Positions 1-64,000 of a stretch of DNA of 64,000 bases are shown piece after piece. Origin of the DNA: Natrinema sp. SYSU A 869 (lineage in GTDB: Archaea > Halobacteriota > Halobacteria > Halobacteriales > Natrialbaceae); NCBI RefSeq assembly GCF_019879105.1, contig NZ_CP082247.1, positions 186,001-250,000 of the forward strand, given 5' to 3'. Numbering within the stretch: position 1 is the first letter of the stretch; each line of letters starts with the position of its first letter. Under the pieces are notes generated by a model that saw nothing but the letters and a program-made list of their open reading frames with translations, had not been told where the DNA came from and did not search any database. A program made the translations under genes and the position numbers.

Positions 1-811
1 CGCGGAACCCGTCCTCGGTGGCCAACTCACCGTTGACATGGACGTTACCGACGCCCCACGACGCGCCGTAGGTGTACACTCGGGGAAACAGCGGTGATCC
101 GGTCCCCGTGATCCCGTGGAGCCAGCCGCCCGACAATACGCCACCGCCTGTCTCGTAGCCGGGAATCGGCGATTGCACGACGTGGTCGTGCTCGAGTTCG
201 TACTCGTTTCCCGCCGGGTCGGTGAACTGCGCGTCGAGATCGACCGAATCAGTCGTATCACCCGGCTCTCCGGGAAGATCGTATGGCTGACGATCCTGGT
301 AAGTGATCTCGAATGAGCCGCTGGTCACTTCGGCGTTGTCGCTGTACAGCGTCGGTTCGGTGAATCTCTCCTGAGCAATCCCGTCCGACTCTTCGTCTTC
401 GATCGGTTCGCGGGCCGCCTCCGGTGCGGCCACGAGCGGCGGCAGGTCCTGGAGAAGTTGCGGAATGGTCTCGTCGAGTGGCTCGGGCATCCCCTTTGCC
501 TGTTCGATCCGCGACTTGAGCAGGTCGCTCCCACGCCGCGGATTCTTGGGCGTTCCGAACACCTGGGGGCTCAGCCGCCGTTCACCCGGGAGCACCCAGT
601 AGAAGGCGTTGCCTGGCTCCTGTCGTACCGTGACGTCGTGGCCCGAATCGGCGCCTCCACCGCCGTCGTCATCCTCGTGTTGGTCGACCGCAGCCGATCC
701 GTTCGATCTCACCCCGACGCGTCCCACGAGCGCCCCGAGCGTCGTAGCGCCGCCGGCCGCTAGTACCGATCGCCGCGCCACGCTGTTAGTCGATTCATTC
801 TTCTTTGTCAT
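1..811 (-). CDS. Tat-exported protein of unknown function (3' end outside window)
   Basis: The reading frame is open from an ATG at 811 to the left edge, so about 270 N-terminal residues are seen and the gene continues outside. The N-terminus carries a twin-arginine motif (VARRSVLAAGG) followed by a short hydrophobic stretch, so export by the Tat pathway is expected. An Asp/Gly-rich linker follows at about residues 45-60. The visible mature part has no motif I recognise; it contains a segment GGGVLSGGWLHGITGTGSP and looks like a folded extracellular domain. Function is unknown. No neighbour shares its operon: the upstream 180 bp is AT-rich and then a small transposable element begins. Confidence 0.7.
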   Translation of the reverse strand, partial: MTKKNESTNSVARRSVLAAGGATTLGALVGRVGVRSNGSAAVDQHEDDDGGGGADSGHDVTVRQEPGNAFYWVLPGERRLSPQVFGTPKNPRRGSDLLKSRIEQAKGMPEPLDETIPQLLQDLPPLVAAPEAAREPIEDEESDGIAQERFTEPTLYSDNAEVTSGSFEITYQDRQPYDLPGEPGDTTDSVDLDAQFTDPAGNEYELEHDHVVQSPIPGYETGGGVLSGGWLHGITGTGSPLFPRVYTYGASWGVGNVHVNGELATEDGFR

Positions 812-991
812 GTGCTACCACATCTACCTCTCAGTGATTGGAAAAAAGAAAGGCGCGAATCGTTGTGGCACAGCAAATACTCATTCCCGTAAGATTTTAA
901 TTAGAGTTTTTGTGTCTCAGCGATCCAAGCCACAATTGGAACGGGTAATATACTCTTATCAGTTTGAACGACAGCGGAATGATGGCCATCG

Positions 992-1351
992 GTGACCTCC
1001 TCACGGGCGTAAACGCCGGGGCTTCCCGTGCCGCAGGGTGGGATATTTGCTGGTTTGCAACCCAGTCGGCATGACGGGCTACTGGCGGGGCCCCACTGCC
1101 GTTACTCCTATCCCGGTATGGGACTCGGAGCTATCCCTCCGAGACACCACAGCGGTTCGAGATGGGTGTCTCGAACTTGCTGGTTCCCGGCGTCCCGATA
1201 TTGCCCGATTAGGTGGGCGGTCATACCGCCTCGGTGTCTGTCACACGACGGAATTCACCCGCTTACATATCCGTACTACCGTCAGAACGTGGCTTGCGGA
1301 GTCAAGTGACGCGATTCACGCCCGCCCTGAAGGGCGGGGATTCTCTCGCTG
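992..1351 (-). mobile_element. Non-autonomous IS200/IS605-type element (360 bp, diverged)
   Basis: Read on the minus strand, this begins directly after TTGAG (1352-1356). Its left-end hairpin has stem CCCGCCC and loop TTCA (about 1319-1337). It ends with a GGCG-TTTA-CGCC hairpin followed by GAGGAGGTCAC at 992. The same plan, a TTGA-type pentanucleotide, a subterminal hairpin, about 300 bp of structured sequence, and a terminal hairpin plus GGAGGTCA, is seen in the two 378-bp elements at 15503 and 62551. No transposase or TnpB frame is present. The interior has several GC-rich inverted repeats, as expected of a transcribed right-end RNA, but this is inference. Confidence 0.6.
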
Positions 1352-1380
1352 CTCAAAGATAGGCACACAGTAGCTCCAGG

Positions 1381-2667
1381 TCAGCTCGTCGGAAGCCGCG
1401 CCACGCCACCGCGGTCGCGGTAAGAAATGTACAGCGCGCCATCAGTCGTCGTCACACCGATCCGAGACTCCGCATCGTACCGCCACCGGCGCCTCCCGGT
1501 AGCAGGGTCGTAGGCGGCGAGATCGTTGTCGCTGGCCGCAAAGAGGATCTCACCGGAACGGCCTAGTGCCTCGACTATCCCGCCGATCGAGATGTCTGTT
1601 GTCGTCTCCCATCGCCGGGTCCCATCGAGGGTGAAGGCGTCTAGCCGGATTAGAATGCCACCGTCGGGGTCGTCGACCGAACTCGCAACGAACACACCTT
1701 GTGAGGTCGCCGTCACCGTCTCGAGTTCGTACCCGACGGCCCGGCGCCACCGTATGGTTCCCCCATCGCGCTCGATGGCAACCAGCTCGTCCGAGCGATC
1801 ATCACGGCGGACACGCACGTAGACGTGCTCGCCGAGCCAGATTGGCGGATCAAAGTGGCTAGTCACGTCGCCGTCCACCGCGGTCCGCCACAGGACGTGC
1901 CCATCGCGGACCCGGCGCATCCGCACGGTAGAATTGCGGACCGTCACGATCCGGTCGCCAGCAGCCACGACGTAGGGGTAGCCATTACGAGGTGGCGACT
2001 CCCACAGCACCTCGCCGGTCGCCGGAGCAAGCGTAACCAGCTTCGTGTCGTCATCCGAGTTCGTGACGGGGAAGATACAGGCCGAGTCACTGAGTGTAGG
2101 GAACGGATACTCTCGACCGGACCGCTGGAAGCGGCGTGTGCCGTCGCGCGCATCGTAGCCGGTGACCACACCGCCGACCGGATTGATGCCGACCAGCAGT
2201 GAGCCGTGTCGACCGAGCCACCCGTTCCGGGCTTGTCCCTCCACGTGCCATAGTCGCTCCCCCGACAGCCCGACCGTGTAGAGCTCACCATCGGTGCTGT
2301 GGACGTGGACTGGGCCGCCCGATGACGGGACAGCCGGTCGTGTCTCGATGGGACCACCGGTTTCGACGGTGAGGATCCGTTCCCCGTCGGCCGTGAACCC
2401 GTGGAGGCGTTTGTCCTGTCCACCGACGACGACGTGTTCGTCGGTCGCGGACGGTGGACCTGCCGCTGTTGCGGTCGAGAAGTCACGCTCCCAAAGGGGT
2501 TGGACGTCGGACAGCACCGACCGCAGGCTGCACCCTGCTAGCGCGAGCGTGCCCGCCGACGCGAGCGAGGCGAGCGCCTGGCGGCGCGACCAGTTCCGGC
2601 TGTCCTGTCGCTCGGTCGCGTGCCGCGGCGGATCGTGCTTGTCGGCAGCGGTGTCGGGATCACGCAT
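1381..2667 (-). CDS. PQQ-like beta-propeller lipoprotein (BamB-like)
   Basis: A 428-residue protein with a twin-arginine motif (SRRQALASLASAG) at about residue 28 and a lipobox ending in LAGC. It is predicted to be a Tat-exported, lipid-anchored surface protein. The rest is a series of WD/PQQ-type repeats (for example LWERDFSTATAAGPP, ATGEVLWESP, DGHVLWRTAV, ATGRRRWRYD) typical of seven- or eight-bladed quinoprotein-like propellers. Such haloarchaeal proteins are usually not enzymes and have no proven role. Its ATG overlaps the stop of the upstream propeller gene by 8 bp, so the two are probably co-translated. Confidence 0.8.
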   Translation of the reverse strand: MRDPDTAADKHDPPRHATERQDSRNWSRRQALASLASAGTLALAGCSLRSVLSDVQPLWERDFSTATAAGPPSATDEHVVVGGQDKRLHGFTADGERILTVETGGPIETRPAVPSSGGPVHVHSTDGELYTVGLSGERLWHVEGQARNGWLGRHGSLLVGINPVGGVVTGYDARDGTRRFQRSGREYPFPTLSDSACIFPVTNSDDDTKLVTLAPATGEVLWESPPRNGYPYVVAAGDRIVTVRNSTVRMRRVRDGHVLWRTAVDGDVTSHFDPPIWLGEHVYVRVRRDDRSDELVAIERDGGTIRWRRAVGYELETVTATSQGVFVASSVDDPDGGILIRLDAFTLDGTRRWETTTDISIGGIVEALGRSGEILFAASDNDLAAYDPATGRRRWRYDAESRIGVTTTDGALYISYRDRGGVARLPTS

Positions 2668-3832
2668 CGGTGATCGCCTCCGGAGCGACCCGTGTCAGAC
2701 CGTCCGTTTGTCCCAGATAGACCGTCTCACCGGCCGCCTGTGCCCATTCGATGCTGCTGCCCTCGAACGACTTGCCATCGAATCGGACTTCACGGATGCG
2801 TGTGCCGTCCCGCTCGTGAACATAGAGTACAGTCGGGCTGAACGGGATGGTGCCGCTCGAGCCACGGATGCGGTGCGTCCCGCCGACCAGCGTCACCAAG
2901 CGGTCGCCGACCTGCATCGGCCCGTGAGTCACGGCGTTCCCGAGGTCATCGCTCCACAACTGCTGGCTCGAGGCCGGGTCGAACGCCCGGAGGGTGTAGT
3001 CCGCGCCGCCGACGTACACCCGATCGTCGGTCACCAACGGCCGTGTGAATACGGTGTTGGCCAGCGAGCCGCGCCAGGCGACTGTGCCGGTCGCGGTCTC
3101 CAGCGCCAGCAGCTCCTCGGTGGCGGCGCCGAGGTATGCGGTCCCGTCAGTAGCCCCAACGGCCGACAGCGGAGCGCCAATATCCCGCGTCCATCCGACT
3201 GCGCCGGTCCGGTCGAGGTAAAGCACACGACCGTCGACCAGGGGCGCAACCACACCATCGGACGTCGCGCCAGGAGCGCCTGACAGCGATGCGGACAGGG
3301 AATGGGTGAACAGCGTCTCACCGTCCGCCCGGGCGACACCGACCAGTCGGTCGGGCACGTCATCTTCGGTGCCTGAGATTGGGACCACGATGCGATCACC
3401 GAGCGGGATGGGGGCGAATTCGACGACCCCAGGGTCGGCCGCGTCGATCGGTGCGAGTTGGCGCTGCCAGACGGGCTCACCCGTGGCTGCGTCGACAGCG
3501 ACCATCGTTTCGGCCTTCGAGATAGCGTAGGCTCGCCCATCACCGACGCCGAGAGGCGACTTCTCGCCCTTCGCGACCGTCACGGTCCAGGTGCTCTCAC
3601 CGGTCTGGGCGTCTAGACCGGCGACGATCGGCCGATCGCGGAATGGGCTGTGCGAGCCAGCCAAGAGCTGCCCGGCTGCGGTCATGGCGACAGACGACGG
3701 ATCACGGTAACCCGTCTGCCATGACCGTTGGATGGGGAATGATTCTCTATCGAGGAGACCAGCGCAACCCGCGACGCTGCCAACGAAGCCGGCGACTGCG
3801 CCGAGGGCCGCACGGCGTGTCATGGAGGGCAT
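2660..3832 (-). CDS. PQQ-like beta-propeller lipoprotein, paralog of the downstream gene
   Basis: A 390-residue protein. The N-terminus has a Tat motif (MTRRAALGAVAGF) and a lipobox ending in VAGC, so it should be lipid-anchored outside the membrane. Repeats such as DAQTGESTWTV, DAATGEPVWQRQ, ETATGTVAWRG and DPASSQQLWSDD mark propeller blades. A start at the second Met (MTRR, three codons in) is equally possible. It is the first gene of a two-gene unit with the 428-residue propeller gene, overlapping by 8 bp. The two paralogs probably arose by duplication; ligand and role are unknown. Confidence 0.8.
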   Translation of the reverse strand: MPSMTRRAALGAVAGFVGSVAGCAGLLDRESFPIQRSWQTGYRDPSSVAMTAAGQLLAGSHSPFRDRPIVAGLDAQTGESTWTVTVAKGEKSPLGVGDGRAYAISKAETMVAVDAATGEPVWQRQLAPIDAADPGVVEFAPIPLGDRIVVPISGTEDDVPDRLVGVARADGETLFTHSLSASLSGAPGATSDGVVAPLVDGRVLYLDRTGAVGWTRDIGAPLSAVGATDGTAYLGAATEELLALETATGTVAWRGSLANTVFTRPLVTDDRVYVGGADYTLRAFDPASSQQLWSDDLGNAVTHGPMQVGDRLVTLVGGTHRIRGSSGTIPFSPTVLYVHERDGTRIREVRFDGKSFEGSSIEWAQAAGETVYLGQTDGLTRVAPEAITDA

Positions 3833-4050
3833 TTGTTCACCGTTGCGACGGCGGTGGTATCAGTCTTGATCTTTGGGCGACAAATGGTGCAGGAGCCATA
3901 ACAGCACTCTCTACTTGCCCGTGCTCGCACCGTCGTGAGCATCCTATCGGGTAGTGTGAGGAGCGCAGTGGTGGTCGCAGGATGCCGAGCGGCCGAGGGC
4001 TTTCAACTGAAGCTGTAGCGCGGAGTCCCCTTCCTCAAGGAACAAATCTG

Positions 4051-4517
4051 TTAGCGATCGCTCGAGCGAAGATCCTTGATGAACCGGAACCCGTTCACGA
4101 ACGTCACCGAGTCACCGTAGCCCTCACTGGCGAGTACCGTTTCAGCCCCTTCGCCGGCCGCGATATCGGTCGAGTAGATGTATACTTCAGTCGCCGTCCC
4201 CGCACTGAGATGCTGGGCAGCTAACGCTGCAAGCGCGGCGTCCGCCCGCTCGACCTCGTCAGCGGGCCGGTCGTCGACGTTCGCGATGTACCGCTGGATG
4301 CCGCCCATCGCCCGCGAGACGATGGGCTCCGAAAACTCGAGCGGTGCCGCGACTGTCACCCATCCCTCGTCGATCGCGGCGTCGACGGGCGGTGCCTCGA
4401 CGTCGGGGTCGTCGACGGTCAACTCCTCGTACACCTGCTCCGGCAGGACGAAGGTCACGTCGTTCCGGCAGGCGAATCGACGAACAGGCCGGTGTCGGCG
4501 ATGTGGAGCGCGCTCAC
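4051..4517 (-). pseudogene. PIN-domain (VapC-like) toxin, frameshifted
   Basis: The 3' part encodes RNDVTFVLPEQVYEELTV, acidic and helical stretches, and ends IYSTDIAAGEGAETVL, which fits haloarchaeal PIN ribonucleases. The proper N-terminus, starting with GTG at 4517 (SALHIADTGLFV, with the first catalytic Asp), lies in another frame and runs into a stop. Frame is lost around 4475-4490, apparently with loss of a short segment. The GTG overlaps the stop of the antitoxin-like gene (GTGA), the usual arrangement of such pairs. A frame opening at 4557 exists but gives an unlikely N-terminus. Probably inactive. Confidence 0.55.
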
Positions 4518-4777
4518 GCGTCGTCAGCTGCGTCGCCGTCGATGTCCAACTCGTCAAGCGACGCTCCCGACGCCTCGATGTCGTAGTGCTCGTGGACGAC
4601 GGGCCGGAGCGCTTGGAGGACGATCTCGGCGGCCAGCGGCGAGATATCGAGGTCTTCGGCCATCAGCCGGTGGGTCACCTCGCCCCGTTCGCGGGCGACC
4701 GCGTAGGTGAGCGCCGTCGCGAGGCCGGCGACGCCGTGGCGATCGATGTAGGTGTCGATGTCGCCGTTGGTCTCGCG
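4514..4777 (-). CDS. Antitoxin-like partner of the PIN gene (start uncertain)
   Basis: From RETNGDIDTYIDRHGVAG onward this is a compact, acidic haloarchaeal protein of about 88 residues that sits directly upstream of the PIN gene and overlaps it by 4 bp. That position suggests it is the cognate antitoxin. A canonical start codon is missing at the expected N-terminus. The frame stays open to an ATG at 4942, but that extension (MERRDCSACLLG...) is basic and cysteine-rich and reads like non-coding DNA. The start region therefore seems to have been rearranged, and the pair is likely decaying together. Confidence 0.45.
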   Translation of the reverse strand, partial: RETNGDIDTYIDRHGVAGLATALTYAVARERGEVTHRLMAEDLDISPLAAEIVLQALRPVVHEHYDIEASGASLDELDIDGDAADDA

Positions 4778-4842
4778 ACGGCCTCTCAGTCGTCGACGAG
4801 CGCGTGAGAGTTTACGTCGATAGAGCCCAAGTTTGAGTAGCC

Positions 4843-4947
4843 CATGAGTCTGGACAAAGCGGTTGAAGAAGCTCTCGCAACGTACGGGATGTCGCGGAGT
4901 AAGGAGGCCGAGGAGACAGGCCGAACAGTCGCGACGTTCCAAGACTA
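4843..4947 (+). CDS. Possible 34-residue protein
   Basis: A short frame starting MSLDKAVEEALATYG, with a helical, acidic composition typical of haloarchaeal coding DNA. It lies opposite the doubtful 5' extension of the antitoxin-like gene. It could be a fragment of a larger gene cut at the rearrangement that removed the antitoxin start. No family recognised. Confidence 0.2.
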
Positions 4948-4969
4948 GCGCACGCTACGTCCTACGAGA

Positions 4970-5671
4970 CTAGCCATTACCTCGCTCGAGTTCAGTACGT
5001 TGTGTCTGCAGAAAGTCGATCAGCGAATCCACGTCATCGACCGGCACCTTTCCCTGTTGGAACACACCCTTGAACGAGTCTGCGAACCCCTCATTCTCAA
5101 GCTGTCCCAGAACACCCTCGATCTGTGTAGCGAGGGCATCCGAACTCCCTCTGTGGATGTGTCGGTTAATTCGGTCGAATTCCGCATTCGAACCCACTAC
5201 CACGAGGTCGCGTGCATCTGCTAGCCGTCCGCTATGGAGCTTGAGAGCGAACAGGAGGGCAGGCTCCGGAATCCTCGCAGCTAGATCTTCCGCCACGTCG
5301 AGTGATTCGACGAGACTGTGCTCTTCGAGGTAGCGGTACGACCACTCGGCGTCAGTCTGTCGGCAGCGCAACGCACCAACCAGTGCATCGAACTCAACGG
5401 TGTTCTCACCGACTGGTTTCTCGTACCGGACAATCCGCCCCTCGTAGATGTTCGCCACCTCATTATCGAACTCCTTGGTGTAGCCGGCGTTGGTGAGAAG
5501 AGCGTCGTATTCATCGAGCGATGTCTCTGGGAGAACCATATCGACATCGGTGGTGAACCGCGCTTGGAAGGCAGATACTGCCCAGCCGCCGACGAGCACG
5601 TATGGCAGGCCGGCATCCTGTATTGCACGATGTGTATCAATCAGTTCTGTTTGGCGTTCGGGAAGACTCAT
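4970..5671 (-). CDS. Nucleotidyltransferase, AbiEii-like toxin candidate
   Basis: A 233-residue protein with the nucleotidyltransferase core near residues 26-45 (LVGGWAVSAF followed by TTDVDMVLP, with the two acidic residues expected for metal binding). The C-terminal half is helical. Proteins of this type act as the toxin of type IV-like AbiE systems, modifying tRNA or other targets with nucleotides, or as minimal nucleotidyltransferases; the substrate cannot be told from sequence. The gene follows a helix-turn-helix gene by 14 bp on the same strand, the normal AbiEi-AbiEii order, so the two are probably one operon. Confidence 0.7.
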   Translation of the reverse strand: MSLPERQTELIDTHRAIQDAGLPYVLVGGWAVSAFQARFTTDVDMVLPETSLDEYDALLTNAGYTKEFDNEVANIYEGRIVRYEKPVGENTVEFDALVGALRCRQTDAEWSYRYLEEHSLVESLDVAEDLAARIPEPALLFALKLHSGRLADARDLVVVGSNAEFDRINRHIHRGSSDALATQIEGVLGQLENEGFADSFKGVFQQGKVPVDDVDSLIDFLQTQRTELERGNG

Positions 5672-5685
5672 GATTGAATCGTTTT

Positions 5686-6369
5686 TCAGTCCGCAGTCAT
5701 CCGGTCGTGGTGGCTCGCGTCGATATCCATGTCGTACTCCTCGGTAATGATCTCCAACGCTGGTTCGTAGGCTGGTCGATTGTCCATCATCTGCTCGACC
5801 GTCTCATCCAATGGGATAACCGGATTACCGTCGATCCACTCTGTGTCAATACCACCTGCTGTGGGGAACAAGACATAGTAGATATCTCCCTCGACGTTGC
5901 TGGCATCGGGGCGTTCGTCGATCGCGGTGTCGATCCCGTATTGTTCGAAGAATGCGATCCAGCGGTCGACGTCTTGGTCGTGAACGTCGATGAACACGGG
6001 ATAGTCGTCGTGGCTGCGCGCGATCTGATAGCCGCCGTGTGTCCAGACGTAGGCCGCATCAATCTCCGTGTACGCGAACTCCATCCCCGCAAAGTGAGGA
6101 ATGATATAGGCGTCCTCCTGCGAGATGCAGTCGCGACGGTACAATGCACCCATCATTTCATCATAGTGGCGGCGCATCTCGTAGTCGACGATGTGAATTC
6201 CATCATCAGTATTTGCGATAATTCCTGCATCGGTCAACCGCTCGATCCAGTCATATATCCACGAGTACGAAATATCGACCTTCTCCGCAATTCGATTGAT
6301 GGAATCCCCACGCTGTGCTGCCAAGACGATTTTCGCAGCAGTGGAATCCATGAACTCAGTCATCGACAT
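5686..6369 (-). CDS. Helix-turn-helix protein, antitoxin-like partner of the nucleotidyltransferase
   Basis: A 227-residue protein. Residues 10-55 form a winged-helix DNA-binding domain (AAKIVLAAQRGDSINRIAEK, then SYSWIYDWIERLTDAGII). The rest is an acidic alpha/beta domain with aromatic segments and no catalytic motif. It is the upstream gene of a pair with the nucleotidyltransferase 14 bp downstream. By analogy with AbiEi it probably represses the operon and neutralises the partner. The start is either ATG at 6369 or the Met two codons later. Confidence 0.65.
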   Translation of the reverse strand: MSMTEFMDSTAAKIVLAAQRGDSINRIAEKVDISYSWIYDWIERLTDAGIIANTDDGIHIVDYEMRRHYDEMMGALYRRDCISQEDAYIIPHFAGMEFAYTEIDAAYVWTHGGYQIARSHDDYPVFIDVHDQDVDRWIAFFEQYGIDTAIDERPDASNVEGDIYYVLFPTAGGIDTEWIDGNPVIPLDETVEQMMDNRPAYEPALEIITEEYDMDIDASHHDRMTAD

Positions 6370-6633
6370 GATGCGATCCTAGTTATCTCTATCGAGATAG
6401 TCCTACAAAAGCGCTCTGCATGTAATCAGCTAGACCCAAGTACCGAAATTCTTCGAGAAGCGTTACAGTCGCAGGAAGTATAGGTCCGTCCCGTGTGGGG
6501 ACGATCCATCCGTTTACGGCGCTGATTGGGTTTGGCGTCGTTTTGGGTCCGCACGTCGCCTTCGCTGGCGGTGCTGCGGTCCTCGCGTACGCCGCAAGAC
6601 GGGGCGAAATGAGACCACGAGCCACCTGAGATA

Positions 6634-6910
6634 ATGCGTGGCTTTCTCCATTGCTACTGCCACAGCATCTCCAGCATTTGTCCCGTCGAACAGGAGTTTC
6701 GGAACACGTTCATCTGGCTCGGCTGTGGGTTCGATCGACTGCCGTCCAGAGACGCGGTCGATCGGTTCCTCACCGGCTTTGAACACATCGTTGACGAAGT
6801 CTTCGACCGACTCGTTGAGCAGGCCGCGATGGGCGGCCTGCTTGACTGGCAGCAAAGATCGGATACGGCTCACAGGGATGGGCTCCGCTATGGAGCCCAT
6901 CCCGTTGCCT
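6634..6910 (+). pseudogene. Fragment of an IS4-type (ISH8-like) transposase
   Basis: The plus-strand frame reads EQEFRNTFIWLGCGFDRLP, then SRDAVDRFLTGFEHIVDEVF and DRLVEQAAMGGLL. As I remember the family, this is the segment preceding the first catalytic Asp in haloarchaeal IS4 transposases. Similarity stops at about 6850; the DDE residues are absent. No terminal repeats could be assigned. A dead remnant. Confidence 0.4.
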
Positions 6911-7088
6911 CTGCTGTCACGACTGGTTGGTGGAGTCTGTGAACGCAGACGATTTCACAAAGAAGAGCTCTTTCTCGGCTGCTTCAGCTTGAACAATAGA
7001 TCAAAATTCATTAGTATACGACGCTGGATGAGATCGTGGAGGAGATTGGACTGGGACAGTATAGTGACGATTCCGGCGACAGTGAGGC

Positions 7089-7311
7089 ATGGTGAACGGT
7101 TTGACGACGGATAAGGACATTATGGCGAAGCTGCGGGACGTTGCCACGCACCTCGAGTCTGCCGTTCGTGGAGCGAGTAGAGTCGGCGTCCGATCAGGAT
7201 GTGGCGGACAAGAAAGAGGTGTTAAAGCGGATTCGGAAGGCACAGTCCGCGATCGGAGGAAAGATCTTGCGGAGAAAGGGACGGCAGCGGACAGAGAGGA
7301 GTGAGTGGTGA
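7089..7311 (+). pseudogene. Frameshifted short gene, unknown family
   Basis: The frame begins MVNGLTTDKDIMAKLRDVAT and continues HLESAV. After a one-base shift near 7165 it continues convincingly as VERVESASDQDVADKKEVL and RKAQSAIGGKILRR to a TGA at 7309-7311. Composition in both pieces is typical of coding DNA, while the unshifted frame is not. It resembles a small helical, basic-tailed protein; no function assigned. Confidence 0.35.
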
Positions 7312-7556
7312 ACGGATACCCACCTCTCCCACACCACCGTTTCCTGAGCTCTTCTCCGACAGCCTACTCCACAGCTATCACATGACGGCTCACTGTTGAG
7401 CGCGCCTCGTGCCTCACGGCGCCAATAAACTCGCTGGTGGGAGCACAGTCAAGTCGAAGACACTGCGTGATGCGTACTGGAGTCAGAGATCTATATTCAA
7501 CAACAGGCTGGAGTACTGACGACTGCTGATTACTTTTCGCCGATCCGTTGACCTGT

Positions 7557-7994
7557 TCACAGTTGCCACGTTGGCTTTACTCTGAACGTGTCGGGATTCT
7601 CAACGGGAGCAGCATGGCTCCGACTCGTCGTCAGTGACGCGGGTCGTGCGAGCCGGTTGATCAGTTCATCACGCACGTCCTGCCGAGACATCGTCTGCTC
7701 GTGCCAGCCGAGCCGTTCGTCATAATGGCACTTCCTGAATAGCTGTCCGGTCGTCTCGGCGGCGATGTACCGCGTCAGTTTAATTCCCCAGACGTTCGAC
7801 GACCGATACTCGGCACCGACATCTGCATGTGTGAGTTCGACAAGAACACACTCGATGAATGAGATGAGTGACTCCCGACTTCGGTCGTTCGGGACTCGCG
7901 ACTTGAGGTCACACCAGGGTGGGAAAGAGGTCTGTCGATGAGTTGGTGTTCGATCAATACCACGGTCTCGTGGGTGCTGTCGCTCAGAATTCAT
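7557..7994 (-). CDS. Hypothetical protein with conserved plasmid-type leader
   Basis: A 145-residue protein I do not recognise. The central part (SLISFIECVLVELTHADVG, then SSNVWGIKLTRYIAAETTG) looks like a folded alpha/beta domain, flanked by basic, low-complexity ends. The main reason to call it a gene is the leader at 8020-8048, shared with three other minus-strand plasmid genes in this window. It is preceded by the winged-helix regulator gene, but the 154-bp gap argues against an operon. Confidence 0.5.
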   Translation of the reverse strand: MNSERQHPRDRGIDRTPTHRQTSFPPWCDLKSRVPNDRSRESLISFIECVLVELTHADVGAEYRSSNVWGIKLTRYIAAETTGQLFRKCHYDERLGWHEQTMSRQDVRDELINRLARPASLTTSRSHAAPVENPDTFRVKPTWQL

Positions 7995-8019
7995 ACGCTC
8001 TCTCAGGACAGTTCAACTG

Positions 8020-8048
8020 CCCCGCACCCTTGTCAGGGGTGATAAATA
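8020..8048 (-). promoter_or_regulatory. Shared leader motif, copy A
   Basis: On the minus strand it reads TTTATCACCCC, a short spacer, then AAGGGTGCGGGGC, ending 24-26 nt before the ATG at 7994. The same pattern lies before the genes at 13231, 20554 and 23421. The C-run and G-run can pair as a hairpin, so it could be an RNA leader element or a DNA operator. Confidence 0.5.
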
Positions 8049-8147
8049 TGACATCACGGTTGCGACGTTATTAGGAGATGTAGCACGATTCCTTCATTCC
8101 AAGATACTCGCGGTAAGTACAGGTCAAGCAATTATCGAACTCATTCC

Positions 8148-8987
8148 TCACAGCGAATATTGGTGGTCAGCTTTCAAACGGAAGATTTCAAGGAGTTCGT
8201 CACTCTGGTAATCGAGATGATCTAATCGAGGACCGAGCAGTTCACGGGTCAGGACAACCAAGGGATTGGTCGTTCCTTCACCAATCATTGCAATCTCCGT
8301 TTTCGTCCCATCAGTATCTTCGTCCCACAGACCAACGACGACCTTTGTCCGATCAGCGACAATCAGCCGACTTACCTTGGGATAACTCGACTGTTCATAC
8401 ATCCAGTCCATCTGGGGGTCCCATATCGTCGCTTCTGGAAGATGATCTCGGAAGAACTCCCGAGCCTCTCGGCCTTTCATCCCGGCATAGAGTTCAACTC
8501 CCCGCTTAATAGCGCTCTCCGCATGGGGGAGACAACTCTCGTCAAGTAGTTCGTCGGAGGTGTAAATCAGAAACAGTTCGTCATCGGCTCTATCAGCCAA
8601 CTCCCGGCAGTAGTCGTACACCTCTTCGCACCCCTCAAGTCGTCTAACGGTGCTTTCGTCCGTTCTGTGACCTGGTCTGAACCGAGAGAGCAGGTCGTCG
8701 AGTACGTCTATATCCATCCACTCAGCATCACTTGTTAAGTAGTTCTCGCTGGTGACGATGTTTTCATCTCGGTCATACTTGATCAGCCCAGCTTCGTCAA
8801 GTCGAGGCAGATAGTTGTGATGGAGCGAGATAACCATCTGCTCACTATTCCCTTCGTCCTCTGAAACGAGTTGTTCAGCAATCTCGGTCACAGAAAGTCC
8901 GTAGGAAGCATCAGTGAGAACGGTCAAAACCGCCCGATTAGTGGCATCTGTAAGTAGTCGAATGAGTTCTTCGTCCTGCGAATCCAT
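8148..8987 (-). CDS. Winged-helix transcriptional regulator with C-terminal effector domain
   Basis: A 279-residue protein. Residues 1-90 form a haloarchaeal winged helix (ELIRLLTDATNRAVLTVLTD, then LSVTEIAEQLV and LPRLDEAGLIKYD). The remainder resembles the PLD-like effector half of TrmB-family regulators (DDELFLIYTSDELLDE, AESAIKRGVELYAGM, VADRTKVVVGLWDED) but lacks catalytic HKD motifs. It is likely a cytoplasmic DNA-binding sensor of an unknown signal. It is transcribed alone; another TrmB-type regulator lies 120 bp upstream on the same strand. Confidence 0.65.
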   Translation of the reverse strand: MDSQDEELIRLLTDATNRAVLTVLTDASYGLSVTEIAEQLVSEDEGNSEQMVISLHHNYLPRLDEAGLIKYDRDENIVTSENYLTSDAEWMDIDVLDDLLSRFRPGHRTDESTVRRLEGCEEVYDYCRELADRADDELFLIYTSDELLDESCLPHAESAIKRGVELYAGMKGREAREFFRDHLPEATIWDPQMDWMYEQSSYPKVSRLIVADRTKVVVGLWDEDTDGTKTEIAMIGEGTTNPLVVLTRELLGPRLDHLDYQSDELLEIFRLKADHQYSL

Positions 8988-9108
8988 TACCAGCGAATAC
9001 TTCTGCTTGGTAATAAAGAGATGGTCTCATTTCTCACACACAATTATTGAATTTTGATTTGACAATTTTCGTTGAAGGTTACATCTCCCTAACAATCAAT
9101 AAGCATGC

Positions 9109-9897
9109 TCATGCTTCAATATCTAGATTAGCGAGTCGATTATCGAGCAGTTCCCGCATCCATGCAGCGAACCCGTGATCGTGCCCATACGTCCATACTG
9201 CGACCTCTTGGGTCACGTCAGGCAGATCGCTCTCTTCGATACTACCTGCGACGATTGATTGCTTATCCACCATGAGAAGTTGGCCCGGCCATTCGGCGTA
9301 GACCGAATTCGTGTCCGCGAGATCAGCGGCAATAGTAACTTCGGCGTCCGGTACGGCCTCGTGGAGGCGATCGTGGATGTCTTCGTTTGCCACTTCGATG
9401 ATTACACGCACACCACGGTCAGTGGCCTGTTGGAGAGATGTGAGAATTCGTTGATCGATAACGTCCTCTGTGGCGATGAGAAACCGTATTTGCTCCTCGG
9501 CCTCGTCGAGAAACGTGCAAATACGATCGGTGACGCGGTCCGGTTGCGTAATCGCCCACATCCCTTCATCGTCCTTGGACTCCGGTTCTTCGACCTGATG
9601 TAAGGAATTCTCAGCTGCGTTGATACGAGAGTCGTAATCTTCCTTGATTCGTCGCATCGCCATCTCTATCGGGACGGCTTTGTATTCACGCGGCTCGGAT
9701 TCCTGGGCCACGACGAACCCCCGTTTATTGAGGCGTTCAATGGTATCGTAGACTCGTGAACGCGGGATCTCCGCAACTTGGCTGACCTCCTTCGCAGTCC
9801 CCTTCGAAAGCTGAGTGAGTGCAACGAAGCAGCGCGCTTCGTATTCCGTCAAGCCCAATTTTTCCAAGTCAGCAACCGCTTCGTCAGTCGTAGACAT
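9109..9897 (-). CDS. TrmB family transcriptional regulator
   Basis: A 262-residue protein. The N-terminal winged helix (LEKLGLTEYEARCFVALTQ, then EIPRSRVYDTIERLNKRGFV) is the TrmB signature. A short coiled coil (about residues 85-105) precedes a PLD-like effector domain. Relatives bind sugars or other ligands, but this protein is shorter than sugar-binding TrmB proteins and its ligand is unknown. The stop is close to an AT-rich promoter region of the neighbouring regulator gene. The two adjacent genes of similar architecture may be old duplicates. Confidence 0.75.
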   Translation of the reverse strand: MSTTDEAVADLEKLGLTEYEARCFVALTQLSKGTAKEVSQVAEIPRSRVYDTIERLNKRGFVVAQESEPREYKAVPIEMAMRRIKEDYDSRINAAENSLHQVEEPESKDDEGMWAITQPDRVTDRICTFLDEAEEQIRFLIATEDVIDQRILTSLQQATDRGVRVIIEVANEDIHDRLHEAVPDAEVTIAADLADTNSVYAEWPGQLLMVDKQSIVAGSIEESDLPDVTQEVAVWTYGHDHGFAAWMRELLDNRLANLDIEA

Positions 9898-10006
9898 AGC
9901 TGCGTTACGGCTGATGGTGACAAAAGACCTATTTTAAATGTAGAGGAGGGATCAGTTGCAACTACTAACTGCCACACTTTCAGTATGCGAGTGTGTCCGG
10001 TGTTGA

Positions 10007-10360
10007 TCACTCTGAACGTTGTTCTTCGGTGATGGTCTTCTCCTCTTGATCGACCAGTACAAAGAGCTTGTTCCAGTCGTCAGCGGAGGAGATCTGATCA
10101 CGAAGGTTCTCGATCGCGTTGTCGATGATCGCGTCGTCCACGACATCCATCACGACCCGCGCATGGTGAACAGCATCTGCTTGCTCATCCTCAGGGCTGT
10201 AATTTCCTTTCTCGACAATCCGGTCGATGAACTCATCCCATTCGAATCTCTCGACAGTGTCTACATCTGTGAGAAATATCCCAACTTCTCTGGGAAGTTG
10301 CGCTGCGAGGTTCTCTGCCTGACCCGGCTCAATGCGCTGGCTGATACTGTCCGACAGAAG
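10007..10360 (-). pseudogene. DUF2267-type protein, 5'-truncated
   Basis: The open frame encodes ISQRIEPGQAENLAAQLPRE followed by VGIFLTDVDTVERFEWDEF and ends EEKTITEEQRSE. This matches the second half of DUF2267 proteins, small helical proteins common in haloarchaea. An in-frame TGA at 10361-10363 cuts the frame, so the first helices are missing and no start is available. Function of the family is unknown. Confidence 0.5.
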
Positions 10361-10363
10361 TCA

Positions 10364-10941
10364 ATACGAAGTTGATCGCGAATTCGCGGCCATCTCCACG
10401 GGCGACGGCCGCAGCGGAGCGACCAATCTTCACGTAGTTCTGTCCGACAGTCTGGGTGACTCAAGCGTGATCCGAGTCGCCGTCACGGCATCCTCGCGCG
10501 AGGTAGAGGGATCAGAGATGACAGTGACAGACAGCAATCAGGAGTCGATTGTCGTTGAGTTTTCTCTGTTGGATAGGGGTGCGGCGTCGGGGTAGGTGTG
10601 CTACAGCCACGAACGAGAGGTCGAAGGACAACATCTCAGAAATCACTCTTCATTCTCGCCACCAAGCCAGATAAGTACGCTATCCATGGCTGCTAAACAA
10701 ACCGGCCTACGCTACAATTCTCTCTCGTTGATGGGATGTAAAAAACCCATTCAACAGGGCAATCTGTTGCTCTCTCGAGTCCGGCTCTGCCTCACCGCCT
10801 CCCCCGAGGCAGAGTGACGGCCTTGATATTGGTACAGTGAATTCGGGTAGCCCACGATCCGAGGTGAGGAATCGAACTCTCGAATGAGGGGGCCTAGCCG
10901 CGAAGATGAGAGAACGTCGAAGAGGTGAGTTGATAGTAGGC
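10364..10941. other. Intergenic, no gene recognised
   Basis: A plus-strand frame at 10332-10595 exists, but it starts inside the DUF2267 fragment and has no family resemblance. The rest is mixed-composition DNA without repeats or hairpins that stand out. Confidence 0.4.
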
Positions 10942-12853
10942 TCAGTTATCGTAGTCCTTGACCTGTAACTCCGCCTGGGCTACATATCCAGTTGCACCGG
11001 CAGGATGGGGCATCTCACCCACCGAACCTTCCATGATGAGCCAGGCGATCACCTGGTGATTCTGGATGGAATCACCATCGACGTACTGCGCCGGATGGTA
11101 GAACTGGAGTTCAGCCTCTAAGTCCTCGGACCGCGTCTTTTGAGAGCCCATTGGTCCGATCTCGTTAGAGTTGGGTTGGACCACGACGAGTTCCAGATCA
11201 CGATTCATCGGGACGTCGATTTTTTCGCTTCCGTTCGGGTTTGAGAACCGGACCTTCTGTCCAGGTTCACCCTCAAGGTAGAACTCCTCTTCAGGGGTGA
11301 GCCACTGGTCACCATCGAAGACTTGGGTCTGGACTCCCTCGGTCGTCCCAGGGGTAACCTCGAGTGCCGTGAAGTGGAGGTACTGCATAACGACATTTTC
11401 CTCCCCCTCCCAGTCATCCGGTACCGCGTAGTTCCTGAGCGCCTCAACCTCATGCCCTGGCCCGTGCCGACGCCAGATCGGTATGATGCGTCCATCGCTG
11501 AAAATTCGTAGGAGATGTTGTAGTTGTACGGTCCGAACTGTGCCCCCGAGTGGAAGTCGACGCTCCCCCGTCCCTGAGCACCAGTATGGTAGTGGGTCCG
11601 GAACTGGAACCCCGACGGGTGACCTCTACGTTCGGGATAGTCGATCTTTCCGAGCTGACCTGGGCCCCCAAACGGGATGCTATGGACGTCCCAGTACAGG
11701 TGGTGACCGGTGAACACGGGTTCATGGTCTGGGAAGAACCAGTCGACCGTATTTCGACCCTCTCGGGGCGGTAAGTTATAGCCCGTTGGGGTAGCCATGG
11801 CGTTCATGGTCCGAAAGACCGGCTTTCCGTTGTAGTCACCGTAGAACGTTACCCCCATCGTTTCGGGGGGCTCCCATTCAATCTGCCAGTTGTCCTGCTC
11901 GAATGATTCCTCGGGCACCAACTCGAATCGATGGTATCCGTTCTGGGCCGTCTTGAGCGGTCGCTTCTCTGTGGGAACAGATGACACCTCCCCGAGGGCT
12001 GTTTGATCATCAGGCGAGATCTGTCGGGCCATCTTCTGGACCGGATATCGCACGAAGTCCTCGACGAAATGTAGATCAACCAACTCGGGGTTTGCCGAAT
12101 CGGTCACGTCGACATAGCCAACCGCTACCGAAACCCCATCTCCACCAACCCCATAGAAGATAAGCGATGAAACCTCACCATGGGGTCTGTCCTTCCAAGC
12201 AAAATATCCTCGGCGACCTTGAATAACGGCCATGTGTCTCTGTCCTGCGCGAAGTCTTGCACATCCGGGTTCTCGAGCATAACCCGCACCCGCTGGAGCT
12301 CCTCTTGCGAATATTCCTCCTGCCATGACACATCGGTCGGGTCGGTGACTTGGAGTGCGACGAGTTCGTTGCGACGACGATCAACGAGGCCGAATATCGC
12401 CTGTCGATTCCTCGCCGTGACCTCCCACATTCCCTGGTCGACCCCACCTTCAACGGCGTAATCTGTCGGGCCCTGAATGCTGATCGCGTCGAGATGATTA
12501 GAGAGTGGTTCGTACCCAACAAAATGTGCGATCCACTCCCGTGCAACGTTGTTGACCTCCGGATCCTTCAGAAGGGTTTCGACCGCCTCCTTGCGGCGAT
12601 GAGCGTGGACGATTTCATAGTTCTCTTCGTGAAAATCCCGTACCGAAAGCCGCTCAGCGCCGGTGATACGCTCTGTGGCGTCTGGTGACTCTTGGACTGC
12701 CCTATTTTCGCTTTCCTGTGCCCCAGCAATACCGGTTTGCCCCCCAAGTATCGTGGCTGCTCCGGCCGCCCTCATGAACCCCCGACGATACCACTCAGGT
12801 CTGTGTTGAATATTATTATTTGCCACACTAGCAATAATTACCGGAAGGACCAT
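10942..12853 (-). pseudogene. Tat-exported protein with copper-amine-oxidase-like region, two frameshifts
   Basis: Three overlapping frames read as one protein of about 635 residues. The first (from 12853) has a Tat motif (YRRGFMRAAGAATILGG) and two helical domains. It passes to the second frame near 12182-12185 (a run of four C on the coding strand), and that passes to the third near 11501-11504 (a run of four T). The last join gives YEFFSDGRIIPIWRRHGPGHE; together with the preceding FGPYNYNISYEF it recalls the TPQ region of copper amine oxidases (N-Y-x then xxDGxI). The similarity is weak and the family call is tentative. Either decayed by two one-base losses or mis-sequenced. Confidence 0.45.
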
Positions 12854-13021
12854 AATGGTTGTACACTCTTATTGGCATAACTGTGTTTACCTATAAGGAC
12901 ATTATCAAGATATAGTAAGTAATCCCCGATTCTGTTTTCGATCTCTTGCATTTGCACTCCGGTTCGGACAACGAAACAGTCGATAACGAGACGGCCACGG
13001 TGGCGTTCGAGCGCCGACCAA

Positions 13022-13231
13022 TCATGACTCGTCGCGAAGCTCTTCTGCTCGTTGGGCTAGCTGTTTGAGGATCGGAAGGCGCTGCTGGTGCTGGTTTTCA
13101 TACGCGACACACGCCCGAAGTGTCTCTATGTCGTTGATCGTCACGATTCCCGCATCAATGAGACGGGGATTCGGTGGTTCGAGACGCTGTTGCGGCGTCA
13201 GCGGCTCGTTAGTAGGGTTATGCTCTGACAT
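13022..13231 (-). CDS. Small conserved plasmid-type protein (69 residues)
   Basis: A short acidic protein starting MSEHNPTNEPLTPQQRLEPP, with the segment RLIDAGIVTINDIETLRACV predicted helical. The sequence has the look of small haloarchaeal plasmid proteins, but no function is known to me. It is preceded by copy B of the leader motif (13241-13266), which ends about 10 nt before the ATG; that supports its being expressed. Confidence 0.55.
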   Translation of the reverse strand: MSEHNPTNEPLTPQQRLEPPNPRLIDAGIVTINDIETLRACVAYENQHQQRLPILKQLAQRAEELRDES

Positions 13232-13240
13232 CGTAGAATC

Positions 13241-13266
13241 CTCTCACCCCTTGAAGAGAGAAACAA
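13241..13266 (-). promoter_or_regulatory. Shared leader motif, copy B
   Basis: On the minus strand it reads GTTTCTCTC, a TTC spacer, then AAGGGGTGAGAGG, just before the ATG at 13231. It is the most diverged of the four copies but keeps the AAGGGGTGAG core and the complementary CTCTC half. Confidence 0.4.
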
Positions 13267-13558
13267 CGCCACAAGTCGGTGCCTCTGGTCTGACAACCAC
13301 TTTGAAGCAGCGAGAGGTTCTCGCCGTTCACGTTCCTAGTGGTGCTTCAACCGTCGATTGATGGATTCAGTATTCTACAAGACTGGGGAGAGGGTCATTA
13401 TCTGACAGAAACGGCGTGCGAGATATAGAGGATGCATCATTTGTTTCACGCCGAAACAGGTGAACTATCCACTCAGTAGATCTGCGAACTGAACAGCGAA
13501 GGCATGGCCGGGGATACTCACCAAACGGCTGTGTTGAATCGCCATACGGCGTTGGATT

Positions 13559-13720
13559 TCACTGTTTGACGGCCCGCTTGATGTTATAGACGACACACAT
13601 CAGGGCGATTTCGTGGAACTCTCGATACCAGGTACGCGCTCGCTCGGCTACGCCGTGCGAGCGCTTGATTGCAGAGTTCACGGTTTCAGTCATTGACCGC
13701 TGAGCGTACCGATTGTGATC
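13559..13720 (-). pseudogene. C-terminal fragment of a haloarchaeal DDE transposase
   Basis: On the minus strand the frame reads RYAQRSMTETVNSAIKRSHG, then EFHEIALMCVVYNIKRAVK and a stop at 13559. This is the C-terminal signature (with the catalytic Glu in TETVNSA) of IS5-like transposases of halophiles. Upstream sequence does not continue the match, so only the tail remains. Confidence 0.55.
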
Positions 13721-13959
13721 TCAGTGATCCCGCTTCCCAGAGGGAAGCAGCCACCGATGCGTCGGAGGAGGATGATGCCGATACGCAGGACTGGGAACTA
13801 GAGCGGTGATCATACAGGTATCCCCTGTGTGGGAACCAGCTTTTTCAGCCGCTTGAATGACCAGCACAGAATCAGCTAGTTCTGTTGGACTCATCTCCAG
13901 GAAATCTACTTCGGACACGGCGGATGAGAATTAAGACGGTACACCGGGAAGAGACGACT

Positions 13960-15287
13960 ATGAGTGAGACGGAGGTCCCACCGTCGCCGAAGGGTATCCC
14001 GCTCCTCGGTAACGGCCTGTCCTTTTCCCAAGACCCAGTCAGTGCGATGGAATCCTGGGCAGCCCACGGTGACCTCGTTCGCCTTCAGTTTCTGGGAGAG
14101 CCCATGTATATGGTCACCCACCCGGAACTCATCAAGCAAATCCTTGTCAAGGATCAGCACAAGTTCACGATCGGCCCGGAACAGCAGGACACCTTCGAGG
14201 GCGTCGAAGACAATGCCATGACAACCGCAACGGGCGCCCGGTGGAAACGCCTCCGGCGGGCGGCCCATCCGGCGTTCACCCGTGAGAGTATCACGAATTA
14301 CGGCGACCGCATGGCGGCTGTGACAGCCCGGTTTGTCGACGAGTGGGACGACGGTGCGGAATTCGCTCTCCACCCAGAGATGCGCCGTCTCACAGTTCAG
14401 ATCTTAGGCGAGACACTTCTCAACCAGGATATTCGCGGACAGGAGGACGTGGTCATTGACGCTGCAGACGCCTTCGTTGACCGAACAAACTTCCGCAGAC
14501 CCGGCCAGCTGCTCCCGGACTGGATACCGACACCGACGGAGCGTCGTTTCGTCGCACGGTCCAGCGCCTCGACACGTTCGTCGACGACCTCATTGCCGAA
14601 CGGCAAGCGGAGGAGACAGATGCCAGCGAGGATGTATGTGCACTGTTGCTCAACGCCTCTGAGGACGGGGAACTGTCATTGGCAGAGGTCCGTCACAACC
14701 TCGTTGCGTTCCTGCTGGCGGGCCACGAGTCACCGTCTGGTGCACTCACCCGGATCTGGTATCTTCTGGACGACCATCCCGACGTGTATGAATCACTCCG
14801 TGAGGAGTCCGACCGGGTCGTCACCGGTGACCGGTCGTCGATCGATGAGTACGCTGATCTCGAGTACACACAACACGTTGTCGCAGAGACCCTTCGATTG
14901 TACCCGCCGACAACGGGTATCAACCGGCAGGCCGTCGAACGCGTGACGCTGGATGGCTACGAGTTACCCGAGGGTGCCCAGTTTCTCATCCCGCAGTGGA
15001 TCCCCCATCGGGATGAACGATTCTGGGACGATCCCGAAACATTTGATCCTGACCGATGGACCACCACTACTGACCGCCCAGAATATGCGTACTTCCCGTT
15101 CAGCGGCGGTCCCCGGAGCTGTATCGGTAACGACTTCGCTCGCCAGGAGCTGACGCTGGCCCTGGCAACAATGGTCGGCCGCGTCACCCTTGATGTAACC
15201 GCTGATGGACCGCTCACGTTCATTCCGTCGATTCAGCTTCGACCGGCAACAGAGATCACTGCGGCAGTCCGTCGATCAACACAGTGA
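13960..15287 (+). pseudogene. Cytochrome P450 with a one-base frameshift
   Basis: The gene starts at ATG 13960 (SETEVPPSPKGIPLLGNGLS). Frame one runs to ERRF near 14550; frame two then continues FRRTVQRLDTFVDDLIAERQ-like sequence if one C is restored, through the I-helix (LLAGHESPSG), the ExxR motif (AETLRLYPP) and the heme-binding loop PFSGGPRSCIGNDFA with the Cys thiolate. Total would be about 443 residues, normal for a soluble archaeal P450. The substrate is unknown and no ferredoxin partner is adjacent. All key motifs survive, so this is a recent mutation or a sequencing error at 14547-14551. Confidence 0.8.
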
Positions 15288-15968
15288 GATATCCACACCA
15301 CTGTCGTACTCAGGCCAGTAACAACCGCTGATCTTGACGGAGTCACCGCTGACGCACTCACCGACCTGTCCAGACCCGCCAATAAAACGTGATCAGCCCC
15401 CGCTCCGGTACAAACCATTGTACCAGTCACCGGGAACCAGGCCGATGAGGAGCAGTATCTGCTGGAAGCAAGTGGACATGCTCCCGGATCGGCGGGGTTG
15501 ATACAGAACGATAGCGCATACCCGCGTCTTCAGGCGCGGGTCGAGCGGTAGGCCTATCCGACCAACTATCGTAGATGGCCGGAACGGATTTCCATCAAAA
15601 CTGTTTTAGTGTGGTGCGTCGTAGCATAGAGTGCGACGAATACCGTGAGATGCCGTTCCTGAACCACAAAGGATGGCGAACCAGCGGTGGTTCGCACGGC
15701 GATGACATGGTATTCGACGGGGCCTGTTTGACCGGGCCACAGCCCTATACAGGGGAGGAAACGAGAGTTCCCCCGGTATGCTGCCGGTTCCCCTTGAGTG
15801 CGGGCTGGAACCTCGAACGCCACACCTGGCGGAAATCAGATGGTCGGATTCCACGCCCTGAAGGGCGTGGAGGAGGTCAATGGTGTCCTCGTTCCCCAGT
15901 TGCTCTTAGAGTACACCGACTACGGACGTTCCGACTATACGGGGTTACCGTTCTATTTACAGAAATAG
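15288..15968 (+). pseudogene. Decayed open frame interrupted by the small IS605-type element
   Basis: In the P450 frame, coding-like sequence continues past the stop (TTVVLRPVTTADLDGVTADA). It meets a TGA at about 15391 and resumes as TGNQADEEQYLLEASGHAPG. Deleting 15503-15880 joins SAGL to IGVLVPQLLLEYTDYGRSDY and ends at TAG 15966-15968. The in-frame join across the element supports a once continuous gene. No family recognised. Confidence 0.3.
15503..15880 (+). mobile_element. Non-autonomous IS200/IS605-type element, copy 1 (378 bp)
   Basis: It starts immediately after TTGAT (15498-15502). The left-end hairpin is CCCGCG...CGCGGG (about 15519-15538). The right end has a perfect 8-bp stem CCACGCCC-TGAA-GGGCGTGG and finishes GAGGAGGTCAA at 15880. 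Copy 2 at 62551-62928 has the same length and differs by about four substitutions, so both moved recently. No transposase gene is inside; mobilisation would need TnpA supplied elsewhere. TTGAT is the known target and TAM of ISDra2, which makes a relation to the TnpA/TnpB system likely. The sequence after the right end would act as guide if an omega-like RNA is made. Confidence 0.75.
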
Positions 15969-16041
15969 CGTTTTCACCACCCCTGAACCCTGTCTGCCGT
16001 GAAGGGAACCAGCCGTGTCTCCGTAGCAGTGCACGGCCCCA

Positions 16042-16299
16042 TCATAGAAGGAAAGACATCAGTGACCCAGTAAGGACTAACAACGCGCCAATCCCACTGA
16101 TCCAAGCGGATCGTCCCGGATCGAATTCCGAGGGGCTCGTCCATTGGAGAGCGGTCGATACAACCAAGACGACCCCTCCTATTACCATAAGGAAGGCACT
16201 ACGGCTAACTCCCATTGATGAAATATTCCACAGACCGGTTATAGCAAAGACAGTCCCGATAATTCCCATCGACAAATGATAGAGGATTTCCCGATCCAT
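16042..16299 (-). CDS. Small membrane protein (85 residues)
   Basis: Three hydrophobic segments can be seen (LSMGIIGTVFAITGLW, AFLMVIGGVVLVVSTAL, ISGIGALLVLTGSLMSFLL), so it is a three-helix integral membrane protein. No family recognised. It is followed downstream by an element-disrupted region and preceded by an AT-rich promoter-like stretch (16300-16345). Confidence 0.55.
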   Translation of the reverse strand: MDREILYHLSMGIIGTVFAITGLWNISSMGVSRSAFLMVIGGVVLVVSTALQWTSPSEFDPGRSAWISGIGALLVLTGSLMSFLL

Positions 16300-16464
16300 A
16301 CACCCATTTTGGGCAGTACTGATATATAATACATAGTCTCAAACTCTTGGTTCACACCGATACAGGAACTGAGTCTCCCATAGCGGCAGAAACCTGCGTT
16401 CGACGCCACTGTTTTTCGAAATTAGTTCCCTGTGTTAGACACTGTTTGACATCTTACTTCGGAA

Positions 16465-17206
16465 GGCACTGTCTAGTTTAGTACCTCCGCTGGCGTCTGT
16501 CCGTTGAGTGATTGGTGCGGTCGTTGTGTATTGTAATAGTGTGCGAACTGTTCAAGCCAGTCTCTGACGCTCGCTCGACTGCCCACCCATGAGTTGTGGA
16601 AGCGGTCAATTCTCATCTTTAAGGTATGAAACCACTTTTCGATCAGGTTTCGATCGACATAGTCGAGCTGACCGCTCAACCCCAATCGAGAGAGGGCAGT
16701 CAGATAGCCGTAGCCATCGACGAGAAACACAGTGTTGGAGAGATCGTGTTTCTCGGTCAATTTATGCAGGAACGCAGCGGCTGGATCGGTTCCCCGCCGT
16801 CCAAACACTGCAACATCAAGAATAAGCCGTGAGTCTAGGTCGATTGCAGCGTACACCCAATACCAGTCGCCGTTAATCTTGACAGCGGTTTCATCAATAG
16901 CGACCCGCGACGGCGAAGCCGACGGCGGGTCTGGGACGCTGTCAGCCAGCCGATGCACCCAGTACCAGATTGCTTGATGAGTGCGTTCTACGCCAATCAA
17001 GCGAAGAATTGCTTGTGTCTCTCGGAGAGAACAACCGGTCGCGTGGAGTCGGACGGCGAACACCCTGACGGGCGTCGCCGTCCGCTCACGCTCCCAAGCT
17101 TCATCAAATTCCGCCGCGTAGCACTCGCTGAGCAGGTCTGCGAGCATCATTCCAAACTAACTCCACGACCTGCTCGTTCCCCAAACTGGCCTAACTAGAC
17201 ACTGCC
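16465..17206 (-). mobile_element. IS6-family insertion sequence, intact, with 8-bp target duplication
   Basis: 742 bp long. The terminal inverted repeats are GGCACTGTCTAGTT at 16465 and, on the other strand, GGCAGTGTCTAGTT ending at 17206. It is flanked by the perfect direct repeat CTTCGGAA at 16457-16464 and 17207-17214, the 8-bp duplication typical of IS6 transposition. It contains one transposase gene. The intact duplication indicates simple, fairly recent insertion. Confidence 0.9.
16473..17150 (-). CDS. IS6-family transposase
   Basis: 225 residues, normal for archaeal IS6 transposases. An N-terminal helix-turn-helix (GCSLRETQAILRLIG) is followed by the DDE catalytic core: Asp in SRVAIDETAVKING, Asp in TVFLVDGYGYL, and Glu in VDRNLIEKWFHTLKMR. 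It ends HYYNTQRPHQSLNGQTP, characteristic of the family. It acts on the ends of its own element, often via replicative cointegrates. No lesion is seen, so it should be active. Confidence 0.92.
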   Translation of the reverse strand: MMLADLLSECYAAEFDEAWERERTATPVRVFAVRLHATGCSLRETQAILRLIGVERTHQAIWYWVHRLADSVPDPPSASPSRVAIDETAVKINGDWYWVYAAIDLDSRLILDVAVFGRRGTDPAAAFLHKLTEKHDLSNTVFLVDGYGYLTALSRLGLSGQLDYVDRNLIEKWFHTLKMRIDRFHNSWVGSRASVRDWLEQFAHYYNTQRPHQSLNGQTPAEVLN

Positions 17207-17594
17207 CTTCGGAAAGAACTGTGAAAAATGCAACCGTTCCCAGAAACCAAATCAGAAATATGGGGTCAATATCACTACTAGTGTAGTGGCGGCCGAATGC
17301 CACGGGGCTGAGACTCAGACCAACGGTTCCGACGCCGTAGCCGAGTTTGATCTGCTTATCTTTGAAGTCTGTAATATCGAGAAGTGGGATCTCTGATGAG
17401 AGAGGCGAAGCTGGGGTGGAAAAGAACGCCGCAACCAATTTCTGCTGCTTTCCAGCCTCACAACGGATACCCTCGTCTTCACCCCGCTCTACCGGTTCGG
17501 CAAACAGTTGCGACAACGGGTCCGCCGCACCTGATCCAGGCTGATTCTGAACTATCATATCCCTGCGGCCAGTATGATGGATTGAGACTGGTTT

Positions 17595-18332
17595 TCAGAA
17601 GGAGAACGTGACCAGAACGACGTATGCAATGACGTTGTTGAGGAAGTGAAGGAGGGCCGCGCCAGTGAGGTTGTTGAACCGGAAACGGAGGATCGTCGGG
17701 AAGACTGCCCACGCGGCCAATCCGACCACTCCTGCAACACCGAGCCAGATATGTGGAATTGCGAACACGAGGATTGTCACGAGGCCAGCGGCGGTGGGCG
17801 ACAGCCCCCTGTCGAGCAGCGATCCGAGGAGCAATCCCCGGACGAGCGCTTCTTCGAAGATGGGTGCAAGGAGCAGCGGGCCGACGAGCACGCCCGCTGC
17901 AATCACCGGGTCTGTCAGGTCGTAGTTCGGCCCTGTAAAATTGAATCCGAGTGGGGCCATTGCCGCCGTCACGAACTGGACCGTGACGAATCCGAGGGGG
18001 ACGAACGCGAGTGCCCACCCGACTTCGGTCGCGCTTGGGGACCGAAACGGGAACGCAGCCGTCCACTCTCGAGGGTCGAGCCACCACCACAGGATCGCCA
18101 TCACGACGATCAGTGTGGCTCCAACTATGAGAAACGCAACACCGTCCGACACGTCTGGTGATCCTCCTCTGAATACTGCGATATACACCGTCGTCAGGGC
18201 GATTTGAAGCACAAGCCATCCGACAATGGCACCGAACGCAACTGCCACGTGCCCGGCGAGCCCATCGACTGCATCGTCTATCGACGGATGAACGATCCTG
18301 ACGTTCCGGATCCGACTCCCATCCACAGACAT
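17595..18332 (-). CDS. CPBP family intramembrane glutamic endopeptidase
   Basis: About 245 residues starting at MSVDGSRIRN; a longer start at 18434 is possible but gives a non-typical extension. Six or more membrane helices. The CPBP/Abi motifs are all present: APIFEEALVRGLLLG (EExxxR), FAIPHIWLG (FxxxH-type) and LLHFLNNVIAY (HxxxN/D). Relatives are CAAX-prenyl-protease-like enzymes that process membrane or secreted peptides, sometimes bacteriocin-related. The substrate is unknown. It sits 36 bp upstream of the IS-interrupted membrane gene. Confidence 0.75.
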   Translation of the reverse strand: MSVDGSRIRNVRIVHPSIDDAVDGLAGHVAVAFGAIVGWLVLQIALTTVYIAVFRGGSPDVSDGVAFLIVGATLIVVMAILWWWLDPREWTAAFPFRSPSATEVGWALAFVPLGFVTVQFVTAAMAPLGFNFTGPNYDLTDPVIAAGVLVGPLLLAPIFEEALVRGLLLGSLLDRGLSPTAAGLVTILVFAIPHIWLGVAGVVGLAAWAVFPTILRFRFNNLTGAALLHFLNNVIAYVVLVTFSF

Positions 18333-18684
18333 GATTAGAGACCGTTCTCTTGAGTAGTCTCGATCCCGTAAGGGTTGTTCTGAGCCATGCTTTATCACCG
18401 CGTACGCTACTTCAAGTGTGCATGCTATTAACAATCGCTGGTTGTCAGCATCGTTGGCGTCCGACGTTCGGGATTGAGATAACTATAACCGGGTCTCCGA
18501 GGGCGACGTAAAATGGTTACTCGACGCTATCTACGGCCGCGAGATACACGCCCTAGCGTTTCCAGTGGTAGCTGGCACGGTTCTATCCATCAATTGCTCG
18601 ACACCAAAGCATACCGGTTGCCATGTAGGTCCAGGATCATTCCGGGGAATCAACCGGCGGGCGCCGGAATCGCCCCCGTATCAG

Positions 18685-18999
18685 TTACAGGACGAACTGT
18701 ACCATGAGGACCCAGAGCGTCACAATCAGGACGAACCCCGTAAGGCCGAGAAATGTCAGGTCATCCGCCCGACTGACGAACTCCCCACCATCATGGACGA
18801 ACCAGTCACGGAGGATAAACCAGAGAACGAGAAGGCCACTGAGCAAGAAAAGCCAAGCCTCTTCGAATCCCTCGTTTACCACATCTATCAGAGCAAGCCC
18901 AATTATGGCACCACTGATTCCCAGCCAGACGACAAAGAGGGCAGTAGGACGATTAAACCCGAACGTGGGCTTGCCAGTGCGTTGGGTTTGGTCATTCAT
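18685..18999 (-). CDS. Membrane protein, 104 residues
   Basis: Three hydrophobic segments (ALFVVWLGISGAIIGLALI, WLFLLSGLLVLWFIL, GLTGFVLIVTLWVLMVQFVL) with a short polar N-terminus. No family recognised. A promoter-like AT-rich stretch precedes it. The CPBP protease gene lies about 350 bp downstream on the same strand, too far to assume an operon. Confidence 0.5.
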   Translation of the reverse strand: MNDQTQRTGKPTFGFNRPTALFVVWLGISGAIIGLALIDVVNEGFEEAWLFLLSGLLVLWFILRDWFVHDGGEFVSRADDLTFLGLTGFVLIVTLWVLMVQFVL

Positions 19000-19023
19000 A
19001 GCATGATAGATATTGTATCTTAA

Positions 19024-19407
19024 TGCTATAAACCTGGTCTCGACAGATAAACATGCTCATTGTTATAATTATCACACTCCTCGGCCTCCCAGCTGACTTA
19101 GTACTTTACCATCCCTCGATCGACGTCTATCTGATCGGAACCTTCAACCAGTGGTCGTATTTGCGGAAGAGTATGATGTTTCTCTTCCGAACGCTACGTT
19201 CGATCTCGAAGGTGGAGCGATTCTGACAATAACCTTGCAAGCGATGAAAAACCACTATTAGAGTTCACAGTCAGGATCCTCAAGTATCAAGCTGGGGTAT
19301 TCTGACGAGCAATCAATATGCATACGTACCTACTAGCATATTCTTCCCACTATGGGATGAAATTTAGGGAGTGAACAAATGAGTCGAGGATACCCTAGCT
19401 GGTTCTC
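19024..19407. other. Intergenic, no gene recognised
   Basis: AT-richer than the surroundings, with no convincing frame on either strand. It separates the membrane-protein cluster from the plasmid maintenance genes. Confidence 0.4.
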
Positions 19408-19623
19408 CTACTCCGGACCCTCAAGGACCTGCACATTGGACTGCGTCACGCAGAGACGAAACTCACCAACCGAGAATCTGACCTCGAGATCGGCACCTGC
19501 TGAGTCGACGAGTTGCTTGAGCGCTTCGATGTCGATCACCCGTTGCAATTGGTACTCGTCATGACCGAGCCCCCGCTCTTCGAGTGCAGTGACGATCTCG
19601 AGGAGGAGATTTCGCTCACTCAT
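19408..19623 (-). CDS. HalOD1-like small protein
   Basis: 71 residues. The sequence ALEERGLGHDEYQLQRVIDI and ALKQLVDSAGADLEVRFSVG resembles the haloarchaeal HalOD1 output domain, a small domain often attached to signalling proteins or standing alone. Its ATG overlaps the stop of the ArdC-like gene by 8 bp, so they are translated from one mRNA. A role with the ArdC-like protein is inferred from position only. Confidence 0.6.
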   Translation of the reverse strand: MSERNLLLEIVTALEERGLGHDEYQLQRVIDIEALKQLVDSAGADLEVRFSVGEFRLCVTQSNVQVLEGPE

Positions 19624-20554
19624 TCACCATCTCCTCGTCGACGACAGTGATGATCTCTGCCGCTGTCGAACTGATCCGTTCGAGTCGGTCGAAGATTGCC
19701 GCTGGTTCGTCGCCCTCCCACGCGGCCAGATAGAACGCCGACCCGCTCGTATCCAGCCCGAAGTACCGCCCGACGATATAACCGACTCTCTCGGCCTCGA
19801 GTTCGTGTTTCGAGCGGTTAATCTCGTCGGTGACGTCATCGTGCAAGCGCGCGTGGGCGTATTCGTGGACGAGTGTCACAGCGAGAGCTGCGCTGTTCTC
19901 ACGATTTCGGACCTCGACCAGTGATCGTTCTGCAGGAGAGCGATACTGACAGATGCCTTTGGCGTCGCCGTGAGTCCACTCCGTTGGGGAGACGACCTCT
20001 ACATCTACGTCGAGTGATGAGGCCACCTCGAGAAGCACTGGGAGCAGTTCGTCGGCATCTCCACTCGCATCGGTCTCGAGTTCGGGGAGTGGCTCTCCCT
20101 CAGTTTGGGAAATATCGAAGACGGGCGCTGGCCGGAAGCCCACGAGTCCTTTCGACCACTCTTCGGGTGCTGTCTCGTCGTATTCGCAGTCGCTTTGATC
20201 GTGGTACGACGGCGAGTTTTCACACTCGGGGCACTGCTTTGCGATGATCGGTGCCCAGATCCAGATCGCGTTTTCGCCCTCCTTCACATGGCGGTCGAAT
20301 TCGGTTTGCCACGTCCGATAACCGGCGACACGAGTCGCGTTCGGACACTGGCGAGTAATCAGCAGCGTATTTCGGTAGGAGTAATCGTGAAAGCAACTCT
20401 GGACATCGAGCCACTCTTGGAACTGCTCACTTGAGACTGCGTCATCAACCTCGTCGACGGGGTCTTCGACCCAGGCTTCCATCGTACTGTGCATCTCCTC
20501 ACGTCTGGTGTCCGAATCATCGAAGGACACCGGCGAACAGTCGTTCGTAGTCAT
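19616..20554 (-). CDS. ArdC-like antirestriction / zincin metallopeptidase
   Basis: About 312 residues from MTTNDCSPVSFDDSD; the frame is open to 20752 but the leader motif at 20588-20615 supports the start at 20554. The N-terminal half matches the ArdC ssDNA-binding domain (SYRNTLLITRQCPNATRVAG, then YRTWQTEFDRHVKEGENAIW). The C-terminal half is a metallopeptidase-like domain with HEYAHARLH (HExxH) and a downstream Glu in ELEAERVGYIV. ArdC proteins protect incoming plasmid DNA from restriction. Gene order (ArdC, HalOD1, then Orc) suits a plasmid maintenance region. A zinc-ribbon-like CPECENSP insert is present near residue 110. Confidence 0.75.
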   Translation of the reverse strand: MTTNDCSPVSFDDSDTRREEMHSTMEAWVEDPVDEVDDAVSSEQFQEWLDVQSCFHDYSYRNTLLITRQCPNATRVAGYRTWQTEFDRHVKEGENAIWIWAPIIAKQCPECENSPSYHDQSDCEYDETAPEEWSKGLVGFRPAPVFDISQTEGEPLPELETDASGDADELLPVLLEVASSLDVDVEVVSPTEWTHGDAKGICQYRSPAERSLVEVRNRENSAALAVTLVHEYAHARLHDDVTDEINRSKHELEAERVGYIVGRYFGLDTSGSAFYLAAWEGDEPAAIFDRLERISSTAAEIITVVDEEMVNE

Positions 20555-20587
20555 TGTTCTTGATGACGGACGCACCATTCCGGAACG

Positions 20588-20615
20588 CCCCTCACCCCTT
20601 AGGGGGAGAAAAAAC
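20588..20615 (-). promoter_or_regulatory. Shared leader motif, copy C
   Basis: On the minus strand it reads TTTTTTCTCCCCC, then TAAGGGGTGAGGGGC, 33-35 nt before the ATG at 20554. The CCCCCTAAGGGG part is a tight hairpin. It shares spacing and polarity with copies A, B and D. Confidence 0.5.
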
Positions 20616-20876
20616 GAACTCGAATCGACGCTCGAGTGGATCCCGCTGTACTCGCTGCATCTGTTCTCTATTCCGATTTTCAAACGCCCAACATTTAGAC
20701 TTGTAGCTGGATTTGAGTCAGTTCTAAGGTTCTGATACTGTCCGATAAGCACCTCTCGATTTTAGTGACAATATCTTTCGAGACACGCCTGATTTTCAGT
20801 GAAGGGATAAGCACTACACGATGATTTCGAATCACTCTTTCTAGGACTATGACTAAGCGTCCGTAGTCCGCTTAAG

Positions 20877-22079
20877 CTATTCAAATAATCCATTCATACG
20901 CGAATCCTCACGTAATGCCTCTTCTACGAGGTCGGGCCTGATACTGAACTCATATTGGTAGTATGAGCCGCCCTTTGGCCCCTTGTTCTTTTCTTCAACG
21001 TCCAAGAAGCCCTTGAGCGTCAATTGCGAGAGCCGATCGTGAACCGTTCGATCGGTTCGCACATCGGCACCGATCTTCCGAGCGGCCATCTGATACCGTC
21101 CGTATATCGCAGACCGTTTTGCCGGCAACTCGTCTTCCGCCTCAAGTATCAATAACGCAAAGAGAGTGAGTTTTGACTGTGCAGGTACACTGACCAGTTC
21201 TTCGTGAACCTTGTCACGCTCGACCGCCTCGTCAGCGGCACGAATATGGTCTTCTGTGACAGTACCAGATTCTTCGTCTCGAGCAAGATCACCTGCTTTG
21301 TATAACCGACGGAGTGCCTGTCGTGCAGAGCCACTACTCTGGCCAGCAAACGCTGCAGTTAATTCAATGACGCCGTCATCGAGGACACCATCACGAAATG
21401 CACTATCTGCACGTTGCTCGAGAATTCGTCGTAGCTCATTCGCGTTGTAGGGTGAAAACAGTATTTCCTCGTCGCAGAGTGAATCTTTGACCCGCGCAGA
21501 AAGATTATCTCGGAAGGTAAAATCGTTTGAAATGCCAATGACACCGACCTGTGTTTCCTCGACGTGACCGTTATCGTTCGATCGAGGAACCTGGTAGAGA
21601 ATATCGTCGTCGTTCCCGATTGAATCCACTTCATCAAGGACGATCAAGCAGTGTGTTGTATCGAGTTCAGTGATTGCCGACCACAACATCTGATTGATCA
21701 TCCCTGATGGATATCCGGTCGTCTTGATCTGGTCGTCTGGAGACCGAAATTTGTTGACCAGATGAGCGGATACTTGATAACTTGACGTGAGTGACTTACA
21801 GTTCAAGAAAATTGTTTCAAGCTCAACGTTGGACATCGGCTTGAGGTCTGATTTGAGCCGTTCGAGAACCATGCGAGTCGCTAATGTTTTTCCCACGCCC
21901 GTTTGTCCATAGAGAAAGAGATTTTTCGGTTGTGCGCCGTTGACAACGGGACGCAGTGCTGATTGATATGCCTTGAGTTCCTCATCTCGCTCGATCAACG
22001 TATCTGGCTGGTAGCCATCTCGGAGGACGTTTTCATCCTGAAAGATTGTTGAATCAGGTGTGAACGGCTCAAGTCCCAT
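20877..22079 (-). CDS. Orc1/Cdc6 replication initiator
   Basis: About 400 residues from MGLEPFTPDSTIF; an ATG three codons upstream (22088) is also possible. The AAA+ domain has Walker A (YGQTGVGKTLATR), Walker B (CLIVLDEVDSIG) and sensor-1 (GVIGISNDFTF). The C-terminal winged helix (RKIGADVRTDRTVHDRLSQL) would bind origin recognition boxes. Haloarchaea have many such genes, each beside its own origin. Here the intergenic region upstream holds an inverted pair of G-rich boxes flanking AT-rich DNA, so this protein is probably the initiator of that origin. Confidence 0.9.
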   Translation of the reverse strand: MGLEPFTPDSTIFQDENVLRDGYQPDTLIERDEELKAYQSALRPVVNGAQPKNLFLYGQTGVGKTLATRMVLERLKSDLKPMSNVELETIFLNCKSLTSSYQVSAHLVNKFRSPDDQIKTTGYPSGMINQMLWSAITELDTTHCLIVLDEVDSIGNDDDILYQVPRSNDNGHVEETQVGVIGISNDFTFRDNLSARVKDSLCDEEILFSPYNANELRRILEQRADSAFRDGVLDDGVIELTAAFAGQSSGSARQALRRLYKAGDLARDEESGTVTEDHIRAADEAVERDKVHEELVSVPAQSKLTLFALLILEAEDELPAKRSAIYGRYQMAARKIGADVRTDRTVHDRLSQLTLKGFLDVEEKNKGPKGGSYYQYEFSIRPDLVEEALREDSRMNGLFE

Positions 22080-22160
22080 CAATAGCATCTGGTTGTAGAA
22101 TCATCATAAAACCACTGGTTCACGAGTTCATCTGTTTCATGAGTAGTCGGATTAGCCTGT

Positions 22161-22382
22161 ACTCCCACCCCCACTTTTCACGAGTGTTCTCACTCTGAGT
22201 AGTCGGAGAACTCGATGAGAATTATTCTGAGAGAAAATTATAAGAGCCTATGGTAGAAAATGGAACCGTACTGCATTATAGCTAGTACATCCCGATTATA
22301 TGGACTTTGTAGCTATGCCTGTGTTTATTTCCTCAATCTAAGCCTTAGACAAACTCTCATGAAAAGTGGGGGGGGTGGGGGT
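22161..22382. other. Probable replication origin next to orc1/cdc6
   Basis: Two long boxes face each other. On the minus strand, 22161-22185 reads ACTCGTGAAAAGTGGGGGTG and on to GGAGT. On the plus strand, 22353-22382 reads ACTCTCATGAAAAGTGGGGG followed by a second G-run. Shared core: TGAAAAGTGGGGG. Archaeal origin recognition boxes also end in G-strings. Between them is about 165 bp, AT-rich at 22216-22350, suitable for unwinding. A short direct repeat GAGTAGTCGGA occurs at 22141 and 22197. Position next to orc supports the call. Confidence 0.75.
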
Positions 22383-23421
22383 AAGAGAGTTGTCTGAGTA
22401 TCACTGTCTTTTGCTGCCTCTCGTGAAATGTAGGGAGTCCTCCCACCAATCCCATCAGCATCGACATATCACAATCGCCTGGCCCGAGTATACCATTCTT
22501 AGCCTCTAATCTCGAGTAACTCATCCCGACGGCTTCGAAGCGTATTCGGCGATGTTCCTGCAATGTCGGCGATCCGCTTTGAGAAAGACACAACCCGACC
22601 CGCTGGGCAGCGAGATAGAGACACCCCGCTGCGACACCACTCGGCCGGCAGCCGATCGTGAGCCCAGTTTCCCTCGCTCTCTGTGCGAGTTCGAACGCTC
22701 GTCGACGAACCTGATCTGGGACCTCGAGGTCCGTCGCAAGTTTCGGAATGCGATCTGCTGCCGAAGTCGGCTGTGTCGGTAACTCGAGTTCGACGTTCAT
22801 CGCGTCGTAGGCAGTGGTAAGTCTACTCTGCTCACAGCGGGCACTGGACGCAACTTCTGCCCGGGATCGTCCGAGTCCGTTACAGCGAGCGATTGCGTAG
22901 ACGCTGGCTGCGGCCACTGACTCGAGCGATCGTCCGTGACAGAGGTGTTCGGACTGTGCACGGCGGAAGAGCGCACACGCCTGATCTCGGACACTGTCTG
23001 CCAGACCGAGACTCGCGACAATCCGCCGCACTTCGCTGAGACCATAGGCGAGGTTCCGTTCTGCTTTCGACTGCCACTGTGCGCGGGACTGTTCGCGACG
23101 CAATCGATTCAGCCGTCTTCGCTTTGTGCTCGAGAGGGTGTTTCCGTTTCCGTCCTGCTTGTATCCAATCTCGGTAGAGAGGCCTCGATCGTGGCGTGTC
23201 GGTGTCAGTGGTGCGCCGGTCCGCTTCTGAGAGTCTCCGTCGTCGCTTCGGCCCCAGTCAGGCCCTCGATCCAAGTGGTTGTTCTTGAGGATACGTCCGC
23301 AGTCCTCGCAGATCGTTTCGCGGCCGGTCTGTCGAATACGACCGCCACAGTCCGGACAGTCAGTTGCAGTCGTCTGGACGTCTTCGTCGACCGCCGTCGT
23401 ATAGATGTCTCTCGTTGCCAT
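22357..23421 (-). CDS. Transcription factor B (TFB) homolog with shifted C-terminus
   Basis: It starts at MATRDIYTTAVDED (23421), fixed by leader motif copy D; the frame is open to 23532. The N-terminal zinc ribbon has CPDCGGRIRQ...CEDCGRIL. The B-finger region and both cyclin repeats follow (GLSEVRRIVASLGLADSVRD; VPDQVRRRAFELAQRARETG). After GLCLSQS the frame goes wrong. One base over, the expected ending IADIAGTSPNTLRSRRDELL appears and stops at TAA 22499-22501. The frameshift is near 22574-22586. As read, a foreign tail of about 65 residues runs into the origin repeat. TFB recruits RNA polymerase; plasmid TFBs are accessory. Confidence 0.75.
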   Translation of the reverse strand: MATRDIYTTAVDEDVQTTATDCPDCGGRIRQTGRETICEDCGRILKNNHLDRGPDWGRSDDGDSQKRTGAPLTPTRHDRGLSTEIGYKQDGNGNTLSSTKRRRLNRLRREQSRAQWQSKAERNLAYGLSEVRRIVASLGLADSVRDQACALFRRAQSEHLCHGRSLESVAAASVYAIARCNGLGRSRAEVASSARCEQSRLTTAYDAMNVELELPTQPTSAADRIPKLATDLEVPDQVRRRAFELAQRARETGLTIGCRPSGVAAGCLYLAAQRVGLCLSQSGSPTLQEHRRIRFEAVGMSYSRLEAKNGILGPGDCDMSMLMGLVGGLPTFHERQQKTVILRQLSYPHPPHFS

Positions 23422-23449
23422 CGATAACTCCGAAGGGAACAACTGATCA

Positions 23450-23478
23450 GCCCCTTCACCTCTTCTGGGGCGATAAAC
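23450..23478 (-). promoter_or_regulatory. Shared leader motif, copy D
   Basis: On the minus strand it reads GTTTATCGCCCC, AGAAG, then AGGTGAAGGGGC, 28-30 nt before the TFB ATG at 23421. The CCCC and GGGG halves can pair. It is closest to copy A. Confidence 0.5.
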
Positions 23479-23645
23479 ATCGCTAAGGTGCTGTTGTCGA
23501 TCTCCCTGTTGGAACGGCCGCGGATCCCTCACTCACTTTTTCGACTACTTGGTGGGCGAGGATCTCTCTATCAGACCAACTGGAACGGAGCCTTCTCAGC
23601 ACCAATGGTTTACCGAGAAGAAGGCCGACCTACGGGGGATAACAA

Positions 23646-24080
23646 TTAGAGTGCTCGCGGATCGCTATCGACGATGCCCGCAAACGCGACGTTCTCCTGA
23701 ACCTGCTCGATTTCGACGGTCGGCTCGTCACCGGGTTGGGAACCGGGGACAATCACGACGTAGCCACGTTCGACTTTTGCAATACCGTCGCCCTGATCGC
23801 CGACAGTCTCAATTGTTACATCACGCACTTCGCCTTCATCGACAGGGGGTTCTGACGGGGCGCGACTCACGGTCTCCTGAGAAGGCGGTTGCTGTGGCCC
23901 CTGTTGCATCGATGACTCTGTCGAGGCAGGAGACTCAAGAATCGCTACGCGATACGTTTCGTTAGCTGACAACGCTTCATGATCGACTTCACTCGAAGGA
24001 ACTTCAATAATGTACGTCCCATCTTGCTCTTCGATTGGAGCGCTGAACAGAGAGCGAAGGGAATTAGGGATCTTGACCAT
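23646..24080 (-). CDS. TRAM-domain protein
   Basis: 144 residues. The C-terminal part (DVTIETVGDQGDGIAKVERG, then VVIVPGSQPGDEPTVEIEQV) is a TRAM domain, a beta-barrel RNA-binding fold. The N-terminal segment (MVKIPNSLRSLFSAPIEEQD) is shared by haloarchaeal TRAM proteins of this length, and the middle is a low-complexity Gln/Pro/Ser linker. Such proteins may act as RNA chaperones. It lies upstream of the TFB gene on the same strand but 225 bp away. Confidence 0.8.
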   Translation of the reverse strand: MVKIPNSLRSLFSAPIEEQDGTYIIEVPSSEVDHEALSANETYRVAILESPASTESSMQQGPQQPPSQETVSRAPSEPPVDEGEVRDVTIETVGDQGDGIAKVERGYVVIVPGSQPGDEPTVEIEQVQENVAFAGIVDSDPRAL

Positions 24081-24179
24081 TGAGTTTGTAGTACTCAGTA
24101 CCCACGGGACAAGTATGTTAACCCAGAAGGTTGGCGAGCTCGTGGATATTTTGTTTAAGTTTGTACTCAGTTGAGACGT

Positions 24180-24528
24180 TAATCTCCTCCCACCCCTTCA
24201 GGGGTGGGATTCCCGAAGGAGAGTTGAAGTGTTGAGGCGGTGGCCCGAGGTCAACTACCAACAGCTCGCTAGTCGCTCAACGTACTCGAACTACGGCCGT
24301 GTGGGCCACTCTCCAGTGCGGTACAACGTGCCTAGTCGCGCGATTATCGGCGAGTCGACACGTTCTACGGGGGAGACGAACCTCGACGCCGTCCTTGACC
24401 TCGTGTCGCGCTCGAAGAAGCCGGTCCAGGAGCTCGCGTGGGCGTCGATCAGGAACGTCCTCACCGCTATCCGATCTGTGAGGCGCACGACCCTCAATGA
24501 ACTTCTTGGGGCGTCGCCGTAGAAGCAA
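24180..24528 (-). mobile_element. IS200/IS605-type right end and possible remnant
   Basis: On the minus strand the sequence GGGAATCCCACCCC-TGAA-GGGGTGGG followed by AGGAGATTAA ends at 24180. It has the same hairpin-plus-GGAG(G/A)T layout as the right ends at 15880 and 62928. The DNA up to about 24528 lacks in-frame TnpB motifs. A left end was not found with confidence; CCTCAATG at 24492 is the best TTGAG candidate. It borders the iteron array directly. Confidence 0.4.
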
Positions 24529-24895
24529 CCCCACCGCTTCCGCTGTTCAATTGACCGGAGATGAGGAGGAGACAGGTAGATGCCAACCCCACTACTTCCG
24601 CTGTTACATCTACATGAGTGAAGAGTTTTGGAGTAGACACCCCATCGCTTCCGCTGTTACTGTGGAAAGATTGCCACACCCACCCCACTATTTCCGCTGT
24701 TAGGTTGTGAGACAGTCTATCTGAATACCAACTTTGATCACTCCATTCCTAACCTATATCTCTAGTAACATAGAATAGACTTAAGATAGATCGGCAAAAA
24801 CCACATCCACAGGCTGTTCAATACCGAATACAAATCACCCTCTATAGGAGGAGGGTGATGCAGTTGTTCAATCGCTAACAGCGGAAGTAGTGGGG
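24529..24895. repeat. Iteron array, possible second origin
   Basis: A 19-bp repeat, consensus CCCCAYYRCTTCCGCTGTT, occurs four times directly at 24529, 24587, 24640 and 24683 and once inverted at 24877-24895 (AACAGCGGAAGTAGTGGGG). Between copies 4 and 5 lies AT-rich DNA (24720-24830) and a perfect 8-bp-stem hairpin (TCACCCTC...GAGGGTGA, 24835-24858). Start-to-start distances of 58, 53 and 43 bp are too uneven for CRISPR. Inverted copies around AT-rich DNA resemble a replication origin or a regulator-binding array. No initiator gene is adjacent; orc1/cdc6 is 2.4 kb away. Confidence 0.6.
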
Positions 24896-24994
24896 TGAGC
24901 GGGTTGAGTATTTTAGAAGTCTCATCTTGTATCTACCAATATCTAATTCAAGGGTATCTCTTCTACTCATCCGGATTTGCAGGTCTTTTATATT

Positions 24995-25300
24995 TTATTT
25001 AATTTGACTACCTTCCTGCCATTGCCAGTAGTAGTAGTGATTATCGTTGATTCCCTTGATCGTGATCGTTGCCTTCGTTGGGACATCGTTCGGAAGATCG
25101 TCGGGTCGCTCTTTGATTTCGTTCTCGTCCGACTCTTCCTCGAGGCGAGCCTCGCGCTCTTTGTATTCGGCTAGCTCCTCGGCGTACGTGGTAACGTCCC
25201 GGAGGCGCTCTGGAGTGGACTCGTTGAGCGTGTTAACTACCTCTGTTGGGAGGTTTACCGGTGGGGTCAGTGGCTCGTAGGATATCGGTTGTTCTCGTGT
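24995..25300 (-). pseudogene. Fragment of a haloarchaeal plasmid protein
   Basis: The minus frame reads REQPISYEPLTPPVNLPTEV, NESTPERLRDVTTYAEELAE, a highly charged linker, then TKATITIKGINDNHYYYWQW and stops at 24995. The ending recalls proteins whose C-terminus reads YYYLQWREG, frequent on haloarchaeal plasmids and of unknown function. No start codon fits, and the tail after SQIK is lost, so this is a truncated copy. Confidence 0.45.
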
Positions 25301-25439
25301 TAACCAACACGGAACGCCAATCCATAGTTTTGTTAGTTAAGACGGTAATGTCGGTTCCCGAATCCGCTGGTTGTAACACTACTCGAAACTTCTGGCACTG
25401 TCTAGATAAGAGAAACCGCAATACGGGAAGGTGATGAAG

Positions 25440-25620
25440 TGACGGTATCGGCTGTAAAATCATCATATTGGATCTGATATAGGGGACTCTGTTCCACGAG
25501 CAGCGACAATTCGGCTGCTTCAGCAAATTTCTCATAAGCAGTGACAATCTCAGATTTCACCGGTAATGCTGTAGCAGGCTCTGAAACACTGCTATACGTC
25601 GGGATCGAGTAACTAGATAG
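25440..25620 (-). repeat. Diverged repeat unit 1 (unknown gene fragment)
   Basis: On the minus strand this encodes VTAYEKFAEAAELSLLVEQS and YQIQYDDFTADTVTSSPS before stops. A related segment at about 26880-27075 encodes VTPHEGRVEAAEFPPLVEQR. They flank the TrmB-like and PadR genes in the same orientation. They look like two decayed copies of one gene or element. Confidence 0.3.
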
Positions 25621-25655
25621 TGCCTATTTTCTCCAACGGTCTCGTACTGACTGCC

Positions 25656-26207
25656 ATGTCATCACCTGACAGTGAACTGGCCATCTATGAGTGTTCGACC
25701 TGTGGCGAACTTCGACTGAGCGACGGAGAAGCGAGATGTTGCGACGGACCGATGGATACCATCGAAACGACAGTCCCTACTGAATTACCGGATGTCGAGG
25801 AGATCATGCACGACGTATTCGATATCTCGCCGACCGAACTCGAGGTCTGTCGACAGGTGATGGCTGCCGGTGAAACAACCATCGGAGAACTCACTGAGAC
25901 AATCGATCGCGATCAAAGCGTCGTCAATCGCCACCTGAATCACCTCGTCGATCTCGGCGTCGTCGCGAAGACATCGCGCGTACTTCCCGAAGGTGGCCGC
26001 GTCAACGTCTATTCACCGCGTTCTGAGGAGGCGGTCCGACGCCAGCTCAAGCTCGGACTGTACGCGTGGTGTCTTGATGCAATCGAACTGCTCGAGGAAG
26101 TGAACGAGGAAAAGATCGCAATGATGGCCGAGAGCGCAGACAACGACGAAAGCGGCTCCGGTCGATCGATGGTCGATCGATTACTCGCTCGGGGCGACAC
26201 CTCGTGA
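25656..26207 (+). CDS. Winged-helix regulator with N-terminal zinc-binding motif
   Basis: 183 residues from MSSPDSELAIYECST; an in-frame ATG at 25620 is less likely. The N-terminus has a rubredoxin-like knuckle (YECSTCGELRL, then ARCCDGPMDTIE). Residues 55-140 form a TrmB/MarR-like winged helix (SPTELEVCRQVMAAGETTIG, QSVVNRHLNHLVDLGVVAKT, a wing with RVNVYSPRS). The C-terminus is helical and ends in a flexible acidic tail. Probably a transcription factor responding to metal or redox state; that is inference. Transcribed alone. Confidence 0.65.
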   Translation: MSSPDSELAIYECSTCGELRLSDGEARCCDGPMDTIETTVPTELPDVEEIMHDVFDISPTELEVCRQVMAAGETTIGELTETIDRDQSVVNRHLNHLVDLGVVAKTSRVLPEGGRVNVYSPRSEEAVRRQLKLGLYAWCLDAIELLEEVNEEKIAMMAESADNDESGSGRSMVDRLLARGDTS

Positions 26208-26477
26208 TTGAGTGTCCAGTCACCATCTCGCCAACAGCCAATCTCTCTGGCGAGTATTCCCTCGATGGGGCTACTTTTTTGACCCGCCCGAAAAGCTGCA
26301 GATTGCCTCTATAGAGCCATGCTGAATACAATTCGAACCTGTCGTCTGTAGTTATTGTGCGAAAACGGTTATGCACTGAGAGTCCCGTCAATAGGGAATG
26401 TCCCATTACATACGCGGTATGTATATTTACTAAACTCTTTCCGAGAAGCTTATCTGCTGATAAGGATACATTCCGAT

Positions 26478-26771
26478 ATGTACGATCTCACTGGTTTCCA
26501 GCGTGATCTGCTGTACACGATTGCTGGGCAGGAGGAACCGCACGGACTCGCAATCAAAGAGGAACTCGAGGACTACTACGAGAAAGAGATCCATCACGGG
26601 CGGCTCTATCCGAACCTCGATGAAATCGTCGACAAAGGCCTCGTCGAGAAAGGCGAACTCGACCGCCGAACGAATTATTACACGATCACCGCTCGTGGCC
26701 GCCGTGAACTCGAGGCTCGACGGGAGTGGGAAGACCAGTACGTTGGCGAGTCACTCTCAGAATCTGAGTGA
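26478..26771 (+). CDS. PadR family transcriptional regulator
   Basis: 97 residues starting MYDLTGFQRDLLYTIAGQEE, with the PadR winged helix (EIHHGRLYPNLDEIVDKGLV, then RTNYYTITARGRRELEARR). Proteins of this size are the common haloarchaeal PadR-like type and act as dimers on DNA. A near-identical paralog lies at 63706-63999 (about five differences in the first 90 residues, with more near the C-terminus), and a decayed third copy at about 33010-33100. The upstream region (26400-26477) is AT-rich. Confidence 0.85.
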   Translation: MYDLTGFQRDLLYTIAGQEEPHGLAIKEELEDYYEKEIHHGRLYPNLDEIVDKGLVEKGELDRRTNYYTITARGRRELEARREWEDQYVGESLSESE

Positions 26772-26799
26772 CGGGACTGGTAGTACGCTAATCGATATA

Positions 26800-27280
26800 C
26801 TCGAGTATTGCGTGTGCCAGTCGTGAGATCGATCTCTGCTTCGAATCGATGAGATACCGGCACCGTTGGCTCTCGTCTATATTCGATTCCAGTATGTGGT
26901 AGAAAAGACGGCATGGCATTGTCGAGATACGGAAACCCACAAGACATGATGTCGGTGATGTTTCGATATCGGGTGTAAATCACCATGCAAAATCTCACAC
27001 AAAGAGTCTCTGTTCCACAAGCGGCGGAAATTCAGCTGCTTCAACACGCCCCTCATGAGGAGTAACAATTACTGAGATCAGCACTAATGGCGTAATAGCC
27101 GTTAAAACGATTTTTGGGCCAGAATCGCGTAACTACAATGTGCCGACAAAATACACATTTTTGACCCACTGACGGACCGTCGGATGTGGATTATTCGCTT
27201 CAATTTGCTCGAGCAGTATTCTAGTAACCTGATGTCGGGCAGGTAGCTCTGCAATGCACAACCTGGACGTTCTTTCCAGC
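26800..27280 (-). pseudogene. Decayed minus-strand gene, diverged repeat unit 2
   Basis: Pieces in one frame read LPARHQVTRILLEQIEANNP, PTVRQWVKNVYFVGTL, a stop, RDSGPKIVLTAITPLVLISV, then IVTPHEGRVEAAEFPPLVEQ, another stop, and STMPCRLFYHILESNIDESQ. A hydrophobic segment (IVLTAITPLVLISVIV) suggests a membrane protein. Part of it (26880-27075) is similar to 25440-25620. No family recognised. Confidence 0.3.
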
Positions 27281-27416
27281 CATTTTCTCAACGGCGAAAA
27301 CCGACGTCTATCAAAATCAGCTCGTTATTTCGCAATCGTCCAACCATGACATGAAACAAAGTGATCCAACATAGTACCGCCGCTCATGAGCTGGGCGAAC
27401 ACGGGAGGATCTGGTG

Positions 27417-29056
27417 TTAGTCAGACGGATCGAGACCGTACCACTGCTTGGCCACGGTCAGAAACTGGTTCGCATCCACCAGCGGCTTGTAGGTCCTGTT
27501 CTCACCGTCGATAGCGAGTTTCACCAGGAGATCGACCAGCCGCCAGACGTTGTACAGCACGCACGCGAAATTGAAAAAGCGGTAGTCGCGCTCGGTCGAG
27601 GTCGTCCGGACCATGAAGTGCTTTTGCTTTTTGAAGCCGTTCTCGATGCCCCACCTGTGACGGTATCGATGGATCATCCGCTCGATCATGTGGATGAACG
27701 TTTCGCATTCATCCGTTCGTCATCGGTGTCACGGGCGGTCACGTAGGGGTGGTTTGTCTCGAACACCACCGTCTCGGAGGTATTCACATCTCCCTCCTGC
27801 GCTTTCCGCTTGCGGGCTTCGACTTCCTCATCGCGGCGGATATCCGCGAGTAACCGCGAGAACGACAGTCCATCGCTCGGTTCACTCACCATATCCTCGA
27901 ACACCCACTCGCCACACATCTCCTTTCACACCTCCGAGAGGCTGTCGTCCTCATCCTCGTTATCCGGATTTGATCGCTTCGGCAGATACAGCTGCTTGCG
28001 CATGGGCGTGTCGTCGTCCATCTCTTCTTCGGTGACGTGGAAGCGCTTGCCCTCGCAGTACATCCATTCGATGGTGTCGGCTTCGTCGCTGCGTTCGAAG
28101 ATGCGTGTCGGATTCTGGTAGTGAACGCCGTACTTCTCACAGGTCGCTTTGACGCCCTCGCTGTCGAACTCCCGGTCCATCATCACGAGGTCGAGATCGA
28201 CCATCTCAGTCGCGTGCGTCAGCAGCTGCTCGACGATCTCGTCCTTCGACTGGCCGCGCTCGCGTGGAATGGCGTCGAGCACGAGCGGCACGTCCAGCCC
28301 GACGATCTTGAGCATCGCCCACTGGTAGTACTGGTTGCCGTCTTTGTACCCGAGAATGTCGGCTTCGTGGTCCTCTATGTCGCCGGTGAACGGGAAGCCC
28401 TTCGTCACGTCGATGGCCGCCCACAGTTTCCCGGTGAGCTCACCGTGCTGGCGAGCGCGGGCGATCAGCATCCGTGTCGTGGTGCGGAGCATCGAGCGAA
28501 TCTCTGCAACGGAGAGCTTTCCGAGCTGGTAGCGATGAGTCGATTCCGACGGCACTCTCTCGCGAGTTGTATCGAGGAAGAACGAGGCTGGGCCGCTCGC
28601 GGCGTACATGTCCTCACGCATCCCCATGTAGGCGTGTTGCTCCCAGAAGGCGTTCTCGTGGATCTGCCAATTCCGCCCACGGTCGAGCGCGAACGCATCG
28701 CAGACGAACGGTTTGGCCTACTGCCACACCTCGTCGGTCTTCTGGACGACGAGCTGGTGTTTCGGACAGTCATTAGCCCTTGTTTCGTCCGCTTCGCTGG
28801 TGCCGATTCGGTCTGGGAGGGAGACATCGCAGGCACGCGCAGTCTTCACGATCACGTCGACACAGTTCTGTACGGCGTCGCGCAGTTCATCGCTGAAGCG
28901 GTGGTTCCACGCCCGCCAGAACGTCGACTGCGCCGGAAGCGTCCCGAACCCAAGACTCCGACGGAGCGAGGGATACGCTCGCAGGTAGTCGTGGAGGGCG
29001 GTTTCGTCCCAGCCATTGATATCCTTGAGCAGAGACGCTCGGACATGTGTCGTCAT
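27417..29056 (-). mobile_element. IS4-family element with inactivated transposase
   Basis: One transposase can be followed from ATG 29056 (MTTHVRASLLKDINGWDETA) to 27417. The catalytic features are visible: Asp in KLWAAIDVTKG, Asp in LDLVMMDREFDS, and the YREK signature Y-2-R-3-E-6-K in HRYRHRWGIENGFKKQKHF. It carries three lesions: an in-frame TAG near 28715 after EVWQ, a TGA after DDSLSEV near 27925, and a one-base loss near 27700 within KRSST/FIHMIE. Terminal repeats were not identified. The element cannot make a full transposase. Confidence 0.75.
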
Positions 29057-29079
29057 CGGATACGGCCCTGAATACGGCG

Positions 29080-29319
29080 CTAACGAATCGTGTGCAGCAA
29101 ACGTGAGATGGTAATCGGTAGCTGACAGACCAACGCTTCGACGTCCGCGTAGGCCTCACAACGCTCGCACTGCGATTGCGCGATGGTCGTAATAGCCGAG
29201 ATGAATCCGTTCAGATCGCTGCCTGTTCCGTCGGATTCAACGGCGAAACAGCGGGACTGTTCGGGAGTGCTGTCGACGAGACTATCTGACTTATCTGACC
29301 GAAACAGAATAATAGTCAT
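29080..29319 (-). CDS. Possible short protein, perhaps truncated
   Basis: 79 residues starting MTIILFRSDKSDSLVDSTPE. The middle (LNGFISAITTIAQSQCERCE) loosely recalls HalOD1-type domains, but the C-terminal part does not, and it ends right where the IS4 element begins. It may be a gene truncated by that insertion. Confidence 0.25.
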   Translation of the reverse strand: MTIILFRSDKSDSLVDSTPEQSRCFAVESDGTGSDLNGFISAITTIAQSQCERCEAYADVEALVCQLPITISRLLHTIR

Positions 29320-29445
29320 ATAGCATAGATGGACGCATGGGACCTAAACCAACGTGCAATACTGGCAGTTTGCCCGAGCGACGTCTGCGACACAGAGGGG
29401 GGCGCGTACCAACGAATCACCACCTACCAATTCATCAGACTAGCC

Positions 29446-30081
29446 ATGCCGACCTTCACTGATGCGAAGCGCGAGCGAGTCCGCGAGTCGCTCCGTGACG
29501 CCGGACGCGAGTTCTTCGGTCGCTATGGTATCGACAAGACCGCAATCTCGGAACTCACCGAGTCGGCAGGAATCGGCAAAGGCACGTTCTACCAGTTCTA
29601 CGATTCGAAAGAAGAACTCTATATAGATGTTATTAAACAATTCCTAGAAGAGTACATTCCTCGCTTGCTGAGCAATTCCTTCGAAGCGTACGACGACCCA
29701 GAAAAGGCGATTAAAGCGTATCTCGAAGAGTCGATGGATGAACTCAACTCCAATCCATTTCTCCGGCAGGTTTTTCTCGAAGATGACGTCGATCAACTGC
29801 TTGAGCAATACTCTGACGATGAACTTAGCGAGGGCCACGAGCGGTCAGTCGAATTCTTCCTGCCGTATATCGAACAGTGGTATGACGAGGGTGAAGTTAC
29901 CGGCCCCGATCCCGAGACGATTGCCCATGCGCTTCGGCTGGTCACTCGCCTCGAATTCTCGAAGGAGCAGGTTGGCCGAGAGCGATACCCCGCTGTCCGG
30001 GAGACGCTCATCTCCGCCGTCGCGGCTGGGATAACAGACGGAACCGACGAATCACAGCACACGGTGGACCCTCATGAATGA
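29446..30081 (+). CDS. TetR/AcrR family transcriptional regulator
   Basis: 211 residues from MPTFTDAKRERVRESL; a frame extension to 29329 is rejected as non-typical. The N-terminal helix-turn-helix (YGIDKTAISELTESAGIGKG, then TFYQFYDSKEELYIDVIK) is the TetR signature. The rest is an all-helical ligand and dimerisation domain. Its stop overlaps the start of the PEP-synthase-like gene by 8 bp, so it is co-transcribed with it and most likely controls it, as many TetR proteins control an adjacent enzyme or resistance gene. Confidence 0.85.
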   Translation: MPTFTDAKRERVRESLRDAGREFFGRYGIDKTAISELTESAGIGKGTFYQFYDSKEELYIDVIKQFLEEYIPRLLSNSFEAYDDPEKAIKAYLEESMDELNSNPFLRQVFLEDDVDQLLEQYSDDELSEGHERSVEFFLPYIEQWYDEGEVTGPDPETIAHALRLVTRLEFSKEQVGRERYPAVRETLISAVAAGITDGTDESQHTVDPHE

Positions 30082-32835
30082 GAGTGAAGATATACAGAAA
30101 GACACGTACATCGTCGGGTTCGACGACGCTGGTGCAACCGACTGCGCGCTCGTCGGTGGCAAGGGCGCGAATCTGGCACGGTTGGTTGAAGCTGGCCTGC
30201 CGGTGCCTGCAGGATTCTGCGTGACGACTGCTGCGTATGAGACACTGATCGACGATCCAGCCATCCAGGACGCGATCGACGAGCTCGTAGCGCTCGATCC
30301 GGCGGACACGGTGGCGATCGCCGACGCGGGTGCTGCCCTCCGTACTCGGATCGAGGAGTGTGACGTCCCTGAAGAAGTCCGAGACGCGATCGAGACTGCT
30401 CTCAACGAGAACGCGAGCGATCCAGAGCAGGCGTATGCGATTCGTTCGAGCGCCACGGTCGAAGACCTCCCCGAGGCGTCGTTTGCGGGCCAACAGGAGA
30501 CGTTCCTCAACGTTCACGGTGTGGATGCAATCGTCGATCGGGTCCGTACGTGCATGGCGAGCCTCTTCACTGACCGTGCAATCGCGTATCGAGCGAGAAA
30601 TGAGATTCCACACGAAGAGGTCGCACTGGCGGTCGTTGTGCAACGAATGGTATCCTCGGACACCTCTGGTATTCTCTTTACAGCCGATCCGATGACCGGT
30701 AACCGCCACATCTCAGTTATAGAGGGAGGTTTCGGTCTCGGTGAGGCGTTCGTCTCCGGAGAGATGGCCGCCGACACCGTCCGAGTCGATACGCGAACCA
30801 AGAAAATTCTCGACTATAAAACTGGTGACCAGCAACGCGCAATACGCACGCTCCCTGAGGGGGCACCGAGACGATCGACGTCATACCCGCAGAACGGACG
30901 ACCCGCGTACTCTCAGATGATCAAGTACGGAACCTCGTGGACCTGGGTGAGGAAATCGAAGCGATATTCGACCATCCACAGGACATCGAATGGAGTATCA
31001 CCGACGACGAAATCTATGTCGTTCAAGCACGGCCGATAACGTCGTTGTTCCCTGTCCCGTCGCCCGAACCATCCGATGACCGACTGCATGTCTACGTCAG
31101 CATGGGACACATCCAGGCGTTTGCCGAGCCCATGCCGCCGCTTGTGCGCGATCTCTGGATGACGTTCATTCAAACGATGTACGTGGAATTCGGGTTCGGG
31201 GCCGATACACAGTGGGCTGCCGAGGCAGGCGGGCGCGTGTATATCGACATGACCTCACAGTTACGAATTGGTGCTTTCCGGGACCAGCTTCCGGACCAGC
31301 TGGCAGCGACCAGTGAACCAGCGAGTGCCGGTGTCAAGGATATTTTGAGACGACGTGGCGAGGAGTTCAGTGAAAAGCGATCAGTCGGTGAAACTGTCAC
31401 AGCAGTGCCCCAACTCGCCGCTACAGCGTGGACGGGCGTGAGGACGGGATATCCACTTGTCTCCGCTCTGCTAGATGGCTTCGTTGGGTCCTATATTGGA
31501 GCGCCAGCCCCACCTGAGCACGAGAAAGCCAAATGGGTGGACTGGGGGCAAAATATTGCTGAACAAGTACGTGCCCCTGATACCCCCAAAGAGCGCTCGC
31601 GCGCCGTCTTCACTCAATTGGACGACGCCATTCGACTCCCATCCGTCGGTCCGTTGGTTGCTGCGTTCGCCGCAGGAAGTTGGCTCGAACGGTTGTGTTC
31701 GAATACCCAAGAAGAGATCGACGCCATCGGGAGAGGCTTTCCGGATGAACTGGTGACACAAATCAATCTCGGACTGGGTGATCTCGCAGACGTGGCTCGT
31801 TCCCACCCCGAAGCAGCTGATGCCCTTCGACAGAACGCCACACTGGAGGAGATCCAATCCCTCAAGGGAGGGGAGGAATTCGTGAATGCATTCGAGGAGT
31901 ACCTCGACGAATTCGGTCATCGCGCGACCGGTGAAATCGATATCAGCCGTCCGCGGTGGCGTGAAGATCCCTCGGTGCTGGTCGAGACAGTTCGTACAAA
32001 CCTTGACCACGGTGAATCCGGCGAACACCGCGAACATGTAAGAAAGATGGAACGTGAGGCACTGGACGCAGCCAAGCGGCTCGAACAGCGGGCTAGTCAC
32101 GGATTGTTGGGCGCGATTCGAAAGCGTCTCGTTCACCGACTCATCAGGACCTATCGCGCCTACATCCAGACACGGGAGTACCCAAAACAGGGAATCGCCC
32201 ACGTATTCGCGACGTGGCATGAGATATTTCAGGAGGCTGGTGAGCAGCTCGTCGCCGACGAGCAGTTGAACAGTTCCGAAGATGTCTGGTTTCTCCGAAA
32301 GGACGAATTGTTCGCCGCGCTGGATGGCGATTCGATTGACGTCGATATCGCGGCCCGACGTGCCGAATTCGAGCGTCACGCCACGATGGATGCACCACCA
32401 GTGTTGACGAGCGAAGGTGAAGCGCCGAGCGCGGACATCGAGCGTGAAGATGTCCCGGACGACGCACTCGTCGGAACTGGCGTGTCAGGTGGTATCGTCG
32501 AAGGACCGGCACGAGTCGTGCACGATCCCGCAGAAGAGACGATCGAGAAAGACGAGATACTCATCGCTCCGTCGTCCGATCCCGGTTGGACGCCGCTGTT
32601 CCTGAACGCAGCAGGCATCGTCGTCGAGGTGGGGGGTCGGCTGAGTCACGGTGCGCTCGTTGCACGTGAATACGGACTTCCAGGCGTGGTGTCGGTAGCC
32701 GAAGCGACACAACGCATCGAGACGGGCGACCACATTCGGGTTGACGGTACCCGTGGCACCGTCGAACTCCTTGATCGGTCTAAACAATCGGCAGCTATTG
32801 AAGATCTCGGGGGCAGTGATGAAGAGGGGCCGTGA
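30074..32835 (+). pseudogene. PEP synthase / rifampicin phosphotransferase-like enzyme, one-base frameshift
   Basis: Two frames join into a protein of about 920 residues. The first has the ATP-grasp PPDK N-terminal domain (CALVGGKGANLARLVEAGLP, YAIRSSATVEDLPEASFAGQ). Near 30859-30863 (a run of five G) one G is missing; restored, the sequence continues through VYVVQARPITSLF, a long helical insert and the PEP-utiliser swivelling domain with the phosphoryl-carrying His in GGRLSHGALVARE. The large middle region and lack of the PEP-synthase C-terminal TIM barrel fit the Rph/PpsA-like group, some of which phosphorylate rifamycins. The substrate is unknown. Overlaps the TetR gene. Confidence 0.75.
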
Positions 32836-33426
32836 AGAGATGCTTGACCACCTCTCTATCTTCTATCCGCTTTACGGTGATTTCAATTGAGGATCTGAAG
32901 TCAGGCAGGTGGTTTCCTCATGCACGATGGGAATTGGAATCAATTGATGGTCTAAATTCTACATGGGTCTATACATGACGGATCGACCTAGCCGAGTTCA
33001 GCTAGTAACGAGATCACTCATGGACAACTGTACCCGAATCTCGATACTGTCGTCAACACGGTCAACGGCTCCGGCCGTTAGTTGGTATACCGTATCAATA
33101 TGAAAACCAATCACTATGTAACAAGACTTATCCCTCTTCTATCATTACTAGTGATATATTCCAATCCCGTTTTAGTCGATATTCGGGTAGTACCGTGGTA
33201 GAACAGTGTGCAGTAAGGTATAGCTTCTAACGCCTCGTCAGCAGATGCGCTAAGTAGCGCCAAAAATGTCTGTTGAGGCAACCGAATCGGTCGTAATATT
33301 CGGAAGAGTAAATATTATGATATATACGGAAATATTGAATAAAACGCAGTCTCGAGGACGGACGCGGGCTTGTATCGGATTTCAATTGCTGTTGCGTGTC
33401 GATCGTCGGAAAACCAGTAGCGTCGT
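32836..33426. other. Intergenic with a decayed PadR fragment
   Basis: At about 33020-33110 the plus strand encodes HGQLYPNLDTVVNTVNG, then, after a stop, LVYRINMK. This matches the HGRLYPNLDEIVDKG part of the PadR genes at 26478 and 63706. The remainder is AT-rich, and 33290-33350 could carry the promoter of the NRAMP gene. Confidence 0.45.
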
Positions 33427-34689
33427 ATGAGTACGAAGAACTTCACTCCGTTTGCGGACCTGACCGGATTCACACAGAAGTACGGACTAGCGTTCGTGAT
33501 GGTTGCCAGTTACTTTGGCTCTGGATCGGTGTTCATTGCCAGCCAAGCTGGCGTCATGCACGGATACACACTGCTCTGGGCCGCCATGGGTGCGGCGTTA
33601 CTCGGATTTGTTGCCCAAGACATGAGCGCTCGGCTGGGTATCCATGGAACATCGCTAATGGTGTTCACCCGCGAAAAACTGGGCCGACCACTGGCGACAA
33701 CGATCGCACTCTTCCTGTCGATTGGCTGCGTCGCTTGGACGCTTGGGTTGGTCGCCGCGGTCGGCGCTGGCCTCTCCTTCCTGCTCGGGGGTGCCGTCGC
33801 CTGGCAGCCCATTGCCGTACTCACGACGTTCGTTGCGATCGGTGTCGGCCTGTTGCGCTACGACACCGTCGAGAACATGATGATCGCGATGATGCTCTCG
33901 TTGATGGTGGTCTTCGTGATCGTCGCCCTACCGAGCGGGGCCGATCCGAGCAGTGTTGCGACCGGGTTCGTACCGGACACGGACACACTGGGTGCACTGG
34001 CAATGGCAGCGGGACTGCTCGGCACGACCGCACTGTGGCCGAACTTCTTCCTCGAATCAATTCTCGTCCATACCAAGGGCTGGACCGACGAGAGCGACCT
34101 CCCAGAGGTTCGGACAGACCTAGCGATCGGCTACGCTGTTGGCGGGATCACAACAATCGCGATCCTGGTCGCCGCAGCGGCACTACTGCGCCCGATGGGC
34201 TACACCGAACTCGAGTCGTTCATCACGCCAGGCGAGGCGCTGGTTGACGTACTCGGAACGTGGGCGATGGTGCTGTTCGTCGGCGGCGTGATCGCCGCGG
34301 CGTTCAACAGCATCATCCCGATCATGTGGACACCAGCCTACATCATTCCGCAGGCTGCGGGTTACTCTGTTTATAAGGGAGATCGACTGTTCAACGTCCT
34401 ATTCGCGGGGCTGACCGGGCTCGGCGTGTTCTCGCCACTGGTGAGCTGGTGGCTGGATCTGTCGGTTGTCGACATGGTGATCCTGTTTCCGATGTATAAC
34501 GGCATCTTCGCACTGCCAGTCGCAGCCATCCTGCTGTTCTGGGCGGTTAATGACCGCGAGACGATGGGCGAGTACACCAATTCTAGACTGCTAAACGGCG
34601 TCAACGCACTGCTTGTGCTACTCGCGGTTGTCCTCGCGATCCTGTCCATCCAAGACTTTCTTACACTCATCACTGGTGGTGGGTTCTGA
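33427..34689 (+). CDS. NRAMP-family divalent metal transporter
   Basis: 420 residues with about eleven membrane helices. The N-terminal part (GLAFVMVASYFGSGSVFIAS, then QAGVMHGYTLLWAAMGAALL) follows the NRAMP fold, in which helix 1 breaks around the metal site; the canonical DPGN is replaced by FGSGS, so the metal specificity may differ from Mn/Fe. Helix 6 carries NSIIPIMWTPAYIIPQAAG. No regulator is adjacent except the more distant PEP-synthase operon. Located in the cytoplasmic membrane. Confidence 0.75.
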   Translation: MSTKNFTPFADLTGFTQKYGLAFVMVASYFGSGSVFIASQAGVMHGYTLLWAAMGAALLGFVAQDMSARLGIHGTSLMVFTREKLGRPLATTIALFLSIGCVAWTLGLVAAVGAGLSFLLGGAVAWQPIAVLTTFVAIGVGLLRYDTVENMMIAMMLSLMVVFVIVALPSGADPSSVATGFVPDTDTLGALAMAAGLLGTTALWPNFFLESILVHTKGWTDESDLPEVRTDLAIGYAVGGITTIAILVAAAALLRPMGYTELESFITPGEALVDVLGTWAMVLFVGGVIAAAFNSIIPIMWTPAYIIPQAAGYSVYKGDRLFNVLFAGLTGLGVFSPLVSWWLDLSVVDMVILFPMYNGIFALPVAAILLFWAVNDRETMGEYTNSRLLNGVNALLVLLAVVLAILSIQDFLTLITGGGF

Positions 34690-35458
34690 CGTTGTGCCCC
34701 CTTATTGCTCTCTCAGCACTGCTACCTCCATCGTCGAGTTGGAATAGTGTGGACTATAGTAGCCACTGAAAGTCAATGCACACCCGATCGCACGACGGCT
34801 GTGCGATCGGCGTGTAAATCGTTTCAGTTGTTACTATAACGAGTACGTTCTCCGCTACCCCACGAAAACGAGAGCGACTCATCACTCTTGTCTCGAGTTC
34901 TGTGACAGCCATAGCGGGCCTACTATCGCGATCGACGAGTCGCGAACACGCCGTTCACTGAGCGAGGAGATGGACGTCCGCTTTGCCACGGTGGACGCTG
35001 TCTACAGAGTCGTCAGCGAGAGCGGAAATACCTACGAGTCAACGGTGAGTCAGTGACATGTACCTGTCTAGATATCGAGCAGCGCCAGCCAGCCAGCTGG
35101 CGGCTGGAAGCATCTTCGATGTGTCGACCTCGAGATCCACACAGGGCTGGTTCCTGTCCCGGATGAGACAGTCAGTCACTGACTGTGGGTGATCGAGTCG
35201 TCGCTCGAGTGCTTCAAATTATCGCCTTCGTGTGGAACCAGCGTATCTGAACCCGACCATTTAATATAACGAAAAGAGACTATTAGAATAGACAGGAAGT
35301 GGATCTATGCCCTCGATAGACATCCTCATAGCCCACCTGAGCCACGTATCCCGTTCGTATTTGGGGACATCGCCTATCGCCTGTACAGCGGAACCAAAAC
35401 CAGCGAGACGAATTATCGGCAAGCGAAACCGTCGTAATCTGGGCAGGTCGACGGAGCG
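34690..35458. other. Intergenic with gene fragments
   Basis: At about 34913-35057 the plus strand reads TIAIDESRTRRSLSEEMDVR and VYRVVSESGNTYESTVSQ, like the start of haloarchaeal SWIM zinc-finger proteins but cut before the cysteines. At 35217-35251 it ends QIIAFVWNQRI and stop, like the C-terminus of IS6-like transposases remnant at 48410-48747. The rest is uninformative. Confidence 0.35.
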
Positions 35459-35860
35459 GTGATCCCCAACTACTCTGTACGCGCTCTACTCATCGCTCTC
35501 GTCTATCTCACAGCAATGTATCTTGGAGGAGGTCTCCTACTGGATGATCCGACCGCGCCACTTGCTGTCGTGCCAATCGGGTGTGGCGTTTTCCTCCTCA
35601 TCCACGCGTGGCACACGACTCACCTCTCCGAACTTGGCTACGCAATCATGTGGTTATGGACCGCGATTCTTGCCATCTCCGTCGGAACTGGCGTGCTCAC
35701 CCACATCATTGTCGTACAACCCGACCCCGAACCACTCAGCGAGCTCACGATCGCTCGTGGAGTCGGAACGGTCGGTCTCAGTACCGTACTCATCACTGCT
35801 TACACGCTTCTCATCTGGCGGAACGGCAACGGGTCCCGTAGCGGACCGTCATCTCGGTGA
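35459..35860 (+). CDS. Four-helix membrane protein (GTG start)
   Basis: 133 residues, starting at GTG 35459. Hydrophobic segments: ALLIALVYLTAMYLGGGLLL, LAVVPIGCGVFLLIHAW, LGYAIMWLWTAILAISVGTG and GLSTVLITAYTLLIW. No family recognised. It precedes a single-helix protein gene and the formate dehydrogenase genes in the same direction, so it may belong to that transcription unit, but gaps of 145 bp and 60 bp leave this open. Confidence 0.5.
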   Translation: MIPNYSVRALLIALVYLTAMYLGGGLLLDDPTAPLAVVPIGCGVFLLIHAWHTTHLSELGYAIMWLWTAILAISVGTGVLTHIIVVQPDPEPLSELTIARGVGTVGLSTVLITAYTLLIWRNGNGSRSGPSSR

Positions 35861-36005
35861 GTAACCGTGGACACAGCTGGATCTGACGCAGGACGAGATG
35901 ATCCCGAAAATAGGGAACATTCGAGCGTCACAAAGACGACTGCTCGTCTTGGTACTTCCTGGCGCTCGCCAAAATCACTACCCACCTTCGCGTGGTACAC
36001 CGCGT

Positions 36006-36212
36006 ATGGTCGAACGAAACGCGGAATCGACCGGTGTCTTGAGACTCATCGTCGCGATCGCCCTCTTCGCAGCGGTCGGCGGGGCCGCCTTCTGGGCGTG
36101 GCGTCGGACGGCACCCCTCTCGCGATGGTACCGCCAGATGCAGCGACGGCGCGAGGAACGCGATCAACGCGGACCAAACCCTCAACGGAATCCCGGAACG
36201 GATTCGATCTGA
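36006..36212 (+). CDS. Single-helix membrane protein (68 residues)
   Basis: It starts at MVERNAESTGVLRLIV; an earlier ATG at 35898 gives a poor N-terminus. One membrane helix (VLRLIVAIALFAAVGGAAFW) is followed by a strongly basic tail (RRTAPLSRWYRQMQRRREER). Upstream of the formate dehydrogenase pair by 60 bp. It could anchor or organise that complex, but this rests on position only. Confidence 0.45.
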   Translation: MVERNAESTGVLRLIVAIALFAAVGGAAFWAWRRTAPLSRWYRQMQRRREERDQRGPNPQRNPGTDSI

Positions 36213-36272
36213 TCAGATACAATGATAGTCACGAGTAGTTTACGGTAAGTCCTATCTTTTCGTACGGTCTTG

Positions 36273-37925
36273 GTGAACACGACGGTAGTGAGCTACGCAA
36301 ACGACCCTCACGAATCCCAACCGGTCATTCGTGTCACAGTCGGTCACGGTGAACTGCCGAGCGTCGCCCGAGAGGTGAACGATACTGACGCTGACGAGAA
36401 TCGCTCTCACCCAAAACGAGGACGAACAGTGCTTCAAACGGCCCGTACCGCTGCCGAAACGGTCGACGTGCTCGAGGTCGGGTCGACCGGCGTTCGCGCG
36501 CTCGAGCCGCTCGTTCTCGTCACGAACGATGGGCGGACGGCGTACCATCCGCGGCCCTCCTCCGAGCGAATGCGGACGCTCGTCGAGCGTTCGGAAGCGG
36601 GTACCATCGGAGCGGATGACGCCATGTGGGTCGTCGAACACGACGCCGACACCGAGCGATTGCCGATACCGTCCGATGGGCCGCTCGCGGTCGGGACGCG
36701 GCGCGTGCTGGGAAGATGCGGGTGGACCGATATCGAAGCCGATGGAACCGCATCCGCGGACGCCGCACAGCATGCGCGCGATGACCCGGAAGCGGCACTC
36801 GAGCGACTCGCCGAGATCGGACTCCTCGGACGTGGCCGGGGCGATGCGAGTCAGGACGCCTCCATCGCCGAGGATATGGCCGTCGTCCGCGAGCTGTCGG
36901 GCGATCCGGTCGTGGTGGTAAACGCCAACGAGAGCGACCGGCGAAACGAGACCGACCGGACACTGCTCGGAGGGTCACCGGCGGCAGTGCTCGACGGGGC
37001 GCTCGCCGTCGCCGAAATCGTCGGCGCGGATCCCAGCGATACCGTCGTGTACACGAACGATGGAGACGACCTCACACGTCATCGGGCTCGCCGTGCGGCG
37101 GCCGCCGTCACCGATGCGCTCGCCGAGGGAACGAGCACCGGCGACGCGGACACTCCGCAGGTCGTCGCCGGACCGGACGAGTACATCGCCGGGGAGTTCA
37201 CCATGGCACTCGAGGCCCTGGAAGGCAACGACCGGCTGGAAGCGCGCTTGCGCCCGCCTGGCCCCGCTCGGCACGGTCTGTACGGTCGCCCGACGATCGT
37301 TCAGACGCCCCGGACGCTCGCACAGATTCGTGCCGCGCTCCTCGAGCCCGATGCCTTCGACGCCGCCGATGCCGACCCCGGAACGCGACTCGTCACCGTT
37401 ACCGGCGACGTGGAGACGCCGACGACCGTCGAGTTGCCGACCGGGAGCTCACTGGCTGCCGTCCGCAACGCCGTCGACGCGACGGACGGGTTCAAGATGG
37501 CGTGCATCGGCGGTCAGTTTGGCGGCTTCACTCGGTCCCTCGATCACACGGTAAACGCGCTGGCGCTGCAGAACGCCGACCTCGGTACCGAGGGTGTCGT
37601 CGAACTGCTCGGGCGAGGTCGCTGTGTACTTGCGACGACCGGTGAACGCGTCCGGTTCGCCAGCGAGGAGAACTGCGGTCGCTGTTTCCCCGGCCGCGAG
37701 GGGTCGAAACAGCTCCTCGGCCTCCTCCGGGAGATCTACGACGGAAACTACGAGGACGACATGATACGCGAACTTACACGCGTGATGGGAACCTCGAGTC
37801 TCTGTGACTTCGGCGAGTCGGCGGCCCGGAACGTCGAGACGGCCCTCGACCGGTTCGAGACCGAACTCGAGGCCCACGCGGCCGGCCGCTGCCCGAGCGG
37901 TGCCTGTGAGGTGTCCCAGTCATGA
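36273..37925 (+). CDS. NuoF-like (51-kDa) subunit of formate dehydrogenase, with altered motifs
   Basis: About 550 residues; start is GTG 36273 or TTG 36270. The C-terminal two thirds align with the FMN/NAD-binding 51-kDa subunit of complex I: the region LAEIGLLGRGRGD, VVVVNANESD and LLGGSPAAVLDGALAVAEIV corresponds to the flavin loop, GFKMACIGGQFGGF to the SLBB part, and SEENCGRCFPGREGSKQLLG with SSLCDFG to the N3 cluster. Two points are odd. The usual GRGGAGFPTG flavin loop is not conserved, and the third cluster Cys (CxxCxxC) is Gly. The gene overlaps the catalytic subunit by ATGA, so they form one complex accepting electrons from formate. Confidence 0.75.
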   Translation: MNTTVVSYANDPHESQPVIRVTVGHGELPSVAREVNDTDADENRSHPKRGRTVLQTARTAAETVDVLEVGSTGVRALEPLVLVTNDGRTAYHPRPSSERMRTLVERSEAGTIGADDAMWVVEHDADTERLPIPSDGPLAVGTRRVLGRCGWTDIEADGTASADAAQHARDDPEAALERLAEIGLLGRGRGDASQDASIAEDMAVVRELSGDPVVVVNANESDRRNETDRTLLGGSPAAVLDGALAVAEIVGADPSDTVVYTNDGDDLTRHRARRAAAAVTDALAEGTSTGDADTPQVVAGPDEYIAGEFTMALEALEGNDRLEARLRPPGPARHGLYGRPTIVQTPRTLAQIRAALLEPDAFDAADADPGTRLVTVTGDVETPTTVELPTGSSLAAVRNAVDATDGFKMACIGGQFGGFTRSLDHTVNALALQNADLGTEGVVELLGRGRCVLATTGERVRFASEENCGRCFPGREGSKQLLGLLREIYDGNYEDDMIRELTRVMGTSSLCDFGESAARNVETALDRFETELEAHAAGRCPSGACEVSQS

Positions 37926-40900
37926 GCGCGGACGATCCCGGACCGACCGAGCACAGCCCCGTTGAGCATCTACCCGGCGTCCCCGACCTTGAGGACCCGC
38001 AATCGTCGACACCGCTGACCGAGGACTTCCGCACGGGGACGGCGAACGATCCCGATGTCGGCGTCGAGAGCGACGAGATGACGACTGTGACGGTCGACGG
38101 TGAGCCCGTTGCGGTCTCGCCGGGATCGACGCTCATCGACGCCCTCGAGACGGTCGACACCGAGTCCGATGTGCCGGCGCTGTGTTACTACGATCGAGAT
38201 ACTGAACAAGCGGACAGTATCGGACCGCGCAGCACCTGTCGCACGTGCATGGTCGAGACGGACGAATACGGCGTCGTTCCGGCGTGTAGCTTCCCGGCCG
38301 AGGACGGTCTCGATGTCGCCACCGATGCAACCGATGCGGAGGAAGCACGGGACGTCAACCTCGACCTCGTTCTCGGGAACCACAACCTGCGATGCACGAC
38401 CTGCGGTCAGAACGGTCGCTGCGAGCTACAGGATACCTCGATCGACCACGGCGTGAACGAGCCTCGATACGGTGTGTTCGATGACCGCGACGCGTACACT
38501 CCTATCGACGACACGTCGGTCATCCAGATCGACCGCAACAAGTGCATCCTCTGTAATCGCTGCGTCGAAGCCTGTAACGACGTGCAGAACGCGGGCGTCC
38601 TCCGGATGTCCGGTAAGGGCGATGACATCCATATCGACTTCCAGAAGCCCGAGGCTGACACGATGGAGGATTCGACTTGCATCTCCTGTGGACACTGCGC
38701 CACCGTCTGTCCGACCGGTTCGCTCGTCGAAGACGGGCTCGTCGACGCGACTACCATTCCGCTACCGGGGTTCACGCAGAAGGTCTCTATTGGCGAGGCA
38801 CAGGAGGGGAGACCCGTCGAGACGGCTGATACAGCCGAAGCGCCGAACCGCGAGGTGCCGGCGTTCGGCGGGGGTGCGCTCGAGGATCAGCCGGACGACG
38901 AGACCCTGCCTGATGACGGGACCTCGCCGGACGCCGAGGCGCTAGATGGCGTCGCGCGATTCATGGCGAAGGCGAAACAGCGAGCGTCGGCGACACCCCG
39001 TCGAGCGACCGAAAAAGCAGTCGAGACGGTCGAGCACGCCGCGGAATCGGTTGCCGAAAAATCGCTGACGATCGGACAGCTTTTCGACGCCGCACAGGTC
39101 GTCAGCGGCGCTCGAAAGCGGAACCTCAGGGTGGCAGATACGACCTGTACCTACTGCGGTGTCGGCTGCCGATTCGAGCTATACGGCAGGGGTGAGGAGG
39201 TCCTTGGCGTCCGTCCCGCTGATCCGGATCAGACGCCGGCCAACGACTTTTCGACCTGCGTGAAAGGAAAGTTCGGCTACGACTACGTCAACTCCGACGG
39301 GCGGCTGACGACACCGCTCATTAAGGAAGACGGAGAGTTCCGTGAGGCCTCGTGGGACGAGGCACTGGACCGCATCGTCGAGCGTCTGACCGACATTCGT
39401 AACGAGTACGGCGCGGACTCACTGGCCGTGACGTCCTCTTCGAAGGCGACCAACGAGGAAAACTTTCTCGCTCAGAAGTTCGCTCGACAGGTGTTAGAGA
39501 CGCCACACGTTGACAACTGTACGCGGCTCTGTCACTCCTCGACAGTCGCCGCACTGAAGCAAACGGTCGGCTTCGGTGCGATGACCAACCGTATTAACGA
39601 GGACATCGGCGAGACCGACTGCTATCTCATCACCGGGTCGAACACGACCGAGAGCCATCCGGTGCTGGCGACACGGATCGTCCAGAACGTCCGAGACGGT
39701 GCCGACCTCGTCGTGTTCGATCCGCGGAAGATGACGATCGCGGACCACGCGGACCAGTATAACCGGACCAAGCCCGGGACGGATATCGCCTGGCTCAACG
39801 GGATGATGCACCATATCATCGAGGAGGACCTCTACGACGAGGAGTTCGTCGAGGAACGTACCAGACACTTCGACGACCTGAAAGAGGTCGTCGAGCCGTA
39901 CACCCCCGAGCAGGTCGAAGAAGTGGCGGACGTCTCGGCATCGGATCTCACGAACGCGGCCGAGACAATCGCGACGTCGGACACCTGCGTCTACGGGTGG
40001 GCGATGGGGCTGACCCAGCACGCACACGGCACGCGAAATGCGCTCGCCATCGCCAATCTGGCGCTGCTTTGTGGGCACATCGGGAAACCCCGATCCGGAC
40101 TCTCACCGTTCCGGGGACAGAACAACGTCCAGGGCGGCGGTGGCGATATGGGACCGATCCCGAACAACCTCCCGGGGTACCAGTCCATCACCGACGACGA
40201 CGTGTTGGACAAGTTCGAGGACTCGTGGGGAGTCCGGCCGCCGGATCAGGTCGGCCTGCGGATCACCGAGATGTTCAGCGCCGTCCCGGGCGTTGAAAAA
40301 ACCGTTGTCGGCAAGTCAGGGACCGACGCGTACGGTGGCGATGATCCCGACGACGGCGAGGAGGAACGCGGTACCGACGATCCCGCCGCCGACGAGGGGT
40401 ACTCCTCTGAGAACACTGACCTGCACGGGATGTACATCATCGGTGAGAATCCCGCCCTGTCCGAACCCGACATTCAGCACGCCGAAGAGGCGCTGTCGGC
40501 GCTCGACTTCCTCGTCGTTCAGGAGCTGTTCATGACCGAGACGGCAAAACACGCCGACGTGGTGTTACCGGCGGCGTCCATGGCTGAGAAGTATGGCACC
40601 GTCACGAACACCGAGCGGCGGATCCAGCTCGTCCGGCCGGCCGTCGAGTCTCCGGGCGAGGCCCGCACGGACGCCGCCATCCTCCGGGACCTCGTCGGTC
40701 GGATGGGATTCGACTGGGAGTACGAGAGCCCCGCCGACGTGATGGACGAGATTAACGACCTCACGCCCATCTACGGCGGCGTCACCTACGAACGCCTTGA
40801 GGAGAAGGAAGACGGACTCCAGTGGCCGTGCTGGGACGAGACCCATCCCGGGACGCCGTACCTCTACGAAGAGGAGTTCAACTTCGATGACGGGCTCGCA

Positions 40901-41380
40901 CGGTTCGTGCCGACTGACCTGTCCGACGATCTGCATCCGGTGCCGTCCGAGGAGTATCCGTTCACGCTCACCACCGGGCGAGTACTCTACCACTGGCATA
41001 CGGGGTCGATGACGCGCCGAGGGATCGCGTCGATGAAGCAGGTTCCCGAGAGCTTCGTCACTATCCATCCGGACGCGGCCGACCGACTCGGCATCGAGGA
41101 CGACGAGTACGTCCGCGTCGAGTCGGATCAGGGTGAAATAATCGTGAAGGCGAACGTCGAGGAAACGTCGGGTCCAGACGTACTCTTCATTCCGATGCAC
41201 TTCGTCCACGGTGCCGTCAATATTCTGACAAAAGAAGAGTTCGACCCGCAGAGCAAGATTCCGGAGTACAAGGTGACAAACGTTGATGTAGAGCCGCTCG
41301 GAGCGGATCCTGCTGTGGAGCCGACATCGCCCGAAGACTTGGCCGGCGACGAATCCGAGTCCCTCGCAGGCGACGACTGA
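37922..41380 (+). CDS. Formate dehydrogenase catalytic subunit with NuoG-like N-terminus
   Basis: 1152 residues. The N-terminus carries a 2Fe-2S domain (ALCYYDRDT...STCRTCMVET...PACSF), the HxxxCxxCxxxxxC cluster (NHNLRCTTCGQNGRC), and two 4Fe-4S sites (CILCNRCVEAC, CISCGHCATVCP). After a flexible acidic linker (about 290-380) comes the molybdopterin domain with CTYCGVGC at about residue 410. The Mo-ligand is Cys in DNCTRLCHSSTVAAL; Sec is not used. The C-terminal MGD-binding domain (VLYHWHTGSMTRRG) completes it. It oxidises formate to CO2 in the cytoplasm and passes electrons through its clusters to the NuoF-like partner. An insert of about 40 acidic residues (YGGDDPDDGEEERG) is halophile-specific. 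Confidence 0.88.
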   Translation: MSADDPGPTEHSPVEHLPGVPDLEDPQSSTPLTEDFRTGTANDPDVGVESDEMTTVTVDGEPVAVSPGSTLIDALETVDTESDVPALCYYDRDTEQADSIGPRSTCRTCMVETDEYGVVPACSFPAEDGLDVATDATDAEEARDVNLDLVLGNHNLRCTTCGQNGRCELQDTSIDHGVNEPRYGVFDDRDAYTPIDDTSVIQIDRNKCILCNRCVEACNDVQNAGVLRMSGKGDDIHIDFQKPEADTMEDSTCISCGHCATVCPTGSLVEDGLVDATTIPLPGFTQKVSIGEAQEGRPVETADTAEAPNREVPAFGGGALEDQPDDETLPDDGTSPDAEALDGVARFMAKAKQRASATPRRATEKAVETVEHAAESVAEKSLTIGQLFDAAQVVSGARKRNLRVADTTCTYCGVGCRFELYGRGEEVLGVRPADPDQTPANDFSTCVKGKFGYDYVNSDGRLTTPLIKEDGEFREASWDEALDRIVERLTDIRNEYGADSLAVTSSSKATNEENFLAQKFARQVLETPHVDNCTRLCHSSTVAALKQTVGFGAMTNRINEDIGETDCYLITGSNTTESHPVLATRIVQNVRDGADLVVFDPRKMTIADHADQYNRTKPGTDIAWLNGMMHHIIEEDLYDEEFVEERTRHFDDLKEVVEPYTPEQVEEVADVSASDLTNAAETIATSDTCVYGWAMGLTQHAHGTRNALAIANLALLCGHIGKPRSGLSPFRGQNNVQGGGGDMGPIPNNLPGYQSITDDDVLDKFEDSWGVRPPDQVGLRITEMFSAVPGVEKTVVGKSGTDAYGGDDPDDGEEERGTDDPAADEGYSSENTDLHGMYIIGENPALSEPDIQHAEEALSALDFLVVQELFMTETAKHADVVLPAASMAEKYGTVTNTERRIQLVRPAVESPGEARTDAAILRDLVGRMGFDWEYESPADVMDEINDLTPIYGGVTYERLEEKEDGLQWPCWDETHPGTPYLYEEEFNFDDGLARFVPTDLSDDLHPVPSEEYPFTLTTGRVLYHWHTGSMTRRGIASMKQVPESFVTIHPDAADRLGIEDDEYVRVESDQGEIIVKANVEETSGPDVLFIPMHFVHGAVNILTKEEFDPQSKIPEYKVTNVDVEPLGADPAVEPTSPEDLAGDESESLAGDD

Positions 41381-41399
41381 TCGCGCTCACCTTCGGGCT

Positions 41400-41660
41400 T
41401 GTTCTCGTTCTGACCGGCGGACGCAGCCCACTGGGCGGCCGTCAGTCACGTCTTTGATGTGGACGAGGTAAAACAGCCCCCGAGTCGCTCAAGCAGTGCA
41501 ACGGGGTCGTGGCCTGCTACAGCCGCCCACCCAACATCGAGTTCGATCGCGAGGCCGCCGTCGGTCTCGTCGATGCTGTCTCCTACCGTACGCCAGTGAG
41601 ACACACAATCGACAATGGTGGGTTTGCAGTCTTCTTCGCCGTCATACCGTGCGAAGCGAG
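41400..41660 (-). pseudogene. Fragment of a sugar-phosphate isomerase/epimerase-like gene
   Basis: The minus frame reads GGLAIELDVGWAAVAGHDPV and ALLERLGG. One base over it continues VHIKDVTDG. This is the metal-binding strand region (ELDVGWA, HIKD) of xylose-isomerase-like TIM barrels. The N-terminal half and the end are missing and the frame is shifted near 41475, so it is a remnant. Confidence 0.4.
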
Positions 41661-41734
41661 ATGATCGACTGCTTCGAAACGTCTCGAGCGTGCGAGTGCC
41701 GTCTCTCCGTTGCCCTCTCGCTCTCCAGGATTCG

Positions 41735-42439
41735 TTATCGATGCTTTCCGATATCTCGTGAGTGTAGTTCGTCCTCAGCCCGCCACGTTCGTGGTCGCAC
41801 GGCGATGAAGACTGCAACGAGATACAGTGCGACGATGATACCAGTCACGAGGAGGCCGGGTATCGCTCCGATGGAGGCACTGGTCGGCCACGGCGTCGTT
41901 ACGAATGCGGTGATTCGGATCGCCCACGCACTCAACATAATCGTGAAGAGCAGTAAGTAGATCCGGCGGAGGCGATGCGCAATCGCTTCCTCTCTCGTGA
42001 TCTTGATAACGGGTGTGCGGTAGTCTTGGCTCAACGTCTCCCGCCATGACGGTTCCTCGAGCCCCGCGGACGGATCTAAGCCGTACGCAAAGACGTTTTT
42101 CTGGAGTATCCGAACGCGTCCGCGCCAGAGATCGTAGCCGCGATACCGCTGTGCCTCCATGATCAAGAACGCAGCCAATGCCGCTACTCCCAATAAGAGG
42201 ATGTAATGTGGTCGATTGCGGCCTGAAAAGCCCCATGTGAGGACCCCGCTCATGACGATAACCGCCCAGTTTGACGTCCGGTCGAGCCGTTCACGCCAAA
42301 ATTTCATTCGGTGGATCTCGCCACGGTAGAGGTGTGCCATCGACGAACTCGGTGCCATTTCTTCCTCTAATAGTCCCTCACCGACTTCGCGGTGTTCAGC
42401 GTCACCGGGGTCGATATCTTTCGCTGATTTTTGGGCCAT
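41735..42439 (-). CDS. DUF2270 family membrane protein
   Basis: 234 residues. The conserved core SSSMAHLYRGEIHRMKFWRE, then RLDRTSNWAVIVMSGVLTW, is the DUF2270 signature as I know it. Two helices around residues 60-95 and two near 165-220 place it in the membrane, with a basic loop (RYRGYDLWRGRVRILQKN) between. Function unknown. It is transcribed alone and precedes an isomerase remnant. Confidence 0.75.
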   Translation of the reverse strand: MAQKSAKDIDPGDAEHREVGEGLLEEEMAPSSSMAHLYRGEIHRMKFWRERLDRTSNWAVIVMSGVLTWGFSGRNRPHYILLLGVAALAAFLIMEAQRYRGYDLWRGRVRILQKNVFAYGLDPSAGLEEPSWRETLSQDYRTPVIKITREEAIAHRLRRIYLLLFTIMLSAWAIRITAFVTTPWPTSASIGAIPGLLVTGIIVALYLVAVFIAVRPRTWRAEDELHSRDIGKHR

Positions 42440-43338
42440 CGCAGCGATACGCTTTCAACGACCGGGGTAATAGAAGGTATCTCTGGGCCGCTCTAATCGC
42501 GTTCGGTGCTCGACCGCGTCGCCTCGAGCGCTATCCGGGTTCGAGTTCCGGGGCGCTCCCTGTCCGCATTCAGCGGCCGCTGAGACTTCATCGACGAGAG
42601 CGATACGTCTGGATTGACTAGGACGCCGTCGAAGCCGTCGCGGCTATTGACTGGTATGGGCATCTCTGCTCGAGTACAGTCCATCGTCGCAAAACCCGAT
42701 CCGTTGATCGCTGAAATCGGGACCGGGTTTCGTTCGTCGCAGTGTGTCAGACGGCGAATGCGTGGAGCCACGATTCAGTAGTTGATGGTCTCGCGTGGCT
42801 GAAGCAGTTTGAAAACGAAGGTGTGTGGAATTCTGTCTCTTTAAATATCTTTTAAGGAGTGTTTCCACTTCCTCGGGTTTCGTATCGAAATCGGAGTCCT
42901 CGTCGATTGAGCGCTGACTGCCGATATCTCGCTTCATCCACAAGAAAAACGGCGTGTTCGATGTTATAGTTCTCGATTAGCTCTCGCAGGACCATTTCCG
43001 TTCGGTATTGTAGTCGTCGAAACGTTCGGAGAGTCGCCATCGATCGGCTGTAAACCGCGCCTGAAAATCCAGTCGTGAACGGTCTTCCACGATCATACGA
43101 TACCATACTACTCTGATTCTATGACTATAATCGAAAGCGATAATTCAGCGGGATGGAGTCGGATGCTGAGAGCGAAACCGTCGAAAGTATCCTCGCGAAT
43201 GCACTCGATGTCGGCGGTGTTCTCACCGATGAGTTCGGCAGGCTGACTTTCTCATGTATCCGTGCGATACTCTCCAATCTCCGAATCGTCCCAATACCAC
43301 GACTTATCGCGGATCGATCTGTTCGATCCTAGAATCAG
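42440..43338. other. Intergenic with transposase remnant
   Basis: On the minus strand at about 42850-43106 the frame reads RTEMVLRELIENYNIEHAVF, LVDEARYRQSALNRRGLRFR and YETRGSGNTP, matching the segment around the second Asp of an IS6-like halophile transposase (compare HDVSGAVFLVDDDTLL at 48690). Nothing certain is seen at 42440-42850 or 43110-43338. Confidence 0.45.
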
Positions 43339-44325
43339 CTACTGATACCCATGACCATTGAGTTGGCCAGAATCAAACACGTCTCGGATTGTACAGTCCG
43401 GTTGCTGTGACAGGGCTACCAAGAGTTTGAGTCGAGCCTTGTGAGCGGGAAGGTTCGACGCGAACAGGACGCCCGTTTCCTCGAGAACTGCGGCTCCTCC
43501 TTCGGAACCGTACACTGGTGAGACGACTCCGTCTCGGCATCTCGTCGTAATGACGACGACAACATCATCGGCAACGGCGTCACCGATGGACTCTGCGACG
43601 TCTGCAGGAACGTTTCCGAGTCCGAGCGTATCGACGATGATTCCGTCGACGCCGCAATCGACGGCATGAGTGATCTGTCTCCCGTTGGTGTCCGTCGAGG
43701 TCGGCACGATCTCGACGGTCGCCGTGACGTCTTGTACGGGGACCGTCACCGACAGGCTCTCGGGCCGACGGTAGAACCAGAGGCCATCCGGTGTTCGTTC
43801 AGCGACCGGCCCGTAGTCGCCCGAATCGTACGCATCGGGATTGCTACTGTGGTCTTTCGTCACTGGTCGTGCCGCGTGAAGACGGTCGTTGAAGAAGACG
43901 TAGGTTCCCGTCTGCACGTGATCATGACTCGCTGTGGCGAGAGCCCCGCGAAGGTTTGCCGGTCCGTCGGGACTACGGCTATCGTACGGTCGTTGCGCCC
44001 CAGTGAGGACGACCGGAACGTCTACGTCAAGCACGAGATCGAGGTAGTACGCGGTCTCTTCGATCGTATCCGTCCCGTGGAGGACGACTACCCCATCGAC
44101 GCCGCCGGCGACGGCTCGAATGCGATCACTCAGCGCCACGAGGTCGTCGATCGTCAGTTCCGAACTCGGGGACTGTGTGAGTTGTTCCGGTTCGACATCG
44201 ACGTGATCGAAACTCTCCGGGTAGGCCCGCACTAACTCCCGTACTGACTCGGTCGGGACCGTTCCGGTTTCGCTCGAGGTACTCGCGATCGTGCCACCGG
44301 TCGCGATGACGGAGACAGTTGGCAT
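43339..44325 (-). CDS. L-asparaginase
   Basis: 328 residues from MPTVSVIATGGTIAS; a longer frame to 44460 is not typical. Both catalytic threonine motifs are present: ATGGTIASTSSETG and VVLHGTDTIEETAYYL. TGAQRPYDSRSPDGPANL is also conserved. It hydrolyses asparagine to aspartate and ammonia; no signal peptide, so cytoplasmic. It lies downstream of an NhaC-type antiporter and an IclR regulator on the same strand, suggesting a small amino-acid-use unit, although the 166-bp gap leaves co-transcription open. Confidence 0.85.
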   Translation of the reverse strand: MPTVSVIATGGTIASTSSETGTVPTESVRELVRAYPESFDHVDVEPEQLTQSPSSELTIDDLVALSDRIRAVAGGVDGVVVLHGTDTIEETAYYLDLVLDVDVPVVLTGAQRPYDSRSPDGPANLRGALATASHDHVQTGTYVFFNDRLHAARPVTKDHSSNPDAYDSGDYGPVAERTPDGLWFYRRPESLSVTVPVQDVTATVEIVPTSTDTNGRQITHAVDCGVDGIIVDTLGLGNVPADVAESIGDAVADDVVVVITTRCRDGVVSPVYGSEGGAAVLEETGVLFASNLPAHKARLKLLVALSQQPDCTIRDVFDSGQLNGHGYQ

Positions 44326-44491
44326 ATGTCGTACTGTCCGAACGAAACGTATACCGGTTATGATTAGCCGCGACCGCAGAGATGACGGACCGTTTGTGCC
44401 GGTATCGGGTACCAGGAAGTCGCTTGACACCTGAACCCACTCCCCTTCGATCTGCGTCAAAACGCTGCAACGGAAACAAATGACACGCCGG

Positions 44492-46261
44492 TTAGAAGCC
44501 GAACGTTACGAACGTAAAGACGAGACAGAGATACGCGATAACGATACCGACTGCGGTTAGCGGGATCGATTCGACGAAATTGTACCGTCCGTTGATCTGC
44601 GTTTCGTCGGTTTGGGTTCCGTTCTCGATTGCATCGACGTCGATTTCTCCGTTATCGATGGCATCAGTAGTCGGCATGACTTCGGGGAGATTCTTGCGGC
44701 GAGCATCGAGTTTGTTCAGCGCGACGACAGCGGCTGCGGTGAGGACGACTGACAGCGGGAGCAACACCAGTGCCGACGTCACACCGACCGCGTACAGGAG
44801 CAACATCAGCACTGTCACGCCGGCCGCAGTCATCGCGAATGGGGCCTGCGTCGTCACGTGATCGATGTGATCCGAACCGGCGAAGATCGAGGACATGACG
44901 GTGGTATCGCTGATCGGTGAGACGTGGTCGCCCCAGATTGCGCCGCCGAACAGGACTCCCATGAGGACCGGGAGGATAGACAGTCCAGACAGTTCGTAGC
45001 CGAGTGGAATCGCCAGCGGCGTCAAGATCGCCATGGTCCCCCACGACGTTCCCGTCGTGAACGCGATGAACATCGCCGCGACGAAGATGAGAAGCGGCAG
45101 GAACGAGCCAGGGATGCCGCTGTCGACCATGATGTCGACGATATACTGCGCGGTCCCGACCTGTTCGGCTGCGTGACCAATGCTCCACGCGAGGACGATA
45201 ATCGCGGCCGCGATCATCATCGTCTTGAAACCGCTAATCACGGTATCGCTCGCCTCCTCGAGATCCATGGTTCCGAAGCCGACGGCACCAAGCATGCCGA
45301 CGGCCAGGAACGCGAACGAGCCGTACAGAAGTCCGAGTGCGACATCGGTTTCCTGGAACGCGGTCGCGATGTCGACGCCAGATTGGTGGCCGCCACCGAG
45401 CCACCACATCGAGACGAGCCCGACGATCAGCAGAGACAAAATCGGCGCGAAGAAATTGATCAGCGTCGGGTTCTTCTCGCTTGGTTCACCGACATCGGTC
45501 GTGATATCCGAGAGCGGCGTCGCGTCATCTCGGTGCGTCTTCTTCTCTTTGCGCGAACGCCACTCGGCGTCCAGCATTGGGCCGTAGAACCGCTGCGTGA
45601 TCGAAATGAACCCGACCATGAAGAACGCCAGGAAACAGTAGATGTTCCACGGAATGCTCTGCAAGAAGAGTCCGAACGCGGTAATTCCGACTTCTTCGGC
45701 GGTGAACTGGGCGGCCTCGAACCCGACGATGATCATCGAGACTTGATAGCCGATCCAGTTCGACACGGGGCCGAAGGTCGTGACCGGCGAGGTCGTCGAG
45801 TCCAGTACGTAGGCATGCATCTCTCGGGAGGTATTGTTCTCCTGAGATAGTTCGCGAGTCGCGTTCCCGGTCACGATGGTGCTCGTATACGAATCAAAGA
45901 AGATGAAAATCCCGATAAGCCAGGTCAGTATTTGCGAGTCACGGGCGGTATTCACCCGGTGGCCGATCCAGTTTTGAAGCGCAATGATCCCACCCGATTT
46001 GTAAATGAACGCGGCACCGGCACCCATAAACATAATCAGTATGAGGAATTTGGTATCAAACGGCGATCTGACGACTTCGACGATCCAGTCCAGTGACAGC
46101 GCCGTTGCAGCGATCGGATTCCAGTCGGCTATCATCAACGCACCGATCCAGACGCCGGCGAACAGCGACACTAACACCTGCCGCGTGTACATCGCGAGTG
46201 CGATTGCGAGCAGCGGTGGAGCTAGTGAGAGCGCTGCGAACGGCAACGATTCGTATGACAT
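44492..46261 (-). CDS. NhaC family Na+/H+ antiporter
   Basis: 589 residues with at least eleven membrane helices. Motifs of the family: FLILIMFMGAGAAFIYKSGG, FIFFDSYTSTIVTGNATREL and FGGAIWGDHVSPISDTTVMS, the last being the characteristic GDHxSPISDTT segment. A long cytoplasmic loop lies around residues 225-265, and a polar acidic insert near residue 550 precedes a final helix. It exchanges Na+ for H+ or couples Na+ to a small organic acid. The IclR gene is upstream and the asparaginase gene downstream. Confidence 0.85.
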   Translation of the reverse strand: MSYESLPFAALSLAPPLLAIALAMYTRQVLVSLFAGVWIGALMIADWNPIAATALSLDWIVEVVRSPFDTKFLILIMFMGAGAAFIYKSGGIIALQNWIGHRVNTARDSQILTWLIGIFIFFDSYTSTIVTGNATRELSQENNTSREMHAYVLDSTTSPVTTFGPVSNWIGYQVSMIIVGFEAAQFTAEEVGITAFGLFLQSIPWNIYCFLAFFMVGFISITQRFYGPMLDAEWRSRKEKKTHRDDATPLSDITTDVGEPSEKNPTLINFFAPILSLLIVGLVSMWWLGGGHQSGVDIATAFQETDVALGLLYGSFAFLAVGMLGAVGFGTMDLEEASDTVISGFKTMMIAAAIIVLAWSIGHAAEQVGTAQYIVDIMVDSGIPGSFLPLLIFVAAMFIAFTTGTSWGTMAILTPLAIPLGYELSGLSILPVLMGVLFGGAIWGDHVSPISDTTVMSSIFAGSDHIDHVTTQAPFAMTAAGVTVLMLLLYAVGVTSALVLLPLSVVLTAAAVVALNKLDARRKNLPEVMPTTDAIDNGEIDVDAIENGTQTDETQINGRYNFVESIPLTAVGIVIAYLCLVFTFVTFGF

Positions 46262-46455
46262 ACATTCTCTACCCTGTCCGATCTACTATTTCAAACTTTG
46301 AATATGTCTGGGAAAAGTCGCCATCTACGATCGATCGGAGCTATTACTTGCTGAATGTTCAGAAACAGCGCTTTTCAGGGGCCTGAATAGTATACTATCG
46401 CATTATTGGTGGCAGAATATAATTCCTAGTCTGTCGGCTGGGCTGATACACGAGG

Positions 46456-47220
46456 TCAGAGGAGCCCTTGTGAGTCAAGTTCCGCCTCAAAGTCGGGAAC
46501 GACCCGGCGGAGGATATCTGGGAACTCCTGATGGAGATCAGCGTCTTCGATTCTGTAGGCCGGTCCGGAGATCGTGAAACCACCGATAATGTTTCCCGAC
46601 GGGTCCTCGGCGACGGCACCGGCGACTCGCTTACCCGAAATCGACTCCTGATCGTTGATCGCGTAGCCACGCTCTCGGATCCGAGCGAGTTCGCCGTCGA
46701 GTTCCGCTCGAGACGTGATCGTCTGTTCGGTAAGCTGCGGTAGCCCCCATTGATCGGCGATTTGATCGACGCGGGATTCGGGTAGTCGGGCGAGGATCGC
46801 TTTTCCGATTGCCGTGGTATGCATATACTCGTAGTTGTTGAGCCGCGAACTCGGTTTGGCGGAGCTTCCGACCGAGTCGAACAACGTCACGATTCGACCG
46901 TTCTCTTCGATTCCGAAGTCGGACTCCTCGTTCGACCGCTCCGCGAGTTCGATGACGTACTTCCCCGCCAACTCGTATACCTTGCTGCGGTTCCGGACGT
47001 ACATGCCGATATGGTAGAACCGACCACCGAGTCGGTATTCGTCATCGTTGGCGATGACATAGCCGTGTTTTCCGAGGGTGTACAGGTGTTTGTACACTGT
47101 ACTCTCCGACAGATCGAGCGCTGTTGCCAGTTCCACCGGTGTCGCCCCGTCTAATTCCTGAATCGTTTCGATTACCGCTAACGATGTTTCGGTCGTCGTC
47201 AGGAGTTGACTTTTGGTCAT
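46456..47220 (-). CDS. IclR family transcriptional regulator
   Basis: 254 residues from MTKSQLLTTTETSLAV; an upstream in-frame ATG at 47262 is not favoured. The winged helix (GATPVELATALDLSESTVYK, then HLYTLGKHGYVIANDDEYRL) is followed by the IclR effector-binding GAF-like domain (AIGKAILARLPESRVDQI, RERGYAINDQESISG, VAGAVAEDPSGNIIGGFTIS). It lies 195 bp upstream of the NhaC antiporter in the same direction and probably regulates it and the asparaginase. Confidence 0.85.
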   Translation of the reverse strand: MTKSQLLTTTETSLAVIETIQELDGATPVELATALDLSESTVYKHLYTLGKHGYVIANDDEYRLGGRFYHIGMYVRNRSKVYELAGKYVIELAERSNEESDFGIEENGRIVTLFDSVGSSAKPSSRLNNYEYMHTTAIGKAILARLPESRVDQIADQWGLPQLTEQTITSRAELDGELARIRERGYAINDQESISGKRVAGAVAEDPSGNIIGGFTISGPAYRIEDADLHQEFPDILRRVVPDFEAELDSQGLL

Positions 47221-47689
47221 TGATTGGCCATCCTCCGGCGGCCATATAAATCCATGTATCATGGAATGAGGGTTCGATTAGCGTTCCAACTGGTGACTCG
47301 ATCTCATTGTAGATTCATCTCTGTCTCTCTCGAGCAGTCATTCTCTATACCGTCACTACAAATCGTCTTCGGCGCTCGTGAGTTACTACTAACCTAGTGA
47401 ATTTCGCAGCACTATCGGTTCTTCACAGGAATGTGTTACAGGCATATGCTCGTAATTACTTGACCTATTTAGTAGACGACCATACTGGCTACTTGTTCTC
47501 TTATACATAGAATCATCGACTTTGGCGAAGCACTGTTCAGAGGAGGATAGAGTGTGAGACGGTACGATTCACTAATAGCTCATGACAAATAGATGGCTAC
47601 ATTGAATCTCTCAGTGACATTCAAGCGGATTTTCTGGAGCATGCAGTGACCGCGTGAGTTGATGCGGTGGCATATGCAGCACCATCTGT
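47221..47689. other. Intergenic, no gene recognised
   Basis: Upstream region of the IclR gene. AT-rich with TATA-like sequences; no convincing frame. Confidence 0.35.
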
Positions 47690-47960
47690 TCGTGCCCCAC
47701 TTTTGGATACTATCACGTTTTTGGAGAAGTTGATTTAAGCGAGCACGATCAATGGTCAAGAAGTGAGTACGGAAGACCGATCGGCAGCCGACAGATGGGA
47801 GCCGGCCAGATAACAATACACTCGACAGGACGGTGATTCAATTCGACGATCAGCGCTACTAGCTGTACGCCACTATCAGTCTCGATACACGCGAATCTAC
47901 TATATACGGCCCCATTCAACACGTATATCCGTACTGTGAGATAGTTTCGAATGAACGCAA
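47690..47960 (+). pseudogene. IS6-like transposase remnant 1
   Basis: The plus strand reads VIQFDDQRY, a stop, then LYATISLDTRESTIYGPIQH and VYPY. In IS6-like halophile transposases the corresponding stretch is DETVI...RYWLYAAVDPET...HV. The first catalytic Asp region is damaged; stops and shifts are frequent. Confidence 0.4.
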
Positions 47961-48409
47961 AGAGAGACATGGCGTCGTGACGCCGTATTTTTCGTCGATG
48001 TAACTCTATATCTCATCGCTGTGCTTCATTATTACGGGCACCGGATTCGGTACGAAGAACAGAGGAACGGAACGCCACCGAACATCTATTTCAAGAGAGA
48101 TAACGACGAACCTCCTCGCTTTGAAACTGTTTCAAAACCCCGATCCAACAACCACCGAAACATGGGTGAGCAATGCATACTGCTAGAAGCGACTCTGAAC
48201 GATGCCAATCAGTGGGTGGTGTTCAGATACGGATGAAAAGATGAGACGTCGCGCTTTCTGCGTGTCTCTGCTGGAAAACGCTAGCATCAACGGATCTGTC
48301 GACCAGATAGACGTTGATTTTGGGGGAGCAAGAAACAACATCGCGACTACTGATGAAGCTTCGTATTCAGTTCTATTTTGCTTGACTCTCGCTTTCGAAT
48401 ACTGTTTGA
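47961..48409. other. Intergenic, no gene recognised
   Basis: Two short plus-strand frames exist (48021-48236 and 48202-48417), but their composition is not that of haloarchaeal coding DNA. Probably decayed IS sequence between the two remnants. Confidence 0.3.
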
Positions 48410-48747
48410 ATTCCTGAACTATTCAGTATCAAACGAGCGCGATCAACAGTCCATAACTGGGTTCACAAAGCCGATCTACAGCCCGATGCTGGCCACACTC
48501 CGAATCACGTCGCGGTCGACGAGACCGTGATCCGACTTACCGACGAGCAATAGTAGCTGTATTCCGCTGTCGATCCCAAAACGAACAAATCGCCGCATAC
48601 AACGCCTGAGCCGACTAGAACCAAATCATTGTACGTTCGTTCTTCCGGGAACTGCTCGAGAAACACGACGTCTCCGGTGCCGTGTTTCTCGTTGATGACG
48701 ATACGTTGCTAAGATCGGTCACCTTCGCGTGGAACCAGCGTCTCTGA
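48410..48747 (+). pseudogene. IS6-like transposase remnant 2
   Basis: Pieces read SIKRARSTVHNWVHKADLQP, PNHVAVDETVIRLTDEQ with two stops, LYSAVDPKTN and, in a shifted frame, RELLEKHDVSGAVFLVDDDT and SVTFAWNQRL to a TGA at 48745-48747. The helix-turn-helix, first Asp (AVDETV) and second Asp (FLVDDD) regions can be located, but the segment with the Glu is deleted. Confidence 0.55.
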
Positions 48748-49182
48748 ACACAATGGTTTGATAGCTACGAGGGCGAGGAGACGACCGACGTCACTACCGA
48801 ACACGACGTCTGGTACGTCGACGTCAAGTAGATGCCTGTGACGGTTCACTCTCAAAACGGTGCCTCTCGAGAATCGAAAAACACCAGGTCCAACGGGGGC
48901 AGGGGGAATGCCCGTCGCCGGACCACGGTAGGATGCCAGTGGGGCGCTGATTGGATCGCGGTCGGTCGCGCAAGCGGGTTGCGCGACAGATAATCTGTTC
49001 GAGGCAACTATTATCAACTTCTACCCGATTCCCAGTCGCTTGAAATCGTCCTGTGCGTTCGAATAACGGCGTCTCCTGGCTTCTACTGCCGACAGCGATC
49101 CAAACGTATCGCATAGCAACCAGTCTATCGTAATCGACCTCGAGCGTTCATCGAGGGAGGGTGCTATCCACTGGTTGGGAAG
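48748..49182. other. Intergenic, possible IS605-type remnant
   Basis: No reliable gene. GC-rich, hairpin-forming DNA at 48870-48960 lies before the terminal hairpin at 49183, as in the other small IS605-type elements, but no left end was found. Confidence 0.25.
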
Positions 49183-49202
49183 CCTCGGCGTTTACGCCGG
49201 GG
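49183..49202 (+). repeat. Solo IS200/IS605-type right-end hairpin
   Basis: GGGAAG then CCTCGGCG-TTTA-CGCCGGGG followed by AGCTATCA. The same stem-loop and preceding GGGAAGC occur at the right end of the 992-1351 element. It lies 28 bp beyond the stop of the GapN-like gene and might also act as that gene's terminator. Confidence 0.4.
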
Positions 49203-49230
49203 AGCTATCACGAATGCAAGCGGAGTCTTC

Positions 49231-50709
49231 CTACAGAATAATGCTCTTTTCGCGCATCATCGCGTGGATCGAGGCGTCGAGACCCTCGCGACCGATGCCC
49301 GAGTCCTTGTTGCCGCCGAACGGAACGTCGCCCATCCCGTGGCTCGGCGCGCCGTTGATCCGGACCGCGCCGGCATCGATGCGGTTCGCCATCCGCATCG
49401 CACGCTTGTAGTCGTTCGTGAAGACCGCCGCATCGAGCGCGAGGTCCGAACTGTTCGCGATCTCGAGGGCTTCGTCCTCGTCTTCGAAGGTCGTGATCGC
49501 AGCGATGGGTCCGAACTGCTCTTCGTCCACGATACGGGCGTCGCGGGGGACGTTCGCGAGCAGCGTCGGCTCGAAGAACTGATTGGCGAGTTCGTCCGGG
49601 ACGCCATCCGGAGCGCGCCGTTCCCCGCCACGGATGATCTCTGCGCCTTTGTCGACGGCGTCCTCGACGAGTGTTTCGACCCAATCGGCCTGGTCCTCGC
49701 TGATCAGCGGGCCGAAGGCGGTGTCTTCCTCGAAGAGATCGCCTGCCTGCCAGGCATCCATCTGGCCGTCGATCAGGTCGACGAGGTCGTCGTGGACCGA
49801 CTCATGGGCGAGCACGCGCGAGATGGCCGAGCAGCGCTGGCCGGCGTACTTGAACGATCCTTTAGCGCAGTTGCCCGCAACGTCCGTGAGGTCGGCGTCG
49901 TCGAAGACGACGGCCGGGGCGTTCCCGCCCAGTTCCATGTGCAGGTTGACCATGCCACTCTCGCGGGCAACGTGTTTGCCCGCGCCCGAGGAGCCGGTCA
50001 TCGCGATCGCGTTGATCCGGCCGTCTCCGGACAGGAGATCGCCGATCTCGCTGGCTTCGCCAGGGACGAAGTTGAACGCGCCGTCGGGAATCCCGTCGAC
50101 ATCGGCGATGACGTCGGCGAGGATCGCCGCCGAAATTGGCGTCTTGCTCGCTGGCTTCAGCAGAACGCTGTTACCGGCCGTAAGCGCGGGTGCGACCTGC
50201 AGCGCCGTCGTGGCGAGCGGGTAGTTGTACGGCGTGATACACAACACTGCGCCGATCGGCTCGTGTTTGACGATCGCCTGCCAGCCCTCGTGGCCCGCCG
50301 TCGACCCCTCGCGGTACTCGCCCTTGCTGACGATGTTGCGCGCCTCCTCGGCCGCCCGATCGAAGCGTTCGGCCGCCTGGCCGACCTCGCCACGAGCCGA
50401 CGAGATCGGTTTGCCGGCCTCCCGGACGATGACTTCCGCGAGCTCTTCTTCGCGCTCGCGGAGTCCGTCGGCGATCGTCTCACACCACTCGGCTCGCTCC
50501 ACGACTGTCGTCTCCCGCAGCTCTGGTTTGATCTCGTGGGCAGCGGCCAGTGCAGTTCGGGCCTCCGTCGGACTCGCAGCGGCTACCTGTGCGAACGTCC
50601 CGCCCTCAGCGAGGTCCGAGACTGACAGCACGTTCTCGGTCTCGAGCCATTCGCCGTCGACGTAGATCTGTCTGGTTTGTACTCCCGATTTTGATTTTAT
50701 ACTCGTCAT
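49231..50709 (-). CDS. Aldehyde dehydrogenase, GapN-like (non-phosphorylating GAPDH candidate)
   Basis: 492 residues of the NAD(P)-dependent aldehyde dehydrogenase superfamily. Catalytic Cys in YAGQRCSAISRVL, general-base Glu in VNLHMELGGNAPAV, nucleotide-binding TGSSGAGK and the early CITPYNYPL motif are intact. GQRCSAISRVL resembles GapN (GQRCTA-KRVL), which oxidises glyceraldehyde-3-phosphate directly to 3-phosphoglycerate. Last gene of the fructose locus, 20 bp after the fructose-bisphosphatase, which fits a role in triose-phosphate oxidation. Other aldehydes cannot be excluded. Confidence 0.8.
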   Translation of the reverse strand: MTSIKSKSGVQTRQIYVDGEWLETENVLSVSDLAEGGTFAQVAAASPTEARTALAAAHEIKPELRETTVVERAEWCETIADGLREREEELAEVIVREAGKPISSARGEVGQAAERFDRAAEEARNIVSKGEYREGSTAGHEGWQAIVKHEPIGAVLCITPYNYPLATTALQVAPALTAGNSVLLKPASKTPISAAILADVIADVDGIPDGAFNFVPGEASEIGDLLSGDGRINAIAMTGSSGAGKHVARESGMVNLHMELGGNAPAVVFDDADLTDVAGNCAKGSFKYAGQRCSAISRVLAHESVHDDLVDLIDGQMDAWQAGDLFEEDTAFGPLISEDQADWVETLVEDAVDKGAEIIRGGERRAPDGVPDELANQFFEPTLLANVPRDARIVDEEQFGPIAAITTFEDEDEALEIANSSDLALDAAVFTNDYKRAMRMANRIDAGAVRINGAPSHGMGDVPFGGNKDSGIGREGLDASIHAMMREKSIIL

Positions 50710-50729
50710 AACAGTAGTGTCTGATTTCG

Positions 50730-51584
50730 TTATCCGGATCTCGGTTCTCTGTGATTCTCTACTGTAGCGATCAGGTCAGCGCTGCCGAAGTACGCCGGGA
50801 CGTGCTGATGGAGGTCCCCCGGATCACTGTCGAGGATTGAACCGTGACCGGTCGAGGACCGGCCGCCAGCGGTCTCGACGATGTGTGCGATCGGGTTCGC
50901 TTCGTACTGGAGTCGGAGATCACCGTTCGGACTGGACGACCGTTCGGGATAGCCGAGCAGACCGCCATCGACGAGGAGATGGTCGACATCACCGACCATC
51001 GCGCCGGTGTATCGGAGTTTGTGCTCGTAGTTCAGATCCTCCCAGAACTCCTTGATCGGATCCAGCCATTCGTTTGTCGCCCCGGCGAAGCCACAGATTT
51101 CATCCTCGTCGGGAAAGACGACGGGGTCAGAATCAACGATTGTCCCATCGTCGATCGTGTATCGAGTCACCTCGCCGTCAACGGCGGCTGTCATCGTTGT
51201 CAGCGGCCCGTACAGGAGGAAGGCGCTGGCGACCAGATCACGGCCGCTCGCCGGAAACGGGGCATCGTACACTCCCACGACCGTGCCGACGATGTTGTTC
51301 GATCGCAGATTCGACGACCCGTCGAGCGGGTCGACGGCGACACTGAACCCGTCGCCGACGTCCTCGACGGCCTCACGTTCCTCACTAGCGAACGCACCGA
51401 CGACGTCGAGTGGAGCCAATTGATCACGAATCCGGCGATCGATCCCCAGATCAACAGCCGATTGGGCGTCGCCACTGGGGTTCTCTGACGTGAGTTTCTC
51501 GGTCTTGGAAACCATTCGTAACTCCTCGCGGATAGCGGGTGTCACCCCCACGAGTGCATCCAAGATCGGGCGTACGTCAGTCAT
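50730..51584 (-). CDS. fbp: Class I-type fructose-1,6-bisphosphatase
   Basis: 284 residues. The FBPase/inositol-phosphatase metal site VAVDPLDGSSNLRSNNIVG is present, with the preceding ASEERE acidic pair. The remainder (CGFAGATNEWLDPIKEF, AMVGDVDHLLVDGGLLGYP, PIAHIVETAGGRSSTG) matches the FBPase class I core including the C-terminal substrate region. It converts FBP to fructose-6-phosphate for gluconeogenesis or pentose synthesis when growing on fructose. Between the EIIB gene (57 bp) and the GapN-like gene (20 bp) in the same transcription unit. Confidence 0.88.
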   Translation of the reverse strand: MTDVRPILDALVGVTPAIREELRMVSKTEKLTSENPSGDAQSAVDLGIDRRIRDQLAPLDVVGAFASEEREAVEDVGDGFSVAVDPLDGSSNLRSNNIVGTVVGVYDAPFPASGRDLVASAFLLYGPLTTMTAAVDGEVTRYTIDDGTIVDSDPVVFPDEDEICGFAGATNEWLDPIKEFWEDLNYEHKLRYTGAMVGDVDHLLVDGGLLGYPERSSSPNGDLRLQYEANPIAHIVETAGGRSSTGHGSILDSDPGDLHQHVPAYFGSADLIATVENHREPRSG

Positions 51585-51641
51585 CAGACCGCCCTCCCAT
51601 CGACGCCGTTCTCATCTTCGAACCGAATCGGCGCACCTGCA

Positions 51642-52118
51642 TCATGAGAATAACCTCTTCAGCCGGGCGAAGAGTCCCTTCGATGGATCACCCCCGAGCT
51701 GTTCGGGGGGCTCTTCGCTCGCTGAATTGGTGTCGGACTCGGACTGTTGTGTGTCCGCAGTCTCCGTCGCAGCGTCAGCGCCGCTGCCAACTTCAGTAAC
51801 ACCCGTTTCGCCGGCTTCCGCGCGTTGGGTTGCCTGTTCGATTAGTCCCGCTGCATCGTTGACAGCGTCCTTGACAGTTCCTTTGACCAGTGGCTTCTCC
51901 TCAAAGCGATCGAGGCTGACCGACGTGTCCGCAGCCACGATGACCGTATCGGCGGCCACGATGTCGTCATTCGTCAGTTCGTTTTCAGCGCCCATCGCAC
52001 CTTGGACCTCGACCTTGATGTCGTGGCCCTGTTCTTCAGCGGTCGTCTCGAGGTTTTCTGCTGCCATCTGGCTGTGAGCGATACCGGTCGGACATGACGT
52101 GACTGCGATGAGTTTCAT
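51642..52118 (-). CDS. ptfB: Fructose PTS component EIIB
   Basis: 158 residues. The phosphoryl-accepting Cys9 lies in MKLIAVTSCPTGIAHSQMAA, the hallmark of fructose-type IIB proteins. The first 105 residues form the IIB domain (KVEVQGAMGAENELTNDD, DTVIVAADTSVSLDRFEEKP); a Thr/Ser/Glu-rich linker and a basic C-terminus (GLFARLKRLFS) follow. It receives phosphate from EIIA and passes it to fructose during transport by EIIC. 10 bp downstream of ptsI. Confidence 0.9.
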   Translation of the reverse strand: MKLIAVTSCPTGIAHSQMAAENLETTAEEQGHDIKVEVQGAMGAENELTNDDIVAADTVIVAADTSVSLDRFEEKPLVKGTVKDAVNDAAGLIEQATQRAEAGETGVTEVGSGADAATETADTQQSESDTNSASEEPPEQLGGDPSKGLFARLKRLFS

Positions 52119-52128
52119 GGGTCGTCAA

Positions 52129-53822
52129 TTACGAGTTGCGGTTCTGAATGTGTTCGAGTACCTGTTCTCTAGTGGTCGCGTCGAGCGCTCGAGACGTATG
52201 CGCGGCCGCCTCGTCGGTAGCGATCGATTGAACGGCTGCTTTCACCTCTGGGACGGTGACTGCGCTCATACTCAGTTCGTCGAGCCCCAGACCGACGAGG
52301 AGCTCAGTCAGCTCCGGATTGCCAGCCATCTCTCCACACATGCCGATCCACGCATCGTTCTCGTGGGCCGCCTCGACGGCCCGTTCGATGGCCCGCAATA
52401 CGCTGGGCTGACAGGGGTCTCTAATGTCGGCAACGTTTCCGTTTTCTCGTGCTGCGGCCATAATGTACTGAGTGAGGTCGTTAGTACCCACACTGAGAAA
52501 GTCTACCCGCTCGGCGAGCGCCGGTGCGACGAATACGGCGCTGGGCGTCTCGATCATCACGCCGAGTTCGGGGACGGCGTAGTCGACGCCCGCCTCGTCG
52601 AGGGCAGCCGCGACCTCGTCGACGGTCTCGAGTGCGGCGTCGAGTTCCTCGACCGTTGCGACGAGCGGGAACATGACGGACAACTGGCCGTCGCCGTCGG
52701 CAGCGGCCCGGAGCAGCGCCCGAAGCTGGGTTTCGAAGAGGTCCGTGTCCGGACCGAGCGAGCGACGAATTCCCCGTTCGCCCAGAAACGGGTTCTCTTC
52801 GTCGGGCAAGTCGAGGTAGGGAATTGGCTTGTCGCCACCGACATCGAGCGTTCGAACGACGACGCGGCCGTCCGGGAAGGTATCGAGCGCCTCCACGTAC
52901 GTCTCGTACTGCTCGTTCTCGTCAGGCGGTGCCTCGCGATCGAGGAACAGAAACTCCGTCCGATAGAGACCGATGCCGTCGGCTCCCTGGGCCGTCGCTC
53001 CCTCGAGTTCGGTGGGTTGACCGACGTTCGCTGCGACCTCGATCTCGGTTCCGTCAGCGGTCGCGACCGGTTCCGCTCGGATTTCCGCCTCGTAAGCAGT
53101 CGCTGCTGCCTCGCGGCGGTCCTCGCTCGGATCGACGACGATCTCCCCGGTTTCGCCGTCGACGACGACGGTCGCACCCTCGTCGATGTCGGACAGTTCA
53201 TCGCCGACACCGACCACGGCCGGAATCGCCAACGACCGGGCGAATATCGCAGCGTGGGACGTCCGTCCACCGGTCACGGTAGCGAATCCTGAAACGCGTT
53301 CAGGGTCGAGTTGAGCGGTGTCACTCGGTGTGAGCCGTTCGGCGAGGATCACTGCCCCTCGGGGAGGTTACCGAGATCGGTCCGCTCGCCACCGGTAAGT
53401 ACTCGAACCAGCCGGTCACGGACGTCGCGAAGGTCGTCGGCTCGCTCGGCCATCCGCCCCTCCATGCCTTCGAACTGCTCGATCGGGTCGGCGAAGGCCT
53501 CCGTGACGGCGTGTTCAGCGGGGAGACCGCTTGCGAGTGCGCTCTCAACGCCGTCGTCGATCTGGGGGTCGGCGAGGAACTGCAGGTGCGCGTCGAATAC
53601 GTCGGCCTCTTGTTCGCCGACGCGCTCGGCGGTCCGCTCGCGTTCGGACTCCAATTCCGAGCGGGCGGTCTCGCGAGCGGCTTCGAAGCGATCACGCTCG
53701 ACTGTTCGGTCGACGTCTCTCTCGTCGGGGTCGGGAAGCTCGGTGTCTGGGCTGTACCAGACAACCGTCCCAATGCTCGAGCGGGGCGTCGCGCCAGTTC
53801 CGGTGAATGTTCGTCGAGACAT
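52129..53822 (-). pseudogene. ptsI: PTS enzyme I with one-base frameshift
   Basis: The first 157 residues (from MSRRTFTGTGATPRSSIGTV) end prematurely in LGNLPEGQ. One base over, the sequence continues VILAERLTPSDTAQLDPERV. A G is missing in the run of four C on the plus strand at 53355-53358. The second part has the active-site His (GGRTSHAAIFARS), the PEP-binding TIM barrel (IGLYRTEFLFLDRE, FFL-type GTNDLTQYIMA) and the metal ligands. Restored length would be about 564 residues, normal for enzyme I. Because the rest of the PTS is intact, a sequencing error or very recent mutation is likely. It transfers phosphate from PEP to HPr. Confidence 0.85.
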
Positions 53823-53834
53823 CTACTCGAAAGT

Positions 53835-54125
53835 TCAGGTGTTAACGTCAGCGAGTTCGTCTTCGGAAGTCGTCAGTACCCGTTCGAGAGCGTCCAGCGT
53901 CGCCTCCTCGTCGGCACCGTCGGCGACGATACGGACATCTTCACCGCTCTCGACGCCGAGGCTCGTGACGGCGATCATACTGCCCGCGGCAATGAGATCG
54001 TCTTCGCCGGGCCGACCGAGCTGAACGTCCGATTCGTGGTCGGTGACCGCCTCGACGAACTTGGCGGCCGGGCGGGCGTGCAGGCCAGCCTCGGGAACGA
54101 CCGTGACGGTGCGTTCGGTACTCAT
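53835..54125 (-). CDS. ptsH: Phosphocarrier protein HPr
   Basis: 96 residues, normal HPr length. The phosphorylated His lies in VPEAGLHARPAAKFVEAV, and the regulatory-Ser region reads AAGSMIAVTSLGVESGEDV. It carries phosphate from enzyme I to EIIA. The ATG overlaps the EIIA stop by 4 bp, and enzyme I follows after 12 bp. Confidence 0.92.
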   Translation of the reverse strand: MSTERTVTVVPEAGLHARPAAKFVEAVTDHESDVQLGRPGEDDLIAAGSMIAVTSLGVESGEDVRIVADGADEEATLDALERVLTTSEDELADVNT

Positions 54126-54598
54126 GCGACCGCCTCCTTCAGTACGTCTTGTACGTCACCGGGCGTCTCTGCGTCGTATAGGTCGTCGCGGACCTCGTCG
54201 TGCATAAGCGCCCGCGAGAGGGTACTCAGGATTGCAAGGTGATCGTCCGCGCCTGACTCGGGAACGAGGATCATGAAGATGAGCGACGCGGGCTTGTCGT
54301 CCATCGCGCCGAAGTCGATGCCGTCGTCCGAGCGAGCAAACGCTACCGACGGCTGGGTGACGGCGTCCGTCTGGGCGTGTGGGATACCGATACCCATGCC
54401 GACGCCAGTTGTCGTCTCCTCCTCTCGGGCGAGCAAGGCCTGCAGAGCGGTCTCGCGGTTCTCGACGCGTCCCGCGTCGACGAGCAGGTCCAGCAGATAC
54501 TCGATGCAGGCCCGCTTGTCGGCGGGCGGCGACTCGAGCGTGATATGGTTGGTCGGGGCGAGCGTATCGATTCGGTCTTGGTTGAGTGAGTCTGCCAT
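54122..54598 (-). CDS. ptfA: Fructose PTS component EIIA
   Basis: 158 residues of the fructose/mannitol EIIA family. The active His is in GVGMGIGIPHAQTDAV, and the conserved PASLIFMILVPESGADDHLA segment follows. It accepts phosphate from HPr and hands it to EIIB. Start chosen at MADSLNQDRID; the preceding gene (EIIC) ends 38 bp upstream. Confidence 0.9.
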   Translation of the reverse strand: MADSLNQDRIDTLAPTNHITLESPPADKRACIEYLLDLLVDAGRVENRETALQALLAREEETTTGVGMGIGIPHAQTDAVTQPSVAFARSDDGIDFGAMDDKPASLIFMILVPESGADDHLAILSTLSRALMHDEVRDDLYDAETPGDVQDVLKEAVA

Positions 54599-54635
54599 GG
54601 TAAGCCTACGGTCTGCGTGTTTACAGTCGAACGAG

Positions 54636-55841
54636 TTAGCTGATAGTCCTTTGGTCGTCGGTCTGTGCAGCTGTTTGAGTATCCGTGTTGTCCTCGGTGT
54701 CGACGTCGGCGACCGTCTGCTCGAAGTCGGGTTTGATGGCCGTCGCGACGATAGCGGTCACGACGGTTCCGAGTGCGATACAGCCGAGGAAGGCGAACGG
54801 ATTGCTCGACAGCAGGAAGACGAAGATGCCGCCGTGCGGTGCAGGCATCGTGATACCGACCCACAGCGCGGCCGCGCCAGCCGTGGCGCTGCCGATCACA
54901 CTGCTTGGAATCACACGCAACGGATCAGCCGCCGCGTACGGAATCGCTCCTTCAGTGATGAACGACAGACCAAGCGGTACCGCGGCCTTCGCGTTCTCAT
55001 ACATCTCGGCGGAGTACTTCTGTGGCGCGATGAAGTTCGATAGTGCCAATCCCAGCGGTGGCGTCATGCCGGCGATCATCACCGCGGCCATCGGGCCGTA
55101 GATCTGGTCCCCCACGAGTGCGACGGCGAAGACGTAGGCGACCTTGTTGACGGGGCCGCCCATATCGATCGCCATCATCGAACCCAGGATCAGTCCCAGC
55201 ACGATGGCGTTGGCACCTTCCATTCCCTCGAGGAACGTCGTTAATGCGTCATCGATGATCGCGATCGGAACGCCAAGTCCGAGGATCACGATGGGGGCCA
55301 GCAGCGCCGTCGTAAACACCGGAATGATGAGTACCGGCATCATCGGCTTGATAAACCCGGGAGCTGACCATCCCTTCATCCAGCGAGCGACGTAGCCCGC
55401 GAGCAGGCCGGCCACCAGCGCACCGAGGAAACCGGCGACCGCACCGTCGGCCGAGAAGCCGACGATGGTGCCTGCAGCTTCAATGATCTGCTCCTGTTGA
55501 ATCGTCCACGAGAGGATAAACCCCGGTGCGAGTCCGGGTCTGTCCGCGATACCATATGAGATGTACGCACCCAGAATGGGAATCATAATCGTCAGCCCCA
55601 GATTTCCGATCTCGGCTACGTACCACGCGAACGTCCCTTGGTCCTCGAATACCGTTTCGGTAGTTGCAGCAGTGAACGGGAGTTCGGCGATCATGAACGC
55701 CACTGCGAGGAAGATACCCCCAATCGTGACGAACGGGATCATGAATGACACGCCTGTCATCACGTCCTCTTTGACGGAGGTAACATGAGACCGAAGCATG
55801 CTCTCTGCTTTGTCTGTGCCTGCCATACCAGACATCCCCAT
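54636..55841 (-). CDS. ptfC: Fructose PTS permease EIIC
   Basis: 401 residues with about nine membrane helices (VSFMIPFVTIGGIFLAVAFM, AGFLGALVAGLLAGYVARWM, KPMMPVLIIPVFTTALLAP). The motif ITEGAIPYAAADPLRVIP is the substrate-binding GAIP loop of fructose IIC. Starts are ATG 55841 or, five codons on, ATG 55826 (MAGTDKAES). It moves fructose inward while EIIB phosphorylates it to fructose-1-phosphate. Heads the PTS gene run; an imperfect palindrome lies just upstream (55847-55866). Confidence 0.9.
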   Translation of the reverse strand: MGMSGMAGTDKAESMLRSHVTSVKEDVMTGVSFMIPFVTIGGIFLAVAFMIAELPFTAATTETVFEDQGTFAWYVAEIGNLGLTIMIPILGAYISYGIADRPGLAPGFILSWTIQQEQIIEAAGTIVGFSADGAVAGFLGALVAGLLAGYVARWMKGWSAPGFIKPMMPVLIIPVFTTALLAPIVILGLGVPIAIIDDALTTFLEGMEGANAIVLGLILGSMMAIDMGGPVNKVAYVFAVALVGDQIYGPMAAVMIAGMTPPLGLALSNFIAPQKYSAEMYENAKAAVPLGLSFITEGAIPYAAADPLRVIPSSVIGSATAGAAALWVGITMPAPHGGIFVFLLSSNPFAFLGCIALGTVVTAIVATAIKPDFEQTVADVDTEDNTDTQTAAQTDDQRTIS

Positions 55842-55846
55842 CTATT

Positions 55847-55866
55847 ATTCAAAAGAATTTTCGAAT
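55847..55866 (-). promoter_or_regulatory. Candidate operator upstream of EIIC
   Basis: ATTCAAAAGAATTTTCGAAT is an imperfect palindrome (14 of 20 positions symmetric). An AT-rich TATA-like stretch (AATTTATTC on the minus strand) lies at 55891-55900, so the palindrome would sit around the transcription start. A repressor such as the DeoR/GlpR protein encoded nearby could bind here. Inference only. Confidence 0.3.
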
Positions 55867-56072
55867 ACGATCGTTTCTGTGCATATACCTGAGAATAAAT
55901 TACTGGGCGTTCAGAGTGACGCGGTGTATCAGTTCAGGGACTCGGCGTGGCTGAACACTGAAACTGCTGAGACACCCAGTCCAGCGATCAACGAAATATC
56001 AATCAGAGATAAAAACGGACTGGTGAGACCCGAATGGAACGCTCATATCCAGTCACGAGCAACAAAAACAGC

Positions 56073-56981
56073 TTATCTCCGTGAGACGGACACACGATCG
56101 ATCGCGCGTGTTATGTCATCAAAAGGCGGGACGTCCGTTCCCGGGACTGAGACGACACGCGAGGCGACCGCAACACCTGCTCGAAGCGCTTCCTCGTCCG
56201 TCGCACCTCGATTGAGAGCGGAAAGAACGCCCGCCAGCATCGAGTCACCGGCACCGACTGTGTCGACGATATCGGCGTCCAGGGCTGCCGCATGCAAGCA
56301 TTCATTCGGTGTCGCCATGATGGCACCGTCGACGCCCAACGACGCGAGTACTCGCTCGTAGCCACTCTGGCGGAGCCGTTCGACTGCGTCGTAACAGGCC
56401 GCTCTGGAATCGACCGCTATCCCTGTCGCCGCGGCGAGTTCCTCGCGGTTAGGCTTGCAGAGGGCATAGGACGCATCCAGGTCGTGGAGGACCTCGCCAC
56501 CGACGTCAACGACGGTCTGCCAGTCGCCCGCGCGAGCGATTCGATCAATCGAATCGGGACCGACACCCGGTGGGAGGCTGCCACCGACGACGACAGTATC
56601 TGGATCGTAGCGCGCGATGATATCAAGGAGGTCGTCGATCGCACTCGAGTCGACTGTCGGACCGTCGTGATTGATTTTATATTCGGCCTCGTCAGTCAGG
56701 ATCGTGGTGTTAAGCCGCGTTCGACCCGCGATATCGACGAAGTCGTTAGTGATCCCGTCGTCGCCCAAACTGTCGCGAACGAATCGGCCCAGAAAATCGC
56801 CCACGACACCGGTCGCGATCGTTTCCGCGTCGAGTTCGACGAGATATTTCGAGACGTTGATCCCCTTTCCGCCGGGATCGACTCGCGCGGTATCGGTTCT
56901 TGCGACCTCGGCAGGCTCGGGAAGGTTGTCGACCTCAAGTGTATGATCGACCGCGGGATTGAGCGTGACCGTCAGAATCAC
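56073..56981 (-). CDS. pfkB: 1-phosphofructokinase (PfkB family)
   Basis: 302 residues. N-terminal MILTVTLNPAVDHTLEVDNL is the signature of fructose-1-phosphate kinases, followed by RVDPGGKGINVSKYL. The catalytic loop is DTVGAGDSMLAGVLSAL with Asp as base. It phosphorylates fructose-1-phosphate, the product of the PTS, to fructose-1,6-bisphosphate. Its ATG overlaps the regulator stop by 4 bp, so it is translated together with it. The next gene (EIIC) is 231 bp downstream with its own promoter-like region. Confidence 0.9.
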   Translation of the reverse strand: MILTVTLNPAVDHTLEVDNLPEPAEVARTDTARVDPGGKGINVSKYLVELDAETIATGVVGDFLGRFVRDSLGDDGITNDFVDIAGRTRLNTTILTDEAEYKINHDGPTVDSSAIDDLLDIIARYDPDTVVVGGSLPPGVGPDSIDRIARAGDWQTVVDVGGEVLHDLDASYALCKPNREELAAATGIAVDSRAACYDAVERLRQSGYERVLASLGVDGAIMATPNECLHAAALDADIVDTVGAGDSMLAGVLSALNRGATDEEALRAGVAVASRVVSVPGTDVPPFDDITRAIDRVSVSRR

Positions 56982-57745
56982 TGCCCAACCCCCTCGACTA
57001 CCTCCACGTCAGCGGTTTCGAACGGTTCTCGCTGGTCGTCAGAGAGCGTCGTGTCGGTAATAAACATGTCCAGGTCCTCAAAGCCAGCGAACTTGACGAA
57101 GCTCTGCTTGCCGAGCTTGGAGCCGTCAGAAACGAGCACGACACGCCCCGAGCTCTCGATCATGAGCGATTTCAGCCGGGCTTCGTCTTCGTTCGGAGTC
57201 ATCAATCCCTCGGACGACTCGATCGCGTTCGTGCCGAGAAACAAGAGATCGAAGTTCGTCCGTTCCATGAACCGTTCCGCACTCGGCCCAGTGAGCGCGC
57301 GGGTCTCGTGGCGTAGCGAGCCGCCAGTAAGTTTCACGTCATCGTTCTGTGTCCCCAGTTCCATTGCCAGAACCGGCGAGTTCGTGACTGCGAGGAACGA
57401 CCGATCCCGCGGGACGTCCTTGGCGACCTGCATCGTTGTCGATCCGGAATCGAAAAACACGACCTGATTCTCGGTAATCTCCTCGACTGCCCGCTCGGCG
57501 ATCGCCATTTTGCCGTCGAGGTTCTGGACCTCCTTCTGTCCGTAGGTTTGTTCCTCACCGACGGTCGTTGCCGGCACTGCACCGCCATGAGATCGTTCGA
57601 TCAACTGTCGCTCTTCGAGATCGGTGAGATCACGACGGATCGTCGCCTTCGAACAGTCCATTTCCTCGGCGAGTTCGGGGACCGAACACTCGCCTCGCTC
57701 GGACACCAACTCGACGATCTTTCGCTTTCGCATTGCCGGTAACAT
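56978..57745 (-). CDS. glpR: DeoR family regulator, GlpR-like
   Basis: 255 residues from MLPAMRKRKIVELVSERGEC; longer starts to 57889 are unlikely. The DeoR helix-turn-helix (SVPELAEEMDCSKATIRRDL, then DLEERQLIERSHGGAVPA) precedes the sugar-phosphate-isomerase-like effector domain (VVFFDSGSTTMQVAKDVPRD, LFLGTNAIESSEGLMTPN, VLVSDGSKLGKQSFVKFA). In Haloferax, GlpR represses phosphofructokinase and fructose-use genes; the fused order with pfkB here suggests the same. Ligand probably fructose-1-phosphate. Confidence 0.88.
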   Translation of the reverse strand: MLPAMRKRKIVELVSERGECSVPELAEEMDCSKATIRRDLTDLEERQLIERSHGGAVPATTVGEEQTYGQKEVQNLDGKMAIAERAVEEITENQVVFFDSGSTTMQVAKDVPRDRSFLAVTNSPVLAMELGTQNDDVKLTGGSLRHETRALTGPSAERFMERTNFDLLFLGTNAIESSEGLMTPNEDEARLKSLMIESSGRVVLVSDGSKLGKQSFVKFAGFEDLDMFITDTTLSDDQREPFETADVEVVEGVGQ

Positions 57746-57922
57746 AGGTGATTGTTCACGAACGGATAGCACGGTAGCGTTCATATTTCTGTCTGAGTAT
57801 GATCGTTTTTGACTGCACCCTGTGGAACGATCGAACGCGACGGTTCCAGCGATCACGTAACCAACAGCGGGGTCCGGCCAACCAGTCACGTCGTTTCCTT
57901 CCTCCCGTCTCCCGGCGCAGAC

Positions 57923-58711
57923 TCAATCGTCACACACCTCGTCCGCAGTCGCACCGTCGAAGACGACTGCCTCGAGGGCGTCGAGGATGTGCTCGGGATC
58001 GTCCCGCTGCCAGACGTTGCGACCGACTGCCAGGCCGCTCGCACCCGCGTCCATGGCCGTCTCGACCATCGAAAGGAATTCGCGGTCGGAGGCCTTTGAA
58101 CCGCCGCTCAGGACGACGTTCATGTCACCCGCTGCGTCCACCGCATGGGCCATCGCCTCGCCGCTGCGTGGGTACTTCACTTTCGCGATGTCCGCGCCGA
58201 GCTCGAGCGCGATCCGGGTCGCATAGGAGATGACCTCGGGCTTGCGATGTGCTTTCAGCGCCTGACCACGCGGGTACGACCACATCGCTACCGGCGTATC
58301 GTGCTCGCGAGCCGTTTCCTGTACTGCCTGAAACTCCTCGAACATCTCCGGTTCACGGTTGGTTCCCGGATAGACGGTGTATCCCAGGGCGTCGGCACCG
58401 AGTTCGAGCGCGTACTCTACCGAGCAAGTCTGTGGCGAGTACGGCTCGCCCATCCAAAGGCTGCTCGAGCCGTTGAGTTTCGCCAGCAGGTTCACGTCGT
58501 CAGCGTAGGAGGGATAGTACGTCTCCGCAAGTCCCTTCTGGACGGCGAATCCCGTTACAGCATCGTGCGTCGCCATCTCGAAAACGGTCTCCGGATCGAG
58601 CCGTTCGGGGACGTCACTGAAAGCGGTCGGCCCGTGTTCTAGCCCGTGATCGTGCGCGAGGATGATCGATTTACCGTCCTGAACGATCGGAGTGTCGGCA
58701 AGTGGATGCAT
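57923..58711 (-). CDS. fba: Class I fructose-bisphosphate aldolase (DhnA type)
   Basis: 262 residues. Motifs: IILAHDHGLEHGPTAFSDVP, the Schiff-base Lys in GADIAKVKYPRSGEAM, and the phosphate-binding VVLSGGSKASDREFL and GASGLAVGRNVWQRDDP. It cleaves fructose-1,6-bisphosphate to dihydroxyacetone phosphate and glyceraldehyde-3-phosphate. It stands upstream of the regulator gene with a 177-bp gap, probably with its own promoter. Confidence 0.9.
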   Translation of the reverse strand: MHPLADTPIVQDGKSIILAHDHGLEHGPTAFSDVPERLDPETVFEMATHDAVTGFAVQKGLAETYYPSYADDVNLLAKLNGSSSLWMGEPYSPQTCSVEYALELGADALGYTVYPGTNREPEMFEEFQAVQETAREHDTPVAMWSYPRGQALKAHRKPEVISYATRIALELGADIAKVKYPRSGEAMAHAVDAAGDMNVVLSGGSKASDREFLSMVETAMDAGASGLAVGRNVWQRDDPEHILDALEAVVFDGATADEVCDD

Positions 58712-59247
58712 GCAATCTCAATCAAATCTGAATACGGATAGGAACTAAGTAGTACTCAATACGATTTGTTTCTATCGAACTGTGGTGGATTTAACGAATA
58801 GCGGACACGGTGGCCGGGCTGTTCGAGCAATCGGTGGCTCAATCGACACCGTCACGAATCGAAAGACTCCCGACCGGTGGCGGGATCAATCTGAGCGGCA
58901 CGATCAGTTGCCTGATCGTGGGACGGACGAGAGATCACGCTAGTCGGGACTCGATCTAGAACCGTGCGGGACGGTTCATTGGAGTGAAATGATGCATACT
59001 CCTGTGATTGAAGCCGGATTTATCGCCTCCAGAAGAGAGGGCGGGACTGATATCTCTGGACGATCGGCAGAACTGCCTCAACGACTGACAGCCATTCACT
59101 ATCGGGTGGTTCGATGTTAGTGAGGTAGTGACACACCTAAACGCTCGATGCAACAGATATCTGAAGGGGATCATCAAGTGCGTAGCAAACGGATTATATC
59201 ACTAATCTGCGTCAGTCCAGACTACTGACTACTGTGTAGTGGAAAGA
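58712..59247. other. Intergenic, no gene recognised
   Basis: Contains the promoter region of the aldolase gene (AT-rich at 58735-58760). A palindromic stretch GCACGATCAGTTGCCTGATCGTG occurs near 58898-58920 (stem CACGATCAG), which may be a terminator or an operator. No convincing frame. Confidence 0.35.
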
Positions 59248-60006
59248 CTACGAGTAGGTCAGATTCACCTCGATAACGTTAGCGCATCTGAGGATCCGTT
59301 CTGGAATCTCGTTCGTAAAGCGCTCTTCCTGCATTCGACTCTTCGGTCCGGAGATACTCACAGCCGCTATCGCACGACCGTCATCGTTCGTAATCGGAGC
59401 AGCGACACAGCGCATCCCATTCACCCGCTCTTCGTCATCGTAGGCGTACCCGCGTTCGCGGATCTGATCGAGGCGGTTGAACAGTTCGTCCGGATCCGAA
59501 ATCGTATTCTCGGTCACCTTCGGGAGGCCGTGTTGGTCGAGAACCCCCTCGACTTCCGAGCGAGAACGGAAGGCCATGATGGTCTTGCCAAGCGCCGTCG
59601 TCTGAAGCGGGACACGCATCCCGGCGTGCGTGTCGAGTTGGACGGCATCGGATCCGCGAGCCTTATACAAAAAGACGCCGAGCCCGTGTTCCTCGATCAT
59701 GAGATTCGCGTGCTCACCTGTTTTCTCGGCTAATTCGTCGACTTCCGGGCGCGAGATCTCGAAGACTTTCTTCCGCGAGCGGGCCTGATTGCCGAGTTGC
59801 AGAAATCGAGTGCTGATGTAGTACTTGTCGCCCTCCTTGACCAGGTACTCTTCCCGCTCGAGCGTTTGGAGATGGTCGTAGACAGTGCTCGTGGGTTTGT
59901 CCAATTGCTGTGCAATCTCGGAGACACCGGCGCCGTTGAGTTGTCGGAGCGTATCGACGATCTCCAGGGTGACTTTGGCTGCCTTAACCGGGACGGTGCT
60001 TGTCAT
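59248..60006 (-). CDS. IclR family transcriptional regulator
   Basis: 252 residues. Winged helix (GAGVSEIAQQLDKPTSTVYD, then HLQTLEREEYLVKEGDKYYI) and effector domain (MRVPLQTTALGKTIMAFRSR, RERGYAYDDEERVNGMRCVA, AAVSISGPKSRMQEERF). Related in plan to the IclR gene at 46456. It is next to the fructose locus and divergent from the SLC13-type permease, so either could be its target. Confidence 0.85.
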   Translation of the reverse strand: MTSTVPVKAAKVTLEIVDTLRQLNGAGVSEIAQQLDKPTSTVYDHLQTLEREEYLVKEGDKYYISTRFLQLGNQARSRKKVFEISRPEVDELAEKTGEHANLMIEEHGLGVFLYKARGSDAVQLDTHAGMRVPLQTTALGKTIMAFRSRSEVEGVLDQHGLPKVTENTISDPDELFNRLDQIRERGYAYDDEERVNGMRCVAAPITNDDGRAIAAVSISGPKSRMQEERFTNEIPERILRCANVIEVNLTYS

Positions 60007-60538
60007 ACTGTCACATACTGTGGTACCATGACAAAAATCTTTCCGCTATCGCCGGATAGTGAGCGGACTCGCAGTTCCCCATCTCTACCGCTCGAACCAG
60101 ACCGCGGCCTCCTCAGCGACTGCCTCGCCGCACGCGTCGCGAACTAACTCGGCTGCTTCAGTCGCGTTCCGGGATCATGTCTCAACTAGCGAGGTGTCAG
60201 TTTTGGTATGAACACAGCGACGGGGAATTCCTCGTCCAAGTAGTCCGCATTGGGATGAGATCTGGCCGGATGCGAGAAACAAACGCCGGCAGGTAGAGAC
60301 GCCAGAACGCGGGGAACAGGCCGTTTCGACATATTGCTGATGGATGATTCTGACGGCAATATCTAGATAGTAATTTGAGGAACGAGCAGGGCGCTTATCG
60401 AATCCATCTCGGGCGACGAGTAACGCGGCATCGACAAGAGCAACATCGACGAGAATGCCGTTTCGATGCGGCTTCAAATCCGAGACAGAAGGAGGAAAAT
60501 CACGACGCTTTTCCCATTGTGCTGATGAAAACTGTTCA
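60007..60538. other. Intergenic with a decayed minus-strand gene fragment
   Basis: At about 60320-60475 the minus strand reads SDLKPHRNGILVDVALVDAA, LLVARDGFDKRPARSSNYY and LDIAVRIIHQQYVE, a convincing coding stretch without a start or continuation. It may come from a transposase, but I cannot assign the family. Confidence 0.35.
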
Positions 60539-61930
60539 ATGAAACGATCGGAAGCAATCGAGGTGGCTCGATCACCGGGATTCGCGTTCTCGCTCGCCAC
60601 TGCCATCGCCGTCGCGACGTGGCTGCTGGCCTCGGGGTCGACGGCAACGATGCTTTCGATCACACTCTTCTGTATCGTCCTGTGGGTCCTGACTCCGATT
60701 CCGCCGTCCTACACGGGATTGATCGGGATCGGGCTGATCGCCGTCTCCTTCTCGACGGAGTTGGCGCTCGTCGGGTTCCAGAAACCGGCGACGTGGCTTA
60801 TCGGGTTTGGGTTACTGATGGGCGAGGCAACGCGACAGAGTGGCCTCGCGAACGGGGTCGGGCGATGGATCGCGACCAGAACCATCGGCGACTCGAGCGA
60901 CACTAATCCGATCCAAACGTATCGTCGGCTGTTGCTCGCACTCTCGATCGGTGCCCACGCGCTGGCGTTTCTCGTTCCCTCAGCGCTCGTCCGTATCCTC
61001 GCGATCGCACCGATCCTCCGGGAACTCGGCTTGCTCTTCGACTCCCGGGATGCTCGGGTCGGGATCTATCTCGGTCCGCTATTCGCGACGTTCTACGGAT
61101 CGTCGGGAATTCTGACCGCTGACCTCCCGAACATCATCATTTCGGGCTTTAGCCAGTCCATCGCCGGACACACTATTTCGTGGTCCGAGTGGTGGCTCCA
61201 CATGTATCCCGTCATGGGCTTCGTTCGCGTATTGCTGGTTATCGGTATCGTCTACCTCCTCTTTCGACCGCCGGCCGACTCGAGTTTTGAACTTCCGAAA
61301 GACGGTAAGCAGACGGAGAGCGCTACCCAACGGCGAATGCTGGCGTTCTTGCTCGTCGGTACGCTGATCTGGGCAACGGACTTCGTCCACGGATTCCACC
61401 CGGTGATCGGTGCGATCGTCGTTGTCATCCTCGCGTTCCTCCCAGAGATCGGTATCGCGGACTTCGAGGATATCGGAAGCGATGTCGATTTCTCGATCAT
61501 CTTCTTTATCGCCGCAGTGTTCGCGATCGGTGACGGATTGACTGAGACCGGATTCACCGATAGTGCGGCGACGTATCTGCTCGATTTGATCCCAACGGAC
61601 GGACCGCTCGCAGTGATACTCATTTCTGTCTTTTTGATTACGTTTGCGCTTACTTTCCTGATGGAGGGACTGGCCGTCGCGAGCGTCCTCACTCCGGTCC
61701 TGATACCGTATATAGACGCCGCTGGACTCCCGTTTACACCCGTCCTGCTGGCGGAAGTGATGGCGCTGAGTTCGTACTTTTTCCCGTATCAGTCGGCAGT
61801 CCTCATCGTCATTCTAAACGAAGGTGACCTCGAGGCGCGGGAACTAATCGGCACTACAATCGCGTGTTCGGTGGCAACGATGCTACTTTTACTTCCGATC
61901 CAGTTCGGCTTGTTTACGGTCTTCTACTAA
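60539..61930 (+). CDS. SLC13/DASS-type anion permease
   Basis: 463 residues from MKRSEAIEVARSP, with about twelve membrane helices. Segments such as PPSYTGLIGIGLIAVSF, LVPSALVRILAIAPILRELG, TFYGSSGILTADLPNIIISG and FLMEGLAVASVLTPVLIPYI follow the repeat plan of divalent-anion:Na+ symporters, where two SNT-like hairpins bind substrate; here the first reads VPSALVRI and the second LMEGLAV. The substrate could be a dicarboxylate or sulfate. The IclR gene on the other strand is a possible regulator. Confidence 0.7.
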   Translation: MKRSEAIEVARSPGFAFSLATAIAVATWLLASGSTATMLSITLFCIVLWVLTPIPPSYTGLIGIGLIAVSFSTELALVGFQKPATWLIGFGLLMGEATRQSGLANGVGRWIATRTIGDSSDTNPIQTYRRLLLALSIGAHALAFLVPSALVRILAIAPILRELGLLFDSRDARVGIYLGPLFATFYGSSGILTADLPNIIISGFSQSIAGHTISWSEWWLHMYPVMGFVRVLLVIGIVYLLFRPPADSSFELPKDGKQTESATQRRMLAFLLVGTLIWATDFVHGFHPVIGAIVVVILAFLPEIGIADFEDIGSDVDFSIIFFIAAVFAIGDGLTETGFTDSAATYLLDLIPTDGPLAVILISVFLITFALTFLMEGLAVASVLTPVLIPYIDAAGLPFTPVLLAEVMALSSYFFPYQSAVLIVILNEGDLEARELIGTTIACSVATMLLLLPIQFGLFTVFY

Positions 61931-62094
61931 CCGTATGTGATCGATTGGCTGTTTCAGATCCAGATACGCGCTATACTTCTATATCTCCTAGCGTGAGAGA
62001 TAGTTTAGAGACTGATATAGTAATCGCTGAATCATCGACCCACTCCCAAGAAGTGAGCTCGTTGGTAGACCGCCGTTCTAGCCACTCGAACGAA

Positions 62095-63138
62095 TCATCT
62101 CTCCTTTCCCATCTCTATTTCAGAATTAAATTGTGTAAAGAAATCATTCATGAAACTCCATCGGGACGTTCCAAGACGACGTCCGGGTGGCGTATACAAT
62201 CGGTCCAATCGCTCTGTTGCCCACTCTCGAAGTAGAGTGATATCTGGAAGATTCGATGTCTTCACTCCAGATACTGATGCGTTATCGATTACCGCGAATT
62301 TCTCGCCTGTTCTCCCCGATCTCTCGCCGACAATACAGGCCAGACGGATGAGACCGGATGCGCCAGTTGCATCTAACTTATCTGCATCAAAGAGTAACTT
62401 CGCCTCGAGAGTCTCTGGCTCCGGGGAGCTAGACCGAATACTGTGTGTTCGGATACAGTGTTTGATAGCATCGATGCGATCAGTTTCCACCTCTTCGGTC
62501 TCAAGAAGATCCGCTGCTTCCACTGTGGCCCATTTGTCGTGATCATTGATACAGAACGATAGCGCATACCTGCGTCTTCAGGCGCGGGTCGAGCGGTAGG
62601 CCTATCCGACCAACTGTCGTAGATGGCCGGAACGGATTTCCATCAAAACTGTTTTAGTGTGGTGCGTCGTAGCATAGAGTGCGACGAATACCGTGAGATG
62701 CCGTTCCTGAACCACAAAGGATGGCGAACCAGCGGTGGTTCGCACGGCGATGACATGGTATTCGACGGGGCCTGTTTGACCGGGCCACAGCCCTATACAA
62801 GGGAGGAAACGAGAGTTCCCCCGGTATGCTGCCGGTTCCCCTTGAGTGCGGGCTGGAACCTCGAACGCCACACCCGGCGGAAATCAGATGGTCGGATTCC
62901 ACGCCCTGAAGGGCGTGGAGGAGGTCAATTCCCCCGATCGTTCGAGTGGGCGACCAATGTCGTGTAACCACGCTGCTGCAGAAAGGATCTCTCTCTCAAC
63001 GGTTCCATCACACTCGTTTGCTAACCGAATCGACAAGTCTCGCACCCGTTTCGCATGGAACCGATCGTGTGCGGGGAGGGCATCATCGTAATAAGGCAAC
63101 GACAGCTCTCGAGCGAGATGTCCTAATTCCTGTGACAT
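62095..63138 (-). pseudogene. HD-domain phosphohydrolase split by a 378-bp element
   Basis: The gene starts at ATG 63138 (MSQELGHLARELSLPYYDD), with metal-binding residues in AHDRFHAKRV and the HD pair in AAAWLHDIGRPLERSGE. It is interrupted at 62928. After removal of 62551-62928 the frame continues INDHDKWATVEAADLLETEE, AIKHCIRTHSI and LLFDADKLDATGASGLIRL (the last Asp) to 62095. The protein was about 220 residues, typical of small HD hydrolases acting on nucleotides. The in-frame restoration fixes the element ends to the base. Confidence 0.85.
62551..62928 (+). mobile_element. Non-autonomous IS200/IS605-type element, copy 2 (378 bp)
   Basis: Starts right after TTGAT (62546-62550) and ends GAGGAGGTCAA at 62928. 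It differs from copy 1 (15503-15880) at about four positions. Both end hairpins are kept, although CCCGCG is CCTGCG here. It is inserted in the HD-hydrolase gene, and deletion of exactly this interval restores the frame with no duplicated bases, as expected for IS200/IS605 single-strand transposition. No transposase inside. Confidence 0.8.
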
Positions 63139-63705
63139 ATGTAGTGTAATAAACACAGATAAGATTACATAATGGTTGTGGAATTTGCATACTGCATCAT
63201 AGGGAACTTCGAACTCGGTTCCTCGCGCAAGCAGACTCCGACACGTCCGAGCGTATTCGTGTTGTCGACAACCTCCAGTGGTCATACCTCGCGCCGTCGG
63301 CACAGATTGAATCTAGTAGGCGGACGACGAGTACGGAACTGAAACTAAACAATTCGTCGCTACCGAAGACGGTGAGAGCCATATCTCAATGATAAATGTA
63401 CCGTTCGTTCGTCGACGAACTCGAGCGCAAGGAGATAATCCACACTCGACTCGATGTCGGCTACTACGAAGGAACGACGAGCAGTGCGAATCGACATGCT
63501 ATCACAACAAATCGAATTCCGATTGCCCAATTTCGCTTCACGACCGTCGCTGGTATCGATAGCGAACACTGGTGTGCCGCCGGATCGTAGTCTCCCTCGA
63601 ATCCTCATCGAGGAGCGAAGACGGTCCCAAACGCGTCCGACACGTCAGATCTTTTCTATCATCTGGTCTCGGAATCCTTATACACCGATAGAAAGAAATG
63701 CCGAT
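63139..63705. other. Intergenic, no gene recognised
   Basis: Short frames on both strands (for example 63360-63608, minus) overlap one another and lack recognisable features. AT-rich at 63140-63180, a likely promoter for the HD gene. The last 50 bp probably hold the PadR promoter. Confidence 0.3.
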
Positions 63706-63999
63706 ATGTACGATCTCACTGGCTTCCAACGTGACCTGCTGTACACGATCGCCGGCCAAGACGAACCACACGGACTCGCGATTAAAGACGAACTCGAGGA
63801 GTACTACGAGAAAGAGATCCATCACGGGCGACTCTATCCGAACCTCGACGAGATCGTCGACAAGGGCCTCGTCGAGAAGGGCGAGCTCGACCGGCGGACG
63901 AATTACTACACGATCACGGCCCGCGGCCGACGTGAACTCGAGGCACGCCGAGAGTGGGAAGACCAATACGTCGTCGAGTTGCTCTCAGAGTCGGAGTAA
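63706..63999 (+). CDS. PadR family transcriptional regulator (paralog)
   Basis: 97 residues starting MYDLTGFQRDLLYTIAGQDE, ending at TAA 63997-63999. Compared with the gene at 26478 it differs by a few conservative changes (Glu/Asp swaps, and VVELL for VGESL near the end). The same winged-helix residues (HHGRLYPNLDEIVDKGLVEK) are kept. Upstream sequences of the two genes share only the last bases before the start (CGATATG), so each probably has its own regulation. Confidence 0.85.
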   Translation: MYDLTGFQRDLLYTIAGQDEPHGLAIKDELEEYYEKEIHHGRLYPNLDEIVDKGLVEKGELDRRTNYYTITARGRRELEARREWEDQYVVELLSESE

Positions 64000-64000
64000 C

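Follow-up and report, generated by a model that had tools for sequence, protein, structure and literature searches.

PATEs of haloarchaea, such as the HqIRS families of Haloquadratum walsbyi, are described as having near-terminal IS605-type palindromes, no terminal inverted repeats and no target duplication, and as lacking the length for a transposase; in HqIRS71 a portion of the tnpB C-terminal region is retained. In the consulted sections of that report (PMC3119063), PATEs are called degenerate or non-coding, and a conserved RNA, a pseudoknot or a guide role is not described. The second closely related system is the TnpB-linked ωRNA, also termed reRNA or sotRNA. According to the portions consulted of PMC8612924 and PMC12558985, it has a right-end hairpin and a pseudoknot between a loop and the terminus, and its scaffold stops at the right end, the flank beyond serving as the guide. 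Finally, a PATE in the archaeal virus HRTV-DL1 (OP630574) is reported to be strongly transcribed over about 300 bp, with most reads called antisense to ORF3, the direction opposite to the ωRNA fold given below; a ncRNA role of PATEs was suggested there, and the excerpts consulted propose no guide role (PMC10544981).

We analyzed a window of 64,000 nucleotides (C1:186001-250000) from the 5.67-Mb, three-contig genome of Natrinema sp. SYSU A 869, which contains two 378-bp elements with four mismatches and no gaps between them in pairwise alignment (Table 1). Both copies begin ACAGAACG... and finish ...GGAGGAGGTCAA, and their similarity is far beyond chance. A preliminary description of this DNA had reported two such copies with about four differences, subterminal hairpins in each and no transposase, and all of this was borne out; the longest frame inside, of 102 codons, has no Pfam match. 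Both copies of that pair are real, but full copies number 20 in this genome and fall into two families about 83% alike, 12 in family 1 at 98-100% identity and eight in family 2 at 79-84%, the left tip being different in family 2. Similarly, both window copies do lie directly 3′ of TTGAT as had been stated, but the base before TGAT is free over the 20 full copies (T in six, C in five, A in five and G in four), so the conserved target is TGAT, and a strict TTGAT target was rejected. Immediately past the right end, the base is T in 32 of 50 elements from all genomes and in 15 of 20 in this genome, so that targets with T next to TGAT are perhaps preferred.

Copy 2 is antisense within a predicted HD-domain gene, whose Pfam HD match is slightly below the 22-bit cut-off (Table 1). 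When the flanks of copy 2 are joined, a single open HD-domain frame results. Homologs spanning the joint were found in 31 genomes at 67-78% identity, two of the 31 with one stop codon, and the DNA across the joint is gap-free in the three alignments printed, the first of which lacks its head. Because the joined frame is open and the relatives align without gaps, the ends of copy 2 are exact and its insertion amounts to 378 bp with no target duplication. Copy 1 follows a cytochrome P450 frame of the same strand (13885-15287, +) at a distance of 215 bp; the P450 appears as two frames that overlap, 13885-14946 and 14646-15287, which suggests a frameshift. An IS6/IS240-like DDE transposase frame (16473-17150, -) lies downstream of the copy. 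Given palindromes near both ends that resemble those of IS605-type transposons, the absence of terminal inverted repeats, a length too short for a transposase and, at the empty site of copy 2, no target duplication, the elements are best read as non-autonomous IS200/IS605-type transposons fitting the already described PATE class.

Table 1. Features of the two element copies and their sites. Positions are those of the window.
Feature	Position	Strand	Details
TGAT target, predicted TnpB TAM, copy 1	15499..15502	+	TGAT before 20/20 genome copies
Copy 1, complete element, family 1	15503..15880	+	378 bp
Left-end subterminal hairpin	15520..15541	+	ACCCGCG/CGCGGGT, copy 1; paired by RNAalifold too
Predicted ωRNA scaffold	15634..15880	+	fold z -5.11, covariation; 5′ limit approximate
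5′ domain P0	15639..15714	+	four helices, 74.1-94.4% of cells paired
R1 match, copy 1	15719..15880	+	87.5 bits, E 7.3e-23
Hairpin H1	15721..15738	+	pseudoknot loop TTGACC at 15728-15733
P2 domain	15740..15807	+	stem CAGCCC/GGGCTG, inner helices; 100% paired
Stems P3 and P4	15818..15851	+	77.9% and 91.4% of cells paired
Right-end hairpin	15852..15869	+	5 pairs with changes on both sides; 96.5% of cells paired
Terminal motif GGTCAA	15875..15880	+	complementary to H1 loop, 48/50 elements, G-U counted
Predicted guide, copy 1	15881..15896	+	16 nt, by analogy with ISDra2 reRNA (PMC8612924, in part)
Predicted HD-domain gene split by copy 2	62095..63303	-	frames 62095-62523 and 62884-63303; HD 20.2 bits
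TGAT target, copy 2	62547..62550	+	directly 5′ of copy 2
Copy 2, complete element	62551..62928	+	378 bp
R1 match, copy 2	62767..62928	+	86.7 bits
Predicted guide, copy 2	62929..62944	+	as for copy 1, by analogy with ISDra2 reRNA (PMC8612924, in part)

A relative with tnpA and tnpB, proposed in the preliminary description as something to look for, was found in the same genome. This element (L034) has similar ends and open frames for a TnpA of 127 aa (Y1_Tnp) and a TnpB of 412 aa (TNB domain), both families being confirmed; L035 and L033 are further TnpA and TnpB elements with similar ends, and L031 and L032 are damaged ones. In other genomes, four 1667-bp elements with TnpB (L139, L140, L141 and L143) share with the small element the left 55-58 bp at 93-97%, the last 50-52 bp at 84-88% and, in the region of the H1 hairpin, about 44 bp at 80-84%. 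On the basis of these shared parts, the small element consists of a left end, an ωRNA region and a right end, and both of its ends are shared with TnpB elements. Around H1, both the frame and the motifs come from the 3′ end of tnpB. This origin, the near identity of copies within families, as after a recent spread, and the described emergence of PATEs by core deletion (PMC3119063, consulted in part) would all suit passive deletion derivatives, in which tnpA and most of tnpB were lost and the 3′ end of tnpB was kept by descent together with the right end, leaving an interior without function. That the interior is such a relic, the elements being mobilized only for their ends and owing their ωRNA likeness to a parental tnpB end, is unlikely in our view.

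The evidence bearing on the interior comes from 56 extracted elements, of which six were dropped because they came from a place already represented or its ortholog; the remaining 50 were clustered at 95% into 29 non-redundant elements from 20 genomes and aligned by sequence only, with the structure drawn on copy 1. Over these 29 elements, 88.0% of cells were paired against 83.2% in shuffled and at most 49.3% in slid versions, and 32 of 79 pairs were changed on both sides against 17.9 in shuffles, the shuffle tests being inflated by relatedness and a structure drawn on one member favoring itself over slid versions. Independent structure predictions therefore matter. RNAalifold, with no structure supplied, selected a helix between the H1 loop and the last six bases of the element. 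Additionally, a fold of the lone sequence 15634-15880 was more stable than all of 200 shuffles and yielded P0, H1, P2, P3, P4 and the right-end hairpin. Within P0, 86.3% of cells were paired in helix 15639-15644/15709-15714, 94.4% in 15652-15656/15696-15700, 92.0% in 15657-15660/15670-15673 and a middling 74.1% in 15676-15683/15688-15695 (P0B).

The interior is thus almost certainly a conserved structured RNA. The preliminary description had suggested that it is kept as an RNA, and the structure and compensatory changes over 29 elements agree with this; free variation of the interior, named there as evidence to the contrary, was not what we found. The compensatory changes also occur within the group of elements lacking TnpB, including a double change of loop and terminus, and on this covariation the passive reading is already failing. 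Two candidate pairings were set aside: helix 15617-15621/15634-15638 was unsupported, with 49.6% of cells paired, and GAACCAC/GTGGTTC, which may represent a different fold, gave way to two local hairpins and was left uncounted. In some elements, H1 and hairpin P2c are the two fixed sites of additional stretches of 52-54 bases, which appear self-complementary by eye; a T-rich stretch near 15602-15606 is fairly conserved, also by eye only.

The interior could alternatively encode a small protein, as the 102-codon frame, which starts at 15575 and continues up to the end of the element, is open in the two window copies and stop-free in 12 of the 29 elements. However, the other 17 contain at least one stop when read from the homologous position, changes number 865, 817 and 976 at codon positions 1-3, and dN/dS is 0.64 for 11 selected elements of the 29. 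The stops, codon-position changes and dN/dS led us to reject this reading; the frame, with no Pfam match, is also disrupted by the structured 52-base insertions, and a protein product is extremely improbable.

The RNA retains the pseudoknot between the H1 loop and the terminus that is the hallmark of ωRNAs. Its complementarity holds in all 16 TnpB-linked ωRNAs as well as in 48 of 50 elements (G-U counted), where the two exceptions, L084 and L106, have ends that look decayed. A joint alignment of 18 of the 29 elements, 15 of the 16 TnpB-linked ωRNAs and one virus PATE, which omits six elements without the plain H1 pattern, five with length changes (L020, L078, L082, L083 and L125) and L035, is 92.9% paired overall and 100% paired in the pseudoknot and P2. 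The P2 stem reads CAAGAC/GUCUUG in TnpB-linked ωRNAs and CAGCCC/GGGYUG in the elements, and it is fully paired in 34 of 34 sequences with three pairs changed on both sides. At the place of P0, upstream of H1, 12 of the 16 TnpB-linked ωRNAs show an exact 7-bp stem. Like these ωRNAs, the element therefore combines a right-end hairpin and a loop-terminus pseudoknot with a scaffold that stops at the right end; unlike them, it has compensated pair differences in P2 and none of the tnpB usually found at an ωRNA. Since no tnpB is inside, we call the elements solo.

A covariance model, R1, was built from the 16 TnpB-linked ωRNAs only, with L031, L032 and L033 excluded. P3, which is 70.8% paired in the joint alignment, was omitted because its register differs between groups of TnpB-linked ωRNAs. 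R1 matched both window copies (Table 1), and the next match within the window was 22.7 bits; without the right end, which is shared at the DNA level, the score was 21.3 bits and still the best in that stretch. Across the genome, where 150 of 1678 first-look candidates were scored with R1 and 150 of 794 with Rfam RF02656, the four TnpB-linked loci of the R1 class ranked top at 166-179 bits, two of these loci having been used to build R1. All 20 copies followed at 78-92 bits, a range into which the interrupted TnpB element L031 also falls (86.4), and the next matches, including TnpB-linked ωRNAs of the other class (RF02656), had 45.9 bits and under. The comparison with known ωRNAs that the preliminary description had called for was positive for R1 but not for RF02656 (sot0042), a haloarchaeal ωRNA class, which scored 20.5 bits on copy 1 against a gathering threshold of 88, had no window match at gathering and matched family 2 copies weakly at about 25-26 bits.

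Rfam RF00062 (HgcC) scored 21.2 bits on copy 1 against a gathering threshold of 50, mainly over the right-end hairpin and GGAGGAGGUCA. Similar weak HgcC matches of 21-31 bits, below gathering, occur at IS605 right ends (window 15815-15894, L031, L034, L050 and L172), and HgcC itself may be an RNA derived from an IS605 right end. Elsewhere in the window, an ωRNA-like element without TnpB at 960-1345 (-) accounts for the 22.7-bit R1 match at 992-1094 and scores 36.9 bits with RF02656; it has six partial matches elsewhere in the genome and no exact loop-terminus match by eye, and may be decayed. A weak R1 match of 18 bits at 24179-24356 (-) ends in a right-end-like hairpin followed by GGAGGAGATTAA.

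In an unrooted tree of the short R1 region, a split with a support of 1.0 placed the 18 solo elements on one side and the virus PATE together with 15 TnpB-linked ωRNAs on the other, and the split persisted when the P2 columns were masked. On account of this split, the sampled solo elements do not look repeatedly derived from the TnpB elements of today, as passive derivatives might be. The solo elements are also diverged, with 72-86% identity to copy 1 in full-length matches, and the split and this divergence suggest that the group has diverged with its ωRNA retained, a course that would be unexpected for passive relics.

Some match to the element was present in 75 of 125 same-family genomes, a count in which at most five candidates were scored per genome and many matches span one end only. 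A blastn search of copy 1 against phage records gave no match, and 42 plasmid records matched, four of them covering at least 80% of the query. Among the matches listed for the same 125 genomes, counted by hand with E ≤1e-30 required for the element and ≥60% identity for a cognate TnpB, both were present in 20 genomes, the element only in 12, TnpB only in 27 and neither in 66 (p 0.0013). This co-occurrence fits a model in which TnpB would act on the elements in trans. The 12 element-only genomes, of which at most three are incomplete assemblies or ones prone to unlisted matches, count against a strict dependence on TnpB. They would also suit a functional RNA without a guide role, for example one that occupies TnpB as a decoy or regulates the expression of TnpA or TnpB, to which the same scaffold evidence applies. 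We nevertheless hold such a role to be unlikely, since the loop still pairs with the terminus and the scaffold still lies at the end of the element, for which only a guide that reads the flank has an obvious need.

We consider it probable that the sole cargo of the element is one complete ωRNA scaffold, acting as a mobile guide gene for TnpB in trans. The 16-base right flanks are all different in the 20 genome copies, in line with the earlier proposal of a different guide for each copy, and their role as guides is predicted from sequence. We infer the following steps. The TnpA of an autonomous relative would recognize the end hairpins and transfer the element to a new position 3′ of TGAT. The ωRNA transcript would continue past the right end, its 3′ tail of host DNA forming the guide, and a TnpB encoded elsewhere in the genome would bind the solo ωRNA in trans. 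TnpB would then cut TGAT plus guide, the sequence present at the donor site once excision has re-sealed it, and repair from an element-bearing sister copy would restore the element. Because the flank differs for each copy, each solo copy would target its own re-sealed donor site. Overall, the preliminary interpretation is largely supported, its ωRNA interior, relatives and differing flanks agreeing with the sequence evidence, whereas the TTGAT target and the copy number were revised and the PATE class proved to be already described.

Solo ωRNA-like elements also occur in other sequence families. A further family of seven in the same genome (L175-L181), among the weaker R1 and RF02656 matches like the next one, has the loop GTGGCA and terminus TGTCAC, the loop being broken in L181. 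Another family of five (L183-L187) has the terminus TGTCAA, with the loop TTGGCA located by script in three of the five and placed upstream by eye in the other two. Among the TnpB matches of this genome, none lies inside the elements of either family. The HRTV-DL1 PATE (L172:601-1089, OP630574) is likewise transposase-free with an ωRNA fold, although of a different sequence family; it scores 32.5 bits with R1, and its loop GTGACA is perfectly complementary to the terminus TGTCAC. Two elements of one genome, L108 and L109, have the terminus GGTCAC and the loop GTGACC, so that comparison of these with the further families and the virus PATE shows the loop-terminus change from T-A to G-C in three settings.

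Both PATEs and ωRNAs are already described, and the new link is that PATE interiors would be complete, covarying ωRNA scaffolds guiding TnpB in trans. Among the titles and abstract openings searched, no description of PATEs or MITEs as ωRNA guide genes was found, and other papers may contain one. Guide RNAs located away from the nuclease gene are reportedly known from the work of Altae-Tran et al. in 2021, with ωRNAs encoded apart from IscB. These belong to a different nuclease, and we know of none that is amplified as an element on its own.

It seems to us rather more plausible than its negation that PATEs in general are mobile guide-RNA genes, with at least 32 solo elements in four families (12, 8, 7 and 5) sharing a few TnpBs in trans in this genome and at least one halovirus carrying such an element. 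If so, the guides would form a dispersed repertoire renewed by transposition and not by spacer acquisition, a natural system of many guides and one nuclease without CRISPR. Should TnpB accept solo ωRNAs in trans, a single nuclease gene could protect many small transposons that encode no protein. This would provide a retention mechanism for parasites dependent on TnpA and a reason for their persistence in haloarchaea, and the question of why the interior of PATEs is conserved becomes directly testable.
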